DNA from: Rothia terrae
GTDB lineage: Bacteria > Actinomycetota > Actinomycetes > Actinomycetales > Micrococcaceae
NCBI RefSeq assembly: GCF_012396615.1
Contig: NZ_JAAXPV010000001.1
Coordinates: forward strand, 1-64,000
Length of the DNA: 64,000 nt
Direction of reading: 5' to 3'
Below, piece by piece: positions 1 to 64,000 of this stretch (positions within the stretch are counted from its first letter, which is position 1; each line of letters opens with the position of its first letter). The translations under genes were made by a program, and so were the position numbers. The notes under the pieces were generated by a model that was given only the letters and a program-made list of their open reading frames with translations, had not been told where the DNA came from and did no database searches.

Positions 1-192
1 GCGCGCGGCCCCCCCCCCCCCCCCCCGTTCAAACCGTCGCCGTACGAGCCCCAAGGACATATCTCCTTGCACGTAGCCCAGCTTGATACGTTGAGATGGG
101 GCAAGTCCCCCTCTTTTGGCTGCTTGCAAGAGCGACGATATAGCCTCAAAATCATCAATCGACGCGTTCACCATTGAATAACTTGCCATCAT
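1..192 (-). CDS. Unknown protein, 5' end only, with poly-Gly tract
   Basis: This is an open frame of 64 codons running off the left edge. Tandem ATG codons at 192 and 189 follow a GGGG ribosome site 4-8 nt upstream on the minus strand. The N-terminus is mildly acidic and then basic (a helical stretch with DDFEAISSLLQAAKRGG, later LVRRRFERG). It then enters a run of glycines encoded by the 18-nt C tract at 9-26. I do not recognise the family. The tract may make the frame slippage-prone (phase variation), or it may simply be a homopolymer where an assembly broke. The promoter region holds overlapping palindromes, so the gene is probably regulated. Function cannot be assigned. Confidence 0.5.
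   Translation of the reverse strand, partial: MMASYSMVNASIDDFEAISSLLQAAKRGGLAPSQRIKLGYVQGDMSLGLVRRRFERGGGGGAAR
9..26. repeat. 18-nt poly-C (poly-G) homopolymer
   Basis: There is an uninterrupted run of 18 C on the + strand, preceded by alternating GCGCGC at the extreme edge. It lies inside the partial minus-strand reading frame, about 165 nt downstream of its start codon. Length changes by slippage would shift that frame. A contig edge artefact is the main alternative. Confidence 0.75.
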
Positions 193-208
193 AACACCCC
201 TTATTTAT

Positions 209-230
209 TTTACGAGTAAAGTTTTTACTC
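209..230 (-). promoter_or_regulatory. Overlapping palindromes upstream of the left-edge gene
   Basis: Two overlapping inverted repeats are present: a perfect 12-bp palindrome TTTACGAGTAAA (209-220), and GAGTAAA-N3-TTTACTC (214-230). They sit 17-38 nt upstream of the start at 192, next to an AT-rich stretch that could serve as a -10 (TAAAAT on the minus strand). The placement fits a repressor operator. The binding protein is unknown. Confidence 0.4.
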
Positions 231-292
231 TTCTATCTAAACACTTTAGACACAAAATTTCAGCTACCCCTTCATCCCCTATTTCAACGCAA

Positions 293-324
293 AAGGACGC
301 GAGCGCCTCAGCACCCGCGTCCTT
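293..324 (-). terminator. Hairpin downstream of glnK
   Basis: The arms are AAGGACGCG (293-301) and CGCGTCCTT (316-324), around a 14-nt loop. On the minus strand the second arm runs into TTTTG, so it can end the amtB-glnK transcript. The arms are the same 9-mer pair seen at 9774-9801. Confidence 0.6.
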
Positions 325-343
325 GCACCAGAAGAATCAGCAC

Positions 344-682
344 CTAAAGGGCTGCGCTACCTCGCTCCCCCGTACGGATTCTAATCACCTCATCAACTGT
401 TGAAATCCAGATCTTTCCGTCGCCCGGTAAACCTGTATTTGCTGCTGCAATAATGATTTCAACAATATCCTGAGCCCTCTGCTCGGTGGTCACGATTTCC
501 AACCGAACCTTTGGAAGCAGACTCACGGTGAACTCCTGACCGCGATAGACCTCAACATGGCCACGTTGTTTTCCATAACCAGATGCTTCAGTCACTGTCA
601 TGCCCGAAACCCCGAAGGCCTCCAGCTCAGCATGAATTTCCTGAAATTTTTCTGGCTGAATCAAAGCGGTGATCAGTTTCAT
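344..682 (-). CDS. glnK: PII nitrogen regulatory protein GlnK/GlnB
   Basis: This PII signal protein has 112 residues, the normal family length. PII trimers bind ATP/ADP and 2-oxoglutarate and block the ammonium channel AmtB through the T-loop. The N-terminus MKLITALIQPEKF, the T-loop GYGKQRGHVEVYRGQEF and the B-loop TGLPGDGKIW are clear. Position 51, normally the Tyr that is adenylylated or uridylylated, is Phe here (codon TTC, read directly), while Tyr46 is kept. Covalent switching at the classical site is therefore impossible. The gene lies 3 nt downstream of amtB and forms an operon with it. No glnD follows; instead there is a terminator hairpin and then the unknown gene at the edge. Confidence 0.96.
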   Translation of the reverse strand: MKLITALIQPEKFQEIHAELEAFGVSGMTVTEASGYGKQRGHVEVYRGQEFTVSLLPKVRLEIVTTEQRAQDIVEIIIAAANTGLPGDGKIWISTVDEVIRIRTGERGSAAL

Positions 683-685
683 GGG

Positions 686-1951
686 CTACTCCCCTAGACT
701 CTTCAAAAAATTACCCGACGTACCGGGTACAAATGAATAGGCTGTTTCAGCGTGCTGCGCCAAATCAATTCCTTGAATTTCCTGCTTTTCACTCACGCGG
801 AATCCAATGGTGCGATGAACCAGGTACGCAATCGCAAGCGTCATGACAGCCGAGAAAATCATCGAAAGAATAGTAGCTACCGTCTGGGTTACTAACAATC
901 CAAAACCCCCGCCGTAGAAAAGTCCAGCTTGTCCAGTGTCTGGGGTAGCAACAAAGCCCAGCGCTAAGGTGCCAATAATTCCAGATACAAGGTGTACGCC
1001 CACAACATCCAGGGAATCATCGTAACCCCACTTGTACTTCACACCCACCGCGTACGCCGAAGCTACACCGGATATCAGCCCCAGCACGATTGCCCAAATT
1101 GGGGCAATATTTGCGCATGCAGGAGTAATTGCCACTAATCCCGCCACGATACCGGATGCGCCGCCCAGCGAGGTCGCATGACCATCGCGGAAACGTTCGA
1201 GCGCTGTCCAACCCAGCATTGCGGCCCCGGGTGTTACTAAGGTATTAGTCCAAATCAGACCGGTCTGCACTACGCTATCTGCTGCACCCGCGTTGAAGCC
1301 GAACCATCCAAACCACAGCACAGCCGCACCAAGCATCACGAACGGTAAGTTGTGCGGTCGATGGTTAGGATCTTTGCCGAACCCCTGACGTGCACCAAGA
1401 ATCACCGCGAGAACCAAACCCGCAACACCCGCGTTAATGTGAATGACCAAACCGCCCGCAAAATCAATAGCTTCACCAAATACCGAGCCGATAAGACCTT
1501 CATCTGAGAAGAGCCCACCACCCCACACCATAAACGCAAGCGGACAGTACACCAAAGTAATCCACAATGGAACAAATGCTATCCAGGCACTAAATTTAGC
1601 GCGATCAGCTACAGACCCAGAAATAATGGCCACAGCAATAATGGCGAAGGTTGAGCTAAAACCCACCGTCAATAGTTGTTCAGGCGAATCATGGAGCAGT
1701 TGCATCACCCCGAAATTAGAAAAAGGCGAACCCACAATTTCAGGAATCAGCGCCGGTTCGATGCTCATAGAATAACCCCACAGCACCCAGATAACCCCGA
1801 CCAATCCCATCGCGATAAAAGACATCATCATCATGTTCAATGCGGCTTTGGCGCGGGTCATTCCGCTATAGAAAAAAGCAAGACCAGGCGTCATCAATAG
1901 CACCATTGCCGATGCAACAATACTCCACACGTTCTCGGCAGACAGTTCCAT
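686..1951 (-). CDS. amtB: Ammonium transporter Amt/MEP family
   Basis: This 421-residue integral membrane protein has about 11 transmembrane segments and forms trimeric ammonium/ammonia channels in the cytoplasmic membrane. The N-terminal NVWSIVASAMVLLMTPGLAFFYSG and the later motifs FAGGLVIHINAGVAGLVLA and DDSLDVVGVHLVSGIIGTL carry the twin pore histidines typical of Amt. The start ATG at 1951 has GGGGATG just upstream. It is co-transcribed with glnK (3-nt gap), the classical amtB-glnK pair in which PII gates the channel. A GlnR-like box lies about 80 nt upstream. Confidence 0.96.
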   Translation of the reverse strand: MELSAENVWSIVASAMVLLMTPGLAFFYSGMTRAKAALNMMMMSFIAMGLVGVIWVLWGYSMSIEPALIPEIVGSPFSNFGVMQLLHDSPEQLLTVGFSSTFAIIAVAIISGSVADRAKFSAWIAFVPLWITLVYCPLAFMVWGGGLFSDEGLIGSVFGEAIDFAGGLVIHINAGVAGLVLAVILGARQGFGKDPNHRPHNLPFVMLGAAVLWFGWFGFNAGAADSVVQTGLIWTNTLVTPGAAMLGWTALERFRDGHATSLGGASGIVAGLVAITPACANIAPIWAIVLGLISGVASAYAVGVKYKWGYDDSLDVVGVHLVSGIIGTLALGFVATPDTGQAGLFYGGGFGLLVTQTVATILSMIFSAVMTLAIAYLVHRTIGFRVSEKQEIQGIDLAQHAETAYSFVPGTSGNFLKSLGE

Positions 1952-2029
1952 ATCATCCCCGTTTTCGTTGTAGTGCGTATGTGATGTCTCTATTCAACGG
2001 GAGCAGTGTTTCGGTTTCTACGCCGGTAC

Positions 2030-2045
2030 GTAACGCTCAGGTTAC
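2030..2045 (-). promoter_or_regulatory. GlnR-like box upstream of amtB
   Basis: GTAAC-N6-GTTAC is an exact palindrome matching the half-site pattern (GTnAC-N6-GnnAC) described for actinobacterial GlnR. It lies about 80 nt upstream of amtB, a standard GlnR target. Further GTTAC half-sites occur at 2093, 2113 and 2128. The assignment is inferred from motif and context; GlnR itself is not in this window. Confidence 0.5.
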
Positions 2046-2156
2046 TGATGCATGTTCAGTGTTGCAGTTGTGTATCAGCACGTTTCAGCGGTGTTACAGA
2101 GGTTAGAAATACGTTACGCCAGCACCAGTTACCGCTGACTTATTGCACCGCAAACA

Positions 2157-2194
2157 CAAAAAGGGGTGGCACTTCAAAAGAAGTGCCACCCCTT
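2157..2194 (-). terminator. Terminator of ftsY
   Basis: There is a perfect 15-bp stem, AAGGGGTGGCACTTC (2161-2175) and its complement (2180-2194), with a 4-nt loop. On the minus strand it is followed by TTTTTGTGTTTG. It ends the ftsY transcript before the amtB promoter. Confidence 0.88.
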
Positions 2195-2225
2195 GCACAG
2201 GTAGGTGAATCAAACAGCTATTGAT

Positions 2226-3314
2226 CTAGTCAATAAGTGCGTCCACAAAACCTTCAGCATCAAACGGAGCCAAATCATCCGGGCCCTCACCCAAGCCAAC
2301 GAGTTTGACCGGAACGCCCAGAGTTTCCTGAATGGCAACCACGATGCCGCCCTTCGCTGTTCCATCAAGCTTGGTCAGAACAATACCGGTAATATCGACA
2401 ACTTCAGCGAAAACCTTTGCCTGTACCATACCGTTCTGGCCGGTCGTCGCATCAATTACCAACAGAACTTCGGTAACGGGTGCTTCTTTTTCGACAACAC
2501 GCTTAATCTTGCCCAGCTGATCCATAAGACCAGCCTTGTTCTGCAAGCGTCCTGCGGTATCAATCATGACGGTATCAACACCACGCTGTTTACCTTCCTT
2601 GATAGTTTCGAAGGCCACGGACGCGGGATCAGCACCGTCCTTCTCGCTACGGACGGTTTCAACACCAACACGGTTGCCCCAGGTCTGTAGCTGATCAGCT
2701 GCCGCCGCACGGAAGGTATCTGCTGCACCGAGCAACAGCTGCTTATCTTCAGCGACCATGACGCGTGCCAGTTTGCCAACGGTCGTAGTTTTACCTACGC
2801 CGTTGACGCCAACCACCAAAACAACGCCGGGATTACCGTCAGCACCATCGAGCTTCAAAGAACGGTCAAGGTCGGGGTTAACAACCTTCAAAAGTTCCTC
2901 ACGCAACATCTGCTTCACGTGTGCCGGGTCTTCGGTTCCTTCTACACGGACTCGAGATTGCAAAGCCTCCACAAGACGCATGGACGGCTCTGAACCGAGG
3001 TCAGCCATGAGCAAGGTTTCTTCGACCTCGTCCCAGACGTCCTGATCGATTTTGTCGCGAGAAAGTAGCGCTAAAAGCCCCTTGCCCAGCATATTGTTGG
3101 AACGAGCCAAGCGTTCTCGCAGTCGAACCAGACGCCCAGCTACCGGAGCAGGTGAATCTACCGAAGGCTTACCGTCAGCAGGATCATTAGCATCTCGGGT
3201 GCTTGAGTAGCCGCCTGGAGGGGCCTTGGGACCGCGCATCAGCACAGTAGCCAAACCCACCAAAACAGCGACGCCAAGCACAATGTACAAAATAAGCGTC
3301 AAAGTATCATTCAT
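2226..3314 (-). CDS. ftsY: Signal recognition particle receptor FtsY
   Basis: This SRP-type GTPase docks the ribosome-SRP complex at the SecYEG translocon. Taking the ATG at 3314 gives 362 residues starting MNDTLTLILYIVLGVAVLVG, a membrane-anchoring helix of the kind found on actinobacterial FtsY. An in-frame ATG at 3347 adds 11 residues and has no better ribosome site. The NG domain shows the P-loop GVNGVGKT (about residues 169-176), DTAGR, and TKLDGTAKGG. It belongs to the smc-ftsY neighbourhood conserved in actinobacteria, but an opposite-strand MFS gene lies between them here. Confidence 0.95.
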   Translation of the reverse strand: MNDTLTLILYIVLGVAVLVGLATVLMRGPKAPPGGYSSTRDANDPADGKPSVDSPAPVAGRLVRLRERLARSNNMLGKGLLALLSRDKIDQDVWDEVEETLLMADLGSEPSMRLVEALQSRVRVEGTEDPAHVKQMLREELLKVVNPDLDRSLKLDGADGNPGVVLVVGVNGVGKTTTVGKLARVMVAEDKQLLLGAADTFRAAAADQLQTWGNRVGVETVRSEKDGADPASVAFETIKEGKQRGVDTVMIDTAGRLQNKAGLMDQLGKIKRVVEKEAPVTEVLLVIDATTGQNGMVQAKVFAEVVDITGIVLTKLDGTAKGGIVVAIQETLGVPVKLVGLGEGPDDLAPFDAEGFVDALID

Positions 3315-3559
3315 GTTCTCTAGCTTGCCACAAATTAGTTTTGGCATGTGGGTTTTCTAGCCGTGAGCTCATCACAACTGAGATCAGAGACAAAACGTAA
3401 GCTCGCTTACTGCAACCCCTCCATTAGGAATGGGCAAAGATCGACGCAGGACTTGAGACCCTTATAAATAAACCCCGCTTTACTTGAGGAATATTTTTTA
3501 CATACTTGAATGTTAAAAGATGTCAGAAGATACGTAACGAACCCACACAGATTGTCACT

Positions 3560-4912
3560 ATGTCAGGCTATGAACAAGACCCCAAAACGGGAGTTATCAA
3601 CTCAATCGCACCCGAAACCGGGCTACTGCCGGTTATCGCTTCAGAAGAGGCAACGGCTCCCCCGTCAGTAGAAAAACCAAAAGTCCCCGAGCAGATCAAG
3701 GTAATGATTGTTGCATCATTCCTTATTGCACTCGGGTTTGGTCTCATCGCACCGGTTCTCCCCCGCTATGCCACAAGCTTCAATGTGGGCACCGCAATTG
3801 CCGGTGTTGTTATCTCGATTTTTGCCTTTACCCGTCTGCTCTTCGCTCCCGGCGCTGGCAAGCTTATTGAAAAGTTCACGGAACGTCCCGTCTACATCGC
3901 AGGACTTTTGATTGTTGCTGTTGGCTCTCTTGCCACAGCCTTTGCGCCTAACATCTGGTTTTTGCTCGCAGCCAGAGCCTTTGGCGGCGTCGGATCAGTC
4001 ATGTTCTCGGTTTCAGCAATGGGTTTGCTGGTTCGTCTCTCTCCCCCGACTATTCGCGGACGCGTCAGCGGTTACTACGCAACATCATTTTTGCTGGGTA
4101 ACATTTTGGGTCCTGTCGCGGGTGCGTTGGCTACACCCCTGGGCATGCGAGTACCCTTTGTCGCATACGCCGTTTTGCTCTTTGCCGCATCCGCCGTACT
4201 GTTTTTGCGACTCAAAGATACCGGCATGACCACCACCATGATGCGTGCGCAGGTGAACCCACCGCTCACCTTCCGGAATGCTTTAAAATTCAGTAACTAT
4301 CGGGCAGCGCTCGCAGGTAACTTTGCTGTTGGCTGGGTTGCCTTGGGCATTCGTGTCTCGCTGATTCCTTTGGCAGCTATTTCAGTCATGACGATGGTCT
4401 CTGGCGAAGGCGTCAACGTTGATAACCAGGCCGCTTTCTTGGCGGGTTTTGCGATGGCTGCATACGCCGTAGGTAACGCGTTTGCACAGAATATTGCCGG
4501 AAAATTTAGTGACCGTTCCGGACGTCGCCCCTTTGTATTTGCCGGGCTCATCATTGCTGGTATCAGCACAATTTTCTTTGGCTTCGCTTCGCATCCGATC
4601 TGGTTTGTTGGCCTGTCTGTGGTCACCGGTATCGGCACCGGCATTTTGGCGCCCGCGATGCAGGCGTCCATTGCGGATATTATCGGCAACAAGCGCTCCG
4701 GCGGTTCGGTGCTGGCGTCCTCTCAGATGTTTTCTGATGTTGGGCAGATTGTTGGTCCAATCTTAGCCGGCGCTATCGCCGATGCGGCGGGCTTCGGCTG
4801 GGCATTTGGTGTATCGGGTGCGCTCATGATTTTGACGTCGGTACTCTGGTTACCCGCCATGCGCCCTAGCTACCCCGCTGATCTGGCGGACGAAGAATAT
4901 ACCGGCCGCTAA
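3560..4912 (+). CDS. MFS transporter (probable drug/H+ antiporter)
   Basis: This major facilitator superfamily permease has about 450 residues and 12 predicted membrane helices. A roughly 45-residue cytoplasmic N-terminal tail comes before the first helix (VMIVASFLIALGFGLIAPVLPRYA). The loop-2/3 motif (GKLIEKFTERPVYIAG) and the proline-rich helix 5 region (GYYATSFLLGNILGPVAGALA) resemble DHA1-type exporters. The frame is open from a TTG at 3506; the ATG at 3560 is preferred although neither has a strong ribosome site. The gene sits on the plus strand between ftsY and smc, breaking a normally contiguous pair. The substrate is unknown. Confidence 0.85.
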   Translation: MSGYEQDPKTGVINSIAPETGLLPVIASEEATAPPSVEKPKVPEQIKVMIVASFLIALGFGLIAPVLPRYATSFNVGTAIAGVVISIFAFTRLLFAPGAGKLIEKFTERPVYIAGLLIVAVGSLATAFAPNIWFLLAARAFGGVGSVMFSVSAMGLLVRLSPPTIRGRVSGYYATSFLLGNILGPVAGALATPLGMRVPFVAYAVLLFAASAVLFLRLKDTGMTTTMMRAQVNPPLTFRNALKFSNYRAALAGNFAVGWVALGIRVSLIPLAAISVMTMVSGEGVNVDNQAAFLAGFAMAAYAVGNAFAQNIAGKFSDRSGRRPFVFAGLIIAGISTIFFGFASHPIWFVGLSVVTGIGTGILAPAMQASIADIIGNKRSGGSVLASSQMFSDVGQIVGPILAGAIADAAGFGWAFGVSGALMILTSVLWLPAMRPSYPADLADEEYTGR

Positions 4913-4929
4913 GCGTCCTCATCTCACTA

Positions 4930-4964
4930 AAAAGTGCCCCAAGGTGTTCTTGGGGCACTTTTTT
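4930..4964. terminator. Bidirectional terminator between MFS gene and smc
   Basis: The stem AAAGTGCCCCAAG / CTTGGGGCACTTT has a 5-nt loop. It has six T on the plus strand and five T on the minus strand, so it can serve both convergent genes. Confidence 0.88.
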
Positions 4965-4995
4965 AAAATAAAACTTAGGGCTAAGGGCGGTACAG

Positions 4996-7900
4996 CTATG
5001 CCAGCAGTTCTCTGAGCTGTTCGATTCTCTGGCTAACTACAGTGCTGACGCCGTCGTGCATAGCGATTCCGTAGAGGACTTCCGCAGCTTCCATCGTGCG
5101 GGTTTTATGCGTCACCATCACCAGCTGTGATTGCTGTGAAAGCTCCTTGAGGATATCCAACAGGCGTGAAAGATTGCGGTCATCAAGAGCTGCCTCAACC
5201 TCATCCAGCACATAAAACGGGGCGGGACGAGCCATAAAGATTGCAATTAAAAGCGCCAACGATGCCAGCGACCTCTCGCCACCAGACAGCAACGATAGAC
5301 GCTTGACCTTTTTACCTGCTGGACGCGCGTGAACTTCGATGCCTGTGTCTAGTAAGTTGGTGGGGTCGGTGAGGACGAGGGTGCCTTCGCCTCCTGGGAA
5401 AAGACGCGGAAAAATCACCTCGTAATTGTTTTTAACCTCGGTGAAAACAGATTCAAAGAGCGTGGCAATATGCGTATTGACGTCCTTCATAATGGCACGC
5501 AGATCAGCACGTGATGATTTGAGGTCATTTAACTGCTCGTTCATGAACCTGTGGCGTTCTTGAAGGGCTTCATACTCCTCAAGCGCCAGGGGGTTTACCG
5601 CCCCTAGATTCTGTAACTGTTGAGTCAGCTTTTCAAGGGTCAGCAGAGTCTGGTCGCTGTCATAGTTTTCAAGGTGCTCTTCATAGCGTTCAACGAGCTG
5701 GCTGGCTGTTTTACCTGAAATCTCTAAGGATTTCTGGCTCAGGTCTTCATACCTGGTTTCTAGGCGAGCGTGTTGAATTTTGTACTCTGAAACCTGCGTT
5801 GAGAGCGATGATAGCTGGGCTTGTAGGATAGTCTTTTCGGAAGTTTTGCGTTCTTGTTGTTTGGCTAGGTCTGCTAGTTTCTTTTGCGCGTGTACCAGCG
5901 CATCTTCTTCATGTTTGTGAGCTGTTTTTAACGCTTGTTGAAGCAGGATAGCTTTCTTTTTAGCCACCCGGGCTTTGTGCGCCCTCTGCTCACCGAGCTC
6001 TTGACGCTGCAACGCCCGGTTGAACTCACCTAGAGCTTGATTCAGCTCTTGGTTACTCGTTTGGAGACCCTTTTTGGCGCGTGTGAGACTTTCTTCGGAT
6101 GCTTGCGCGCGACTGGTAGCGGCATCAAGCACAGACTGGACGCGGTTGACTCGTTGCTGAACCTGGTTTTGACGCTTTTCAAGTGCGCTTATATCGCGGT
6201 CGACAGGTCGCTGCTGACCGATCAAATCGAGTGTTGTTTTCAGCTCTCGCTGAGCGTCCTTTACGCGCTGCTGGGCAGTCTCTACCAAATGACTCTGCCG
6301 CTTAATGTGGCTTTCAAGAGTCGCCAGACGCGATTCGAAGGCGGCAGTCTCGCGGTGTAATTTTTCAGCTTCACCTCGTGCCGCGCCGAGGTGGCGAAGC
6401 ACTTCTTTTTCCTCGGTGCGAGCGTCAGCCAGAGTTTTCTCGGCGGCCTGCACTGTTTCACTCGATTCCAGCACCCGACGCTGAATGTTCTCCAGTTGCT
6501 GAGACACCTTTTCAAAATCGTGCTGCAGTTGCACCGCAGAGCTAGCAGCACGGGGGTAAATCACCGACCAGTTGCTGATTCTGACACCTGCACGGGTAAC
6601 CGCCACGAATCCGGTGTTTTTCTCCACGAAGGAATGAGCGTCCTCGATATTTTCTGTCACAACATAGTACCCCAGTGCAGCGCGAACAATAGGCTCGGCA
6701 TCTGCGTCGGCGTCAATGACCTCAAGAATTGGCCTGACGTTTTTCTCTGCACAATCAGGTAGCGAAGAATGCGCCGAAGGGCTGAAGACGACAGATACCT
6801 CTGTGACTTTTCCGGCGGTACGTACTGTCTGACGTTCGACCACATAGGCTTCGGCAATATCGCCTAAAGCTACGGCAACAGCCTCATCCCACCCGTCTTC
6901 GACGCTGAATCGTTTGAAAAGCTGCTGCGCTTTAGCCGGGGCGTCCTGCGATGCTTTACTAGCTAGGGCACGGTGAAGGGTAGCTTTTTCAGCGATGTGG
7001 GTCGCCTCTAAAGTAGTGATTTTTGCATGCTCAGTGCGAGCCCTCTCAAGATTCTGACGCGCAGATGAACGGCGCTTTTGAACGCTCTCATGCTGCTCTT
7101 GCGTTTGACGAACCTTATTTTTAGCGTCCTGGAGAGCTGAGCGGTGTTCTTGAAGAATCGCGGTCGCATTAGACTTCAATTCGATAATTTCATCTAGTTC
7201 TTGACCGCGTTCTTGAGCCTCTGCCTCCGCTCGCGTTGCGCGTGCCCGGTGAGCAGCTAGTTCCTCTGTAAGCTCCGCCTTGCGTTGACGCTCTGCCTGA
7301 ATCTGCTTGTGAACACTACGCACTGCTTGAGACGCTTTGTCATAATCTTCCGCCGCGACCTGCTGCTTTATACCCGCGACAAAGACTTGCTCAGCTACGA
7401 GTACTTTGTGTGCACTCAGATCCGAAGCGTCCTGCTGCGCTTGATTCACACGTGCGCGAGCGCTCGCCAGCGCCCGCTGATAAGGCGTGATATCAATTTC
7501 TGAGCGCGTTGAGCGTTCATGGGCTAAATCAATAAGTCCTGCGATTTGAGATTCTAAAGCTGAGATTTTTTGCAGTCTGTTCTCAATGGAACGTTCTATC
7601 TCTTGCGCTTCAGAGAACGTTTTTCTAAAGACGCCGCTGTTTTCTTGAGCAGTTTTGTCCTCAGCCGTTAGCTGTTCAAAAACATCGTGGGCTTGTGCCT
7701 GTTGCTCCGAAATTCTCTCGATGTCCTGAGAAAGATTTTTGATGTCAACTGCAAGTTGTACAGATTGCAGTTCACGGATTCCTGCCTGAATTTTGGAGGC
7801 TTCGCGTGCTGATTCTGCTTGTTCACTTAAAGGTTCTAGCTGGTGCTCGAGTTCTTTGACTAGATCTTCGACGCGAGTGAGGTTTTCGCGCATGGACTCT

Positions 7901-8442
7901 AGTTTGCGCGCGGTTTTATCCTGGCGACGACGGTGTCTGTTAATTCCTGCAGCTTCTTCAAGTAGGACGCGTCGCTGTTCTGCCGAGGCGTAGAGCAGTT
8001 GATCGAGTTGCCCCTGCCCGACCAAAACATGAAGGTTTTTACCTAAACCTGCTCCTGACAGCAGTTCTTGAATATCAGCTAGGCGGGCTGGTTCGCCGTT
8101 AATTTCGTACTCAGAGCCACCTGTCCGGAACATGGTGCGAGAAATCTCCACCTCTGAATACGGAGCATCGAGTTCTCCATCTGAGTTATCGAAAGTGACA
8201 CTCACTTTCGCGCGTCCCAAAGCAGAGCGCTGGCCGGCACCCGCGAAGATTACGTCCTGCATCGAACCGCCACGCAAATTTTTGGTGCCTTGCTCACCCA
8301 GCACCCAGGAAAGCGCGTCCACAACGTTTGATTTGCCCGAACCGTTAGGGCCAACAATCGCACTCATGCCCCGGTCAAAAGTGAAGGTAGTTGCAGATGC
8401 GAATGATTTGAATCCGCGAATGGTGAGCGAGGTCAGGTGCAC
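4996..8442 (-). CDS. smc: Chromosome segregation protein SMC
   Basis: This structural-maintenance-of-chromosomes ATPase has 1148 residues and is the core of condensin with ScpA/ScpB. The GTG at 8442 is chosen because GGGGAAG lies 7 nt upstream and the protein then begins with the conserved HLTSLTIRGFKSFA. The frame extends 33 nt further to 8475 without support. The P-loop GPNGSGKS is at residues 31-38. Two long coiled coils flank a hinge in the middle. The C-terminal head carries the signature LSGGERSLASLALL and Walker B FYVLDEVEAALDD. Normally smc follows mutM directly; here the ole operon lies between them on the other strand. Confidence 0.97.
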   Translation of the reverse strand: MHLTSLTIRGFKSFASATTFTFDRGMSAIVGPNGSGKSNVVDALSWVLGEQGTKNLRGGSMQDVIFAGAGQRSALGRAKVSVTFDNSDGELDAPYSEVEISRTMFRTGGSEYEINGEPARLADIQELLSGAGLGKNLHVLVGQGQLDQLLYASAEQRRVLLEEAAGINRHRRRQDKTARKLESMRENLTRVEDLVKELEHQLEPLSEQAESAREASKIQAGIRELQSVQLAVDIKNLSQDIERISEQQAQAHDVFEQLTAEDKTAQENSGVFRKTFSEAQEIERSIENRLQKISALESQIAGLIDLAHERSTRSEIDITPYQRALASARARVNQAQQDASDLSAHKVLVAEQVFVAGIKQQVAAEDYDKASQAVRSVHKQIQAERQRKAELTEELAAHRARATRAEAEAQERGQELDEIIELKSNATAILQEHRSALQDAKNKVRQTQEQHESVQKRRSSARQNLERARTEHAKITTLEATHIAEKATLHRALASKASQDAPAKAQQLFKRFSVEDGWDEAVAVALGDIAEAYVVERQTVRTAGKVTEVSVVFSPSAHSSLPDCAEKNVRPILEVIDADADAEPIVRAALGYYVVTENIEDAHSFVEKNTGFVAVTRAGVRISNWSVIYPRAASSAVQLQHDFEKVSQQLENIQRRVLESSETVQAAEKTLADARTEEKEVLRHLGAARGEAEKLHRETAAFESRLATLESHIKRQSHLVETAQQRVKDAQRELKTTLDLIGQQRPVDRDISALEKRQNQVQQRVNRVQSVLDAATSRAQASEESLTRAKKGLQTSNQELNQALGEFNRALQRQELGEQRAHKARVAKKKAILLQQALKTAHKHEEDALVHAQKKLADLAKQQERKTSEKTILQAQLSSLSTQVSEYKIQHARLETRYEDLSQKSLEISGKTASQLVERYEEHLENYDSDQTLLTLEKLTQQLQNLGAVNPLALEEYEALQERHRFMNEQLNDLKSSRADLRAIMKDVNTHIATLFESVFTEVKNNYEVIFPRLFPGGEGTLVLTDPTNLLDTGIEVHARPAGKKVKRLSLLSGGERSLASLALLIAIFMARPAPFYVLDEVEAALDDRNLSRLLDILKELSQQSQLVMVTHKTRTMEAAEVLYGIAMHDGVSTVVSQRIEQLRELLA

Positions 8443-8668
8443 GAAAGAACTTCCCCAATCGGTATCAATAAGCAAGTAGTACCCAGAGTACCGCAGGTCG
8501 CTAACTCGCTCTGTCGATTACGGCTCCTGCAAGTGTCACATCAATGACCACGTAGCAATACAAAACACTGTGATATTGCCCCATCAGTGAAATACCCAGT
8601 AGGCTTTGACTAAAGTATTAGAATCTTAGGTAATTGTGTACTGCCAGATGTGCATACATTCTTATTCT

Positions 8669-8694
8669 GTTCACTCATTAGACGAGAAGTGAAC
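8669..8694 (+). promoter_or_regulatory. Inverted repeat upstream of the ole operon
   Basis: GTTCACT (8669-8675) and AGTGAAC (8688-8694) form a perfect 7-bp inverted repeat with a 12-bp spacer. It ends 32 nt before the oleA start, between the diverging smc and ole genes. This is a likely regulator operator; no specific family can be named from sequence alone. Confidence 0.42.
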
Positions 8695-8726
8695 ACCGAT
8701 ATTCCAGGTACGAAAGCTCCAATAGA

Positions 8727-9758
8727 TTGACCAGAAACTCAGATATTCGACACGCGAACGCATCGCTGATTTCAATTGCAAATGAAATCCCCTCGAAGGT
8801 GGTGCCCTCTTCATACTTCGAAGATGAGCTGTCTGACACCTATAAGCGTTTGGGACTTCCCAAAGGCCTACTTGAACGCTTGGCGGGCATTAAAGAGCGT
8901 CGCGCATGGCCCGAGGGTATGCACTTTGAAAACGGCGTTGTAGCGGCTGCTGAAAAAGCTATTGCGCGTGCGGGTATCGACAAAGATCAGATTGGTCTGA
9001 TTATCAATGCTTCGGTCACTCGTGACAACCTTGAGCCTGCAGTTGCAGTGGGTATTCATGACCGTTTGGGACTGCCGCGTCACGCTCTAGATTTCGATAT
9101 CACCAACGCATGCCTAGGCTTTGTGAACGCCATTACCGTGGCTTCTTCAATGATTGATGCTGGCGCTATCAAGTATGCTCTGATCGTTTCTGGGGAAGAC
9201 CCTTCACCGTGGCACCGTACCGCTTTGCGCATCCTGAATAACCCTGAAACTACCCGTGACGATGTTCTTGCCCAGTTTGCTTCACTCACTTTGGGTTCTG
9301 GTGCTGCGGCGGCAATTATTGGTCCTACCGATTTGCATCCCGATGCTCATAAGATTGTCGGCACTGTTTCTCGCGCAGGTACTGAACACCGCGATTTGTG
9401 CATTGGTGGTGAGGCTGATCAGGGCATGAATACCGATGCTGCCGGTCTGTTGAAGCACGGTCTGCAACTGGTTGCTGAAGCATGGAAGGAAGCTCAGGAA
9501 AACGGCTGGGACTGGTCAAACATGGACTCCATCGTGACCCACCAGGTTTCAAACGCGCACACCAACGCCATTATTGAAGCCGTTGATTTGGACCGCAGTA
9601 AACTTCCGCTGACCTTCCCTGTCTGGGGTAACGTGGCGTCCGCTGCACTCCCGATGACGCTAGCAGAAGAAGCTGCGGGGTATTCCAAGGGCGATCGCAT
9701 CCTGTGCCTCGGTGTTGGCTCCGGTTTGAACACCGCTCTCATGGAAATTATTTGGTAA
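8727..9758 (+). CDS. oleA: OleA-type thiolase (3-oxoacyl-ACP synthase III family)
   Basis: This 343-residue thiolase-fold enzyme resembles KAS III. In known ole clusters OleA joins two fatty acyl-CoAs head-to-head to a beta-keto acid, the first step to long-chain olefins. The active-site Cys129 is in FDITNACLGFVNA, His272 in THQVSNAHT, and Asn302 in WGNVASAALP. Glu103 in NLEP matches the OleA glutamate base. The initiation codon is TTG; a GAAAG lies about 12 nt upstream. The gene is followed by oleBC and oleD in the same direction, the order known from Micrococcus luteus. A plain FabH role is less likely given these neighbours. Confidence 0.9.
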   Translation: MTRNSDIRHANASLISIANEIPSKVVPSSYFEDELSDTYKRLGLPKGLLERLAGIKERRAWPEGMHFENGVVAAAEKAIARAGIDKDQIGLIINASVTRDNLEPAVAVGIHDRLGLPRHALDFDITNACLGFVNAITVASSMIDAGAIKYALIVSGEDPSPWHRTALRILNNPETTRDDVLAQFASLTLGSGAAAAIIGPTDLHPDAHKIVGTVSRAGTEHRDLCIGGEADQGMNTDAAGLLKHGLQLVAEAWKEAQENGWDWSNMDSIVTHQVSNAHTNAIIEAVDLDRSKLPLTFPVWGNVASAALPMTLAEEAAGYSKGDRILCLGVGSGLNTALMEIIW

Positions 9759-9773
9759 TCAAGTTTTCTCACT

Positions 9774-9801
9774 AAGGACGCGCCGTCAAAAGCGCGTCCT
9801 T
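9774..9801 (+). promoter_or_regulatory. Intra-operon hairpin between oleA and oleBC
   Basis: There is a perfect 10-bp stem AAGGACGCGC / GCGCGTCCTT with an 8-nt loop. No T run follows, so it is not a standard terminator. It may protect the oleA transcript end or tune the ratio of OleA to OleBC. It uses the same AAGGACGCG arms as the hairpin after glnK. Confidence 0.5.
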
Positions 9802-9823
9802 CTACCGTTAAGAAAGTATTTTG

Positions 9824-12493
9824 ATGGCAACCGTAACTTTTGATCCTGCCACTTGGCCCGGAGTAGACCCCCTCTGGTCGAAAACTCTTGAGGTGGCATC
9901 CACTGCGCCCGTTGAGAAGGCTGGCACCACCCGCACGTGGCATTACCTCGATAATATTGATGCACTCGGTTCACGCGATTACGTGGGCACTGTTTTTTGT
10001 GTGCACGGTAATCCCACGTGGTCTTATCTGTGGCGCTCCGTTCTTTCAGCAGCAACCCAAGCGGAGCACCCCTGGCGCGTGATTGCAGTTGATCAGATCG
10101 ATATGGGCTTTTCAGAACGAACGGGAACCGTTCGCAGCTTAGCTGACCGCGTCCGCGACCTCTCAGATTTTTCTGCTGCGGTAGGCCTGAATTCAACCGA
10201 CAAACCTGTAGTGACCATGGCGCATGACTGGGGTGGGCTGATCTCACTGGGTTGGGCGCTTGAGCACCGCGAGCTCGTCAACGGCGTCATGCTCACCAAC
10301 ACCGGCGTCTTTCACGATCACCGTGAGAATCTGCCCTCAGCCTTACGTTTGGCCCTGGCTCCTAAGGTCCATCCTGTTGCCACCTCAAAGACCACTGCGT
10401 TCTTGGACGTCACGCTAGGTCTTGTGCAGGGTGGTCTCGATTCTGATATTCGAGCAACCTATCGAGCTCCCTACAAAACTGAAGAGCGTCGCGCTGCCAT
10501 CCAGAATTTTGTCGGAGATATTCCCTTCGGCCCCGAAACCGCCTCCCACCCGCACATGGTGCGTATTGCTGAAGGCATCAAAGAACTCAACGTTCCCGCT
10601 TTCTTCCAATGGGGCACTAAAGACCCGGTGTTCCAGCGCAAATACATGATGGATCTTATGCGCCGTATGCCGCAGGCCCAGGTTCACCGCTATGAAAACG
10701 CCTCGCACCTTGTAGCTGAAGATGAAGATATTGCTACTCCTGCACTCAACTGGCTCACCCAGAATTTTGTGAACGAAAAAACCGCACGTCAGTTGCACAC
10801 CGAAGAACGCGCACGGCTGCATCAGGGACTCACCACCGAGTACTCCCCCATGATTGCCGAGCTATTCTCGCGATCCAACGACTCAAGCCTCGCTGTCATT
10901 GATATGGGTGGCGACGGCAGTTCCGCGGTTGCTCGTCTCAGCTGGGCTGACCTAGCCGCTGAGGTCAACCGCATCGCTTACGGTCTTACCCAGCTGGGCG
11001 TGAAACGTGGCGACCGCATCAATCTGATGGTTCCTCCCGGATCTAAACTGACAGCTTTGCTCTACGCATGCCTGAAAATCGGCGCTGTGATCGTCGTTGC
11101 CGATACCGGTTTGGGAGCTAAGGGACTCACCCGTGCACTCAAAGGTGCTCAACCGGACTACATTGTGGGCATCAAAACCGCGCTGGTCGCGGCAAAGACC
11201 TTGGGCTGGCCTGGCAAGCGCATCAGCGCCGATAAGCTTCCCGCACCTGCATTGAAGGCTCTTGGTGCTATTGCTTCGGTTACAGATTTTGCGCCGACCG
11301 CGATGTTTGAGATTGAGCAGGTTGATCCTGACGCCGATGCAGCAGTCCTCTACACCTCCGGCTCTACGGGACCGGCAAAGGGTGTTGTATACACGCATCG
11401 TCAGATGGCAGGAATGCGCGACACCATCAAAAACACCTATTCCCTTACTGCTGGCACCGGTCTAGTCGCAGGCTTCGCTCCGTTTGCTCTGCTCGGGCCA
11501 GCGTTGGGTTGTACCTCCGTCACTCCGAAGATGGATGTCACCAAGCCCAAAACGCTCTCTGCTTCGGCGCTCGCATCGGCAGCTCATGCTATCCAAGCAA
11601 CCGCAATCTTTGCATCTCCCGCTGCACTAGTGAACGTGGTGGCTACGTCTTCTAATCTGAACAAAGAGCAACGCTCAGCCTTGAAGAACATAGACCTGTT
11701 GCTTTCAGCAGGCGCGCCCATTCCCATGCCTCTGCTAGAGAAGGTCAGCGCAATTTTGCCCAACGCATCATTGCATACCCCTTACGGCATGACTGAGGCT
11801 CTACCGGTAACCGATGTTGATTTCCAGAGTATTCGTGAAGCCCAACAAGATGCTGAGACCTCAGTGCCCGGTGCTGGCAATGGTGTATGCGTTGGAACCC
11901 CTGTATACGGTGCTCAGATTCTTGTGGCTCCCCTGGATTCTCGCGGTGAAGCCACAGGAACCCCGACCACCGAGGCCGGTATTACCGGCGAGATTATGGT
12001 CAGTGCCCCGCACGTGAAAGACCGTTACGATACCTTGTGGGTTACAGAAGAAGTTTCTATTCAGAACCCCGGCTGGCACCGCACCGGTGATATCGGTCAT
12101 TTCGATGCTTCAGGACGCCTGTGGGTAGAAGGACGCCTGACTCACGTGATGGTGACGTCAGCCGGTGTTCTCACTCCCGTCGCTGCCGAGCTAGCTACTG
12201 AAGAAGTCGAAGGCGTCAAGCGCGCTGCTGTTGTGAGCGTTGGTCCCGTATCAGTAGCAACCCCGGTTGCGGTCATCGAGACTGTTGAAAAGACCAAGGC
12301 CGGCCAGGCCCCGTTCGGCCTGACACAGCGCATCCGTCAGCATGTTCTATCGACGACCGGTATTGAACTATCCGCTGTGCTCGTCGTTGATGAGCACCCT
12401 ACCGATGTCCGTCACAACTCAAAGATTGATCGCCCCGCTCTTGCGCAGTGGGCAGAGAAAACCTTGACCGGTAAGAAAGCGAAGTTGAAGTAA
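9824..12493 (+). CDS. oleBC: OleBC fusion: beta-lactone decarboxylase + beta-lactone synthetase
   Basis: This 889-residue two-domain protein starts at ATG 9824, with AAGAAAG 8 nt upstream; a TTG three bases earlier is ignored. Residues about 1-320 are an alpha/beta hydrolase of haloalkane-dehalogenase type with HGNPTWSYLWR, a nucleophile Asp in AHDWGGL (about residue 135) and a His in ENASHLV. This is OleB, which converts the beta-lactone to the cis-olefin. Residues about 330-889 are an AMP-binding enzyme with LYTSGSTGPAKG (about 508-519), TPYGMTEALPV and HRTGDIG. This is OleC, which forms the beta-lactone from the beta-hydroxy acid. The fusion is typical of actinobacterial ole clusters. Its stop overlaps the oleD start by one base. 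Confidence 0.92.
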   Translation: MATVTFDPATWPGVDPLWSKTLEVASTAPVEKAGTTRTWHYLDNIDALGSRDYVGTVFCVHGNPTWSYLWRSVLSAATQAEHPWRVIAVDQIDMGFSERTGTVRSLADRVRDLSDFSAAVGLNSTDKPVVTMAHDWGGLISLGWALEHRELVNGVMLTNTGVFHDHRENLPSALRLALAPKVHPVATSKTTAFLDVTLGLVQGGLDSDIRATYRAPYKTEERRAAIQNFVGDIPFGPETASHPHMVRIAEGIKELNVPAFFQWGTKDPVFQRKYMMDLMRRMPQAQVHRYENASHLVAEDEDIATPALNWLTQNFVNEKTARQLHTEERARLHQGLTTEYSPMIAELFSRSNDSSLAVIDMGGDGSSAVARLSWADLAAEVNRIAYGLTQLGVKRGDRINLMVPPGSKLTALLYACLKIGAVIVVADTGLGAKGLTRALKGAQPDYIVGIKTALVAAKTLGWPGKRISADKLPAPALKALGAIASVTDFAPTAMFEIEQVDPDADAAVLYTSGSTGPAKGVVYTHRQMAGMRDTIKNTYSLTAGTGLVAGFAPFALLGPALGCTSVTPKMDVTKPKTLSASALASAAHAIQATAIFASPAALVNVVATSSNLNKEQRSALKNIDLLLSAGAPIPMPLLEKVSAILPNASLHTPYGMTEALPVTDVDFQSIREAQQDAETSVPGAGNGVCVGTPVYGAQILVAPLDSRGEATGTPTTEAGITGEIMVSAPHVKDRYDTLWVTEEVSIQNPGWHRTGDIGHFDASGRLWVEGRLTHVMVTSAGVLTPVAAELATEEVEGVKRAAVVSVGPVSVATPVAVIETVEKTKAGQAPFGLTQRIRQHVLSTTGIELSAVLVVDEHPTDVRHNSKIDRPALAQWAEKTLTGKKAKLK

Positions 12494-13557
12494 TGACTGC
12501 TTTTTCACAGCATCCGCTGAGCGAGAATTCATTCGCGAAAGAACGCAATGAACGCGTGTTGGTGACCGGCGCATCAGGTATGCTCGGCCGCGAAGTAGCT
12601 CTCAAGCTGTTGCGCGACGGTTATCAGGTTCGTGTGCTTCAACGCTCGGACGCTCAGCTAGAGTCGCTGCTTCCTGCCTCTGTAGTATCCCGCGTTAGCC
12701 AGGTTCGCGGCTCTGTATCTGATGCTGCAACCGTTGACAGCGCTATGCAGGACGTTGACGGAATCATCCATATCGCGGCTAAGGTATCGGTTTCTGGCGC
12801 GTGGGACGATTACGTTGAAGCAAATATCGTGGGAACACGCACCGTGATTGAGACCGCTAAACAACACGGTGTGAAGAAGTTTATTTACGTCTCTTCACCG
12901 TCTGTTGCTCACGCAGGTTCCTCATTGGTGGGTGAAGGCAACACCGCTGCTAGCCCTGAACACGCCCGCGGCAATTACGCACGGTCTAAAGCGTACGCTG
13001 AGCAACTAGCTCTAGAATCTGATGCTGCAGACTTCCGCGTTGGCGTTTTGCGTCCGCATCTTATCTGGGGTCCCGGTGATACCCAGTTGGTAGAACGTCT
13101 GATTGAGCGTAGCGCCGCCGGGCGTCTGCCACTTCTTGATGGTGGCACCGGACTCATTGATACTGTCTACATCGATAACGCTGTGGACGCTGTTGTTGCC
13201 GGGTACGAACGCATTGAGCATATTCACGGACAACCATTGGTAGTCACCAATGGTCAGCCGCGTACCGTCGCTGAGCTGCTTACTGGCTTTGCCGAAGCTG
13301 CTGGTGTTCAGGCACCGTCCAAGAGCATTCCGGCAAAACTAGCTTATGCGGCAGGAAAAGTCATCGAAAAGGCTTGGGAGATTAAACCCGGCGAGGATGA
13401 ACCGCCCATGACAGCCTTTTTGGCGGAACAGCTATCGACTGCGCACTGGTTTGATCAGCGTAAAACCCGCGAGCTTCTCAATTGGACGCCTGGCGTTTCT
13501 ATTGAAGAAGGTTACGAACGCCTGCGTCAGTTCTACACGGGACGTTACACGCGATAA
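12493..13557 (+). CDS. oleD: OleD-type NAD(P)-dependent beta-keto acid reductase
   Basis: This 354-residue extended short-chain dehydrogenase is of the 3-beta-HSD/epimerase type. The nucleotide fold begins VLVTGASGMLGREV. The catalytic YxxxK appears as NYARSKAYAEQ, and a serine lies in YVSSPSVAHAG. In ole pathways OleD reduces the OleA product to the beta-hydroxy acid used by OleC. The ATG shares its A with the oleBC stop (TAATG), so translation is probably coupled. A terminator hairpin follows 23 nt after the stop. Outside this context the domain alone would only say sugar or sterol-like dehydrogenase. Confidence 0.9.
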   Translation: MTAFSQHPLSENSFAKERNERVLVTGASGMLGREVALKLLRDGYQVRVLQRSDAQLESLLPASVVSRVSQVRGSVSDAATVDSAMQDVDGIIHIAAKVSVSGAWDDYVEANIVGTRTVIETAKQHGVKKFIYVSSPSVAHAGSSLVGEGNTAASPEHARGNYARSKAYAEQLALESDAADFRVGVLRPHLIWGPGDTQLVERLIERSAAGRLPLLDGGTGLIDTVYIDNAVDAVVAGYERIEHIHGQPLVVTNGQPRTVAELLTGFAEAAGVQAPSKSIPAKLAYAAGKVIEKAWEIKPGEDEPPMTAFLAEQLSTAHWFDQRKTRELLNWTPGVSIEEGYERLRQFYTGRYTR

Positions 13558-13580
13558 TCTGCTCAAAGAGCATTTTGTAT

Positions 13581-13626
13581 AACTGTGGGTCGGACGCCTT
13601 ACCGGTTTTCCGACCCACAGTTTTAT
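13581..13626. terminator. Terminator after oleD
   Basis: The stem AACTGTGGGTCGGA (13581-13594) pairs with 13609-13622 and is followed by TTATTATTCTTT on the plus strand. mutM converges on it and ends at 13643, so it may also slow mutM transcription, but the minus side lacks a T run. Confidence 0.8.
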
Positions 13627-13642
13627 TATTCTTTATTTGACT

Positions 13643-14629
13643 TTATGGAGCTTGACGCGGTGCTCTCTGGCATCGCGGACAACGATAAGAACTACGGTTC
13701 ATAAAGGGTTCGCGAACGATTATCGACGTTTTACCGGCCTCTAAACAACGCACGCAGGGCTTGCCCGCTTGACCGTAAGCGTGAAGAGACCGGTCAAAAT
13801 AACCCGATTGGCCGTTCACGTTGACGTATAGCGCATCAAAGCTCGTACCACCTGCTACCAGCGCTTGCTGCATAACGTCTGAGACCGCATCAACCAGCGT
13901 CCTACTTTGCGCAGCGGTCAACGATTTCGCTGGCTTATTGTAATGTAGCTTAGCCCGCCATAGAGCCTCATCAGCATAGATATTTCCAACACCAGAAATC
14001 ACCGATTGATCTAATAGCAGTCGCTTAATACCGCTGGATGTTTTACGTAGCTTGGTTCGGAAGTCTGCATACGAAAAGTTGGGATCAAGGGGATCACGAG
14101 CAATATGCGATACTGCACGCGGAACCACTGGTAGCCCAAGATTAGATCTTGACGCTGAGGGTATAAGCTCCCCCGCCGCATCTGTGGTGTGCACCCACTC
14201 ATCTAAAAACATACCGCCAAAAATTCGTTGATCAATGAATCTAAGTTCCGTGGCTGACCCGTCGTTGAGTTTCAAGCCGAGCGTAATCTTCAGGTGCTTG
14301 TCGGCAGCGAAAGTAGAGTCTTTGAACAAAACTTGACCGCTCATTCCCAAGTGAATAACTAGCGCCGGCGGAATCTGTGAAAGATCAGAAATCTTTTCTA
14401 TTCCACCTGCCGCACAGTGGCGTGGTGCAAGCACCAACCATAAGTACTTACCGCGTCGGGCAGCATCAACAATAACGGCCCCCGTGAGCTCTTCTACAAA
14501 CTGGTGAGCATCGCCAGCATATCTTCTGATGGAGCGGATATCATGAACTACCACACTCTCAATTTCAGCACCTAAGGCACGCTCAACGATTCCGGCTCGA
14601 ACAGTTTCAACTTCGGGCAATTCGGGCAT
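13643..14629 (-). CDS. mutM: Formamidopyrimidine-DNA glycosylase MutM/Fpg
   Basis: This bifunctional glycosylase/AP lyase removes 8-oxoguanine and formamidopyrimidines. The start is the ATG at 14629, because the catalytic proline must follow the initiator Met (PELPEVETVRAG); a GTG two codons upstream is in frame. HLGMSGQVLFK holds the conserved lysine loop. GVGNIYADEALW and the C-terminal zinc finger (CVRCLEAG ... YRCPRCQ) are intact. The protein has 328 residues, somewhat longer than usual because of inserts near residues 60-80 and 130-160. It follows rnc in the conserved rpmF-rnc-mutM order. Confidence 0.95.
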   Translation of the reverse strand: MPELPEVETVRAGIVERALGAEIESVVVHDIRSIRRYAGDAHQFVEELTGAVIVDAARRGKYLWLVLAPRHCAAGGIEKISDLSQIPPALVIHLGMSGQVLFKDSTFAADKHLKITLGLKLNDGSATELRFIDQRIFGGMFLDEWVHTTDAAGELIPSASRSNLGLPVVPRAVSHIARDPLDPNFSYADFRTKLRKTSSGIKRLLLDQSVISGVGNIYADEALWRAKLHYNKPAKSLTAAQSRTLVDAVSDVMQQALVAGGTSFDALYVNVNGQSGYFDRSLHAYGQAGKPCVRCLEAGKTSIIVREPFMNRSSYRCPRCQRAPRQAP

Positions 14630-14650
14630 GCTCACAACCTTTTTTAAAAA

Positions 14651-14680
14651 TAAATGGGCGGTACATCAACTGTACCGCCC
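14651..14680 (-). terminator. Hairpin between rnc and mutM
   Basis: The stem GGGCGGTACA / TGTACCGCCC has a 5-nt loop and is followed on the minus strand by ATTTATTTTT. It has the form of an intrinsic terminator, yet sits inside the rnc-mutM operon. It probably attenuates mutM relative to rnc. Confidence 0.7.
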
Positions 14681-14692
14681 GACGCTAAGTTT

Positions 14693-15385
14693 TTAGTCCT
14701 GCGTCAAAATTTTATAGCCGCGATGTGCAGCTTCGCGTTCTGCTTCTTTTTTATTAGTGCTTTCACCACCGCTGGCAACGATGTCCTCACCGTCGATAAC
14801 CAGTACGGCTGTGTAACGACGCGCGTGGTCGGGACCAACGCCGGTAATACGGTACGAGGGTTCACCCTTGGACAAAGATGCGGCAAGCTCCTGCACCTTG
14901 GTCTTCCAGTCAGCACCGGCACCCAAAACGTATTCATCGTCCAGCAGATCTCCGGTGAGACGAAGAACCAACTCACGAGCAGGCTCGCGTCCGGCGCTCA
15001 TATACACAGCACCAAAAATAGCTTCGAGAGTATCTGCCAAAATTGAATCTTTATCAGCTCCGCCGCTTCGCTTTTCGCCTTTACCTAAACGAATATGAGG
15101 GCCAAGCTCCAGCGAGCGCGCAATTTGAGCGAGGGTACGAGTTGATACGACCGCGTGATGTCGTGACACAAGTTCGCGTTCAGGGACGGCCGGAAAACGG
15201 CGGTACAGCTCTTCGGCGACGGCCAAAGACAGTACGGAATCCCCCAAGAACTCTAGACGCTCATTGTGCGGGATTTCCCCGTTTTCAAAGGAGTATGAAC
15301 GGTGAGTTAGCGCAAGCACAAACGTCTCGGTGTCGATATAGACACCGAGACGTTTCAAAAAAGCTCTATTGTTAGAGTCAGTCAT
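14693..15385 (-). CDS. rnc: Ribonuclease III
   Basis: This double-stranded RNA endonuclease matures rRNA and degrades duplex RNA. It has 230 residues with the normal two-domain plan. The N-terminal RNase III domain has the signature NERLEFLGDSVLSLAVAEELY and a second acidic site DTLEAIFGAVY. A C-terminal double-stranded RNA-binding domain spans about residues 160-228 (DWKTKVQELAASLSKGEPSYRI ... KKEAEREAAHRGYKIL). It lies directly downstream of rpmF (11-nt gap). Confidence 0.96.
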   Translation of the reverse strand: MTDSNNRAFLKRLGVYIDTETFVLALTHRSYSFENGEIPHNERLEFLGDSVLSLAVAEELYRRFPAVPERELVSRHHAVVSTRTLAQIARSLELGPHIRLGKGEKRSGGADKDSILADTLEAIFGAVYMSAGREPARELVLRLTGDLLDDEYVLGAGADWKTKVQELAASLSKGEPSYRITGVGPDHARRYTAVLVIDGEDIVASGGESTNKKEAEREAAHRGYKILTQD

Positions 15386-15396
15386 TGACGCAAAGA

Positions 15397-15600
15397 TTAA
15401 GCGTCAGCGACCTTGCGGCCCTTGTACTCATAGAACAGCGCGTTACCGGTTGAATCGGTAACAACCTTAGCCTGGTGAGGCAGGCTGTAGGTCACGCGAC
15501 CGTTTTCAACGGTCTTTACCAGCTGAGGCACTGATGCCTTCCACTGTGAACGACGTGCGCGGGTGTTAGCACGGGACATTTTCCGCTTGGGAACAGCCAC
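15397..15600 (-). CDS. rpmF: 50S ribosomal protein L32
   Basis: This 67-residue L32 begins [21 protein letters not shown]. It has no cysteines, so it is the zinc-independent (C-minus) form rather than the CxxC zinc-ribbon form. It sits between the DUF177 gene (26-nt gap) and rnc, the usual bacterial order. Confidence 0.97.
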
Positions 15601-15626
15601 AGCTATCTCTTTTCTCTCTTAATAAC

Positions 15627-16181
15627 TTATAAGTTCTTATCACCCTCATTGAACAACCCGGCTAGGGCGTTCCAACGAGAATCAAGCACCTCATGGTGAT
15701 GCTCGGGGTCATCTTCAAGGCGGAAGCCGCACTCTGAACACAAGCCCAAGCAGGTTTCCCGACAAACGGGCTGGAACGGCAGCTGTAGAATCACTGCGTC
15801 CCGCAATACTGGTTCAAGGTCGATTTCTTCGTCCTCTACTGCGTACTGCTCATCAATTTCATCTTCAGGGCCACCTTCAGGGGCCTTCTCAAAGACGAAG
15901 AGCTCTTGAACATCGGCTGATAATTCATAGTCGATTGAATCAAGGCAACGGCTACATTCTCCGTGTACATCCACGGAGGCAACGCCAGATACCAGAATAC
16001 CATCTACAACGGATTCCAGTCGGACATTGAGGTCAATGTCGGTACCTTCTTCCGCTCCGATGAGAGCATTGCCAAAATCTTTTGGCGCGGGTACAACTTC
16101 ATCGAGGGTTTCCATTGTCCCAGGTCGATGGCTCAGTTCTCGCACCGATACCTTCAGGGGCGATGAATTTTTTCGATTAAT
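15627..16181 (-). CDS. DUF177 (YceD-like) protein, possible ATT start
   Basis: YceD/DUF177 proteins are encoded next to rpmF and are linked to 23S rRNA and large-subunit assembly. Two cysteine clusters (CSRCLDS and CRETCLGLCSECG) could bind metal, and a long acidic stretch lies between them. The nearest standard start is GTG at 16145, with AAGG five bases before it. That start would remove the conserved SPLKVSVRELSHRPGTM-type N-terminus. In frame 36 nt upstream is ATT at 16181, preceded by AGGAG (16188-16192) at ideal 6-nt spacing, and no ATG/GTG/TTG occurs in frame back to the upstream stop. I extend to 16181 as the likely AUU start. The C-terminus is secure. Confidence 0.85.
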   Translation of the reverse strand: MNRKNSSPLKVSVRELSHRPGTMETLDEVVPAPKDFGNALIGAEEGTDIDLNVRLESVVDGILVSGVASVDVHGECSRCLDSIDYELSADVQELFVFEKAPEGGPEDEIDEQYAVEDEEIDLEPVLRDAVILQLPFQPVCRETCLGLCSECGFRLEDDPEHHHEVLDSRWNALAGLFNEGDKNL

Positions 16182-16216
16182 GACGAACTCCTGACGAATT
16201 TTATAACCAACCCACT

Positions 16217-16245
16217 ATTTTAGATATAAAAAGTGAGCACTACAA
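16217..16245 (-). promoter_or_regulatory. Promoter for DUF177-rpmF-rnc-mutM
   Basis: On the minus strand TTGTAG (16240-16245) and TAAAAT (16217-16222) are separated by 17 bp, a good sigma-70-type match. The -10 lies 36 nt before the proposed ATT start. Confidence 0.5.
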
Positions 16246-16343
16246 GCATTCCACGTTAATTTATGCAGTGCAACGCTAGGTGGTGTGGGGTTAACCTCAT
16301 CCTAGTGATATGCGGTGTCATTACCACTGCCTGTGCGCATTAC

Positions 16344-16820
16344 TTAGTTGAGTTGCCCAAATGCTCGCTGTACAGACCGCGGCACAAATGCGGTGATATT
16401 GCCGTCGTAGGATGCTACTTCTTTGACGATGGTGGATGACAGGTGAGTCCATTTGGTGTCACCTACCAAGAAGCTAGTTTCAACACCGGAGATATGACGG
16501 TTCATGCTTGCCATGGGAGCTTCATATTCAAAGTCTTGGCTATTGCGCAGGCCCTTGATCATCAATGTAGAACCCTGCGCGCGCACATAGTCCGCTAGCA
16601 ACGCATCCTGAGGCATGGCTTCAACGCGCACGCCGTCAAGATACTCAAAAGTTTCTTGCGCCATTGCAACCCGCTCCTCGAGCGAGAATCGGTATTTTTT
16701 GGCAGAGTTATGGGCTACAGCTACGAGCACTGAACCGTAGATCTTGGCGGCGCGGGTAATAATTTCAACGTGCCCATTGTGAATGGGGTCGAAAGAACCG
16801 GGGCAAACAACTAATTGCAT
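16344..16820 (-). CDS. coaD: Phosphopantetheine adenylyltransferase
   Basis: This enzyme transfers AMP to 4'-phosphopantetheine in coenzyme A synthesis. It has 158 residues, the usual length. The nucleotidyltransferase motif PGSFDPIHNGH is at residues 8-18, and the second signature is LSSTIVKEVASYDG. In most actinobacteria rsmD lies immediately upstream. Here two plus-strand genes (16924-18758) separate them. Confidence 0.96.
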   Translation of the reverse strand: MQLVVCPGSFDPIHNGHVEIITRAAKIYGSVLVAVAHNSAKKYRFSLEERVAMAQETFEYLDGVRVEAMPQDALLADYVRAQGSTLMIKGLRNSQDFEYEAPMASMNRHISGVETSFLVGDTKWTHLSSTIVKEVASYDGNITAFVPRSVQRAFGQLN

Positions 16821-16923
16821 GATAATAAGACTAACAGTGCCTTAAAAATCCCAGAAGGCAGCAGCCGGCAAGTGTTGCAAAGTTCTTCAATAATGTACAT
16901 GTCTTGGCGTGAGGAGTCCCCTT

Positions 16924-18123
16924 ATGATTTTCCCGTACGAACACGTAGGCCGCGCCACCGGCCTGCTGAGTGAAACTGGGCAACAGACCTCAACTATCTT
17001 TGAAGAAATGTCTGCGCTGGCTCATCAATACGATGCCATCAATTTAGGGCAGGGCTTTCCAGATACCGATGGCCCCTCAGCGATGCTTCAGGCGGCACAG
17101 GACGCTATTGCAGAGGGGAAAAATCAATACGCAACCATCGCCGGGGATGAGGCTTTGCGCAAAGCCGTTGCCACCCATCAGCATCGCTTTTACAACGATT
17201 CACTATCAACCGACTGCGTTCTTATCACGGCAGGCGCGTCAGAAGCCATCGCTTCCGCCGTTGCCGCTTTCGTGCGGCCCGGTGATGAAGTCATAGTTTT
17301 TGAACCTTTCTATGACATCTACCCCGCAGCCATCGCCCAGGCCGGTGCAGTGATAAAAACGGTGCCGCTTGTGCCACCGACGTTCGATCCCGACTTGGAT
17401 GCATTGGAAAATGCCTTTTCACAGCGCACTCGCATGGTGATTTTCAACGACCCTCACAACCCCACCGGCACTGTTTTCTCGCCTCAGACGAAACATAAAA
17501 TAGCCCAGCTGACTGCTGAGCACGACGCGCTGATTCTTCAAGATGGGGTCTACGAGCATCTCACTTTTGATCACCAAAAGTTCTCGCCAATTTTTCTGAT
17601 TCCAGAAGCTAAAGACCGAACGCTGTTTGTATCTGCCATCTCTAAAACCTGTTCAGCAACCGGCTGGAGAATCGGCTGGGTGACCGGGCCACAGCATCTC
17701 ATTTCAGCCCTGAAAATTGTCAAAGGATATTTTTCGCATTCAGCAGCTGCTCCCCTACAAGTAGGCGCCGCGGCGGCACTAAACTCACCCGCATCCTTCT
17801 ATGACGGGCTGAAAGTCGCTTACCAGCAACAACGCGATATTCTGTTGCACGGTTTAGATAACACTGCCTGGAAGATGCAAAAACCGCAGGGCACTTTCTT
17901 CGCCGTTGCCGATGCCACCGATCTACTCGAAAAGATGGGTGCTAAGGACGCGGTAGAGCTAGCCACCGTGTTGCCGCGTGAAGCAGGCGTAGCGGTTGTT
18001 CCGCTCACGGCCTTTGCGACGAAGAACTATAAACCGGCGGTATCGACCTGGGTCAGGTTCGCCTTTTGTAAGCGGCCTGAAGTGCTTGATGCAGCGGTTG
18101 ATCGTTTGAAGACTCTTAGCTAG
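16924..18123 (+). CDS. PLP-dependent aminotransferase class I/II
   Basis: This fold-type I aminotransferase has 399 residues. The start ATG at 16924 has AGGAG 7 nt upstream; a GTG at 16909 is in frame but lacks a site. YEHLTFD and the PLP lysine in AISKTCSATGWRIGW are clear, as is FNDPHNPTGTVFSP. It resembles the methionine/kynurenine-type group (YbdL, KAT). Actinobacterial members of this group include DapC, N-succinyl-diaminopimelate aminotransferase. The substrate cannot be fixed from sequence. It lies between coaD and rsmD on the opposite strand. Confidence 0.88.
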   Translation: MIFPYEHVGRATGLLSETGQQTSTIFEEMSALAHQYDAINLGQGFPDTDGPSAMLQAAQDAIAEGKNQYATIAGDEALRKAVATHQHRFYNDSLSTDCVLITAGASEAIASAVAAFVRPGDEVIVFEPFYDIYPAAIAQAGAVIKTVPLVPPTFDPDLDALENAFSQRTRMVIFNDPHNPTGTVFSPQTKHKIAQLTAEHDALILQDGVYEHLTFDHQKFSPIFLIPEAKDRTLFVSAISKTCSATGWRIGWVTGPQHLISALKIVKGYFSHSAAAPLQVGAAAALNSPASFYDGLKVAYQQQRDILLHGLDNTAWKMQKPQGTFFAVADATDLLEKMGAKDAVELATVLPREAGVAVVPLTAFATKNYKPAVSTWVRFAFCKRPEVLDAAVDRLKTLS

Positions 18124-18185
18124 CCCTAGCAGACTTAAACCATTGATTTGTGATGCACATCTACAAAGTACGTTAGGGTTAAACC

Positions 18186-18758
18186 ATGAATGAACACTAC
18201 AACCTTCCCGCACTTCTGACAGAAAACTCGCTTATTTTCCAACAAACGAGCGGTTTCATGAGCAATGATTTTCAGATCCAGAACAGCGCAGAGCAAGTCT
18301 TAGGTGATTTTGTCACTCAAGGCGATGGTCTCTCGCGTATGGTCATGGGCAGCCGAAATTTCGATCTCATCGGCGCTGACGGTCTGGTCTACCTCAAATT
18401 AAACGGCGAAATAACGTTTGGACGCGACCGCTTTGAGATTTACAGCGGTAACGGCGAGCGCCTAGCTTCGGTGGTGCAAAATATTGCTTTGTTCTCAACA
18501 AAGGTCACCGTTGAAATGGCGCAGGGGCTTATTTTGACGTTGCAGGGGTCGCCGCTAAAGTTCGACTTCGATGTCCTGGCGGGCACCCATCGTGCCGCGG
18601 CCGTTTCACGTGCATGGGCTGGAATGGGCAAAGGGTTGATGGGACGCAGCAGGTACAACATTGAGCTCGACCCCGGTGCGCCGCCAGAGGTTCGTTTGGC
18701 GATTTTTGGCACAGTCTTAGCCCTTGATTTAATTCGCGCTAAAGCGAGCAAAAACTAA
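18186..18758 (+). CDS. LURP-one / scramblase-like domain protein
   Basis: This 190-residue protein matches the LURP-one-related fold (tubby/scramblase-like beta barrel). Recognisable stretches are ENSLIFQQTSGFMSNDFQIQ, DLIGADGLVYLKLNG and RFEIYSGNGERLASV, followed by a C-terminal hydrophobic helix (RLAIFGTVLALDLIRA). An alternative start at M25 (18258) would remove a poorly conserved leader. The role of such proteins in bacteria is not well known. It follows the aminotransferase by 62 nt and is probably its operon partner; a terminator lies 12 nt downstream. Confidence 0.7.
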   Translation: MNEHYNLPALLTENSLIFQQTSGFMSNDFQIQNSAEQVLGDFVTQGDGLSRMVMGSRNFDLIGADGLVYLKLNGEITFGRDRFEIYSGNGERLASVVQNIALFSTKVTVEMAQGLILTLQGSPLKFDFDVLAGTHRAAAVSRAWAGMGKGLMGRSRYNIELDPGAPPEVRLAIFGTVLALDLIRAKASKN

Positions 18759-18769
18759 ATTGTCATCAG

Positions 18770-18809
18770 AAAAACCGGTGGTACGCATCTGATCTACTAC
18801 CGGTTTTTT
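18770..18809 (+). terminator. Terminator after the LURP-one gene
   Basis: The stem AAAAACCGGTGGTA pairs with TACTACCGGTTTTT (one G-T pair) and ends in a T run, 12 nt after the stop codon. rsmD converges from the other side. Confidence 0.8.
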
Positions 18810-18813
18810 ATTC

Positions 18814-19389
18814 TCAAGAATTTTCTGGCTCTACAGGTTCGACGTACCACAGCGTTGTCTCGCCATACTGCTTAGTCGCAAACCGCTCTAGCCCTTGCGG
18901 AAGTAAAGGTTCTTCGCTGCGAGTGGATCGTTCAAGAACAATCACGCTACCCTCCACCACATGGGCAGTTAGTTTTTCCAACAGTAAATAGATATCGTCG
19001 TTAGAGACGGCATACGGCGGATCAATAAAAACCACGTCGAAGGGTGCCCCCGTGTAGTGCTCCGTGAACGATGCGGCGGTCATCTTGTGAACCTTTGACG
19101 TACCACTCACCGACTTACCCAGCAATGCTGCGTTCTTCTCAATCGCCGTAATAGCTTTGGGATAATGATCCACAAAATCAACATGGGTGGCACCGCGCGA
19201 TAAAGCCTCACAGCCTAAAGCTCCCGAGCCACCAAACAAATCGAGCACTCGAGCATCTTCAAGCACCTCGTACGCATCCAACCGAGAAAAAAGAGCCTCT
19301 TTCACGCGGTCTGTCGTTGGACGCGTGTTGTCACCCGGAACATTAGCTAAACGTTGACCACCGGCAATACCTGCAATAATTCGGCTCAA
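18814..19389 (-). CDS. rsmD: 16S rRNA (guanine-N2-)-methyltransferase RsmD
   Basis: RsmD methylates G966 (E. coli numbering) of 16S rRNA. It has 191 residues. The N-terminal RIIAGIAGGQRLANVPGDNTRPTTDRVKEALF motif, the SAM-binding VLDLFGGSGALGCEALSRGA and the catalytic FIDPPYAVS are diagnostic. The gene lies 33 nt downstream of recG, in the usual recG-rsmD order. Confidence 0.95.
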   Translation of the reverse strand: MSRIIAGIAGGQRLANVPGDNTRPTTDRVKEALFSRLDAYEVLEDARVLDLFGGSGALGCEALSRGATHVDFVDHYPKAITAIEKNAALLGKSVSGTSKVHKMTAASFTEHYTGAPFDVVFIDPPYAVSNDDIYLLLEKLTAHVVEGSVIVLERSTRSEEPLLPQGLERFATKQYGETTLWYVEPVEPENS

Positions 19390-19422
19390 AACACAATCCT
19401 CTCGTGAACGTATTCCATCATT

Positions 19423-22239
19423 CTAACCGCGGCCCAAAAATGCCTCAGAATCAGCATCTAGCGCGCGTTCCAATGTCCGGGCAATATCTGGATGGCGAGC
19501 AAGCGTTGGATCCTTTTCAACGAGCGCTCTGGCATCTTCACGGGCTTTTGCAATGAGAGAAGCATCCGTCAAAGCTCGTAACAACTTGAGCGTAGTCTTC
19601 TTACCGGACTGAGCAGCACCCAAGATATCCCCCTCGCGTCTTTGCTCTAAGTCGATCTTTGAAAGCTCAAAACCATCGGTGGTAGAAGCCAACGCTGCGA
19701 GCCTCTCTCTGGAAATACCATCGGAGTTCTGCTTAGTCACGAGCAGGCAGGTACCGGGCAAGGTTCCACGACCAATACGACCGCGAAGCTGATGAAGACC
19801 AGAAATGCCAAACCGGTCAGCGTCCATAATAATCATGAGCGTAGCGTTAGGAACGTTCACGCCCACCTCAATGACAGTAGTCGACACCAAAATATCAATG
19901 TCACCGGCATCAAAACGAGACATTACATCGGATTTAGCCGACGTATCCATTTTGCCGTGCAGAACCTCGATGCGAGTTCCTGCCAAAGCATCCACCGATG
20001 TCAGCTCTTCAAACATAGAGCTGACCGAAGTGAGCGGATCTCGTGATTTCTCCTGAGAATCCGTACCCAGCAAAGTGCTGCCGTCATCGCCGACCGAAGA
20101 ATCATCCTGACCAATTTTGGGCACAACCACGTAGACCTGGTGACCGGCGTCTACCTCTTCACGTGCGCGCTGCCAGAGCCTATCGCGCCACGCTGGTTTT
20201 TCGGCAAGAGGCACCACATGCGTAGTGATTTTCTGGCGTCCGGCAGGAAGCTGATCAAGTACTGAGGTGTCAAGGTCACCAAAAACGGTCATAGCAACGG
20301 TACGCGGAATGGGGGTTGCTGTCATGACGAGTCGGTGGGGCAATGCTCCGTTCGGTCCGCGCAAGGCATCGCGCTGTTCCACACCAAAACGATGCTGTTC
20401 GTCCACCACGACCATGCCGAGATCAGCAAATTGCACATTATGCGCTAAGAGGGCGTGGGTACCGATAACGATATGGGCAGCACCCGATGCCATATCAGCT
20501 AACACCTGTTTTTTCTCGCGAGCAGGCAGTGAGGCTTTGAGCAGAACCACATGAATACCGTGCGGATTCTTCTCGCTCACCAAGAGGTCACCCAAAATAG
20601 CGCACACGGAATTATAGTGTTGCTCCGCCAAAACCTCGGTGGGGGCTAGCATCGCTGATTGCGCGTGATTATCAGCCACCTGGAGCATGGCACGCAAAGC
20701 TACAACGGTTTTACCTGACCCAACATCACCTTGCAGCAACCGGTTCATCGGAGTGGAGGATGCGAGATCGTGGGCAATCTGCTCCCCAACTCTGTACTGA
20801 CCTTCGGTGAGGTTGTAAGGCAGAAGCTGTAGAAGTTTCTTAGCGTACCCGTTGGCGGTTGCGGGGCGAGCAACAGTGTCGTGTGCTGCACGGGCAGCGC
20901 GAGTCTTCGCAAGAGCGATCTGCAAGATAAACGCTTCCCTAAAACGCAAAGCGTAGTGAGCGGCGCGCCACGTTTCTTCGGTATCGGGAGTGTGCAGAGC
21001 GCGATACGTCCACGCTAGTGATGGGATTTTGCGGGCACGACGAACAGAGACCGGCAGCGGATCTTCAAGTTCTGATAACTTGGCGCGGTCAAGTACCTGC
21101 TCCATTGCAGTTGCAATTCTGTCGGTGGGTAACTTGGCTGGAGCCTTATAGACAGGAATGGGAGCCGTGGCGCGATTTTTAGCGCGCTCGATAGCGTGCG
21201 AGGACGCGCCGGTCAGGTCTTCGTCCCCGGCAAGTACTGCGTAATGCGGGTTTGTCAGCGTGAGTTCACCGCGGTAGGCACCCACTTTTCCTGAGAACAT
21301 CACATGATCGCCTGCATGGATTTCTCGTGCCGCTGTCCAAGCGTTGAAAAAAGACAGCGTCATGGTTGACTGATTGCGGATGAATCCCCCACCTTGCCAG
21401 CTGCCTAGCGTCGGCTCAAAGCCGGGGAATGCGCCGTACGTGTCAGCGTATCCTGAGGCGTTGCCTGCAATGCGCGGATGCGCCTGGTTGGCTCGCCCGG
21501 GTTGCACTCCAAACCCACCGGTGCTGGGGGTCGAGTCGGTTTCATCCAGCTGGTCTGTGATGGTGATTTCGGTGATCGATCCCCTACGCGAGTGCATGTT
21601 TCTGGTGCTGACGCTGAGCACTTTAGCTAGCAGGGTCGCGTCTTGACCTTCGACCAGCTCTGAAAAGCTGGTGAGCTCACCGCGAGGTAAATACTTGCGG
21701 GGGTAATATTCTAGAAATTCCCCCACAGTGGAGATACCCAGGTGAGTGGCTATGCTTTTAGCTGTTGCATGGTGAAGATAGTTTTTGAGCGGCTCATTTT
21801 CGAGGCGGTTTTCCTCGCTGTAGTGTTCTTTCGCCTCTTTGACCTTGTTAGCTATTTCTTGTTGTTCGGGGCTGAGTTTTTGTTTCTGACGCGTTGATGG
21901 CGCTGGTTTGCGGGATTTTGTCTTTGTCTTGGAAGTGGCCTGAATCTTCTGTGAAGCCTTGGTTTTAGAGTTTTTTGAGGTACTGCTCTGGCGAGGCTTA
22001 CGCGTTTTTTGGCGCGCTGTCGCCTGTTTCTTGGGCTCATGTGGGCTGCTCTGAGTTATTTCCTGCGCAACAGCTAAGAGATCAGGTTGAGTCACCTCGG
22101 GCTGTTTCTTATGTGAAGACTCAGCACGCTTGATAGAGCGAGCGTCCTGGGTTCTCTGAGGCGTCTTCTCTAACCGCGCGGTATCGGGCAGGTCAAAAAG
22201 CGTTTCAAAATCAGTATCGGGTGTAGTTTCGTCTGACAT
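19423..22239 (-). CDS. recG: ATP-dependent DNA helicase RecG, extended
   Basis: RecG remodels stalled replication forks and Holliday junctions. The helicase core is complete: GDVGSGKT, DEQHRFG, TATPIPRT, STTVIEVGVNVPNA and QLRGRIGRG. The protein has 938 residues, far above the usual 690-760. Two additions explain this. Residues about 1-150 form a low-complexity tail rich in Lys, Gln, Thr and Ser (about 65-125 strongly basic). A roughly 55-residue Gly/Ala/Pro-rich insert (about 235-290) lies inside the OB-fold wedge domain. Its start overlaps the stop of the DAK2 gene (TAATG), so the two are probably coupled. Confidence 0.95.
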   Translation of the reverse strand: MSDETTPDTDFETLFDLPDTARLEKTPQRTQDARSIKRAESSHKKQPEVTQPDLLAVAQEITQSSPHEPKKQATARQKTRKPRQSSTSKNSKTKASQKIQATSKTKTKSRKPAPSTRQKQKLSPEQQEIANKVKEAKEHYSEENRLENEPLKNYLHHATAKSIATHLGISTVGEFLEYYPRKYLPRGELTSFSELVEGQDATLLAKVLSVSTRNMHSRRGSITEITITDQLDETDSTPSTGGFGVQPGRANQAHPRIAGNASGYADTYGAFPGFEPTLGSWQGGGFIRNQSTMTLSFFNAWTAAREIHAGDHVMFSGKVGAYRGELTLTNPHYAVLAGDEDLTGASSHAIERAKNRATAPIPVYKAPAKLPTDRIATAMEQVLDRAKLSELEDPLPVSVRRARKIPSLAWTYRALHTPDTEETWRAAHYALRFREAFILQIALAKTRAARAAHDTVARPATANGYAKKLLQLLPYNLTEGQYRVGEQIAHDLASSTPMNRLLQGDVGSGKTVVALRAMLQVADNHAQSAMLAPTEVLAEQHYNSVCAILGDLLVSEKNPHGIHVVLLKASLPAREKKQVLADMASGAAHIVIGTHALLAHNVQFADLGMVVVDEQHRFGVEQRDALRGPNGALPHRLVMTATPIPRTVAMTVFGDLDTSVLDQLPAGRQKITTHVVPLAEKPAWRDRLWQRAREEVDAGHQVYVVVPKIGQDDSSVGDDGSTLLGTDSQEKSRDPLTSVSSMFEELTSVDALAGTRIEVLHGKMDTSAKSDVMSRFDAGDIDILVSTTVIEVGVNVPNATLMIIMDADRFGISGLHQLRGRIGRGTLPGTCLLVTKQNSDGISRERLAALASTTDGFELSKIDLEQRREGDILGAAQSGKKTTLKLLRALTDASLIAKAREDARALVEKDPTLARHPDIARTLERALDADSEAFLGRG

Positions 22240-23090
22240 TAGTGACCCAACGAGGTAGTACGTAGGTTTTCGACTTCACCTGCTGCCTGAAGAGCAGAGA
22301 TGGCGGCTTCTTCTGTCGTTACGTGCACGTGTACCGCCCAGCGCGCAGGTTCACCGTTACCTACCCGCGCGATGCTCAAGGAATCTCCCATGGCTTCTAA
22401 AGAGTTACGCAAAGTGCTCATGGTCAGAAGATCTGCGGTCACAGTTGCCATCACTTCTACACCGGAGTCTTTGGACGCGTGAGACTGACGATGTTTTACT
22501 GCCAGATGTGCGGTGAGAAATTCTGCATCGTATCGAGCTGCCCGCGACGGTTGCCCGGCTACTTGGGCTAACGCATCGATGACATACAGAAAGCCCAGCG
22601 CACCAGCATCCACAACATTGGTTTCGCTTAATGCCGGAAGTATTGAAGTAGTTTCTCGCACTGTCTGTTCAGCGCAATCGCGGGCATCATCTAGATTCTT
22701 TACACTGCCGATAGCTTTCATCACCGTTAGCATTGTGCCCTCGACAGGAGTCGATAAAGACTTCTCAGCAACCCTTGCAGCTGCAGCGAATCCTTCAACA
22801 CAACGGACTGCTGATTGTGCATCGTCATGCACAAACGGAGCCAAACTGTTGAGCCACACACTCAATAGTGTGCCTGAATTGCCACGGGCGTTGTTCATAG
22901 CACTCTCTGCGAAATCAGCGAAGCTACTATTTTCGCGGCTCTCACGAATACGGGCTAGAGTTCCCGCCATATTAGAACCCGTGTCAGAATCGGGCACCGG
23001 GAAAAGGTTTAGAGCATTGAGACCTTGCGCGCGATCAGACAGAACTTGTTCCGCGCTAGTCAGCCAGGTCCTCCACCATAGACTGTCCAA
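22239..23090 (-). CDS. DAK2-domain protein (fatty-acid-kinase-like)
   Basis: This DAK2 (dihydroxyacetone kinase L-like) domain protein has about 284 residues. LNLFPVPDSDTGSNM carries the metal/ATP-binding aspartates, and NNARGNSGTLLSVWLN is the next conserved loop. The frame is open from 23129. The TTG at 23090, after GGGTGGG, makes the protein start at the conserved LDSLWWRTW, so I prefer it; it then overlaps thiL by 35 nt. FakA has a similar N-terminal domain plus an EDD-binding region, which is missing here. In actinobacteria this gene regularly precedes recG. The exact substrate is not established. Confidence 0.82.
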   Translation of the reverse strand: MDSLWWRTWLTSAEQVLSDRAQGLNALNLFPVPDSDTGSNMAGTLARIRESRENSSFADFAESAMNNARGNSGTLLSVWLNSLAPFVHDDAQSAVRCVEGFAAAARVAEKSLSTPVEGTMLTVMKAIGSVKNLDDARDCAEQTVRETTSILPALSETNVVDAGALGFLYVIDALAQVAGQPSRAARYDAEFLTAHLAVKHRQSHASKDSGVEVMATVTADLLTMSTLRNSLEAMGDSLSIARVGNGEPARWAVHVHVTTEEAAISALQAAGEVENLRTTSLGH

Positions 23091-24111
23091 AATGGTCCCA
23101 CCCTTTCGACTCCACAGATACTCCATCAACGGTAACGGCAGAATCTAGTTTTTCGCGACACGTGCCGATGCGGGTGAACTCAGTTGGCAGTTCAGCATCG
23201 GCAGGAAATGTTGCAAGCAATCCATGATTTTCTCCGCCGGTCAATACCCATTCTAAAGCCAGATGTTCCGGTGAGTTGCTGAGCAAAGAAGCAGTATTCT
23301 CTAAGGGCGTGATAAACCGGCGCAGGCTTTCAGTCTCAAAGTCGATAGTAATGCCAGAGGCATCGGCTATTCTCGAGGCATCTTTCAGCGGACCATCAGA
23401 TACATCAAGCATCGCTGTTGCTCCGGCTAGTCGAGCTTTCTCGCCAGCTTTCAGCGGTGATTGAGGACGCTGCTGGGCAGCAATGCACGCAAGGGCGGGT
23501 TCTTCAAGATCGGGTAACTGTTCAGTTTCCAGTAGCGCTAACCCGGCAGCAGCTGTGCCGAGTGCTCCTGCAATAGCTACCTGATCGCCCGCATGCGCCC
23601 CCGATCGTAAAACGGGCTGAGGCGTCAGCCCCAGTGCAGTAACGGTTACTGAAAGCTCCGTGGACGTTCCAAGGTCACCACCAGCGACGGTGCAGGCCTC
23701 AGCACCAAGAGCGGCACAGGCATCCACCATTCCTTGAGCAAAATCTTCAAAAAACTGCACCGGGGATGATTTCGGGCAAGAAATAGAGACCACCATTGAG
23801 ACAGGCTGAGCACCCATAGCCGCCACATCAGCTAGATTTTGTGTGGTGGCCTTCCACCCAATGTCATACCCGGTGGTAGTGAGCCCGCTGGGCCACCGCC
23901 AACGAAAGTCTTGGTTTTCCACCTGCGTGTCAGTGGTAACAACTGTCTGTCCCCCGCGTAAATCCAGCACAGCGGCATCGTCACCAGGGCCCACGATGAG
24001 GTGTGAGAAACCAGCCTGACGCACCGATTGCTGCCGCTGCAATAAAGTGGGCGTGAACCGTGCCAGCACCTCAGACTCTGAACTAGATTCAACACGGTCA
24101 ACAGATGGCAT
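23056..24111 (-). CDS. thiL: Thiamine-monophosphate kinase
   Basis: ThiL phosphorylates thiamine monophosphate to the diphosphate cofactor. It has 351 residues, of the PurM/AIR-synthase-like fold. VGPGDDAAVL, TTDTQVENQDFRW, NLADVAAMGAQP and TVAGGDLG are the metal and nucleotide motifs; LDVSDGPLKDASRIA is the C-terminal one. Its ATG comes 2 nt after the stop of the Pro-rich gene, and its 3' end overlaps the DAK2 gene. No TPP riboswitch was recognised nearby. Confidence 0.94.
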   Translation of the reverse strand: MPSVDRVESSSESEVLARFTPTLLQRQQSVRQAGFSHLIVGPGDDAAVLDLRGGQTVVTTDTQVENQDFRWRWPSGLTTTGYDIGWKATTQNLADVAAMGAQPVSMVVSISCPKSSPVQFFEDFAQGMVDACAALGAEACTVAGGDLGTSTELSVTVTALGLTPQPVLRSGAHAGDQVAIAGALGTAAAGLALLETEQLPDLEEPALACIAAQQRPQSPLKAGEKARLAGATAMLDVSDGPLKDASRIADASGITIDFETESLRRFITPLENTASLLSNSPEHLALEWVLTGGENHGLLATFPADAELPTEFTRIGTCREKLDSAVTVDGVSVESKGWDHFGQSMVEDLAD

Positions 24112-24113
24112 GA

Positions 24114-25376
24114 CTACGACTTTCGATTGGTAGCGATAAAGATTCGGATAATCACAGCGATGCTGGTAAGGGCAAGGGCACTAAATGCGGCAAGAGGCAA
24201 AGACCCAGAAATTAGACTTTCGCCGCGCATCACGTTGCCGTAAGTATTAGACCCGCCAGCTACGCTCTTGGTGTCCTTAGCCCCGTTTACGCCAAAGTTT
24301 GAGCCCGCAGTTAGTCGGCCACGTTCTTTAGGTTCGGTGGCATCCAAGTAACTACTAACCCATTCAGCCGCTCCGGGAATCTGTCCTTCTTGCAAACTTC
24401 CTGAGCCGTGAAAAATTGAGCCTAGCGTTGAACCTACAGTATTACCTGTTTTGTCGTTGCGTGCATCCGGTTTGCTTTGCACACCGAATGTCATCAAGGG
24501 TCGATTGGCCTGTTCAATAATGTGAGCAGATTGAGGAAGCTGCTCTGAGCTGGGCACCTGTTGTGCAGGTGCTTCTTGGTGAGTCGGTGAGGACTGAATA
24601 CTGAACCGCGGAGCAACTACCTGCGCTGGATTCACGTCATTTTGAGGAACGTTCGGGGCAGGTACCGGCAATGACGCATTGGGGCTACTCGGTTGCTCTG
24701 GTGCAACGGACGGTGCTGGTTGAGGAACCACCGAATCAGGTGAAACCGGCTGAACCGGCTCATTGTGTGTAGCCTCAATAGTAGGAGTCGGAGCCACTGG
24801 CTCAACAGTGTGTTCAGTGGGTTCGGGAGTTACCGGACTCGGTGAAACCCTCGGGTGGTGATCCGCTGTAGCACCGGTTATGTCAGGAACTGGAGTCTGC
24901 GTGGCTTCATCGCTTTCTTCAGGAACCGGTAGCTGAGTTTCTTCCCCGGGCACATCTGTCGACTCCGCAGTAGGAGCAGGAGTCGGGTTCACGGTAGGCG
25001 CAGCTGTTGGAATGTCAGAGGGAGCTGGTGACTGCGATTCGTCAACGGGAGAAGTTGGTGTCGGCTCACCGGCAGATGAACTCGGCACCGGCTCAGTGAC
25101 GGAGGGAGCTGGCACCGGAGATTCGGCAGGAGCGACAGTACTGGGCTGAGAAGTAGGCACTTCTGCGGGTGTAGGAACAACCGGTGTGGCAAGAACAGTC
25201 GAAGAAGGTTGCGGAGAAACAGGCGTCGCAGATTCCTGTACGAGCACTGGAGAATCCAGTTGCTCTCCCTGCTGAATAGGATCGGCCCATGCACCCGCCC
25301 CGCATGCAACAGCAGCTACAGCAGCTACAGAACCCGCTGCTACCGCTACCAGAGAGCTTCGGTTAAGACTACGCAT
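24114..25376 (-). CDS. Secreted Pro/Ser/Thr-rich protein with C-terminal anchor
   Basis: This 420-residue protein begins with a signal peptide (MRSLNRSSLVAVAAGSVAAV, cleavage likely after AGAWA near residue 31). A mucin-like region of about 250 residues follows, built from irregular TPVVPTP, SPVPAPS and PTPAPT repeats. A charged segment comes next, then one membrane helix (about 394-413) and the short tail TNRKS. There is no LPxTG motif. It is probably a surface-exposed, anchored stalk protein spanning the cell wall. It is translationally close to thiL (2-nt gap), an odd partner for a vitamin enzyme. The family is not recognised. Confidence 0.75.
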   Translation of the reverse strand: MRSLNRSSLVAVAAGSVAAVAAVACGAGAWADPIQQGEQLDSPVLVQESATPVSPQPSSTVLATPVVPTPAEVPTSQPSTVAPAESPVPAPSVTEPVPSSSAGEPTPTSPVDESQSPAPSDIPTAAPTVNPTPAPTAESTDVPGEETQLPVPEESDEATQTPVPDITGATADHHPRVSPSPVTPEPTEHTVEPVAPTPTIEATHNEPVQPVSPDSVVPQPAPSVAPEQPSSPNASLPVPAPNVPQNDVNPAQVVAPRFSIQSSPTHQEAPAQQVPSSEQLPQSAHIIEQANRPLMTFGVQSKPDARNDKTGNTVGSTLGSIFHGSGSLQEGQIPGAAEWVSSYLDATEPKERGRLTAGSNFGVNGAKDTKSVAGGSNTYGNVMRGESLISGSLPLAAFSALALTSIAVIIRIFIATNRKS

Positions 25377-25508
25377 ACCTGAAGAGACCTCTTTCGTCCT
25401 GACGAATTACTGGTTTAGCATACCCGCATCGTTCTTTTCTCTCAATGAGCAGAACCACCTCAACCAACCTTGTCGGTCCCCTTCTTCATCTCGTATTAGG
25501 ATAGAGGG

Positions 25509-26018
25509 GTGAATGCTGTGGGTCTTAAACGAATTGTAAGTATGGGTGCTTTCGGTCTGCTTCTGACTGCTTGCTCAAGTTCTGTAAACCTTGACGCCGC
25601 TCCGGATGCTGCTAACCCTGATTGCGCCAAAGCCATGATTGCTATGCCCGATGAATTAGCTGGTTTCAAACAACGCGAAACCACTGCGCAGGGAACCTCA
25701 GCGTGGGGTGACCCTACCGCTATCGTGGTCAAATGCGGCGTCAGCATTGAGCAACCTGTCACAGATGTCTGTGCCGAAGTCAACGGTGTTGATTGGATCA
25801 TCAAACCGACTGAAGACGCTGATTCTCAAGGGGTTTCTCCAGAGCAGTCAGCGACCGGCACCTGGACGGCTACCACCTTCGGTAGAACCCCAGCCATTCA
25901 AGTAACGTTCAACGCCGACCAGGTGCCATCCTCAACGCTCCTGAGCGGAATTAATTCAGCGGTACAGCAGATTGACCAGAGCCAACAATGCTTGAACATG
26001 GATGACACGCAGGCATAG
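25509..26018 (+). CDS. DUF3515 lipoprotein
   Basis: This 169-residue exported lipoprotein has a signal sequence ending in the lipobox LLTAC (Cys22 lipidated). DUF3515 hallmarks are DCAKAMIAMPDELAGF, the SAWGDPTAIVVKCGV core and CAEVNGVDWI. The GTG start at 25509 follows AGGATAGAGG; a second GTG at 25518 is possible. Its place between ddl and thiL is common in actinobacteria, which hints at an envelope role, but the function is unknown. It ends just before a strong bidirectional terminator. Confidence 0.88.
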   Translation: MNAVGLKRIVSMGAFGLLLTACSSSVNLDAAPDAANPDCAKAMIAMPDELAGFKQRETTAQGTSAWGDPTAIVVKCGVSIEQPVTDVCAEVNGVDWIIKPTEDADSQGVSPEQSATGTWTATTFGRTPAIQVTFNADQVPSSTLLSGINSAVQQIDQSQQCLNMDDTQA

Positions 26019-26043
26019 CTAATAACCTTATATTGAGGCACAC

Positions 26044-26082
26044 AAAAGGGAGGGCTCACTTTGGCAGTGAGCCCTCCCTTTT
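26044..26082. terminator. Bidirectional terminator between DUF3515 gene and ddl
   Basis: A perfect 17-bp stem (AAAAGGGAGGGCTCACT and its complement) has a 5-nt loop. T runs occur on both strands, and it lies between two converging genes. Confidence 0.9.
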
Positions 26083-26098
26083 ATACGATGTCTAAAGC

Positions 26099-27223
26099 TT
26101 AGCGCAGACCCAAAGGACGCTTGAGAGCCAGTGTAATCAGCTCATCAATCAAATCCGGGTACTGAATACCTGAGTTCTCCCACATCGTCTTGTACATCGA
26201 AATCGGAGTGAAGCCAGGTAAAGTGTTCACCTCATTAATCACCAGGCGTCCGTCCTCAGTGTAGAAGAAGTCAGCACGTGACAGCCCCTCACCATCGACC
26301 GCCAAGAACGCTTCAACAGCCAGTTCGCGCATTTTTTCGGTGACACTCTCAGGCAAATCTGCCGGACACTGAGTGGTTGCGGATGTCTTAGAAACATACT
26401 TCGCTTCGAAGTCGTAGAAACTATGTTCAACGTCCTGCACTACGATTTCGCCGGGGTAGGATGCGCGCGGACGACCGTTGTCAGCGGTATCAAGTACAGC
26501 GCACTCAATTTCGCGTCCTACGATCCCCGCTTCAATAACTAGCTTGGGGTCAAAACGGTGAGCCTCTTCGATAGCTGCATCGAGCTGATCCGCCGAGTCA
26601 ACCTTGGTGATACCGAAAGACGACCCTGCACGGGCTGGCTTGACGAAAACCGGGTAGCCCAACTTTTCGATGCGCTCGCGAGCGCCCTGCGCATCGGTTG
26701 CCCACTGACGCATCGTGATAACTTCGTAGGGACCGACTTCAAGACCTGCTGCCTCAAAAGCAACCTTCATAAAGTGCTTATCCATGGCTACCGCTGAGGA
26801 TGTAACACCGCAACCGACATATTTGAGGTCTGCCATTTCGAGCAAGCCCTGCAAGGTACCGTCCTCGCCGAACGGGCCATGTAGCAGGGGAAAGACGACG
26901 TCGATGGGCTCACCGTATTCTAGCTCATCGTTTTCGTTGACCAGTCGCAAGCGGTTATCACCTGCACCCAGCGGCAAGAAGACCTGCTGGCCGCCTTCAG
27001 GGAAGGTTGCTAGCGCTTCTTGCGTGGTGAGATCTTTGAGCTGGTTCTCATCGGTGAGATACCATTTTCCATCACGAGTGATACCGATGGTCACCACATT
27101 GTATTTCTCGTGGTCAATAGCACCGAGCACACCGCAAGCAGTAATCAGTGAGATGGAATGCTCTGAGGAGCGTCCACCGCACAAAAGCGCGACCGTTGGC
27201 TTTGAATCAACAGCGTGAGTCAT
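26099..27223 (-). CDS. ddl: D-alanine--D-alanine ligase
   Basis: This ATP-grasp ligase makes the D-Ala-D-Ala dipeptide for peptidoglycan. It has 374 residues. VALLCGGRSSEHSISL, the catalytic HGPFGEDGTLQGLLEM, FVKPARAGSSFGI and the Mg-binding INEVNTLPGFTPISM are intact. It is the last gene of murA-plsC-gpsA-ddl, 20 nt after gpsA. The residue before the GSSFGI loop does not suggest a D-Ala-D-Lac enzyme. Confidence 0.96.
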   Translation of the reverse strand: MTHAVDSKPTVALLCGGRSSEHSISLITACGVLGAIDHEKYNVVTIGITRDGKWYLTDENQLKDLTTQEALATFPEGGQQVFLPLGAGDNRLRLVNENDELEYGEPIDVVFPLLHGPFGEDGTLQGLLEMADLKYVGCGVTSSAVAMDKHFMKVAFEAAGLEVGPYEVITMRQWATDAQGARERIEKLGYPVFVKPARAGSSFGITKVDSADQLDAAIEEAHRFDPKLVIEAGIVGREIECAVLDTADNGRPRASYPGEIVVQDVEHSFYDFEAKYVSKTSATTQCPADLPESVTEKMRELAVEAFLAVDGEGLSRADFFYTEDGRLVINEVNTLPGFTPISMYKTMWENSGIQYPDLIDELITLALKRPLGLR

Positions 27224-27243
27224 ATAAATCTTGAGCTCTCTTT

Positions 27244-28314
27244 CTAAGAACGTGAGAGGTGAGCCGATTCTGATTTGAGAGCGCGTCCCAAAAGCTTCGG
27301 CGCGAGTTCATCAACAGTAATTCTATTCTGAAGAACCGCTACTACGGCTTCGGTAATGGGCATTTCGATGCCGTGACGTTGAGCAAGTTCGGCCACCACC
27401 GGTGCGGTTTTTACAGATTCAGCCGTTTGAGTCATCACGGTGCCCAGATCTTCAGGGCTCACGCCTTGGGCAAGATGCTTACCCGCCATATGATTGCGAG
27501 ACAGCGGTGATGAGCAGGTTGCAATCAAATCGCCCATTCCGGCAAGACCGCTCATCGTCTCGAGTTTTCCTCCAAGCGCAAGTGCCAGACGAGTGGTTTC
27601 GGCTAATCCACGCGTCATAACGGATGCTTTGGAATTGTCGCCGTAGTCTTTGCCTTCGCAAATACCAACGCACAAAGCGATCACGTTTTTTACCAGGCCA
27701 CCTATTTCTACACCGACGATATCGGTGTTGGTATAGGGACGGAAGTAGCTGTTAGCGCAGATAGCGGCTACTTTTTCAGCGGTTTGCTCAGACGATGCGG
27801 CAACCACTGATGCCGTGGGTTCTTCTTGAATAATTTCTTTAGCCAGGTTGGGGCCAGAGAGCACACAGATTCGCCCTGAAATATCGTTGCTGTTCACAGG
27901 CGACACCTGAGTCAGTACCTCTTGAATGACTTCAGACATACGATAGCCGGTTCCTCGCTCAAGGCCTTTTGCGAGGGAAACCAAAATGGCATGGGGTTCT
28001 AGAAAGCTGCCCCACTTCAGCAGGTTCTCTCTTAGTGACTGGGCTGGAACAGCAAGAACAACAATGTCAGCACCTGCCAGAGCATGTTGAATATCAGCCG
28101 TATATTCGATGCTTTGAGACAAAACTACGCCGGGAAAATACCGCTCATTGATTCTAGTGTCAGCCATCGCGCTCATAGCGTCGGCATTGCGCCCCCACAG
28201 CACAACGCCCGTTGATGCGCCATGCGTTTCAACAGTGTCTGCCACGATTTTCGCAAAGGCTGTACCCCAGCTGCCGGCACCTACAATAGCTACTTTATGC
28301 GCGATATTTTGCAC
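27244..28314 (-). CDS. gpsA: Glycerol-3-phosphate dehydrogenase [NAD(P)+]
   Basis: GpsA reduces dihydroxyacetone phosphate to sn-glycerol 3-phosphate for phospholipid synthesis. The GTG at 28314 is chosen because GGGG lies 7 nt before it and the Rossmann motif VAIVGAGSWGTAFA follows within 8 residues; the open frame up to 28428 is inside plsC. SLAKGLERGTG, GLVKNVIALCVGICEGKDYGDN and GLAGMGDLIATCSS are typical. Length from this start is 356 residues. It lies 10 nt downstream of plsC, whose product uses glycerol-phosphate-derived substrates. Confidence 0.95.
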   Translation of the reverse strand: MQNIAHKVAIVGAGSWGTAFAKIVADTVETHGASTGVVLWGRNADAMSAMADTRINERYFPGVVLSQSIEYTADIQHALAGADIVVLAVPAQSLRENLLKWGSFLEPHAILVSLAKGLERGTGYRMSEVIQEVLTQVSPVNSNDISGRICVLSGPNLAKEIIQEEPTASVVAASSEQTAEKVAAICANSYFRPYTNTDIVGVEIGGLVKNVIALCVGICEGKDYGDNSKASVMTRGLAETTRLALALGGKLETMSGLAGMGDLIATCSSPLSRNHMAGKHLAQGVSPEDLGTVMTQTAESVKTAPVVAELAQRHGIEMPITEAVVAVLQNRITVDELAPKLLGRALKSESAHLSRS

Positions 28315-28324
28315 GAGATAACCC

Positions 28325-29104
28325 CTAGCTTTCAGTACGAGCAATCTCGCGGACGCCGGTGCTTGGATTCCAGCGTCCTTCAGGTGCTTTCTCCCCGCGG
28401 ATATCTGCGAGAACAGCAGTGACAGCATCCATCATGCGATCCGTAACGGCCATCAGCTCGGAGCGTGAGTAACGCTCTGCCTTTTGCTCTGTCACCAGAT
28501 CAGAAAAATCGATGGGGTCCCCGACTTCAACAACAACTTTATGCCGCTTACCAAAGCGGGGTTTGCTGTGAGGCGGCATAAACTGCTGATCACCCCAGTG
28601 AGCAATAGGCACAACGGGAGCACCGGTAGCCAGAGCCAACCGAGCCGCACCGGTGCGTCCTACCATAGGCCACTGATCGGGGTCTGTAGTCAAAGTACCT
28701 TCGGGGTAAATGATGATTGAACCGCCCGCTTCAACAATGTTGCGGGCAGTTTCAAGAGACTTGCGCGCATCCACGGACCCGCGTGAGACCGGCACATGCG
28801 CGATAGTGCGCATGAGCCAGCCCAACACGGGTGCGTGGAACAAAGACTCTTTGGCCAGAAAGCGAGGCAGTTTTCCCTCTTTAAACAGCGGGTAAGCCAC
28901 AGTAATCGGATCAACTTCGCTGATGTGGTTAGCTACCACAATGCAACCGCCTTCAGGCAGCTTTTCAATACCGCGAAATTCGATATCAATCACCAGGTTG
29001 TACAAGGGGCGTAGGGTATTACCCGCGATCTTGTACACTGCATTACCCCACGCTGTGGGTTTGAGTTCAGGAAGCTGCTTCTTCTTTGCTGGCTGAGTGT
29101 TCAT
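28325..29104 (-). CDS. plsC: 1-acyl-sn-glycerol-3-phosphate acyltransferase
   Basis: This 259-residue acyltransferase of the PlsC family attaches a fatty acid to lysophosphatidate at the membrane. The catalytic HX4D motif is NHISEVD (about residues 59-65), followed by RFLAKESLF and the IIYPEGTLTTD motif. It is located 5 nt after murA and 10 nt before gpsA. The operon thus joins phospholipid and peptidoglycan precursor synthesis. Confidence 0.92.
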   Translation of the reverse strand: MNTQPAKKKQLPELKPTAWGNAVYKIAGNTLRPLYNLVIDIEFRGIEKLPEGGCIVVANHISEVDPITVAYPLFKEGKLPRFLAKESLFHAPVLGWLMRTIAHVPVSRGSVDARKSLETARNIVEAGGSIIIYPEGTLTTDPDQWPMVGRTGAARLALATGAPVVPIAHWGDQQFMPPHSKPRFGKRHKVVVEVGDPIDFSDLVTEQKAERYSRSELMAVTDRMMDAVTAVLADIRGEKAPEGRWNPSTGVREIARTES

Positions 29105-29109
29105 GAAGG

Positions 29110-30432
29110 TTACTTCACGACCTCAAAGTTAGCGCCGAGCGATTCAAGCTTCTCAACAAAGTGCTCATAGCCGCGTGAAATAACCTGTACGCCGGTGACG
29201 TTTGAGGTTCCTTCAGCAGTGAGCGCTGCGATGATGTGGGAGAAGCCACCGCGCAGATCAGGCACGTGAATATCAGTGCCGTGCAACTGGCTCTTACCGG
29301 TGATAATCGCGGAGTGCTTGAAGTTCTTGTGACCGAAGCGGCACGGAGTCGGGCCGAGGCAGTCGCGGTGCAACTGAACAGTTGCGCCCATGCGAACGAG
29401 AGCGTCGGTGAAGCCAAAACGGTTTTCGTACACGGTCTCGTGTACCACTGATACACCCTGAGCCTGAGTCATCGCTACCACGAGGGGCTGCTGCCAGTCG
29501 GTCATAAATCCGGGGTGAACATTGGTCTCAACGAACAAGGGATTCAAATCGCCACCGGGGTGGTAGAAGCGAATACCGTCTTCGCGGATATCCAGACCGC
29601 CACCGAGCTTACGGTATACGTTGATGAAGGTGCTCATGTCCTTCTGTGAAGCGTTGCGAACAAAGATGTCACCGCCGGTTGCAAGTGCAGCTGACGCCCA
29701 TGACGCTGATTCATTGCGGTCAGGAAGAGCGACGTGCTGGTAACCCTTGAGTTCTGAAACGCCTTCGATGATAATCTGGCGGTCGGTCTCAACGGTGATG
29801 ATAGCGCCCATCTTCTGCAAGATTGCGATGAGGTCCATGATCTCGGGTTCGATGGCGGCGTTCTTGAGCTCGGTCTTGCCATCTGCCATGGTTGCAGCCA
29901 GCAGAACCTGCTCGGTTGCACCAACGGAGGGGTAAGGCAGAGTGATGGATGCACCCTTCAGGCCGCCTGCCGGTGCCTTCATGGAGATACCGGTGGGCAA
30001 CTTCTCTACCTGTGCACCGAATTCCTCAAGGACGCGCAGGTGGTAGTTGATCGGGCGATCACCGATGCGGCAACCACCGAGGTCAGGAATGAAAGCCTCA
30101 CCGATGGTGTGCAGCAAGGGGCCGCACAAAAGAATCGGGATGCGTGAATCGCCAGCGTGCGCGTCAATATCTGCGTGCTGCGCTACGGATACGTTGCTGG
30201 GATCCATGCGAAGGTCGCCGGTCTCTTTGTCGAGATCAACTGCAACGCCGTGCAGTTCTACCAAAGAGGTCACTACCTGAACGTCTTTAATTTCAGGTAC
30301 GTTGCGCAAAACTGAAGGGGTTGAGCCCAGCAAAGCTGCAACCATAGCTTTGGGAACCAAGTTTTTAGCTCCGCGAACGTTGACCTCACCGGTCAGTGGG
30401 GTTCCACCTTCAATACGAAGTGCGCTGGTCAT
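29110..30432 (-). CDS. murA: UDP-N-acetylglucosamine 1-carboxyvinyltransferase
   Basis: MurA transfers enolpyruvate to UDP-GlcNAc, the first committed step of peptidoglycan synthesis. It has 440 residues. GAKNLVPKAMVAALL binds substrate. The catalytic Cys is present in GGCRIGDRPINYH, so the enzyme should be fosfomycin-sensitive by that criterion, unlike mycobacterial MurA with Asp. It is first in the murA-plsC-gpsA-ddl operon. Confidence 0.95.
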   Translation of the reverse strand: MTSALRIEGGTPLTGEVNVRGAKNLVPKAMVAALLGSTPSVLRNVPEIKDVQVVTSLVELHGVAVDLDKETGDLRMDPSNVSVAQHADIDAHAGDSRIPILLCGPLLHTIGEAFIPDLGGCRIGDRPINYHLRVLEEFGAQVEKLPTGISMKAPAGGLKGASITLPYPSVGATEQVLLAATMADGKTELKNAAIEPEIMDLIAILQKMGAIITVETDRQIIIEGVSELKGYQHVALPDRNESASWASAALATGGDIFVRNASQKDMSTFINVYRKLGGGLDIREDGIRFYHPGGDLNPLFVETNVHPGFMTDWQQPLVVAMTQAQGVSVVHETVYENRFGFTDALVRMGATVQLHRDCLGPTPCRFGHKNFKHSAIITGKSQLHGTDIHVPDLRGGFSHIIAALTAEGTSNVTGVQVISRGYEHFVEKLESLGANFEVVK

Positions 30433-30511
30433 GTAAATCCAATCGTTGATGTGTCCTGTGGTTATAGCTTTGAACTTACTGTGTCACAGGTACAAAATCT
30501 AGAAAAAACTA

Positions 30512-30544
30512 TGTGACCTTTCTATTTAATTTTGAGAGGTCACA
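30512..30544 (-). promoter_or_regulatory. Inverted repeat in the murA promoter region
   Basis: TGTGACCT (30512-30519) and AGGTCACA (30537-30544) form a perfect 8-bp inverted repeat with a 17-bp AT-rich spacer. It lies about 80-110 nt upstream of murA. A further TGTCACAGG lies at 30482-30490. It may be an operator or looped pair of half-sites; the regulator is unknown. Confidence 0.4.
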
Positions 30545-30662
30545 AAGCGTAGCAATATAAGCATAGTTTACTCAAAAGCTTTATGAGAGCATCCCACAAT
30601 GAGAAATTCGCCCTAGTCTATTCACCTAGTAGCAAACACGCATCCTCTAGTTTTTATAGCAA

Positions 30663-30699
30663 TGCCGCTCCCCCGTTACTGAATAACGAAGGAGCGGCA
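30663..30699 (-). terminator. Hairpin downstream of leuD
   Basis: The stem TGCCGCTCC / GGAGCGGCA has a nested CGTTA-TAACG pairing in the loop. It lies 22 nt after the leuD stop. It is weak in T residues on the minus strand, so termination is probable rather than certain. Confidence 0.5.
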
Positions 30700-30721
30700 C
30701 ATTGCCAATTATCGCACCGGT

Positions 30722-31309
30722 TTATTGTGTGCGAGGAAGCCACGCTGGACGCTTTGATTCAAAGTCGGCAATCGCATCCTCATGTTGCAGAGTGAGCCCA
30801 ATATCATCGAGCCCCTCCATCAGTCGCCAGCGCACGTATTCATCAATCTCAAAGGGCACGGTCAAGGAGCCGCACTCAACAGTCTTTGATTCAAGATCAA
30901 CGGTAATTTCAGTACCGGGGTTGTTCTCCAGTTCTTTCCAGATCAGTTCAATATCATCTTGAGCAACCTGCGCCGCAACCAGTCCCTGCTTTCCTGAGTT
31001 ACCTCGGAAGATGTCTGCAAATCGTGCAGAAATTACGACGCGAAATCCATAGTCCTTCAGAGCCCACACAGCGTGCTCACGAGAAGAACCGGTGCCGAAA
31101 TCGGGGCCTGCAACCAGCACAGAACCGCGGTTATACGGCTCTTGATTCAAAATAAAGTTCTCATCTTTGCGCCATCCGGCGAACAGGGCATCCTCAAAGC
31201 CTGTCTTGGTGACGCGCTTTAAGTAAACAGCGGGGATAATCTGATCGGTGTCTACGTTGGACTGACGCAACGGTACGCCAATGCCCGTGTGCTTTTTAAT
31301 AGGTTCCAT
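30722..31309 (-). CDS. leuD: 3-isopropylmalate dehydratase small subunit
   Basis: LeuD pairs with LeuC to isomerise 2- and 3-isopropylmalate in leucine synthesis. It has 195 residues. [37 protein letters not shown] and the C-terminal ETVECGSL region match the family. It starts 36 nt after the leuC stop and ends the operon. Confidence 0.96.
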
Positions 31310-31345
31310 AAGTGCGGGAATCCTTGTCTACGTTCTTGAGAAGTT

Positions 31346-32767
31346 TTACAGGTCTGCCGGTGACGACAGGGTGCCGCGAATGGCAGTTGCCGCAGCTACC
31401 AGCGGTGATACCAGGTGCGTGCGTCCGCCCTTACCCTGGCGACCTTCGAAGTTACGGTTTGAAGTGGAAGCGCATCGCTCGCCCGGTGCCAACTGGTCGG
31501 GGTTCATTCCCAAGCACATGGAGCAACCGGCAAAGCGCCAGTCTGCACCGAAATCCTTGAAGATTTGATCCAGGCCTTCAGCTTCAGCGGCAGCGCGCAC
31601 TTTCTGAGAGCCCGGGACAACCATCATGCGTACACCATCGGCAGCTTTTTTGCCCTTGACGATTTCTGCCGCAGCTCGCAAATCTTCAAGACGCGAGTTG
31701 GTGCACGAACCCAAGAAGACAACATCCACGGGGATTTCCTTCATGGGAGTACCAGCAGTGAGGTCCATGTACTCAAGAGCGCGAGATGCTGCCTTCTGCG
31801 AGCTTTCATCATCGAAATCTTCGGGGGCAGGCACCGCCTGCGACAGGGGCACACCTTGGCCGGGGTTAGTACCCCAAGTTACGAAAGGCTCCAGCTCATT
31901 AGCGTCAATAAAAACTTCAGCATCATAGGTTGCGCCATCATCTGTCTTCAGCGACTTCCAATACTCAACTGCCTCGTCCCACAGTTCACCCTTGGGCGCG
32001 TGGTCGCGTCCTTTAACGTATTCGAAAGTAGTTTCATCGGGAGCCACCATGCCGGCACGTGCACCTGCCTCAATGGACATGTTGCATATGGTCATACGGC
32101 CTTCCATTGACAGAGACTCAATTGCAGAGCCGCGATACTCAAGAACATAGCCTTGACCACCACCGGTACCGATTTTTGCAATCACGGCGAGGATAATATC
32201 CTTTGCCGTAACTCCCGGTTTAAGGGTGCCATCAACGTTAATAGCCATGGTTTTAAAGGGGGCAAGAGGCAAAGTCTGGGTAGCCATCACGTGCTCTACT
32301 TCAGAGGTGCCGATACCGAATGCGAGCGCGCCAAAAGCGCCGTGGGTGGAGGTATGCGAGTCACCGCACACCACCGTCATGCCCGGCATGGTCAAGCCCA
32401 GCTGAGGACCTACAACGTGAACAATGCCCTGTTCAGAATCGCCCAGTGAATGAATACGAACGTCAAACTCTTCAGCGTTTTTGCGCAGAGTCTCAATCTG
32501 TGTACGCGAGGTGATGTCAGCGATGGTCGAGAAAATATCTTGGGTAGGTGTGTTGTGATCTTCGGTTGCGATGGTGAGATCAACACGGCGAAGGGGACGT
32601 CCTTCAAGGCGCAGGCCTTCAAATGCCTGAGGTGAAGTTACTTCGTGCACCAGGTGCAAATCGATGTAGAGAAGGTCGGGCTTGCCATCCTCTCCGCGTA
32701 CGACGGTGTGCGCGTCCCAGACTTTTTCAGCCAGGGTGCGAGGTGCATGGGTAATGTCACCAGCCAT
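31346..32767 (-). CDS. leuC: 3-isopropylmalate dehydratase large subunit
   Basis: This aconitase-family enzyme carries a [4Fe-4S] cluster. It has 473 residues. Cluster cysteines lie in [15 protein letters not shown] and [14 protein letters not shown]; other motifs are [23 protein letters not shown] and [14 protein letters not shown]. It is transcribed with leuD and divergently from an IclR-type regulator whose start is 88 nt away, the usual actinobacterial arrangement. Confidence 0.97.
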
Positions 32768-32855
32768 GTTTTCCTCCAGTGTGATGGGGTTCTTTCATTA
32801 CTATTTTGAACCGTTTTATTACGTGTTTCCATAGATTGAACTTGCATATCACAAT

Positions 32856-33695
32856 ATGAGACTTCATCATGGTGTCATGAACACACGTCCATATCAGCAT
32901 TCCCCAGCTCAATCATCAGATTTATCAGCCCCGCTGTCTGCGCAACAGGTAGCTCCTGGTCCAGGCGAGCTTGAAGATACCCCCACCATGCGTTCATCAG
33001 GCGTTGGTGTGCTCGACAAAGCCGCATATATTTTGGACTGCTTAGAAGCCGGCCCCGCCACTCTCTCGCAGTTGGTAAAAGCTACCGGCTTAGCGCGTCC
33101 TACCGCTCACCGCTTGGCAGTCGCCCTGGCGCATCACCGGTTCGTAGCCCGCGACATACAAGGACGCTTTATGCTCGGACCTCGCATGGGCGAGTTAGCT
33201 TCAGCTGCCGGAGAAGATCGACTCATCGCAGCCTCCGGTCCTATTCTCAATAATCTGCGCAATGTTGCAGGCGAAAGTGCGCAGGTCTTCCGCCGTCAAG
33301 GTGACTGGCGCGTGTGCGTAGCGTCAGCCGAACGACCTATCGGTTTGCGCGACACCATTCCTGTGGGAACCCAGCTGTCCATGAAAGCAGGATCTGCCGC
33401 ACAAATCCTCGTGGCATGGGAAGACCACTCACGCCTGGTTGAAGGACTACGCAACGCGCGATTCTCAGCAACCATGCTCGCAGCGGTCCGCCGACGCGGC
33501 TGGGCTCAGTCTATCGGCGAACGCGAACGCGGCACCGCATCGGTATCAGCCCCCGTCAGAAGCCCCTCCGGCAAAGTCATCGCAGCGGTATCAATTTCAG
33601 GGCCTATTGAACGACTGACGCGCCAGCCAGGCCGTCTCTACGCCGAGGTTGTCTGCGATGCAGCATCACAGCTCACCGAAGCCCTGCGTAACTAA
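32856..33695 (+). CDS. IclR-family regulator (NdgR/LtbR-like) of leucine genes
   Basis: This 279-residue regulator has an N-terminal winged helix (LDKAAYILDCLEAGPATLSQLVKATGLARPTAHRL, about residues 52-86) and an IclR effector domain (RLIAASGPILNNLRNVAGES ... GSAAQILVAW). Divergent placement from leuCD fits NdgR/LtbR, which controls leucine and other amino acid genes in streptomycetes and corynebacteria. About 45 residues before the HTH are disordered and Pro/Ser-rich. The ATG at 32856 lacks a ribosome site; ATG 32877 is the alternative. ATGAGACTTCAT at the very start is palindrome-like and could be a binding site. Confidence 0.88.
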   Translation: MRLHHGVMNTRPYQHSPAQSSDLSAPLSAQQVAPGPGELEDTPTMRSSGVGVLDKAAYILDCLEAGPATLSQLVKATGLARPTAHRLAVALAHHRFVARDIQGRFMLGPRMGELASAAGEDRLIAASGPILNNLRNVAGESAQVFRRQGDWRVCVASAERPIGLRDTIPVGTQLSMKAGSAAQILVAWEDHSRLVEGLRNARFSATMLAAVRRRGWAQSIGERERGTASVSAPVRSPSGKVIAAVSISGPIERLTRQPGRLYAEVVCDAASQLTEALRN

Positions 33696-33718
33696 CTCAC
33701 CTTGAGTAGTTTTTAACA

Positions 33719-33758
33719 AAAAATTGCGGTCGCATCATGTGATGCGACCGCAATTTTT
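33719..33758. terminator. Bidirectional terminator after the IclR gene
   Basis: A perfect 19-bp stem (AAAAATTGCGGTCGCATCA and its complement) has a 2-nt gap. It serves the IclR-type gene and the converging GTPase gene, which ends at 33763. Confidence 0.9.
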
Positions 33759-33762
33759 GTGT

Positions 33763-35481
33763 TTAGTCCCGCGCTGAGTCTAGAGCCTCGACAAAGCGCT
33801 CTCGTCGGTCTAGTTCTTCACGCACGGGGTGCACCACGTAGTTTTGCGCGACTTCAGAAATATTGGCGAAAATTTGTCGCTGAATCTTCTTAGCGTACAT
33901 GCGGTGGCCCACTGCAGTGACCAAGCGGCCAAGCATTGCGATCACAACGCCCAACAGCAGCCCAGTCACCACTAAGAGCGTAGGCACCGGCAACGGGAAC
34001 CCCTCAACCGTGGGAGGCTCAGGTAATTGAATCTGAAAGTACTGCGCGACAAAAAGACCGGTAAGCCACAAAAGCCCCACCAACGCTCCAATGATTCCAA
34101 TCCACTGAATAGCGTTGAACAGGTGCCACCACCACTGTTTTTTCTCGGCTCTGTAATGGGTGGTTGCGATAGCGCGTTCCAATGCATTGGGAAGCTCATC
34201 TTCGCGGCTACGGGCTGCCTGTCGAATACTGTGACTCCACGGCTCGCCTGTACCCTCTGAGCTCATTGATGCAAAACCACGCAACGCCGAACTCATGTTA
34301 GCTTTCTGACCGGCACTTTGCGGTGGCAGAGATGACTTTGAAATGGGCTCGCCGTCGTGATCCTGGTGAAGATGAAGTCGCTTCAACGGGTCTTTACGCA
34401 TGGATAGCAACCAGCGGGTAGGAATCCATCCGGTGCTCTGCGCCGCATGCAACTTATAGGTATCCCCGGCAGCTTTGACAACCTGCGGTGCACCGGAAGC
34501 TGAATACAACTTGTTTTCCAGGGTTCTGGTGCTGGTGCCGGTAATTCCGTCAGGCATACCGCCACCGTCGTGATGCTGTAGATTTTCACGAGCACTGTCA
34601 ATATCAGCGGCGATGCGAGAAACCGCAGCTGATTTTTCGACGGCAACTCGCCCCAGCACCTCTCGCAAACGATTGATGTTGTAACCCGTGCGGGCTGACA
34701 CCGCTAAAGGCTGTGCGAGCAAAGATCCGCTCAGACCGTCCTGAGCAAGAAGGAGTTTCAGCGAATCCAGCACATGCGGAATTTCAGCTTCCTCGAGCCG
34801 GTCGGCCTGATTGAGCACTGCAAGCATCACTCCCCCATGTTGGGAGAGAGGGGCAATGAAATCATCGTGAATCACAGCGTCAGCGTACTTCTGCGGGTCT
34901 ACAACCCACACCAGCACATCGACCATCGATACCATGCGCTCAACAATGGCACGGTTGGACGCTTCGATGGAGTCAAAATCCGGCAAATCCAGCAGAATCA
35001 GCCCGCCGTGCGCCGTCACGGTTGAGCCGCGTCCTACCGAAGACTTGACCTTGTTCCAAATACCAGTTTTTACGGGCACCTGAGCGCTGTTGAGAGCTTC
35101 CACGGCGTCCTCAGCGCTTTCGTCCATGACGGTTGCATTTTTGACCTGCAACCAGTCCAAAAGCTCCTGACTGCCAGCTTCTCCCCAGACCGCTGCCTGA
35201 GCAGTCGACGTCGTAGGACGGCGCGTCGCCGAACGGGCAAGTTCCTTGCCAACGACCGCGTTGAAAAGGGTGGATTTACCAGAGCCGGTAGCGCCAAAGA
35301 ACCCAATCACAGTGTGTTCTGCAGAGAGCTCACGACGAGAGGAAGTGCGCTCCAAAATGCGCTGGACGTCTTCAAGTACCTGAGGATCTACGCGACCCTG
35401 ACCCAGTTCCCAGGCGGCGTGTACGCCTTCGACTTTTCGGGAAAGAGCAGTGAGTGAGCTGTCTTTATCCAAGCGGGCCAT
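33763..35481 (-). CDS. Dynamin-like membrane GTPase (second of pair)
   Basis: This 572-residue protein has a large GTPase domain. The P-loop GATGSGKS is at about 63-70, switch motif RRPTTSTAQ, DLPDFDSIEASNR as G3 and NQADRL as the base-recognition motif. A helical region follows, and then two membrane helices near residues 450-470 and 490-515 (IGIIGALVGLLWLTGLFV and LLVVTGLLLGVVIAML). The plan resembles paired bacterial dynamin-like proteins such as DynA/DynB of Streptomyces. Its start overlaps the stop of the upstream GTPase, so the two are probably made together. Function as a dynamin is inferred. Confidence 0.78.
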   Translation of the reverse strand: MARLDKDSSLTALSRKVEGVHAAWELGQGRVDPQVLEDVQRILERTSSRRELSAEHTVIGFFGATGSGKSTLFNAVVGKELARSATRRPTTSTAQAAVWGEAGSQELLDWLQVKNATVMDESAEDAVEALNSAQVPVKTGIWNKVKSSVGRGSTVTAHGGLILLDLPDFDSIEASNRAIVERMVSMVDVLVWVVDPQKYADAVIHDDFIAPLSQHGGVMLAVLNQADRLEEAEIPHVLDSLKLLLAQDGLSGSLLAQPLAVSARTGYNINRLREVLGRVAVEKSAAVSRIAADIDSARENLQHHDGGGMPDGITGTSTRTLENKLYSASGAPQVVKAAGDTYKLHAAQSTGWIPTRWLLSMRKDPLKRLHLHQDHDGEPISKSSLPPQSAGQKANMSSALRGFASMSSEGTGEPWSHSIRQAARSREDELPNALERAIATTHYRAEKKQWWWHLFNAIQWIGIIGALVGLLWLTGLFVAQYFQIQLPEPPTVEGFPLPVPTLLVVTGLLLGVVIAMLGRLVTAVGHRMYAKKIQRQIFANISEVAQNYVVHPVREELDRRERFVEALDSARD

Positions 35482-37388
35482 TATGCTCCTTTGCTCATGG
35501 ACTGGCTAACGACTTCAAGGTTTTGAGATGCTGAGTGCACCAGCTCCGGTTCGGGACCAAGGCCCACAGAATCTACAAGTTCGATAAAGCGCAGCTGGTG
35601 TTCTGCGAGCAACTCTGAGATACGGGTATCCAGATTCTCACGAGCTTCGTGAGCCATACGACGAACAGCGTCCTCACCGAAAATCGCTTCGAGCAATCGC
35701 TGGCCGACGATACCAGATCCTCCGGCGATACCCACTTCAATACCGGTCAAACCGCCGGTCATCGAAAAGACCGCCACCATCAGTACAACAGCGGTTGCAT
35801 TCACGCCCAGCGACATAAAACGTGCCTTCTGGCGCTTATCTGCTCCCTCTCGCTGGATGAGGTCCATGATGTCCTGCTGCCATGCACGGATGCTATCAGC
35901 TACATCGGCAGAAAAACCTTCGTGGATGCGTCCTAGGTCTTCGCCATTGAGTAGGGCACGACCTGCAGGTTCATCCAGCCAACGTCGTTGTGAAACTTCA
36001 GCAGCTTTAGCAGCTTCTTCAAGAATGACAGCGTGAAGCCCCACTTCAAGAGCCTCTTCAACCGGCGCTGCCTGAGAGGGCTGGCCCTTCAGGATGCTTG
36101 CTACGCGGTCACGCAGACGTCCGATACCGCTTTCTAGGCTACGGAAGAATTCGCCGGTGCCTACGAAATCCTGCCAGCGTGAGAGCACTTCTCCACGCAG
36201 TAGAGCGCCGTCTTGGGTCGATGCGTGGATGGTGTGAAAGGCCTCGTCATATGCCGAATACACGGCATTTTTGAGGTGGTCAGCCGTTGCGTACTGCGCC
36301 TGTTGACCCTCATACAGGGTATTGGTCTGAGCGGCAATTGAGCGGAGTGCGCCTTCCAGCGTCTTCTTGGCAATAGCTGAGCGCTGAGCGGAATCTGCCC
36401 CCAACTCTCTCAGCCAATAGATAAGAGGAAGCACAGCGGCCGATGAAATCAGTCCCTGCTCATCGCGTTCCTGCTCACTGACGGTCAGAAGGAAGGCTGC
36501 TTGAATCCCCGCTTCTTCCAACATACGGCGCAGATCTTCTTCGATTTCATCTTCGCTACCTTCTGGCACACGATTAAGAACCACTGCCACGGTGATATCG
36601 CGGTTCGCGGCCTCATTGAGAAGTTCCCACGGCACAGCATCTGCATAGCGGTTTGCAGTCGTCACGAACAGCCACAAATCAGCGGCTGACAGAAGCTGCT
36701 TGGCAAGTCTGCGATTCTCCTCAGAAATAGAGTCGATATCTGGGGCATCAATCAATGCGATACCCGACGGAATAGCTTCTTCAGGCATCATAATCAGCTG
36801 GTCTACGCCTGTATGCGGGTCAGCACCGGGCAGTTTACCGTTCTCAGCGTGAACCCTTACCAGGTGCGGCAAAATGCGCTCTGGGGCGTAGGATGCTGCG
36901 TCCTCTGGGCGGTGCAAAAGAACAGGCTGACGCGTGGTGGGGCGAATCGCTCCAGAGCGCGTCACGGGTTTACCGATTAAGGTATTGACCAGCGTCGATT
37001 TGCCCGCGCCGGTTGAACCGCCGACAACTACGGTGAGCGGTGAATCTACGGATGCCAGCTTAGGCAACACGTAGTCATCAAGTTGCGCTACCGTTTTGCG
37101 CTGCTGAGCTCTCTGAGCATCCACAGAGGCGGTTTGTAGAGGGAACGAGAGATCCTTCAAAATTGCGTTTGCAGTGCGAACCTGCTGAAGGTCTTCGGTG
37201 GTTTCCTGTGCCTGCTCAAGATGCTCTTGAACACTCGTGGACGCGGGGGCTTGCGCTACCTGAGCTTCCCAAGAAACGGTAGGCTCATCGTCCGTGAAGC
37301 GCACTGCGCCGCTCAGCGTTGAGCTATTGTCTAAAACTTTAGTTTCTTCTACCGCCGAGTCGTCGACGGATGCGAGTCGGTCGCTCAT
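35481..37388 (-). CDS. Dynamin-like membrane GTPase (first of pair)
   Basis: This is a GTPase of about 635 residues from the ATG at 37388. The frame extends to a TTG at 37487, but that lies in the hairpin after tRNA-Glu; GTG 37442 is also possible. Motifs are P-loop GGSTGAGKS (about 123-131), RPTTRQPVLL, DAPDIDSISEENR (G3) and LNRVPEG (G4). It has a long helical middle and a hydrophobic segment FMSLGVNATAVVLMVAVFSM with a Gly-rich loop (GGLTGIEVGIAGGSGIVG). The one-base overlap with the downstream GTPase gene suggests a heteromeric pair. Roles of such pairs in membrane remodelling or cytokinesis are known in Streptomyces; here it is inference. Confidence 0.77.
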   Translation of the reverse strand: MSDRLASVDDSAVEETKVLDNSSTLSGAVRFTDDEPTVSWEAQVAQAPASTSVQEHLEQAQETTEDLQQVRTANAILKDLSFPLQTASVDAQRAQQRKTVAQLDDYVLPKLASVDSPLTVVVGGSTGAGKSTLVNTLIGKPVTRSGAIRPTTRQPVLLHRPEDAASYAPERILPHLVRVHAENGKLPGADPHTGVDQLIMMPEEAIPSGIALIDAPDIDSISEENRRLAKQLLSAADLWLFVTTANRYADAVPWELLNEAANRDITVAVVLNRVPEGSEDEIEEDLRRMLEEAGIQAAFLLTVSEQERDEQGLISSAAVLPLIYWLRELGADSAQRSAIAKKTLEGALRSIAAQTNTLYEGQQAQYATADHLKNAVYSAYDEAFHTIHASTQDGALLRGEVLSRWQDFVGTGEFFRSLESGIGRLRDRVASILKGQPSQAAPVEEALEVGLHAVILEEAAKAAEVSQRRWLDEPAGRALLNGEDLGRIHEGFSADVADSIRAWQQDIMDLIQREGADKRQKARFMSLGVNATAVVLMVAVFSMTGGLTGIEVGIAGGSGIVGQRLLEAIFGEDAVRRMAHEARENLDTRISELLAEHQLRFIELVDSVGLGPEPELVHSASQNLEVVSQSMSKGA

Positions 37389-37488
37389 CGTCGCGTCATC
37401 CTCGAATTCTTGCGGAGTGAAGTTATTTGAATCTTTCTGCACTCCCCTATTTTCGCACGTATACGTACCATTTGAGGGGTTAAACAAG

Positions 37489-37520
37489 AAAAGCTCCTTT
37501 AGTTTCCTGAAGGAGCTTTT
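37489..37520 (-). terminator. Terminator of tRNA-Glu copy 1
   Basis: The stem AAAAGCTCCTT / AAGGAGCTTTT has a 10-nt loop and is T-rich on the minus strand after the second arm. It separates the tRNA from the downstream GTPase operon. Confidence 0.72.
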
Positions 37521-37528
37521 TGAGCCTG

Positions 37529-37601
37529 TGACCCCAACCGGATTCGAACCGGTGTTGCCGCCGTGAGAGGGCGGAGTACTAGGCCGCTATACGATGGGGC
37601 C
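37529..37601 (-). tRNA. tRNA-Glu (CTC), copy 1
   Basis: The 73-nt cloverleaf has acceptor GGCCCCA / TGGGGTC, anticodon stem CCGCC-GGCGG with loop CTCTCAC (anticodon CTC) and T-loop GGTTCGAATCC. CCA is not encoded. It is identical to the copy at 37755-37827. Confidence 0.96.
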
Positions 37602-37708
37602 GTATGTTGCTCAAAGCAACGAGTAAAAGCTTACCAAGCATGATCTGTGAACCACAAATCAACAAGGTGTGATATGCAACTCTAATGAGACAATTGTTTT
37701 TCTTGAGA

Positions 37709-37829
37709 TAAACAAAAAGCTCCCTCAGTTTCCTGAAGGAGATTTTTGAGCCTGTGACCCCAACCGGATTCGAACCGGTGTTGCCGCCGTGAGAGGGCGG
37801 AGTACTAGGCCGCTATACGATGGGGCCGA
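37709..37829 (-). repeat. Tandem duplicate, copy 2 (tRNA-Glu unit)
   Basis: This copy is nearly identical to 37481-37603. Its terminator arm has drifted (GCTCCC and GGAGAT), which weakens the stem and should allow read-through toward copy 1. Confidence 0.8.
37755..37827 (-). tRNA. tRNA-Glu (CTC), copy 2
   Basis: This is a 73-nt tRNA identical in sequence to copy 1, with anticodon CTC. It lies 22 nt downstream of tRNA-Gln, in the same direction. Confidence 0.96.
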
Positions 37830-37849
37830 AACAACAATCAAGTTGTTCG

Positions 37850-37921
37850 CTGGGATACCAGGACTCGAACCTAGAATGACGGTACCAGAAACCGTAGTGT
37901 TGCCAATTACACCATATCCCA
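37850..37921 (-). tRNA. tRNA-Gln (CTG)
   Basis: The 72-nt cloverleaf has acceptor TGGGATA / TATCCCA with discriminator G. The anticodon stem is ACGGT-ACCGT with loop TTCTGGT (anticodon CTG). CCA is not encoded. It is first in the tRNA-Gln-Glu-Glu group. Confidence 0.96.
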
Positions 37922-38313
37922 ATGTTTTGCTCTGACTTCCGAATTTCTTCGTTGTCATCGCCGCAACGAGTAATAACTCTATACGAGGTTTTAAACCCGT
38001 GCAAATCAAAATCTGTAGAGCTAGCTCACAATATCTGGATTCAGATACTAAGTTCCTTGAATTCGTGCGGATTATGAGCAGGAAAAATTTTCTAAAAATA
38101 TTTTATGCGCCTGATGAAACCCTCATTTCACGCTAACAAGAGTGGCTCAAGCAACACATACACCCCGGTGAGCATTCATCGACTGACTCATAAACTTAAT
38201 GTAGATAACAAAAATCGGAGGAGTCACCACCACCCACTTTCGCGTTTTAACGCTCACAGTGGATGCAGCGGAACTCCCCCGATTTTCAGCGCTCTGCTTC
38301 CAGGCCTTCTAGC
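37922..38313. other. Gene-free interval between tRNA-Gln and gltX
   Basis: These 392 nt hold the promoter region of the tRNA group (AT-rich, near 37975-38105) and the large hairpin after gltX (38211-38286). The only open frames are short and without ribosome sites. I see no further gene. Confidence 0.6.
38208..38286 (-). terminator. Long-loop hairpin downstream of gltX
   Basis: The arms AAAATCGGAGGAGT (38211-38224) and ACTCCCCCGATTTT (38273-38286) pair with one mismatch around a 48-nt loop. The loop contains further pairing (GCGTTTTAACGC). The minus strand ends GATTTTTGTT, as in a terminator. The long structured loop is unusual and could be a small RNA 3' end. Confidence 0.55.
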
Positions 38314-39831
38314 TTAGCCCTGCACGTCCTTCAACAGCGAACGCAGGCGGTTCAACGAAGATTCCTTGCCCAAAATCTCCATCGACTCGAACAAAGGCGG
38401 TGAAACCTTCGCACCGGACATAGCGGTTCGAATTGGACCGAATGCTAGTCGAGGCTTGATTTCAAGACCATCAACAATTGCCCCACGCAGAGCATTCTGA
38501 ATAGGCTCAGCAGTAAAGTCATCGAGCGGCTCAAGCACATCGATAGCCGCCTGCAGAACCTGAGGTGCAGATTCTTTCAGCTGCTTACGTGCATCGTCAG
38601 CAATAACAATCTCGTCATCGCTCTTGAAGAGGAAGCCCAGCAAAGCAGGAGCTTCGCCCAAAAGCTGCATGCGTTCTTGCACAAGCGGTGCACCTTCGGT
38701 GAGGATCTTCTGCTCGCGTTCAGTCAGATCTTCAAAAGAGTTGCCCTCAACAATGCCAGCTCGGTTCAGATACCACACCAGTCGGTCACGGAAATCATTT
38801 GCTTCAAGCATACGCACATGAGTGCCGTTGATTGCCTCTGCCTTCTTCACATCAAAACGCGCGGGGTTTGCCAGAACGTCCTTGATATCAAAGTGCTTAA
38901 CCATCTCATCAAGAGTGAAGATGTCCTGATCATGTGAAAGCGACCAGCCCAACAATGCCAGGTAGTTGTCCAAACCTTCCTTAATAAAGCCCTGCTCCTG
39001 CAGAAGGAAGAGGTTGGACTCGGGATCACGCTTAGAAAGCTTCTTATTACCCTGACCCATGACGTAGGGCAGGTGACCGAACTCGGGGATGAACTTGGCA
39101 ACGCCAACCTCAATCAGGGCACGGTAGAGAGCAATCTGACGCGGAGTAGATGAGAGTAGGTCCTCGCCGCGCAGAACATGGGTGATGCCCATCAACGCAT
39201 CATCCACGGGGTTAACCAAGGTATAGAGGGGCTTACCATTGGCACGAACGACGACGAAGTCGGGGGTAGAGCCAGCCTTGAAGGTGATTTCACCGCGCAC
39301 CAGGTCGGTGAAGGTGATGTCTTCATCAGGCATGCGCAAGCGCAACACGGGCTCGCGTCCCTCAGCACGGTAAGCGGCCTTCTGCTCCTCGGTCAGATCG
39401 CGGTCAAAGTTATCGTAGCCCAGCTTGGGGTCTTCGCCCTTCGCTTTATGACGTTCTTCGACCTCGGCCGGAGTTGAAAAATCCTCATACACATAGCCGC
39501 CATCTACCAACTTCTGAATGACGTCCTGGTAGATATCGCCACGTTGCGACTGACGGTAAGGCTCATGAGGGCCACCCACGCCAACGCCTTCATCCCAGTA
39601 AATACCCAACCAGTGCAGTGAGTCTAGCACCTGGTTGAAGGACTCTTCTGAGTCACGCGCCGCATCGGTATCTTCGATACGGAAAACCAACTTGCCGCCG
39701 GTGTGCTTAGCATAAGCCCAGTTAAAGAGGGCGGTGCGAATCATACCCACGTGCGGGGTGCCAGTCGGTGACGGGCAAAAACGCACGCGAGTCTCGCTGG
39801 GGTCATTCAACTTCAGTGAATAATCAGTCAT
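38314..39831 (-). CDS. gltX: Glutamyl-tRNA synthetase
   Basis: This class I synthetase charges tRNA-Glu, and tRNA-Gln first as Glu-tRNA-Gln in species with GatCAB. It has 505 residues. The HIGH-type motif is [10 protein letters not shown] and the KMSKS-type is [10 protein letters not shown]. It lies just upstream of its substrate tRNA genes on the same strand. The FAH-family gene 45 nt upstream is its usual actinobacterial neighbour. Confidence 0.96.
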
Positions 39832-39875
39832 TGTAATGTTGTGTTTCTCTCTACGTTTAGAGGTTTACAAAAAAA

Positions 39876-40649
39876 TTAGCGACGGAAGGTATTGACGAGA
39901 GCACCAATGCCCTCAACTTCAATTTCGACTTCGGAGCCTTCATCCACGCGTCCTACACCAGCGGGGGTGCCGGTAAGAATAACGTCACCGGGCAAAAGTG
40001 TGAACATCTCAGATGCGGCAGCTACGACTTCTGCAACGGAGAAAACCATATCTGCGGTAGTACCGTCTTGCTTCAAATCGCCATCTACCCAGGTCTGAAT
40101 AGAAAGATCATCGGTCTGCAACTCCGTTTGGATCCACGGACCCAGCGGGCAGGCGCCATCAAACCCTTTAGCACGCGTCCACTGAAGGTCTGACTTCTGG
40201 GCATCGCGGGCAGTGAGGTCGTTGGCAACGGTGTAACCGAAAATGATTTCGGGAACTCGCTCGACCGGTACCGACTTTGCAATGCGGCCAATCACGACGG
40301 CGAGCTCGCCCTCGTAAGAAATGTCCTCAGACCATTCCGGCAAAGTCACGGGATCGTTAGGCCCAACGACTGCGGTGTTTGGCTTCAGGAAAAACTGGGG
40401 TGACGTGGGTGTTTCGTTGCCCAGTTCTGATGCATGATCGTGCCAGTTACGAGCAGCACCAATCACCTTGGAACGAGGAATAATCGGCGATAAAAGACGC
40501 ACATCTTCAATCGAAAACTTCTTATCGGTAGGCTGGACGCCACCGTAAAAAGGATCACCGGAAAGAGCAGTGAGAGTTTCTTCACCCTGCTCCCCTTCTA
40601 CAACACCGAAGTAGAGTTCATTATCTACAGTAAATCGAGCAATACGCAT
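39876..40649 (-). CDS. Fumarylacetoacetate hydrolase family protein
   Basis: This 257-residue FAH-fold enzyme has the core motifs GAARNWHDHASELG, SYEGELAVVIGR (metal-binding Glu) and GYTVANDLTARDAQ, plus LLPGDVILTGTPAGVG. Such enzymes act as acylpyruvate hydrolases, oxaloacetate decarboxylases/tautomerases or 2-hydroxyhepta-dienedioate isomerases, and the exact substrate cannot be read from sequence. It is probably in an operon with gltX. Confidence 0.9.
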   Translation of the reverse strand: MRIARFTVDNELYFGVVEGEQGEETLTALSGDPFYGGVQPTDKKFSIEDVRLLSPIIPRSKVIGAARNWHDHASELGNETPTSPQFFLKPNTAVVGPNDPVTLPEWSEDISYEGELAVVIGRIAKSVPVERVPEIIFGYTVANDLTARDAQKSDLQWTRAKGFDGACPLGPWIQTELQTDDLSIQTWVDGDLKQDGTTADMVFSVAEVVAAASEMFTLLPGDVILTGTPAGVGRVDEGSEVEIEVEGIGALVNTFRR

Positions 40650-40731
40650 ACTCTCTAGGCTACCTAAAGTTCAGCCAACCCCACCATTGATGAGCTTGTT
40701 TTCACTGTTTTCGGGCAAAGTTCACACCAAA

Positions 40732-40765
40732 AAGGGGCTGCAGAGATGATTCTCCGCAGCCCCTT
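40732..40765 (-). terminator. Terminator of ilvE
   Basis: The stem AAGGGGCTGC / GCAGCCCCTT is followed by TTTGGTG on the minus strand, 12 nt after the ilvE stop. Confidence 0.82.
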
Positions 40766-40776
40766 GCGTTTAAAGA

Positions 40777-41880
40777 TTAGACCAGTTTGGTCAACCAGCC
40801 GTGACGATCTTCAACAGCACCGGTTTGAATGCCAACCAGCTCATCACGGATTGCCATGGTAACCTCACCGTTTTCACCGTCGCCGGCAGCATTAGGAATC
40901 TCAAATTCAGCCGACTTGAGCTTACCAATGGGCTGAATAACAGCAGCGGTACCGCACGCAAACACTTCGGTGATATCGCCAGTTGCCACGCCTTCGCGCC
41001 ACTGCGTCAGAGTAATAGCTCGCTCTTCAACGCTCATACCGCGATCTTTGGCGAGTTGCAGAATTGACTTACGGGTAACGCCTTCAAGAATGGTGCCGGT
41101 CAATTCGGGGGTAACGATTTTGTTTTCTTTGCCGTAGACAAAGAAAACGTTCATGCCACCGAGCTCTTCGATAGCTTCTTCGCGGTTAGAATCCTTAAAG
41201 ATGACCTGCTGACACCCGTGCTTTTCGCCTTCTAGCTGAGCAATCATGGATGCTGCATAGTTGCCACCGCACTTTGCGGCACCTGTACCACCGACGCCTG
41301 CACGAGCGTAATTTTCTGACAGCCAAATATCTACCGGCTTTGGGGTACCGAAGTAGTTACCGACGGGAGAGCCAATCACCATGAAGCTCACTTCGTGTGA
41401 AGGACGCACGCCCAAGTACGCTTCTGTCGCAATCATGAAAGGACGAATGTAGTAGGCCTCGCCCTCGCCTGAAGGTACCCAGTGCTCATCGATGCTAACG
41501 AGTTCTTTGACAGCTTCAATAAAGGTTTCTTCAGGAAGTTGGGGTAATGCCAATCGCTCAGCTGAACGGTTCAGACGCTTAGCGTTTTCTTCGATGCGGA
41601 AGGTCCACACTGAGCCGTCGCTGTGACGGTAGGCCTTAATACCTTCGAAGATTTCTTGTCCATAGTGGAAGACAGCCGCAGCAGGGTCGAGAGTAAGAGG
41701 CCCATAGGCGTGGACGCGCGCGTTCTTCCACTCTCCCCCGTCTTCGTAGGTACCCTTCCAGTCAATAGTGACCATGTGGTCCGAGAAAAAGTTACCGAAA
41801 CCGGGGTTCGCAAAGATTTCTTCTAGCTGTTCTTTTGATGCGGGATTAGGATTGGGTTCTTTTCGGAATGAAACCGTCAT
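40777..41880 (-). CDS. ilvE: Branched-chain amino acid aminotransferase
   Basis: This fold-type IV PLP enzyme makes the last step to valine, leucine and isoleucine. It has 367 residues. AVFHYGQEIFEGIKAYRH is the family signature, the PLP lysine is in GTGAAKCGGNYAAS, and GTAAVIQPIG is the phosphate-binding loop. It lies 110 nt downstream of leuB. Confidence 0.96.
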   Translation of the reverse strand: MTVSFRKEPNPNPASKEQLEEIFANPGFGNFFSDHMVTIDWKGTYEDGGEWKNARVHAYGPLTLDPAAAVFHYGQEIFEGIKAYRHSDGSVWTFRIEENAKRLNRSAERLALPQLPEETFIEAVKELVSIDEHWVPSGEGEAYYIRPFMIATEAYLGVRPSHEVSFMVIGSPVGNYFGTPKPVDIWLSENYARAGVGGTGAAKCGGNYAASMIAQLEGEKHGCQQVIFKDSNREEAIEELGGMNVFFVYGKENKIVTPELTGTILEGVTRKSILQLAKDRGMSVEERAITLTQWREGVATGDITEVFACGTAAVIQPIGKLKSAEFEIPNAAGDGENGEVTMAIRDELVGIQTGAVEDRHGWLTKLV

Positions 41881-41990
41881 GATTACGACTTACCTTTTCT
41901 AACAAATTGAACGTTGGTATTACTACCACCCTACTCGTGGTCAGCAGATTACCGATACGTCAAAACCAAAGTATGAATAAGTATTGAGCG

Positions 41991-43055
41991 CTATTTTTCA
42001 CCGGTCAAAACTGCAATGATGTCGTCACCGGTAGCATCGGTGCTGCGAGTTTCACCAATGTGCTGAGCGAGATCTTTTTCAACGGCCTGCTCAATTTTCG
42101 CGCCTTCAGCCTCAAAACCACGGTGCTTAAGCAGTAGCGCAACCGCCAAAATCGCTGCGGTGGGGTTAGCGATGTTTTGTCCCGCGATATCCGGTGCAGA
42201 GCCGTGAACAGGTTCAAACATGGAGGGGAACTCACCCGAAGCATTGATATTTCCGGATGCGGCGTATCCGATACCGCCGGTAATAGCACCAGCCTGATCA
42301 GTAATGATGTCGCCGAACAGGTTATCGGTTACAATGACATCAAATCGGGCGGGGTCCGTTGTCATAAAGATAGTTGCCGCGTCAATGTGCAGGTAATCGG
42401 TTTGGACATCCGGGTATTCTGCGGCAATCGCATTGAAGTAGCGTGAATACAGTTTTCCGGCATTCACCAAAACGTTGGTTTTGTGAATTAAAGTAAGCTT
42501 TTTACGACGCGTTTGAGCCAGTTCAAAGGCATATCGCACTAGGCGCTCAACGCCGTGGGCGGTGTTCAGCGACACCTCAGTTGCGATTTCTTGGTCGGTA
42601 TCTGCACGCAGTCGTCCGCCATTACCTACATAGGGGCCTTCAGTGCCCTCACGCACCACCACAAAATCAATCTCACCGGGGTTGCTCAACGGTGAGGTCG
42701 CCCCGGGCAAGAGTTTGGAGGGGCGCAGGTTAATGTAGTGGTCGAATGAGAACCGAAGTTTCAACAGCATTTCGCGTTCGATTAGACCGGATGGAATATC
42801 AGTTGAACGAGGATCAGCGCCTACTGCGCCAAACAAAATAGCATCGTGCTGACGAAGCGCGTGTATGGTGTCCTCGGTGAGAGTCTCCCCCGTCGCACGC
42901 CAGTGGTCAGCTCCCAGAGGGTATTCACGCTGCGCGAGGTCAATATCAGATGAGGACGCAACGGTCTGCAACACTCGAAGTGCCTGTGCCACTACTTCGG
43001 GGCCGATACCGTCGCCGGGAATTACTGCTAAATTTAATGAACGGGTCTTACTCAT
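41991..43055 (-). CDS. leuB: 3-isopropylmalate dehydrogenase
   Basis: LeuB oxidatively decarboxylates 3-isopropylmalate with NAD+. From ATG 43055 the protein has 354 residues and begins [22 protein letters not shown]; a GTG 33 nt earlier has no ribosome site. [26 protein letters not shown] and [19 protein letters not shown] are conserved. It belongs with ilvE in a leucine/valine gene group. Confidence 0.95.
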
Positions 43056-43201
43056 GTTTAAACCGTAATACTGCACACAGAGTTTCACCCAGACTTAGCG
43101 TCGGCGTCCCAGATGATGAACACATTCACCAGAAACGGTTGATGCTATTTCATCAGCATCCACCGCATAGAGATGTTTATTCGTGCGACAAGAGCATCGG
43201 T

Positions 43202-44107
43202 TTATGAATTACTCGCACTGGGTTGGCTCGCAACAGGCGCTGAAGACTTCGGATCGTTTTTATCCTCTTCGACTCTCTTCGACGCGGTCTCATGAATTCT
43301 CTCGAGCTCAGAACCTACATTCTTTACTCGTTTGTACGCGCTTTCATAATATTTACCTGCCAAGTCATTGACCGACTGGTTGAAACTTATATCCTCACGA
43401 CACTGAGCATCAGCAGTCGCCTGTCTTTTCTGCTCATCCAGCTGAAAATTGTTGGCAGCGGTTACAGCACTATTCGTATCCGTCAGGTTCGGGTATCCTG
43501 CATCGTTCATACACTGCGACCATTTTTCTTGAAGCTTGGTGTATTCATCATCTTCTAGCACCTTATCTCGCACAGAATGCACGAAAGATGGCGCCAATTC
43601 GGCCGCTTTCAAACCGTCTTCTACGCTTCCGTAGATGTAGTTCAAGCTCTCGGCCATACACCCATCGGTGGGGATATCACCCGATGAATATTCAAGCAAA
43701 GTGGCGGATGCGGTGCCGTTTTTCGCATCACCGAAATAGGCTTTCTGGCCAGCCTTGTCAGAGCTATCCAAAGGAGTGCGATCAGCGTCTTTAGCCAGCT
43801 GATAGCCGTGATCTTCGGCGTCATCTACTGTCAGGTTCGTACCCAAAATTTGGTCGATAGAATGCGGTTGAATCTGAGGCAGATAGGTGCCACCGCGCTT
43901 TTCTACGCAACGCTGGGCGAATTTTGCGCGCGCCTTTTCAGCGTCCTCAGAAGGTAATACCCAGCTCTTAAATTTGTCGATATGTTTCTGGTTAGTTTTT
44001 GTAGCCGCTTCTAGATCATTTAGATTTTCGGGTGCAGATGAACAACCCGAGACTGCAAGAATGCCGATAGCTACAACAGCCGCCCAAGAACTTTTAGAAG
44101 TGACCAT
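43202..44107 (-). CDS. Lipoprotein of unknown function
   Basis: From ATG 44107 (301 residues) the protein has a signal peptide with lipobox AVSGC near residue 22, so it is exported and lipid-anchored. The mature part is mostly helical and charged, with cysteines in AQRCVEKRGG, DGCMAESLNYIYG, WSQCMNDAGYP and AQCREDISF. The WSQCMNDAGYP motif occurs in many uncharacterised actinobacterial lipoproteins. The C-terminus is Lys/Asp/Ser-rich. The frame extends to 44158 without support. No function is proposed. Confidence 0.75.
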   Translation of the reverse strand: MVTSKSSWAAVVAIGILAVSGCSSAPENLNDLEAATKTNQKHIDKFKSWVLPSEDAEKARAKFAQRCVEKRGGTYLPQIQPHSIDQILGTNLTVDDAEDHGYQLAKDADRTPLDSSDKAGQKAYFGDAKNGTASATLLEYSSGDIPTDGCMAESLNYIYGSVEDGLKAAELAPSFVHSVRDKVLEDDEYTKLQEKWSQCMNDAGYPNLTDTNSAVTAANNFQLDEQKRQATADAQCREDISFNQSVNDLAGKYYESAYKRVKNVGSELERIHETASKRVEEDKNDPKSSAPVASQPSASNS

Positions 44108-44223
44108 TCTTACCGTAAAACTCCAACCAAAAAACTCGTACCTGATACGCCCTAACACACTACACTAGATAACTGGTTTAGAAATTCGACTATCTCACAC
44201 CCCACAAGAGACAAAGCTGGTTT

Positions 44224-45276
44224 ATGCCTCACTCCTCAAACGCAACTGAGACAACTTTTTCCCCTTCTCGCCGCTCCCTCATGTTCGGTGCTCTGGCCAC
44301 CGGTGTCGGCATGGCAGCAGCTACAACTACCGTGGCTACAGCGACCGAAGCCGCCGTAGAAACACCCACTTTTAAATACCCCAGCCCTCGGGGTTTCTCG
44401 CTAGCGCTGTGGGGAAGCTCCACCATCGAAAACGCCCATGTAACCCAAGGTGTGCCCGCGGGACTCGATGCAAAACTTGAAACTTCACTCAAGACCCTTT
44501 TAGGGATCGATATTTTCAATTTCGGACGCGGCGGTGAGACCTCGTCTAATATCTTGGCTCGTCGCGGTGTTGGCGATGCCCGCTACCGCTTAGCTTTTCC
44601 CGATAACAAAATTCCGGCTTCAGGAACAGTGAAGGTCACGCTCGACTCTTCAACCACTTCAACCTGGAACCAAAACACAATCTTCCCCGGTTACGTGCAA
44701 GACATTCCTGGAACCCTCACCGCAATCAAAGAATCAGAAGGTGCCTATTACTTCACCCGTTCCGTTGATGGCGAAGAGCGATATGCGCCTGCTGGTGCGG
44801 CCTCAGAATTTTATTCGCGTCAAGAAATGATGTCTCGGGCGTCAAACCACATCATCCAAATCGGCAGAAATAATCTCAATCAACTGGATCAGCTGAAAAA
44901 AGACACCAAAGCTGCCTTTGATATGGCTCCCAAAACAACGCTAGTCATGGGGCACTTCCCTGCGGGCAAACAAGCTAAAGACTCTGAAAACCTCAAGCAG
45001 GTTTCTGCATATAACGCATGGGCAGCTGAGACCTACGGTGATCGTTTTCTAGACACCATGGACTGGTTACGCGAAAAGTCCCAAGAATCGTGGTTGCGCT
45101 ACGGCGATCTTCAGGGATCAGATGTTTGGAACTCCCCCGATGACCGTAAAGATTACGAGGACGGTAACGTACCCCGCTCGCTCTATGCTGATGACTTTTT
45201 CCACCTCAATGGTTGGGGCTACCTAGTCCTAGCGCAGATGATGGCAGCCCGAGTGAGCTACCTAGGTTGGGCATAA
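44224..45276 (+). CDS. Tat-exported SGNH-family hydrolase
   Basis: This 350-residue protein has a twin-arginine signal: SRRSLMFG with Arg16-Arg17 and a hydrophobic AAATTTVATA segment. The SGNH blocks can be traced as the nucleophile Ser in WGSSTIE (about residue 66), the block II Gly in NFGRGGETS, the Asn in QIGRNN and the His in ADDFFHLNGWG near the C-terminus. The fold suggests an esterase or acyl-hydrolase acting outside the cell; the substrate is unknown. It is divergent from the lipoprotein gene and followed by a very strong terminator. Confidence 0.8.
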   Translation: MPHSSNATETTFSPSRRSLMFGALATGVGMAAATTTVATATEAAVETPTFKYPSPRGFSLALWGSSTIENAHVTQGVPAGLDAKLETSLKTLLGIDIFNFGRGGETSSNILARRGVGDARYRLAFPDNKIPASGTVKVTLDSSTTSTWNQNTIFPGYVQDIPGTLTAIKESEGAYYFTRSVDGEERYAPAGAASEFYSRQEMMSRASNHIIQIGRNNLNQLDQLKKDTKAAFDMAPKTTLVMGHFPAGKQAKDSENLKQVSAYNAWAAETYGDRFLDTMDWLREKSQESWLRYGDLQGSDVWNSPDDRKDYEDGNVPRSLYADDFFHLNGWGYLVLAQMMAARVSYLGWA

Positions 45277-45286
45277 GCTACTTCAT

Positions 45287-45331
45287 AACGGGTGGGGCTG
45301 GTCAACATAGTTGACCAGCCCCACCCGTTTT
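45287..45331. terminator. Bidirectional terminator between SGNH gene and metG
   Basis: A perfect 20-bp stem (AACGGGTGGGGCTGGTCAAC and its complement) has a 3-nt loop, with T5 on the plus strand. metG converges from the other side and ends at 45342. Confidence 0.92.
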
Positions 45332-45341
45332 TAAAGGTTAT

Positions 45342-46880
45342 TTAGTTTTTAGGCTCTTCATAACGCGGGAAGATGCCTGAAGGAGCAGGAAGCTCCGTTC
45401 CGGGAACAAGAGACTTGTTCAGCTGAGCGAACTGACGCGCATCCGGGGATACGGCCAGCAGATCTAGCATTTTAGCCATCGAACCGGGCATCACCGGCTG
45501 CACGAGTGTAGCAACCACACGAATCACCTCAGCCGTTACGTACAGAACGGTCTTCATGCGATTTTCATCGGTCTTGCGAAGTTTCCACGGTTCTTGAGCA
45601 GTGAAATAGCGGTTAGCATCAGCGACCACATGCCAGATGCGCTCTAAAGCCTTGTGGAAAGCAAGCTCATCGAAATCTGCTCGCACGGGCTCATACAAGC
45701 TGTACGCTGCATCGAGCATGGCGCGGTCTTCAGCAGTGAACTCACCAAACTCGGGAACCTTGCCCTCACAGTTTTTAGCAACCATTGAGAGCGAGCGCTG
45801 CGCCAGATTACCAAGATCGTTAGCGAGATCTGAGTTGATGCGGTTTTTGATTGCTTCTGCCGAGTAGGATCCGTCTTGACCAAAAGTCACTTCGCGAAGC
45901 AGGAAGAAACGCAACGGGTCCAGACCGAAGGTGGAGACCAAGTCAGAGGGGTCAACGACGTTACCCACTGACTTCGACATTTTTTCGCCATCAACTAGCA
46001 AGAAGCCGTGGGCAAAGACGCGCCTGGGTAGTTCTAGTCCTGCTGACCACAAGAAAGCGGGCCAGTAAATAGCGTGGAAGCGTGAAATGTCCTTACCAAT
46101 GACGTGGTAGTTCGCTGGCCAGTATTTAGTGAACATTTCACCGTCAGTATCGGGGAACCCGATGCCGGTGAGGTAGTTGGTGAGCGCGTCCACCCACACG
46201 TACATCACGTGCTTGTCGTTGCCGGGCACAGGTACGCCCCAGTCAAAGCTGGTGCGGGAAATTGAAAGATCGTTGAGTCCGTCTTTCATAAATCCGGCAA
46301 GCTCGTTACGGCGTGACTCGGGGTAGATGAGCCCTTCGGTGGCGTACAGTTCTTTCAAACGATCAGCGTACTTGGAGAGGCGGAAGAAGTAAGATTCTTC
46401 TTCGGTCCATTCCACCTCGGTGCCGGTAGTGACGGAATAACGAATACCGTCGCGTACCTCGGTCTCGTCTTCAGCGTAGAAGGCCTCATCGCGTACTGAG
46501 TACCAGCCTTCGTACTTATCGAGGTAGATATCGCCGGCTTCTTCCATACGCTTCCACATCTCTTGTGACGCGGTGTAGTGGTCTGCGTCTGTGGTACGAA
46601 TGTAGCGGTCATAGGAAATCTCGAGGGCATCGTCCATTGCTTTGAACCTCGCAGCGTTCTGATCTGCTAGTTCTTTAGCGCTCATGCCCAGCTTCTGAGC
46701 GGTGGTCTGCATTTTCTGGCCGTGCTCATCGGTACCGGTCAGAAAGCGAACGTCGTATCCGTCAAGACGCTTAAATCGCGCCATGACGTCCGTTGCAATG
46801 TGTTCATAAGCGTGACCGATGTGAGGGTCACCGTTGGGGTAAGCAATTGCGGTGGTGATGTAGTACGGCTGTGAAGTCAT
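45342..46880 (-). CDS. metG: Methionyl-tRNA synthetase
   Basis: This class I synthetase has 512 residues from ATG 46880 ([27 protein letters not shown]); the frame runs 33 nt further. The HIGH motif is PHIGHAYE and KMSKS is [21 protein letters not shown] is also typical. It has no extra C-terminal tRNA-binding domain, as in other actinobacteria. Confidence 0.96.
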
Positions 46881-46935
46881 AGTTCTAACTTTACCGTGTC
46901 TTGTATGGTTCATTGAATTTGTGAATACAAAAAGA

Positions 46936-46969
46936 GCGGCTGAACTCCGTGAGAAATTCAGCCGCCTAT
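46936..46969 (-). terminator. Terminator of serA
   Basis: The stem GCGGCTGAA / TTCAGCCGC is followed by TCTTTTTG on the minus strand, about 12 nt after the serA stop. Confidence 0.78.
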
Positions 46970-46975
46970 CTCTTG

Positions 46976-48571
46976 CTAGTCAGCGAGGTTGATATGGGCG
47001 GCGCGGGAAGCGCTCACTACCTTCTTGATTGATTCAATGACTTCTGCAGGGGCTGCTGAGTCAAGAGCAAGAACCGAGACAGCGCGATTGGTATTTTCGT
47101 CGCGCGATACCTGCATTCCTGCAATGTTGATGGACGCGGTACCTAGCAAGGTGCCCATCGCGGCAATCATTCCCGGGCGATCTTCGTACTCTAATACCAG
47201 CATGTAGTCGGTAATGGGAGTTTCAAAGTCGTAGCCGTTGATATTGGTGAGTTTCAGAATGTGTTTCGGCCCAGTGACGGTGCCGCCCACTACGATATTT
47301 TCGCCGGTGGAAAGTGTTCCGGTGACAATCGTTTCGTTTCTGAAGTACTCGGTTTCGGCGGTAGTCTCAAGATCAACTTTGACGCCGCGCTGTTCAGCAA
47401 TAACCGGGGCATTCACGTACGAGACCTTGTCAGAGACAACATCCGTGAAAACGCCTTTCAAGGCAGAAAGCTTCAACGAGGTAACGTCCTTGGTCGCAAT
47501 TTCGCCAGCGACCTTCACTTCAACACGGGTCAATGCTTCATCTTTGCTCAACGCAGTCAAAATGCGACCGAGCTTTTCAGCCAAAGGAACACCAGGGCGA
47601 ACGTCCTTATCGATAGATCCGCCCGCGATGTTCACCGCATCCGGCACAAGGTCGCCTTCTAGAGCCAGACGAACAGAGCGAGCAACTGCGATGCCGGCCT
47701 TCTCTTGAGCCTCAGTAGTTGATGCGCCCAGGTGAGGAGTAGCAACAACATTTTTCAATCCCACGAAGGGAACATTTTTTGCAGGTTCTTTCACAAAAAC
47801 GTCAACAGCTGCACCAGCGATTTCTCCCGCTCGTAGAGCAACATCAAGATCTGCCTCATCGATGAGACCACCACGAGCAACGTTGACTACGCACGCGGTA
47901 TTCTTCATCTTCTTGAATGATTCAGCGTTGAGCATTCCCATGGTGTCAGGCGTACGCGGCATATGGATAGTCACGAAGTCACTGCGCTCAAGAAGCTCAT
48001 CAAGATCAACGAGCTGAGCGCCAAGCTGCGAGGCACGTACCGAAGTGACAAAGGGGTCATAAGCAATGATATCGGTGCCAAATGCACGCAAACGCTCCGC
48101 TACTAAAGCACCAATTCGTCCCAGACCAATGATGCCGATTGTCTTTTCGTACAGTTCAGTGCCAGAGTATTCAGCGCGCTTCCACTCCCCTGCTTTCATA
48201 GATGCATCTGCAGCCGAGATGTTACGAGCAAGCCCGAGAATATGACCTACAGTGAGCTCCGCTGCCGAAATAATGTTGGAGGTTGGCGCATTGACGACCA
48301 TGACGCCCGCAACGGTAGCGGCTTTGATATCAACGTTATCCAAACCCACACCTGCGCGAGCAATAACCTTCAATTTGGATGCTGCGCCAATAGCCTCAGC
48401 ATCAACCTGCGTGGCAGATCGCACCAAGATAGCATCAACATCAGTGATTGCCGTCAATAGCTGATCCCGGTCAGAACCGTCGGTCTGACGAATCTCAAAA
48501 TCGGGTCCTAATGCATCCACCGTTGCCGGTGAAAGCTGTTCTGCAAGAAGTACTACTGGTTTTTCAGTCAC
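46976..48571 (-). CDS. serA: D-3-phosphoglycerate dehydrogenase
   Basis: SerA starts serine synthesis by oxidising 3-phosphoglycerate. The GTG at 48571 follows AAGGAA by 8 nt and gives 531 residues starting [15 protein letters not shown]; the frame runs 138 nt further without support. The NAD fold [16 protein letters not shown], catalytic [14 protein letters not shown] and [12 protein letters not shown] are present. An intervening (ASB) domain and a C-terminal ACT domain ([19 protein letters not shown]) make it the long, serine-regulated type found in actinobacteria. Confidence 0.95.
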
Positions 48572-48789
48572 GAGAGTGTTCCTTATAAGAATTCTTCTGT
48601 AAAAGTTCGAAACGATGCGTTGACGAGCAGGTATCTCATAAAAATCAACCTCACGAACGTCAACCACACATTCACGATATAGACCGTGGGTTTTGCATCG
48701 GTTCACCATTTACGGCCAATGCACACCCTCTGAAAATTGTGGTGGTGTCTGCACACCATTAACACGATATTACGCGCTTTATATACAGA

Positions 48790-48823
48790 CAGCCGGTCAT
48801 CTGAATGCTCAAATGACCGGCTG
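48790..48823 (-). terminator. Hairpin downstream of ilvC
   Basis: The stem CAGCCGGTCAT / ATGACCGGCTG has a 12-nt loop and lies 28 nt after the ilvC stop. T residues downstream on the minus strand are few, so its efficiency is doubtful. Confidence 0.55.
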
Positions 48824-48850
48824 CCACTAAAAATTACGCTGTCGCTGAGT

Positions 48851-49879
48851 TTAGCGAGCTACGCTACCTTCAGTGTAGTCGTCGCTTACCTTGTTCCATG
48901 AAAAGAGCTTGCGAAGTTCGCGACCGGTGGTTTCGATGGGGTGTGATTCACCTTTTGAACGCAGTTCCTTGAATTCAGGTGCACCTGCAGCCTGATCTTC
49001 CATAAAGCGCTTTGCGAAGGTACCGTCCTGAATATCTGACAGAACAGCCTTCATGTTTTCCTTGACCTCGGGTGAGATTACACGGGGTCCTGAAACGTAA
49101 TCGCCGTATTCAGCGGTGTCGGAGATTGACCAACGCTGCTTAGCAATGCCGCCTTCAATCATCAGGTCAACAATCAGCTTGAGTTCGTGCAGTACCTCAA
49201 AGTATGCGATTTCGGGCTGGTAGCCAGCTTCGGTGAGAACCTCAAAACCGTACTGAACCAGCTGTGAGGTACCGCCGCAAAGAACTGCCTGCTCGCCGAA
49301 CAGGTCGGTTTCAGTTTCTTCGGTGAAGGTAGTCTCGATAGCGCCTGCACGAGTTGCGCCCAAGCCCTTAGCGTATGCCAGTGCCAGCTCGAGAGCCTTA
49401 CCTGACTCGTTCTTTTCTACAGCAACGATGGCGGGGACGCCGCGTCCAGCCTCAAATTCACGGCGCACGGTGTGACCGGGACCCTTGGGTGCAACCATTG
49501 CCACGTCTACGCCTGCGGGAGCTTCAATGAAGCCGAAACGGATGTTGAAGCCGTGCGCGAAGAAAAGAGCATCGCCTTCGTTGAGGTGAGGAGCGATCTC
49601 GTTCTTGTAAACCTCAGCCTGAACCTGATCCGGAACCAGGATCATAATCAGATCAGCTTCCTCAACTGCATCAGCTACTGAAAGTACACGCAGGCCTTCA
49701 GCTTCTGCCTTTGCGCGTGACTTTGAGCCTTCAGCCAAGCCGATGCGAACGTCGACGCCTGAGTCGCGCAGGTTGAGCGCATGCGCGTGACCCTGTGAGC
49801 CGTAACCGATGATTGCAACGGAACGCTCTGAGATGTTCGCCAAATCAGCGTCGTCGTTATAGAAAATCTTTGCTGCCAT
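48851..49879 (-). CDS. ilvC: Ketol-acid reductoisomerase (class I)
   Basis: IlvC converts acetolactate to dihydroxyisovalerate with NADPH. It has 342 residues, the short class I form. Motifs are [35 protein letters not shown] and [17 protein letters not shown]. It is separated from ilvN by 137 AT-rich nt that probably contain its own promoter, but it lies in the order ilvB-ilvN-ilvC typical of actinobacteria. A GAGAT ribosome site is upstream. Confidence 0.97.
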
Positions 49880-50016
49880 GAAAATGATCTCCTTGAAATA
49901 GATCGAACGGGTATGTGCTACCTGTTTCTAATGGTATTAGGTTCACGATGTTTACGCGTTTTTATAAATACTCGTCTTATATTTTGAACTTTTTGTAGTC
50001 ACATCGTGAAATATTT

Positions 50017-50526
50017 TTAGTTTCGAAGGGTCTTCTCGCTCATCGAACGCGGTCCGCGTCCCAGTCCGATGGTTCCCGCACGTACAATTTCACGCACACC
50101 AAACGGCTCAAGAACATCCAAGAAAGCATTCAGCTTCTCAGCCGAACCAGTTGCCTCAATGACAACGGATTCAGTAGACACGTCAACCACCGCTGCGCGG
50201 AACAAGTCAGCTGCCTGGGTAACCTGAAGTCGAGTTGCCGCGTCCGCGCGAACCTTAATCATGATGTGATCACGCTGAACGGAGGATTCTTGAGGAAGTT
50301 CAACAATCTTTAGAACATGCACCAGCTTATTGAGCTGCTTTGTAACCTGTTCCAGCAAGATTCCATCGGCATCGACCACTACAGTAATACGCGAAATTCC
50401 TGGAACTTCAGTATGACCCACGGCCAGTGAGTCAATATTGAACATACGGCGGGCGAAAAGACCTGAGACGCGTGCGAGCACACCCGGCTTGTCTTCTACT
50501 AATACGGAGAGTGTATGACTGCTCAT
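50017..50526 (-). CDS. ilvN: Acetolactate synthase small subunit
   Basis: This 169-residue regulatory subunit binds valine and activates IlvB. It has the N-terminal ACT domain SVLVEDKPGVLARVSGLFARRMFNIDSLAVG and the C-terminal ALS_ss_C domain (IMIKVRADAATRLQVTQAADLFRA). It starts 5 nt after the ilvB stop. Confidence 0.96.
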   Translation of the reverse strand: MSSHTLSVLVEDKPGVLARVSGLFARRMFNIDSLAVGHTEVPGISRITVVVDADGILLEQVTKQLNKLVHVLKIVELPQESSVQRDHIMIKVRADAATRLQVTQAADLFRAAVVDVSTESVVIEATGSAEKLNAFLDVLEPFGVREIVRAGTIGLGRGPRSMSEKTLRN

Positions 50527-50531
50527 CGGCC

Positions 50532-52370
50532 TTAGTCCTCTCGGTCGAAATCGGGTGAAGTGTCTTTAGCGATTTGGATGAGGTCGTTGGAAATACCTGC
50601 CGGCACCATCGGCCACACCATGGAATCAGGGCTCACGGTGAAGTCAATAACAACCACGCGATCGTTGATCTCCAGAGCCTGCTTGATGACGTCATCAACG
50701 TCGTCGTCATTTTCGCAACGCAGAGCAACAGCACCATAGGCTTCTGCCAACTTCACAAAATCAGGGATGCGCGCGGTACCGTGACCGGTATTCAGATGAG
50801 TGTTGGAGTAGCGACCATCGTAGAAGAGAGTCTGCCACTGACGCACCATACCCAATGATGAGTTATTGATAATCGCAACCTTGATGGGAATGTTGTTTTG
50901 CACGCAGGTCGCCAATTCCTGGTTGGTCATCTGGAAGCAACCATCGCCATCGATTGCCCATACAACGTCTTCGGGATGCGCAGCCTTGACGCCCATCGCG
51001 GCAGGAACGGAATAACCCATGGTGCCCAGACCAGCTGAATTAATCCAGTGACGCGGTTTTTCATGCTCGATAAAGTGAGCAGACCACATCTGGTGCTGGC
51101 CAACGCCTGCTACATAGTAGGCATCCGGGCCGGTCAAAGCGCTCAGACGCTCGATCACGTGTTGCGGCTGCCCCAGCCCATCGGGAGTTGCGGTATAACC
51201 CAGCGGGAAATTCTTAATCCAGCTGTTGAGCTTGTTCCACCACGGTTCAAGATCCTGCAACCCCTCAGAAAATTCAGTGCGGAGAATCTGATTGAGCTCG
51301 GGCAAAACATATTTGAGATCGCCCACGATAGGCACATCAGCGTAACGGATCTTTGAGATTTCTGCGGGGTCAACGTCAATGTGAATAATCTTTGCATCTG
51401 GTGCAAAGGTATCGACCACGCCGGTCACCCGGTCATCAAATCGTGCGCCTAAAGTCACCAACAGATCTGATTTCTGCATAGCCGTCACTGCAGGCACAGT
51501 TCCATGCATACCCGGCATACCCAGGTTCTGCGGGTGTGAGTCGGGGAAAGTACCGCGCGCGGTGAGGGTTGTTACAACGGGGGCACCGGTAATCTCTGCC
51601 AGCTGGCGCAGTTCATCAGCCGCTCCTGCACGTACCATGCCACCGCCCACATACAACACAGGACGCTCTGCCTGAGCGATGAGTTTTGCGGCCTCGCGGA
51701 TTTGCTTTGAGTGACCGCGGGTGACGGGGTGATAACCGCGTACATCAGTGGTTGGTGGCCACGAAAAATCCATCATTCCCTGCTGTGCGTCCTTGGTGAT
51801 ATCGACAAGGACGGGGCCGGGACGGCCAGTAGAAGCAATGTGGAAGGCTGTTGCGATGCAACGCGGGATCTCTTGCGCATCACGCACCATGAAGGAATGT
51901 TTGGTAATTGGCATCGTCATACCAACAATGTCAGCCTCTTGGAAAGCATCGGTACCAATAACCTTTGATGAAACCTGACCGGTAATTGCAACCATCGGCA
52001 CAGAATCCATGTTGGCATCTGCCAAAGGAGTCAACAGATTAGTCGCACCGGGCCCAGAAGTCGCGATGCAAACGCCGACCTCTCCCGTAGAGATAGCGTA
52101 GCCCTGAGCTGCGTGCCCTGCTCCCTGCTCGTGGCGCACCAAGATGTGGTTAATAGCGGTTGAGTCCAGCAGCGGGTCATAGGTGGGCAAAATAGCTCCA
52201 CCTGGCAAACCGAAGACAGTCGTCACGCCGAGTTCTTCAAGAGAACGCACAATAGCTTGAGAGCCAGTCATCCTCTCAGTCGTTGATGTTTTCTGCTGTG
52301 CATCAAGACTACGACGGTCGCCAGTCTTATTGGCTACTGCCGCGGGGGTTATAGGGTTTCCCGTAGTCAT
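50532..52370 (-). CDS. ilvB: Acetolactate synthase large subunit
   Basis: This ThDP/FAD enzyme condenses pyruvate to acetolactate, or with 2-oxobutyrate for isoleucine. It has 612 residues. The N-terminal [14 protein letters not shown], the catalytic Glu in [14 protein letters not shown] and the ThDP motif [15 protein letters not shown] ... [12 protein letters not shown] are intact. About 35 extra N-terminal residues come before [14 protein letters not shown]. Its transcript begins about 220 nt upstream in an attenuator leader. Confidence 0.97.
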
Positions 52371-52464
52371 GTCACGTCCTTATTTTCTAACCTGTTGTTC
52401 CTGGTGTGCGTTGATAAGGAACAGTTGCTCGAATCGACCCGTGTGTTTGACGTGCAAAACTTAC
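52371..52464 (-). other. ilvB leader, distal part
   Basis: These 94 nt separate the attenuator terminator from the ilvB start. An AAGG lies 8 nt before the ATG at 52370 as its ribosome site. No further structure was recognised. Confidence 0.6.
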
Positions 52465-52495
52465 AAAAAAACCCTCCGCTAATGTAAAGCGAAGG
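52465..52495 (-). terminator. Attenuator terminator in the ilvB leader
   Basis: On the minus strand CCCTTCGCT pairs with AGCGGAGGG (one U-G pair) and is followed by seven T. GGGCGC directly after the leader-peptide stop (52536-52541) can instead pair with GCGCCC (52494-52499), which overlaps the terminator 5' arm. This gives a mutually exclusive antiterminator. Confidence 0.85.
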
Positions 52496-52540
52496 GCGCA
52501 TCGTCATGTGAACACAAAAAATAGTTCTAGGTAGCGCGCC

Positions 52541-52594
52541 CTATGGCACAATCACTAGAAGAATTTCAACGGCTTCAATACGGTGCTGTTTCAT
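52541..52594 (-). CDS. ilv leader peptide (IlvL-type)
   Basis: A 17-residue frame MKQHRIEAVEILLVIVP ends in TAG. Six of its last seven residues are Ile, Leu or Val, so ribosome stalling would report shortage of charged branched-chain tRNAs. It is followed at once by the antiterminator half and 45 nt later by an intrinsic terminator, ahead of ilvB. The ATG lies 7 nt after the -10 hexamer, so the transcript probably begins at or next to the start codon (leaderless). It is too short for automatic gene calls. The function is inferred from classical attenuation; the sequence features are direct. Confidence 0.85.
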   Translation of the reverse strand: MKQHRIEAVEILLVIVP

Positions 52595-52601
52595 GCTGTC
52601 C

Positions 52602-52631
52602 AGTATTCTCTGTGCGGTGGGACACTGTCAA
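52602..52631 (-). promoter_or_regulatory. Promoter of the ilvBNC leader
   Basis: On the minus strand TTGACA (52626-52631, perfect -35) and AATACT (52602-52607, -10) are 18 bp apart. Seven bases separate the -10 from the ATG of the leader peptide. Confidence 0.75.
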
Positions 52632-52777
52632 AGCTATCTCACATTACAAGATTTCATTTTAGGACGTCAGACTCAAGTTTCCAGCTTTGTTTCTGATTAT
52701 TGAGCGCGCCTCTTCCCACAGAGAAACATCAGTTCATACTGTCGATACTCTCAACCTCGCTCGGTAAACTGGGTCAC

Positions 52778-53242
52778 ATGAACAAGGAACATTTAGAGAG
52801 CAATCAGATTGCTACACTGCTACACACCGTATTCGATGAACAAATCATCAATTACGGCGCCTACAACCTTGTTCTTGCCACAGGTTCTGCCATTTACCAA
52901 AATCCCGATGTGGCTCAGCACCAATCAGCCGATCAGGAGCTTTTTTTGGTGGGCTACCGCGAGATGCCTCGAGAAATGGTCATTATCCCTATTCAGACAC
53001 CCGAAATCACAAGCGGTGGTGCTCCTACTTCAATAGATAACACCACTATTGCCTCGATGAGCACTGTTGATGCTACGCAGCTCAAAATTTCACTCACTAA
53101 CGGCAGTGTCTTTGACTTAAGCTTTATCCCCGTTCACACCTTCAAGAGTGACCACGGCCAGGGACAACTTGATCAGAGCTTCGACCTCGACGATTTTTTC
53201 AATTTCATCAATAACTCCCACCTATTAGAAGAAGTCGCATAG
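52778..53242 (+). CDS. Hypothetical protein
   Basis: The 154 residues from ATG 52778 begin MNKEHLESNQIATLLHTVFD. The frame is open back to a TTG at 52700, which would add 26 residues and bring the start closer to the ilv promoter. The protein is acidic, with no signal peptide and no membrane helix. It has strands around NLVLATGSAIYQN and ELFLVGYREMPREMVIIPIQ and ends with FDLDDFFNFINNSHLLEEVA. It looks like a small cytosolic domain of mixed alpha/beta structure. I do not recognise a family. Confidence 0.65.
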   Translation: MNKEHLESNQIATLLHTVFDEQIINYGAYNLVLATGSAIYQNPDVAQHQSADQELFLVGYREMPREMVIIPIQTPEITSGGAPTSIDNTTIASMSTVDATQLKISLTNGSVFDLSFIPVHTFKSDHGQGQLDQSFDLDDFFNFINNSHLLEEVA

Positions 53243-53295
53243 CGCCACGATAGACCCTGCCCTTAAATCTTCTACCGGGATTAAGAGTTAAAACA

Positions 53296-53327
53296 AAAAG
53301 GTCGGTTTCATCTGAAACCGACCTTTT
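53296..53327. terminator. Terminator of tRNA-Lys copy 1
   Basis: The stem AAGGTCGGTTTCA / TGAAACCGACCTT has a 2-nt gap, with T5 on the minus strand and T4 on the plus strand. It can also end the hypothetical gene on the plus strand. Confidence 0.85.
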
Positions 53328-53335
53328 CTTGTATG

Positions 53336-53408
53336 TACACCCCGTGGGACTTGAACCCACAACCCATTGATTAAGAGTCAATTGCTCTGCCAATTGAGCT
53401 AGAGGTGC
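53336..53408 (-). tRNA. tRNA-Lys (CTT), copy 1
   Basis: The 73-nt cloverleaf has acceptor GCACCTC / GGGGTGT, anticodon loop CTCTTAA (anticodon CTT) and T-loop GGTTCAAGTCC. CCA is not encoded. It is identical to the copy at 53675-53747. Confidence 0.96.
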
Positions 53409-53636
53409 TTAGTTACTTCCTGAAGCAACGAATAAATACTATACGCACATCTAAAGCAGCATGCAAGCCAAAACAGCTATTTGTAACGCTATTCACAATT
53501 TTGCCGACCTTCAGGCTCTCCCCTTGCCTGAAATATAACCCTGCGCAAAAAGCAACAAAGGCAAGGAACCGACAAGACTGTAGATAACTCGAGAGAAAAC
53601 CCCACAGCCTCAGCATCGGACCCGAGATAAATAAAA

Positions 53637-53668
53637 AAGGCTGGCTCTCAATGAGAACCAGCCTTTAG
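53637..53668 (-). terminator. Terminator of tRNA-Lys copy 2
   Basis: The stem AAGGCTGGCTCT / AGAACCAGCCTT (one G-T pair) is followed by TTTTTT on the minus strand. Confidence 0.8.
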
Positions 53669-53674
53669 CTTGTA

Positions 53675-53747
53675 CACCCCGTGGGACTTGAACCCACAAC
53701 CCATTGATTAAGAGTCAATTGCTCTGCCAATTGAGCTAGAGGTGCAT
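53675..53747 (-). tRNA. tRNA-Lys (CTT), copy 2
   Basis: This 73-nt tRNA is identical to copy 1, 266 nt away. Each copy has its own terminator, and the terminators differ in sequence, so this duplication is older than that of tRNA-Glu or arose differently. Confidence 0.96.
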
Positions 53748-53881
53748 ATCTATCGCTTCAAACATTTCATGTTCGCCGTGAAGACATGTATAACTATAGA
53801 GGGTCTCAAATGGGTATGCAAATCGAAACCGCCCTTTGTAACCAAGCACACTTTCAGCGTAATTTTTTGGGTAAAGATAAA

Positions 53882-53908
53882 GGGTGCATCACGCTTGGCG
53901 ATGCACCC
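53882..53908 (-). terminator. Terminator of the MarR gene
   Basis: The stem GGGTGCATC / GATGCACCC has a 9-nt loop and is followed on the minus strand by TTTATCTTT. It lies 15 nt after the stop. Confidence 0.72.
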
Positions 53909-53923
53909 GGGGAGACATGGGGA

Positions 53924-54496
53924 TTAATTTTCTCGAGAGTCCTCCGGGGAGAGAACCTCAATAACAGCCGTCAGCGGCTTAGACTGGTCAATTTCTTCAT
54001 CGACCTCAACAGTATTAACTTTTTCAGGGCTGGGAACCATGTTGCCTTCCACTGCTGAATGGAAGATCTCCTTACCACCCTCATGGGTAGACAGTTCATG
54101 AATTACATCAATAAGCATTTCATGGAACTGGGGGTTAGCCAGCTGACCAAGCTGCGACAAAGTCTCATCGACCTGCTGAGCATGCATCAAAGCATCCTCA
54201 CCAGCATCCGTAATAGTTAGCAAATAACTACGACGATCCGCTGAACTGCGGATGCGAGCAATATGACCGTGAGACTCCAGACGAGCCAAGGTTTTACCCA
54301 TTGTCTGCGCTTGAACACCGACAATCTGAGCAACCTTAACCTGCGAAATCTCACCATTTTGAGAAATCACACCGAGTGCGGTTACACCCGCGTGAGTAAG
54401 CCCTAAATCCTTGAGCTGAGCGTTCCAGCTATGTTCAAGCATTCGAGCGGCGGTTGACAATAAACGATTAATAGACCACTTACCAATATCAGGCAT
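53924..54496 (-). CDS. MarR-family transcriptional regulator
   Basis: The 190 residues from ATG 54496 begin MPDIGKWSINRLLSTAARML. The winged helix spans about residues 40-110 (ISQVKVAQIVGVQAQTMGKTLARLESHGHIAR, with the DRR wing in SSADRRSYLLTITDAG). No cysteine sits at the OhrR sensing position, so peroxide sensing by that route is unlikely. An acidic tail of about 50 residues follows the domain. TATAAT ends 6 nt before the ATG, so the transcript is probably leaderless. It diverges from the Bcp peroxiredoxin gene, a possible target. Confidence 0.88.
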   Translation of the reverse strand: MPDIGKWSINRLLSTAARMLEHSWNAQLKDLGLTHAGVTALGVISQNGEISQVKVAQIVGVQAQTMGKTLARLESHGHIARIRSSADRRSYLLTITDAGEDALMHAQQVDETLSQLGQLANPQFHEMLIDVIHELSTHEGGKEIFHSAVEGNMVPSPEKVNTVEVDEEIDQSKPLTAVIEVLSPEDSREN

Positions 54497-54502
54497 ACAG
54501 CT

Positions 54503-54529
54503 ATTATAAGTGTTTTTAGAGGCTCTCAA
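54503..54529 (-). promoter_or_regulatory. Promoter of the MarR gene (leaderless start)
   Basis: On the minus strand a perfect -10 TATAAT (54503-54508) lies 6 nt from the ATG. TTGAGA (54524-54529) is 15 bp upstream of it as a -35. There is no ribosome site between -10 and ATG. Confidence 0.65.
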
Positions 54530-54600
54530 CTTATAAAATAGGTAGCCCTTACCATCGATGTAGCATTGTTGGGCCAAAAAGCCGATAATAAGCGGTGATA

Positions 54601-54617
54601 TTAGTTTGATTGTCTAA
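54601..54617. promoter_or_regulatory. Possible MarR operator
   Basis: TTAGTTTGATTGTCTAA is an imperfect palindrome (TTAG-N9-CTAA) in the divergent MarR/bcp promoter region, 30 nt before the bcp start. The length and AT-rich ends fit a MarR site. This is weak evidence only. Confidence 0.3.
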
Positions 54618-54646
54618 CTTTGTCACCAAAGAAAGGTACAAGCAAC

Positions 54647-55120
54647 GTGTCTCATAAACTCTCTGTTGGCGATGTAGCGCCAGATTTTTCACTCCAAAAT
54701 TCAGCCGACGAGACGATCACGCTCAGCGATTTTCGTGGAAAGAAAACTATCGTTTATTTCTACCCCAAGGCATCCACCCCGGGATGCACCAAACAAGCCT
54801 GCGATTTCCGCGACAATCTCTCATCACTCACTGCGGAAGGCTATTCAGTCATCGGCATCTCTCCCGATGCCCAGCAAGCAATCCAGAAGTTCGAAGATAA
54901 AGAATCTCTCAACTTCCCACTGTTATCTGATGCAGACCATACAGTAGCTGAAGCATATGGCGCTTGGGGAGAGAAAAAGAACTACGGCAAAACCTACGTT
55001 GGTCTCATCCGCTCAACTATTGTGCTCGATGAAGAAGGCAAAGTAACGCTTGCTCAATACAACGTTCGCGCAACTGGACATGTTGCCAAACTCCGCCGAG
55101 ATTTGGGCATCGATAGCTAA
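54647..55120 (+). CDS. bcp: Thioredoxin-dependent peroxiredoxin Bcp/PrxQ
   Basis: This atypical two-Cys peroxiredoxin reduces hydrogen and organic peroxides. The GTG start at 54647, with AAAGG upstream, gives 157 residues beginning SHKLSVGDVAPDFSL. The peroxidatic Cys47 is in STPGCTKQACDFRD, with resolving Cys52 five residues later. SPDAQQAIQKF and the Tyr/Gly-rich WGEKKNYGKTYVG follow. The frame is open nine codons further upstream without use. It is divergent from a MarR regulator. Confidence 0.93.
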   Translation: MSHKLSVGDVAPDFSLQNSADETITLSDFRGKKTIVYFYPKASTPGCTKQACDFRDNLSSLTAEGYSVIGISPDAQQAIQKFEDKESLNFPLLSDADHTVAEAYGAWGEKKNYGKTYVGLIRSTIVLDEEGKVTLAQYNVRATGHVAKLRRDLGIDS

Positions 55121-55192
55121 ACTCATCGCGCCGATTAGCATCAACGCGCAAACTGTTGTAATATTCAAAACGTTGTTTTTCATATTCGACAA

Positions 55193-55274
55193 GCGCGAGT
55201 GGTGAAATTGGCAGACACGCAGGATTTAGGTTCCTGTGCCTTACGGCGTGAGGGTTCAAGTCCCTCCTCGCGCA
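55193..55274 (+). tRNA. tRNA-Leu (TAG)
   Basis: This 82-nt type II tRNA has acceptor GCGCGAG / CTCGCGC, anticodon stem CAGGA-TCCTG with loop TTTAGGT (anticodon TAG), a long variable arm (TGCCTTACGGCG) and T-loop GGTTCAAGTCC. Confidence 0.96.
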
Positions 55275-55303
55275 CTAAAGCCCAGATTTTTTCTGGGCTT
55301 TAG
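55275..55303 (+). terminator. Terminator after tRNA-Leu
   Basis: The stem CTAAAGCCCAG / CTGGGCTTTAG has a T-rich 7-nt loop, starting one base after the tRNA. Only a short T-containing tail follows. Confidence 0.6.
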
Positions 55304-55352
55304 TTGTATCAACGACGATATAGTTGAGTTCGGATTATTAGAAGGTTTACCG

Positions 55353-57026
55353 ATGGCCTCTTCGCAGTTTTCACGTCGCACCCTCGCAAAACTTACGTTG
55401 GCTGTGGCATCAGGATTTTCCCTTGCCTCCTGCTCCGCCGAATCTCACACAGACAGCGCATCAGCCTCCAATAGCCAGCAAGATTCTAAAACTCTACGGT
55501 TCGCCCAAGCAGCGTCCGTTACTTCTTTAGACGTAGCCACCAGCTCTAGCCTAGAAACCGCGCGCATCAATGCCCAGGTGATTGAAGGATTAGTTGCAGC
55601 CAACCTTTCTACCGGCCAGCCTGAGCCAGCCCTTGCCACGGACTGGACGATTTCGGATGATCAGCTCACCTACACTTTTACCCTCCGAAACGACGTAAAA
55701 TTTCATGACGGTTCGACCTTGGATTCTGAGACAGTCCGCAAAAATTTCGAACGATTTGAAAAGCTAGCTCATACCTCCGATCTCTCTTCGCATGCCTGGT
55801 ACCTTACGTTCTTCGGCACCGAAAATAAATCAGAGGTTTTAGAGCCCCTTATCAGCTCCTACAAAGCACAGGGCAGCTCGTTTATCATTGAGCTCTCGCG
55901 TCCCAGTACCTCTTTTCTCTCAGCCCTTGCTCAACCGGCGTTCGCTGTTTGTTCCACTGGCATCATCGGCGCGGATGGGACACTCAGCTCTTCCCCGATT
56001 GGCACCGGCCCATTTACCGTGCAATCCACAGAGAATGACACTGTCAAACTTTCTCGATTTGAGTCGTATTGGGGCAACGAGGTTCCACTCGATTCTATTG
56101 AATTTATCACCATCAAAAGCTCCGAGTTGCGTTTTTATAAGCTCACATCGGATGAGCTGGACGTTTATGACCAGGTGGGTCGAGAAGATTATGTGCCGCT
56201 GGCTCGGTCCGGTTATCAAACCCGCACCCGTGACCCGTATGCTCTGACCTACGTTGGCATCAACTTGGAACATCCCGTATTTGCTGACCCAAATGTACGA
56301 CTGGCAGTAACCCACGCAGTCGATGCTTCCGCATTGGTACACGCGATTTTTCCCGAGGGCAGCAACACCGCAGTTGACTATATTCCCCCGCTTTTCATGT
56401 CGCGAGCAGAGGGCATCGAGACCCTGACCAAACATGATCAAGACCGCGCCAAAGAACTCCTCAAAGCATCCTCATATTCAGGCGAAGAGGTTGAGTTCTA
56501 CTACCCCACCGACGTCTCGCTCACGTCCATGGAAAAACCAGAAGTTGTGTATTCCAGCATCGCTGCGGATTTGACCCGCGCCGGTTTTACTATCAAACCC
56601 GTTCCGATTAAGTGGTCAGATGGCTATTTGGATAAGGTCAACGCCACCGGCACCAAACGAGGCCTCTCCCTACACGGTTTCACAGGCTCCTACAGAGACC
56701 CCAACGCTTTCATATGGCGAGTACTAGCCCCCACGCTCATCTCGGCAAAAGCCCTTTCAGCCTTGGACGCATCATCCAAGGTTAAAGACGGCACTATTAT
56801 GCCGTTTTCTGATGTCATAGAGCTGATTCAAAAAGCAGATGCACTGGATAACCTTAATGAAAGACGCGAAGCATTCAAAGATGCCAGCTACCACCTGATG
56901 GAACACACCGTAGCAGTTCCCATCGCATACGCGGTTAGCTCCGTTGCACTGGGGAAAAACGTTACAAGCTACTCAGTAACGTCAACAGGAATCGATGACA
57001 TCGCGCATGCTGATGTTCAAAAATAA
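55353..57026 (+). CDS. Peptide/nickel-type ABC substrate-binding lipoprotein
   Basis: This 557-residue solute-binding protein belongs to family 5 (DppA/OppA/NikA type). ATG 55353 has AAGG 8 nt upstream. A Tat-like or Sec signal (FSRRTLAKLTLAVASGFSLASC) ends in lipobox LASC. EPALATDWTISDDQLTYTFTLRNDVKFHDG is the family signature, and AVTHAVDASALVHAIF and the C-terminal RREAFKDASYHLMEHTVAVPIAY match the fold. No permease or ATPase gene is adjacent, so it must use a transporter encoded elsewhere or act otherwise. The open frame upstream runs into tRNA-Leu and is not coding. Confidence 0.88.
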   Translation: MASSQFSRRTLAKLTLAVASGFSLASCSAESHTDSASASNSQQDSKTLRFAQAASVTSLDVATSSSLETARINAQVIEGLVAANLSTGQPEPALATDWTISDDQLTYTFTLRNDVKFHDGSTLDSETVRKNFERFEKLAHTSDLSSHAWYLTFFGTENKSEVLEPLISSYKAQGSSFIIELSRPSTSFLSALAQPAFAVCSTGIIGADGTLSSSPIGTGPFTVQSTENDTVKLSRFESYWGNEVPLDSIEFITIKSSELRFYKLTSDELDVYDQVGREDYVPLARSGYQTRTRDPYALTYVGINLEHPVFADPNVRLAVTHAVDASALVHAIFPEGSNTAVDYIPPLFMSRAEGIETLTKHDQDRAKELLKASSYSGEEVEFYYPTDVSLTSMEKPEVVYSSIAADLTRAGFTIKPVPIKWSDGYLDKVNATGTKRGLSLHGFTGSYRDPNAFIWRVLAPTLISAKALSALDASSKVKDGTIMPFSDVIELIQKADALDNLNERREAFKDASYHLMEHTVAVPIAYAVSSVALGKNVTSYSVTSTGIDDIAHADVQK

Positions 57027-57195
57027 CGGTCTGCTTCAAAAGAATACTTATTTTTATGTCATCTTCCGCGAACTCCGCTTGACGTGTTATGCGCATCGCA
57101 CACAGACGCGCTACTGTAAATAAGAACGATACTTTTATTAATTGCAGTAAGACCACAACAGCGGTTTTACTGCCACAACAAATGGAGTTCTCACA

Positions 57196-58671
57196 GTGAC
57201 ACGGACTGAAAATACAGACGTAGTCCTCGTTGGCGCGGGCATCATGAGCGCCACCCTCGGTGTGCTTTTGAAAGAGGTTGAGCCATCATGGAACATCACC
57301 ATTCTTGAGCGTCTTGATGAAGCTGCTCAGGAATCATCTAACCCCTGGAACAACGCAGGTACAGGTCACTCCGCACTCTGCGAGTTGAACTACGCGCCCA
57401 TGGGTAAAGACGGCACTGTAGACCCGGCAAAGGCGCTGGGCATCAACGAGCAGTTCCAGGTTACCCGTCAGCTGTGGGCCTCACTCGTAGAAGAAGGCAA
57501 GCTGAACAACGCGTCCTTCATTAACCCCGTGCCCCACATGTCACTGGTCTTCGGAGACGCTCACAGTGACTACATGGCAAAGCGCTACGGAGCTCTTGCA
57601 GCAAACAAGCTGTTTGAGCGCATGCAATTCAGCGAAGACCGTGACCAGATTGCTCAGTGGGCACCGCTCACCATGAACGGTCGTGCAGCCGGACGCGTGG
57701 CTGCCACTTACTCCCCTGAAGGCACCGACGTTGATTTCGGCGATCTCACCCAGCAGATGCTCGATTACCTTCAGGCAAACGGTGTTCAGGTTGAATACGG
57801 CCAGCAGGTCACCAACCTCACCCAGGAATCAGACAAGAGCTGGAATCTCAAGGTCAAGAATCGCCTGAATTCAGAACACAACAAAACCATTCGCGCTAAG
57901 TTTGTCTTCCTCGGCGCAGGTGGCGGCGCACTGTCCCTTTTGCAAAAGTCCGGTATTCCCGAGGGCAAGGGGTACGGCGGATTCCCCGTTTCAGGTTTGT
58001 TCCTGCGAAACACCAACCAAGAAACCGCGCAGCAGCACAACGCTAAGGTCTACGGTCAGGCATCAGTAGGTGCTCCGCCCATGTCAGTACCGCACCTGGA
58101 CACCCGCTACGTGAATGGTCAGCGTTCGCTTCTGTTTGGTCCCTACGCCGGTTTCAAGACCAACTTCCTCAAACAGGGATCACTCTTGGACTTGCCGCTT
58201 TCATTGCGCCCCGACAACATCTACCCGATGGCTCGCGCCGGGCTGGCTAATATGTCGCTCACCAAGTACCTCATCACCGAGCTGCTCAAAAAGCGCGAAC
58301 AGCATATTGAATCACTGCACGAGTACTACCCCGAAGCTAACGGCGACGAGTGGGAACTGATTACTGCAGGTCAGCGCGTCCAGGTTATGAAGAAAGACCC
58401 GCAAAAGGGCGGCATTCTTCAGTTCGGTACCGAGCTGATCAGTAGCGCAGACGGTTCAATCTCAGCTCTGCTCGGTGCGTCCCCCGGCGCATCCACCGCG
58501 GCACCGATTATGATCAAGCTCCTCAAGCAGTGCTTCCCCAATCAGCAAGCTGAGTGGGAACCCCGCTTGAAAGAATTGATTCCCGCCTACGGCGTGACCC
58601 TCAACGATAACCCCGAACTGGCGGATGAGGTTATGGCGCACACCGCTCAGGTACTGGGCATCAACAACTAA
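57196..58671 (+). CDS. mqo: Malate:quinone oxidoreductase
   Basis: This membrane-associated FAD enzyme oxidises malate and passes electrons to quinone, an actinobacterial TCA-cycle step. It has 491 residues. The FAD fold is [17 protein letters not shown] and [20 protein letters not shown] is diagnostic. The GTG start has GGAG 9 nt upstream. The gene is followed by a perfect terminator and appears to be monocistronic. Confidence 0.97.
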
Positions 58672-58677
58672 CCTCTC

Positions 58678-58725
58678 ATACGACAGTGGGACAATCGCCG
58701 TGTGGCGGTTGTCCCACTGTCGTAT
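58678..58725 (+). terminator. Terminator of mqo
   Basis: A 22-bp stem (58678-58699 with 58704-58725, one G-T pair) has a 4-nt loop and begins 7 nt after the stop. Confidence 0.82.
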
Positions 58726-58819
58726 TTGAAAGGCACGTTCTGAAGTTATCTCAGAATACCCAGTACACTGGATATCCTTGAAGTAATCACCATTACCGTA
58801 CACACAAAGAGAGAAATGT

Positions 58820-59935
58820 ATGTCTCTAGAAGAACTGACGGTCCAAAGAGCTGAACGCGGTTCTAAACCGGACTCGTCTGAGAAGCCTCAAAAACTCACA
58901 AAGTTGGGTAAGCCAAGCTGGATTTACATTTTCAAGCGCTCGCTTCGCGAGTTTCTTGCAGATGGTTGCACCGACCTCGCAGCCGCACTGACCTACTTCA
59001 CCGTGCTGTCAGCTGTGCCGATGCTCCTTGCGATGGTTTCGCTCCTTGGTGTTTTCGGTCAGGGCAAACAAACAACTGACGCTATCATCAGCTTCCTGTC
59101 AGACTACGCACCGTCAGACGTTCTGTCAGTAGTTCGCGGGCCAATTACCGAGCTCACCGCATCCAGCGCTGCCGGTTTAGCGTTGGTTACCGGTATCGTG
59201 GGTGCCCTGTGGACCGCGTCCGGTTACATCGGTGCGTTTGGTCGCGCAATGAACCGCATTTACGATGTGGTTGAAGGACGCCCGCTCTGGAAATTGCGCC
59301 TCATCAACCTGGTGATTACTACCATTATGGTTGTCATCATGGTTCTGATGATGTTACTTCTTCTGACATCTGAGAACGTATTGAACGTGGTGGGTGACTT
59401 CACCGGTGTAGACCTTAGCGGTTTCGCAGCGATTTGGACGTATGTTCGTTGGTTCGTTCTTCTGCTGATTGCTATCGTTCTGATTGCGATTTTGTACTAC
59501 GCGACCCCGAACGTGAAGCAACCCAATTTCCGTTGGATTTCACCCGGCGCTGTCTTTGCGCTGATTATGATGGGTGTCTCCGGCGCAGCATTCACTTTCT
59601 ACGTTTCTAACTTTGGCAACTACAACAAGACCTACGGTGCCATCGGTGGCGTCATCATCTTGCTGATGCTGATTTGGATTATGAACAATGTTCTTCTGTT
59701 CGGTGCTCAGTTGGATGCTGAGATCCAGCGAGCTCGTGAGTTGCATGCTGGTATTGTTGCTGAAGAAAACATTCAGATTGAACCCCGTGATGACACCATG
59801 GCTGTCAAGAATCTTGAGAAGCTCGACAAGCTGGTTGAAGAAGGCAAAGAAATTCGCCTGAGCAATGATTCAGGAATGAATATGCAAAAGACCGCTTCAA
59901 AGAGCAAGAACATCAACGATATTGATTTGAGCTAG
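58820..59935 (+). CDS. YihY/BrkB-family inner membrane protein
   Basis: This 371-residue protein has about six membrane helices. DGCTDLAAALTYFTVLSAVPMLLAMVSLLG is the family start, followed by WTASGYIGAFGRAMNRIYDVVEGRP and YYATPNVKQPNFRWISPGAVFAL. The last 70 residues are a charged cytoplasmic tail. The family was once called ribonuclease BN in error; its true function is not known. ATG 58820 has AGAGAGAAA upstream. Confidence 0.92.
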   Translation: MSLEELTVQRAERGSKPDSSEKPQKLTKLGKPSWIYIFKRSLREFLADGCTDLAAALTYFTVLSAVPMLLAMVSLLGVFGQGKQTTDAIISFLSDYAPSDVLSVVRGPITELTASSAAGLALVTGIVGALWTASGYIGAFGRAMNRIYDVVEGRPLWKLRLINLVITTIMVVIMVLMMLLLLTSENVLNVVGDFTGVDLSGFAAIWTYVRWFVLLLIAIVLIAILYYATPNVKQPNFRWISPGAVFALIMMGVSGAAFTFYVSNFGNYNKTYGAIGGVIILLMLIWIMNNVLLFGAQLDAEIQRARELHAGIVAEENIQIEPRDDTMAVKNLEKLDKLVEEGKEIRLSNDSGMNMQKTASKSKNINDIDLS

Positions 59936-59950
59936 TTTTTAGCTATAAAT

Positions 59951-59995
59951 CGAGGGCTCGGTTCCGCTGTACCGGGCCCTTGTCTTTTAACTCTT
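59951..59995 (+). terminator. Probable terminator after the YihY gene
   Basis: GGGCTCGGT pairs with ACCGGGCCC (imperfect) and is followed by TTGTCTTTTAAC, 15 nt after the stop. Confidence 0.55.
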
Positions 59996-60158
59996 GCTGA
60001 ATTATTTTTCGTGGGGCAAGAAGTAGTAAGAATCGGTTCCCCACAGTCGTGCGATGGTTTTTCACCGTATATGAGAGTTTATGAGTATGAGAGAGTCAAA
60101 GATTAAGACCTGGTGCGGATATTATGAGCGGTGATGTTTATTCAGCAAAAGGATGACG

Positions 60159-60893
60159 ATGATGCCCCTACTCAACGCTCAGCTCTTTGAACCGGATGCC
60201 ACGACTCGTGCCACGGTTCTTGCGATTCACGGCTTTGGCGGCTCTACCGAGCAGAGTTGGGTGAAACCTGGCTGGATCAAAAAACTCAATGCGGCAGGGT
60301 TCGCTGTGTATGCGGTACCCCTCCCTTTACACACTGCGAATGCTGGCAGTCAGGTTTCTGATGACTCATTACTAAAGGCTTTTATCGGTCAGCTTTCTGC
60401 CCAAATACCTCAGCTGAGTCCACCTGTCATGGGCCTCGGGTTTTCGTTCGGTGCCAGGGTGATCTGGGAGCTCTTAGCTACCCCCGATCAGCAGCTAACC
60501 AGCGCAGTTCTCATCGGTCTCGGTGCTACTAATCATATGGATGCTGCCGCCCACGAAATTGCAACAGGTCAGGCGTCTGCCCATCATCCCGCACGACTTT
60601 TCGATCGCGTCCTTGCGCACACTGCAGTGCCTCAGGATAATCTTTTGCGATTTGCTCAGCTGACCGCTGATAATTTTGAACCGGGCAACGATACTATCAA
60701 TGCTCCCGTGCTGCTCATTTCAGGAGAATTTGATGAGTTAGCGCAGGATACAGATGAACTCGTCACAGCAATCACTGCCAGCCACCAAATATGCGAAAAG
60801 CTAGCGGTACCCGGTCGTGACCATATCTCAGTTTTGACCTCGGGCTTAGCACGCTCCACCGCCGTAAAATTTTTTACTCGTCATACAGGGTAA
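60159..60893 (+). CDS. Alpha/beta hydrolase
   Basis: This alpha/beta hydrolase has about 244 residues. The oxyanion region is AIHGFGGSTEQSW, the nucleophile elbow GFSFGARV (Ser at about 97), the acid is likely in LISGEFDELAQD and the His in VPGRDHISVL. The start is one of four clustered ATG codons; 60159 has AAAAGG 6 nt before it. Substrate unknown. It is located 100 nt before the mycothiol dehydrogenase, in the same direction. Confidence 0.82.
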   Translation: MMPLLNAQLFEPDATTRATVLAIHGFGGSTEQSWVKPGWIKKLNAAGFAVYAVPLPLHTANAGSQVSDDSLLKAFIGQLSAQIPQLSPPVMGLGFSFGARVIWELLATPDQQLTSAVLIGLGATNHMDAAAHEIATGQASAHHPARLFDRVLAHTAVPQDNLLRFAQLTADNFEPGNDTINAPVLLISGEFDELAQDTDELVTAITASHQICEKLAVPGRDHISVLTSGLARSTAVKFFTRHTG

Positions 60894-60993
60894 TCCGCTC
60901 AATGTTTGGGACTGACGGTTTGCTCGACTAGGGTAGAAGATAAGCACATGATACGTGTTGGACACTTAGACAATGAACGTAAGGAAGTACACG

Positions 60994-62082
60994 ATGCACA
61001 AGGTTCGAGCAGTCGTCTCCCTCAAAAAAGGCGATGTCAGCGTAACGACTATTAACGTCCCCAGCCCAGGTCCGGGCGAAGCTCTTGTAAAGGTTCTGAC
61101 CTGCGGTGTTTGCCAAACCGATGAGCACTACGTTGAAGGCGGCGTGGGTGATAACTACCCGTACCTGCTCGGTCACGAATCAGCAGGTATTGTGGAAGAA
61201 ATCGGTGAAGGCGTCACCAACGTTGAAGTGGGCGACAAAGTTATCTTGAACTGGCGCGCAGTCTGCGGCGAGTGCCGTGCCTGCAAGAAGGGTCAGCTAC
61301 AGTACTGCTTCAACACTCACAACGCTACCCAGAAAATGACGCTTGAAGACGGCACCGAACTTGAGGCAGCCCTCGGCATCGGTTCATTTGCTGAAAAGAC
61401 TCTGGTAGCGGCTGGTCAGTGCACCAAGATCGAAGCAGAGCTTGAAGACGACCAGTATGCTGCAGTTGGCCTGTTGGGTTGTGGCGTTACCGCAGGCATT
61501 GGTGCAGCTCTCAACACCGGTGAGGTGCAGCGAGGTGAGTCAGTTGCTGTGATTGGCTGTGGCGGTGTTGGTACCGCCGCTATCGCCGGCGCAAAACTCG
61601 GTGGAGCAACCAAGGTAATCGCGGTAGACGTCGATGAGCAGAAGCTCGAACGCGCACGCTCGCTCGGAGCGACCCACACTGTGAACTCCAAGAAGAAGGA
61701 CGCGGTTGAAGCAATCCGCGAGCTCACCGACGGTTTCGGCGCAGACTTGGTTATCGATGCAGTAGGCGTAGCCGATACCTTCAAGCAGGCCTTCGAGGCT
61801 CGTGATCTGGCGGGACGCGTCGTCCTCGTGGGCGTTCCCGCTCCCGGAGCCACCCTCGAAGTACCTCTTGATGAACTCTTTGGCCACGGTGGCTCCATCA
61901 AGTCGTCGTGGTACGGCGATACTCTGCCCACCCGCGACTTCCCGATGTTCGTTCAGCACTATCAGCTGGGTAACCTCGACCTCGATGCTTTCGTGACCGA
62001 ACGCATCGCTCTTGAAGACGTGGAAAGCGCTTTTGAAACCATGAAGACCGGTAAGGTTCTGCGTTCAGTTGTAGAGTTCTAA
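60994..62082 (+). CDS. mscR: S-(hydroxymethyl)mycothiol dehydrogenase
   Basis: This zinc-dependent class III-like alcohol dehydrogenase oxidises the formaldehyde-mycothiol adduct and can also reduce S-nitrosomycothiol. The ATG at 60994 has AAGGAA 7 nt upstream and gives 362 residues. Catalytic zinc ligands lie in CGVCQTDEH and LLGHESAG; the structural zinc site is [15 protein letters not shown]. The NAD fold is [17 protein letters not shown]. It implies mycothiol is made by this organism. It is followed by an MBL-fold gene, its usual partner. Confidence 0.93.
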
Positions 62083-62113
62083 TTCTCGGACCGTCTTGCT
62101 GAAAGGACTTATC

Positions 62114-62761
62114 ATGGCAGAACGTATTGAACGAGTTGTCACCAGCGGTACTTTTTCGTTGGATGGTGGTACGTGGGATGTTGATAACAACGTGTGGATT
62201 ATTGGCAACGATGAGTCAGTGATTATTGTTGACCCCGCCCACGACGTTGATAAAATCTCACGCACTGTGAACGGTCGAACCGTCGAGAAAATTGTTTTGA
62301 CTCATGCTCACGATGATCACATTGGTAGCGCAAAAGAAGCAGCGGAACGATTTGATGCTCCGGTGTACCTCAATTCCAAGGATCGCGTGCTGTGGGAAAT
62401 GGTGTATCCTCACTGGGATTTCGACCACGATGTTGAAGACGGTCAGCAGATTACCATCGGTTCGACGACGCTGACAGCTCTTGAAACTCCCGGTCACTCC
62501 CCCGGTTCTGTGTGCTATTACGCGCCCGAGTTGAGCTGGGACAACAGTGAGGGTGTAGTTTTCAGTGGCGACACCCTCTTTCAGGGTGGCCCCGGCGCTA
62601 CAGGACGCTCATTCAGCAGCTTTGACACGATTATCGAGTCCATCAAGGCAAACCTTCTGACTCTTCCCGAGTCCACCGCTGTTCTCACGGGACACGGTGA
62701 TACCACCGGAATCGGTCTTGAGGCTCCCGACCTGGACGAATGGATCGCTCGAGGCCACTAA
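62114..62761 (+). CDS. Metallo-beta-lactamase-fold hydrolase
   Basis: This protein has 215 residues from ATG 62114, which has GAAAGG 7 nt upstream. The metal-binding THAHDDHIG, ETPGHSPGSV, FSGDTLF and TGHGDTTG motifs place it with glyoxalase II-like enzymes. Next to mscR in actinobacteria, it is thought to hydrolyse the S-formylmycothiol product to formate and mycothiol, by analogy with glutathione systems; this is inference. The gap to mscR is 31 nt. Confidence 0.9.
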   Translation: MAERIERVVTSGTFSLDGGTWDVDNNVWIIGNDESVIIVDPAHDVDKISRTVNGRTVEKIVLTHAHDDHIGSAKEAAERFDAPVYLNSKDRVLWEMVYPHWDFDHDVEDGQQITIGSTTLTALETPGHSPGSVCYYAPELSWDNSEGVVFSGDTLFQGGPGATGRSFSSFDTIIESIKANLLTLPESTAVLTGHGDTTGIGLEAPDLDEWIARGH

Positions 62762-62781
62762 GGTCAGGTTCACTGTTAAAA

Positions 62782-62820
62782 GCTCAAGGGGTGGATGCAA
62801 ACGGCATCCGCCCCTTGAGC
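62782..62820. terminator. Terminator between MBL gene and right-edge MFS gene
   Basis: GCTCAAGGGGTGGATGC pairs with GCATCCGCCCCTTGAGC around a 5-nt loop, between convergent genes. T runs are weak on both sides (TTTTAACAG on the minus strand). Confidence 0.68.
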
Positions 62821-62842
62821 CTATCTAGATAAGGTTCAGTAT

Positions 62843-64000
62843 CTACACGAAGTTTCTCAGGTTTACTTCATAAGTACGACGCCAGAGGTAGCCGTAGAAG
62901 TGTCCGACGATAAAAAAGATGGTGGCGGCGATGAGGGGGATCAACATAGCGGCTTGAAACCCAAATCCCTCACCCACGAGAGCTCCCCACACCAGGCCAA
63001 TCGCTAAGCCCACCGTCAAGGTGGACTGCGAAAAGGTAAGGGCAAGCTCCAGATAACCTCGGGCTGAAATTGCGGTGGTGACAGACTCCATGCACACCGT
63101 AGCCGCTCCAATACCTGCACCCAACGCTAACAGTGCCAGAGCTACACCAAAATTCGTGACCGGAATCGACAGCATCATGGTCAACGCAATCAAAGCCACC
63201 GCGCTCAACAGCCACGACTGCCAGCCCGCAATGCGCACGCGTCCAGCCAGTAACAAAGCTCCGACCGTAGCACTGGATAGACCCATTGCCCCGATATAGA
63301 ATCCTACAGTTTCAACGTCATCCGCATTGAGGGTATAAGCTGCCAGCGATGACTGAGTGGCCCCGATAATCGCACCGATACACACGGCTCCCAGCAACGG
63401 CAGCCAGATAAAACCGCGATGGTCGCCGTGCACGGCATCACCGTCAAACTTGCTCAACCTCGATGAATGTATGGGCATAAAAAGAGGCTTATTGATGCGC
63501 GAAATAGCAAAAAGAACGCCAAGCATATTAATCGCAATCAGCGCGAGCACAGCGTAGAGCGGACTCGCAAAAAGAGAGATAGCACCGGTTAGAACCGCAG
63601 CAAGTGGCAATGCCAAAACCTCAAGCATCGACTCTAGCGCAATGGCAGAATTCAGCATCTTGCGATCCTTGCTGGTTGCGTACTCCCGGCTCCAATACGA
63701 CCGCATCATTGCAGCCATGGGAGGTGTAGTTGCACCGGCGAGCGCGGCAGCAACTAGAACACCCACAATGCCCTGTTGAAAAGCTTTGTTACTGAATTGC
63801 AGAAATTGCCACAGCAAAATCGCCATCATGGGGATATTGAGGATGCCTGTCGTCACCAGAACGGGAGTATGCCCGAATTTTCGCGCCACGGCACTGTAGA
63901 GAGGCATCATGACGGCAAACGAGAGCGCCGCGATGCCGGCGGCATACCCACCGAGCGTGACCTCCCCCGTTTCTGATGCCATCAATATCAGAAGGGACAG
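62843..64000 (-). CDS. MFS transporter, 5' end cut by window
   Basis: This major facilitator protein has about 386 residues within the window, and the frame stays open to the right edge, so the true start is outside. It has about 11-12 hydrophobic helices. The motif after the first visible helix is LYSAVARKFGHTPVLV. SYWSREYATSKDRKMLNSAIALESMLEVLALPLAAVL and a central charged loop divide it into halves. It resembles sugar-efflux or drug-efflux MFS proteins; the substrate is not known. Confidence 0.8.
   Translation of the reverse strand: MSLLILMASETGEVTLGGYAAGIAALSFAVMMPLYSAVARKFGHTPVLVTTGILNIPMMAILLWQFLQFSNKAFQQGIVGVLVAAALAGATTPPMAAMMRSYWSREYATSKDRKMLNSAIALESMLEVLALPLAAVLTGAISLFASPLYAVLALIAINMLGVLFAISRINKPLFMPIHSSRLSKFDGDAVHGDHRGFIWLPLLGAVCIGAIIGATQSSLAAYTLNADDVETVGFYIGAMGLSSATVGALLLAGRVRIAGWQSWLLSAVALIALTMMLSIPVTNFGVALALLALGAGIGAATVCMESVTTAISARGYLELALTFSQSTLTVGLAIGLVWGALVGEGFGFQAAMLIPLIAATIFFIVGHFYGYLWRRTYEVNLRNFV

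Follow-up and report, generated by a model that had tools for sequence, protein, structure and literature searches.

The ilvBNC operon of Rothia terrae is preceded by a complete leader/antiterminator/terminator arrangement, and we consider it very probable that this arrangement is a classical ribosome-mediated transcription attenuator, the leader peptide being translated from a leaderless 5' end. Three characteristic features of classical attenuators were found in the sequence and its modelled folds, namely an Ile/Leu/Val-rich leader ORF, an intrinsic terminator before ilvB and an antiterminator that is mutually exclusive with it. Ribosome-mediated attenuation of ilvB had been proposed in an initial annotation made from the sequence alone. 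As a prediction of regulation, this proposal is well supported by the anatomy of the leader, by retention of the leader frame in relatives and by co-varying arms, and the stall model presented below agrees with it.

Organization of the ilvBNC leader

The attenuator is located at 52465-52631 on the minus strand of the window (the whole stretch of 64,000 nt that was analysed). Direct reading confirmed the order of elements given in the initial annotation, i.e. TTGACA-N18-AATACT, 7 nt, ATG, a 17-residue leader, a terminator overlapped by GCGCCC, and ilvB. The -35 hexamer TTGACA (52626-52631), whose distance to the start codon is conserved in relatives, is separated by an 18-nt spacer from the -10 hexamer AATACT (52602-52607), which was also recovered by a local scan. 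Only 7 nt, inspected by eye, lie between the -10 hexamer and the ATG (52594) of ilvL (52541-52594); if transcription begins where predicted, the transcript would carry no Shine-Dalgarno sequence. This gene consists of 17 codons (MKQHRIEAVEILLVIVP) and a TAG stop codon (52543-52541). Six of its last seven codons specify Ile, Leu or Val (ILLVIV run), and further sensors are possible at I6 and V9. The stop codon is 170 nt away from ilvB, whose ATG is at 52370.

The intrinsic terminator (52465-52496) has the structure CCCTTCGCT-TTACATT-AGCGGAGGG-TTTTTTT. It was read directly and found by terminator scans, its arms being placed at 52496-52488 (CCCTTCGCT) and 52480-52472 (AGCGGAGGG) and followed by seven T to 52465. 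The local scan describes it as a stem of 10 pairs with a U run. Sequences GGGCGC (52541-52536) and GCGCCC (52499-52494) were likewise read directly. The first of them was originally described as following the stop codon; the arm is indeed present, but its first G doubles as the final base of the ilvL stop codon, and the helix comprises 7 bp (AGGGCGC:GCGCCCU). Arm swapping, predicted folds and geometry accordingly delimit a 5' arm AGGGCGC at 52536-52542, overlapping the ilvL stop codon, and a 3' arm GCGCCCT at 52493-52499, the CCCT of which is common to the terminator. Predicted folds also contain a leader ("1:2") hairpin. Its 5' side (52545-52560) is composed of TTCTAG (52560-52555) and TGTGCC (52550-52545) and overlaps Leu/Val codons, and its 3' side (52525-52540) of GGCGCG (52540-52535) and CTAGAA (52530-52525).

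In the local scan, two promoter sites were found versus 0.6 expected, TTGACA-18-AATACT being the best (10/12 matches), and one terminator, that of ilvB, versus 0.3 expected. A weaker promoter-like site, TGGAAA-16-TAAAAT (9/12 matches), is situated at 52683-52656 on the minus strand, about 50 nt upstream of the main promoter.

Genes downstream of the leader, all on the minus strand and all identified above curated cut-offs, are ilvB (50532-52370; biosynthetic acetolactate synthase large subunit, 612 aa), ilvN (50017-50526; acetolactate synthase small subunit), ilvC (48851-49879; ketol-acid reductoisomerase) and serA (46976-48709; phosphoglycerate dehydrogenase). Upstream of the attenuator, at 53335-53408 and 53672-53745 (both minus strand), are two genes for tRNA-Lys(CTT) that score equally with Rfam. 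The tRNA-Leu(TAG) gene at 55193-55275 (plus strand), about 2.6 kb from the attenuator, encodes a tRNA that might decode the leader's CTA codon.

Proposed mechanism and stall model

We propose that transcription is initiated on the A of the ilvL ATG or on a neighbouring base and that a ribosome would load at the 5'-terminal AUG, as in known cases of leaderless translation. During a shortage of charged tRNA for Ile, Leu or Val, the ribosome would stall early in the ILLVIV run or at I6/V9. It would thus leave AGGGCGC free to pair with GCGCCCU before the terminator 3' arm is made, and the antiterminator would take the CCCU base of the terminator, so that ilvB would be transcribed. With amino acids plentiful, a ribosome at the stop codon would cover AGGGCGC, the terminator would form and transcription would end at the U run. 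If the leader were untranslated, the predicted leader hairpin would hide AGGGCGC and the terminator would form as well.

The behaviour of stalled ribosomes was modelled for A-site codons 6-18 under an assumed footprint of 11 nt past the A-site codon. In nascent RNA before the terminator 3' arm, the modelled antiterminator probability is 0.95-1.0 with the A site on codons 6-14 and 0-0.01 with the A site on codons 15-18. According to the model, read-through is therefore to be expected from stalls at I11, L12, L13 or V14, and termination once the stop codon is reached, whereas a ribosome stalled at I15 or V16 would itself cover the antiterminator arm. The earlier suggestion that six Ile/Leu/Val codons act as sensors thus holds for the codons up to V14 but not, at 11 nt, for I15 and V16. 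The number of ILLVIV-run codons predicted to leave the arm free is five, four or three for footprints of 8-10, 11-13 or 14 nt, respectively.

Folding of the untranslated nascent RNA yields the leader hairpin (TTCTAG:CTAGAA and TGTGCC:GGCGCG) with inner stem probability of 0.97 and antiterminator probability of 0.0, and the full RNA without ribosomes carries the terminator. As isolated hairpins, terminator and antiterminator have energies of -15.4 and -11.5 kcal/mol, respectively, and in full-length RNA at equilibrium the terminator probability is at least 0.96 in every state modelled. Since equilibrium favours the terminator in all modelled states, we infer that antitermination must be kinetic, i.e. 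decided during transcription.

Geometry of the leaders was compared in 128 loci. A ribosome at the stop codon would cover the arm in all of them (128/128), and at least one codon of the Ile/Leu/Val stretch leaves the arm free in 114/128. Eleven of the 14 exceptions belong to Streptomyces, Kitasatospora and Peterkaempfera (L054, L060-L063, L067-L070, L079, L080), in which no codon of the stretch frees the whole arm at an 11-nt footprint. The idea that Streptomyces leaders are unable to sense was rejected as not robust: when only the longest unbroken helix is considered, 11/11 of these loci have a free codon at footprints up to 12 nt.

Leader and promoter in relatives

We examined whether similar leaders precede ilvB in related bacteria. 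IlvB is present in 59/59 genomes of the first set and in 149/149 genomes of the family set, the genome of the window being included in each. Named loci were taken from the best 80 of 583 matches, among which the window's own or very near records are possibly absent; the nearest named organism among the matches listed is Kocuria coralli (70% identity). In total, 185 ilvB upstream regions were scored, identical regions and named loci with less than 300 nt upstream (L023, L058, L064) having been left out. A region was regarded as positive if it had a matching promoter and a leader in which at least 4 out of 7 codons specify Ile, Leu or Val, the choice of leader being aided by promoter score.

With this promoter-aware choice, leader and promoter were found in 140/185 regions, the remaining 45/185 being negative. 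Positive regions comprise 33/34 from the genus (one of these, L087, counted via a wrong ORF and another, L103, weak), 53/61 from the rest of the family, 9/13 from other families of the order and 45/77 named loci. Loss of the reading frame in close relatives, which according to the initial annotation would speak against attenuation, is therefore not what is seen in 33/34 regions of the genus, L087 (wrong ORF) and L103 (weak) included. The single negative region of the genus is L113, in which the Ile/Leu/Val run is reduced. A hairpin preceding a T run, with dG of -8 or better, was detected in 135/140 positive regions including the window, at least the picks for L087 and L103 not being the expected terminator.

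Leader sequences themselves vary widely, being for example MSMQYVQVEILKLVVNP in G007, MTTRQQSQIILVVRLVNECAA in several loci and MAHHESLVLTGVRVSLIIAGRAANLA in others. In spite of this, distance between promoter and leader is nearly constant: under the promoter-aware choice, the -10 element is 6-7 nt from the start codon in 133/140 regions and the -35 element 35-37 nt in 136/140. As such a choice favours the very spacing that it reports, leaders were re-chosen without promoter information, by Ile/Leu/Val content, then ATG, then shortness; the same leader was obtained in 101/115 cases. For these promoter-blind leaders, TTGAC occurs 35-37 nt before the start codon in 78/115, compared with 0-3 occurrences at each other distance within 130 nt.

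Maintenance of antiterminator pairing between species

Comparison of leaders across relatives, in the spirit of a check recommended in the initial annotation, revealed that not only the Ile/Leu/Val-rich frame is retained but also that the antiterminator arms covary. Arms are altered yet complementary, e.g. AGGGCGC/GCGCCCT in the window, AGGGTG/CACCCT in G007, GGGTGCGC/GTGCACCC in G016 and, with one bulged A, GGGTCGCGCGG/CCGCGCGAACCC in G025. To quantify this relationship, the 5' arm region of each species was paired with its own 3' arm region and with those of other species in 5000 permutations, kinship not being modelled. Of the 140 positive loci, 131 were used; 5 without a terminator and 4 without CCC at the terminator start were dropped. 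Named loci were assigned to the rest of the family or to other families by genus names.

Native pairs are more stable than swapped ones in all three groups, and 0/5000 permutations were as good in any of them. Mean energies are -15.58 versus -12.52 kcal/mol in the genus (27 distinct, z -6.4), -12.28 versus -10.84 kcal/mol in the rest of the family (59 distinct, z -5.9) and -17.97 versus -15.88 kcal/mol in other families (38 distinct, z -5.8). When the arm region was displaced in the genus, there was no excess at -14 nt (z -0.8) and +17 nt (z -0.3) and a slight one at -7 nt (z -2.2) and +10 nt (z -2.3). In other families, displacement by -14 nt gave z -2.4 and by +17 nt z +2.3. Displacement by -7 nt gave z -8.5 in the rest of the family and z -5.6 in other families, about as strong as the true arm, because the displaced region still overlaps the arm and arms outside the genus extend further upstream.

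A different statistic, partition-function pairing of the terminator arm in individual loci, gave a null result in a shuffle test: of 8 bases, 3.22 were paired in real sequences versus 3.25 in dinucleotide-shuffled ones, and 5/34 leaders were in the top tenth. The terminator filter of this test, which was too strict, was passed by 34/140 leaders. Arm swapping is evidence that the antiterminator is maintained and that its arms co-vary between species.

Predicted position of transcription start

A -10 element positioned 7 nt from an ATG is expected to direct transcription from the ATG or from 1-2 bases before it. The ilvL transcript is accordingly predicted to begin on the A of the ATG or no more than 1-2 nt from it, and a leaderless start is likely. 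A fixed distance between promoter and start codon in relatives is the expected trace of transcription starting at a point tied to the start codon; as a prediction, the leaderless start suggested in the initial annotation is well supported by this spacing. What does not stand in the accompanying statement, that ribosome loading and attenuation are coupled unusually tightly, is the word "unusually": leaderless ilv leaders are documented in Corynebacterium glutamicum, Corynebacterium diphtheriae and Streptomyces lividans, and the spacing is usual among the leaders analysed here.

It is an evenly balanced proposition whether the leaderless start represents a selected and widely shared rule of actinobacterial ilvB attenuators. 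By this rule, the promoter would stay at a constant 35-37 nt from the start codon of the leader, although the leader changes in sequence and length and the arms in sequence, and in the R. terrae leader only codons up to V14 would sense, the last Val and probably the last Ile being unable to do so. Timing is the presumed reason for the fixed distance: with the terminator about 100 nt away, a ribosome would have to be loaded at the extreme 5' end early enough to influence it.

Alternative explanations

The attenuator may be the same and yet not leaderless, if the transcript came from an upstream promoter and ilvL were initiated internally. For instance, the promoter-like site at 52683-52656, with its 9/12 matches, would produce a 5' UTR of roughly 50-60 nt. 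However, in the 16 nt preceding the ATG (GAGAATACTGGACAGC) nothing resembling a Shine-Dalgarno sequence is seen by eye except a weak GGAC, and the occurrence of TTGAC at 35-37 nt in 78/115 promoter-blind leaders fits a start site at the ATG. We regard internal initiation as improbable.

Still less probable is a terminator that is constitutive or controlled otherwise, by a riboswitch or a protein, the Ile/Leu/Val-rich ORF being incidental. Precedents are known from elsewhere: some ilvB genes are stated to be under ppGpp riboswitches (PMC10272879), and codon changes in the ilvB leader of Streptomyces coelicolor are reported to have had no effect (PMC1262725). Against this, Rfam search of the whole window at gathering threshold returned six tRNAs and nothing else, and the four sub-threshold matches to Rfam 15 obtained in the leader up to E 10 are unrelated, none being an ilv or riboswitch family. 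Moreover, an Ile/Leu/Val-rich frame with its 3' part on the antiterminator arm is kept across genera. Rfam search of ten relatives' loci yielded one tRNA and nothing else. A short ORF and a terminator might, finally, precede ilvB by coincidence, as seven start codons on both strands of the window open ORFs of 8-34 codons that include a 7-codon stretch with 6 or more Ile/Leu/Val. Among these seven, however, ilvL alone is preceded by TTGAC at 35-37 nt and by an -A---T element at 6-7 nt, and coincidence is scarcely credible given that 33/34 distinct regions of the same genus are positive (L087 via a wrong ORF, L103 weak). Ribosome-mediated attenuation with a leaderless leader remains the reading that we prefer.

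Comparison with known systems

Neither the mechanism nor the leaderless start is new, as there are precedents in C. glutamicum, C. diphtheriae, S. lividans and, for attenuation, Mycobacterium tuberculosis. In C. glutamicum, IlvL has 15 codons, seven of them for Ile/Leu/Val (MTIIRLVVVTARRLP), the ilvBNC transcript begins one nucleotide away from the start codon of the leader, and a ribosome-binding site is absent. Expression is reported to fall when the leader start codon is replaced and to change when Val codons are replaced (Morbach et al. 2000, as cited in PMC11857589). Mutational work backs a three-hairpin model of this leader (PMC11857589). Both leaders are rich in Ile/Leu/Val, with terminator and antiterminator, and precede ilvBNC; they differ in peptide sequence and length (15 codons versus 17 in Rothia) and by serA following ilvC in Rothia.

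The ilvB leader of C. diphtheriae (15 codons, Ile/Val-rich) is leaderless by mapped start site (PMC5784534). It resembles the Rothia leader in its richness in Ile/Val and in its leaderless start, mapped there and predicted here, while the sequence is different. The 13-codon IlvL of S. lividans (MRTRILVLGKRVG) is also leaderless, and a Rho-independent terminator has been suggested to precede ilvBHC; of the seven other leader peptides in this organism, six are called leaderless as well (PMC8079986). In contrast to the Rothia leader, it contains fewer Ile/Leu/Val codons and ends in KRVG. The ilvB1NC attenuator of M. tuberculosis, with a BCAA-rich uORF, LVVI control codons and a terminator/antiterminator switch, was reporter-tested in 2026 (PMC13236596). 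Its peptide is other than that of Rothia; the design of the switch is alike, tested by reporters there and read from sequence here.

The ilvB-II motif, with 103 Corynebacterium examples, comprises a uORF of usually 15-17 aa, a P1 leader hairpin and a terminator P2 before ilvB (Narunsky et al. 2023, PMC10272879); we liken it to the Rothia leader by description only, in uORF length, leader hairpin and terminator before ilvB. Leader peptides and terminators of ilvB have further been described in Corynebacterium, Mycobacterium and Streptomyces (Seliverstov et al. 2005, PMC1262725). In polycysteine attenuators of mycobacteria, a leaderless short ORF also senses an amino acid (Canestrari et al. 2020, as cited). 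Unlike the Rothia attenuator, these sense cysteine and are described as acting on translation of downstream genes.

In the open-access literature searched, and judging by titles and abstract openings, we found no report on ilvB leaders in Rothia, Arthrobacter or micrococcal relatives. With the present analysis, the well-studied leaderless leader-peptide attenuators gain an example in a genus for which Kocuria and Arthrobacter are the nearest named relatives among the loci compared. The analysis adds a constant spacing between promoter and start codon, seen throughout the family and outside it, together with arm-swapping evidence for an apparently maintained antiterminator. It also supplies comparative data in which the spacing of the promoter and the pairing of the antiterminator persist against a background of changing sequence.

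In Streptomyces-type leaders (MRTRILVLGxRVG and the like), control codons and antiterminator arm are so close together that the arm may be in reach of a stalled ribosome. Depending on where the arm boundary is placed, this closeness might bear on the ineffective alteration of regulatory codons in the S. coelicolor ilvB leader, as noted by Seliverstov et al. 2005 (PMC1262725).

Deviating loci and codon usage

No leader-promoter pair was found in 17 named loci (L016, L017, L019, L022, L024, L029, L031, L033, L037, L043-L045, L048, L049, L055-L057), labelled Microbacterium, Okibacterium, Mycetocola, Leifsonia, Agromyces, Frondihabitans or Gryllotalpicola. All these genera we take to be Microbacteriaceae. 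Negatives among named loci amount to 32/77 in all, Microbacteriaceae included. It looks as if the attenuator had been lost or replaced in those Microbacteriaceae loci; Rfam search of seven of them (L016, L019, L022, L024, L031, L037, L055) returned nothing.

Two loci of the genus deviate in other ways. In L087 (G004), the leader frame MKLQRIITLLVVLEGADKVIIHVFLARPVVHH, located between about 270 and 170 nt upstream of an anchor at IlvB residue 34, has no stop codon at the usual place; GAG precedes GGCGCC and the frame continues into the terminator region. In L113 (G008), the leader lies between about 345 and 261 nt upstream of this anchor, and its Ile/Leu/Val run is reduced (MARRASSALTDARIPLIPAERGVRGVR). 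A -35-like element (TTGATC) is found there at the customary distance of 36 nt, as is a CCCCTCGCC hairpin. This leader is perhaps a weakened sensor.

As codon choice might tune the sensor, codon usage was compared between the 29 distinct leaders of the genus and ilvB stretches of the same loci. ATT accounts for 47/50 Ile codons in leaders versus 391/960 in ilvB, and CTT for 35/76 Leu codons versus 104/1116; TTA/TTG make up 0/76 Leu codons in leaders versus 110/1116 in ilvB stretches, the significance of these biases being overstated because genus leaders are related.
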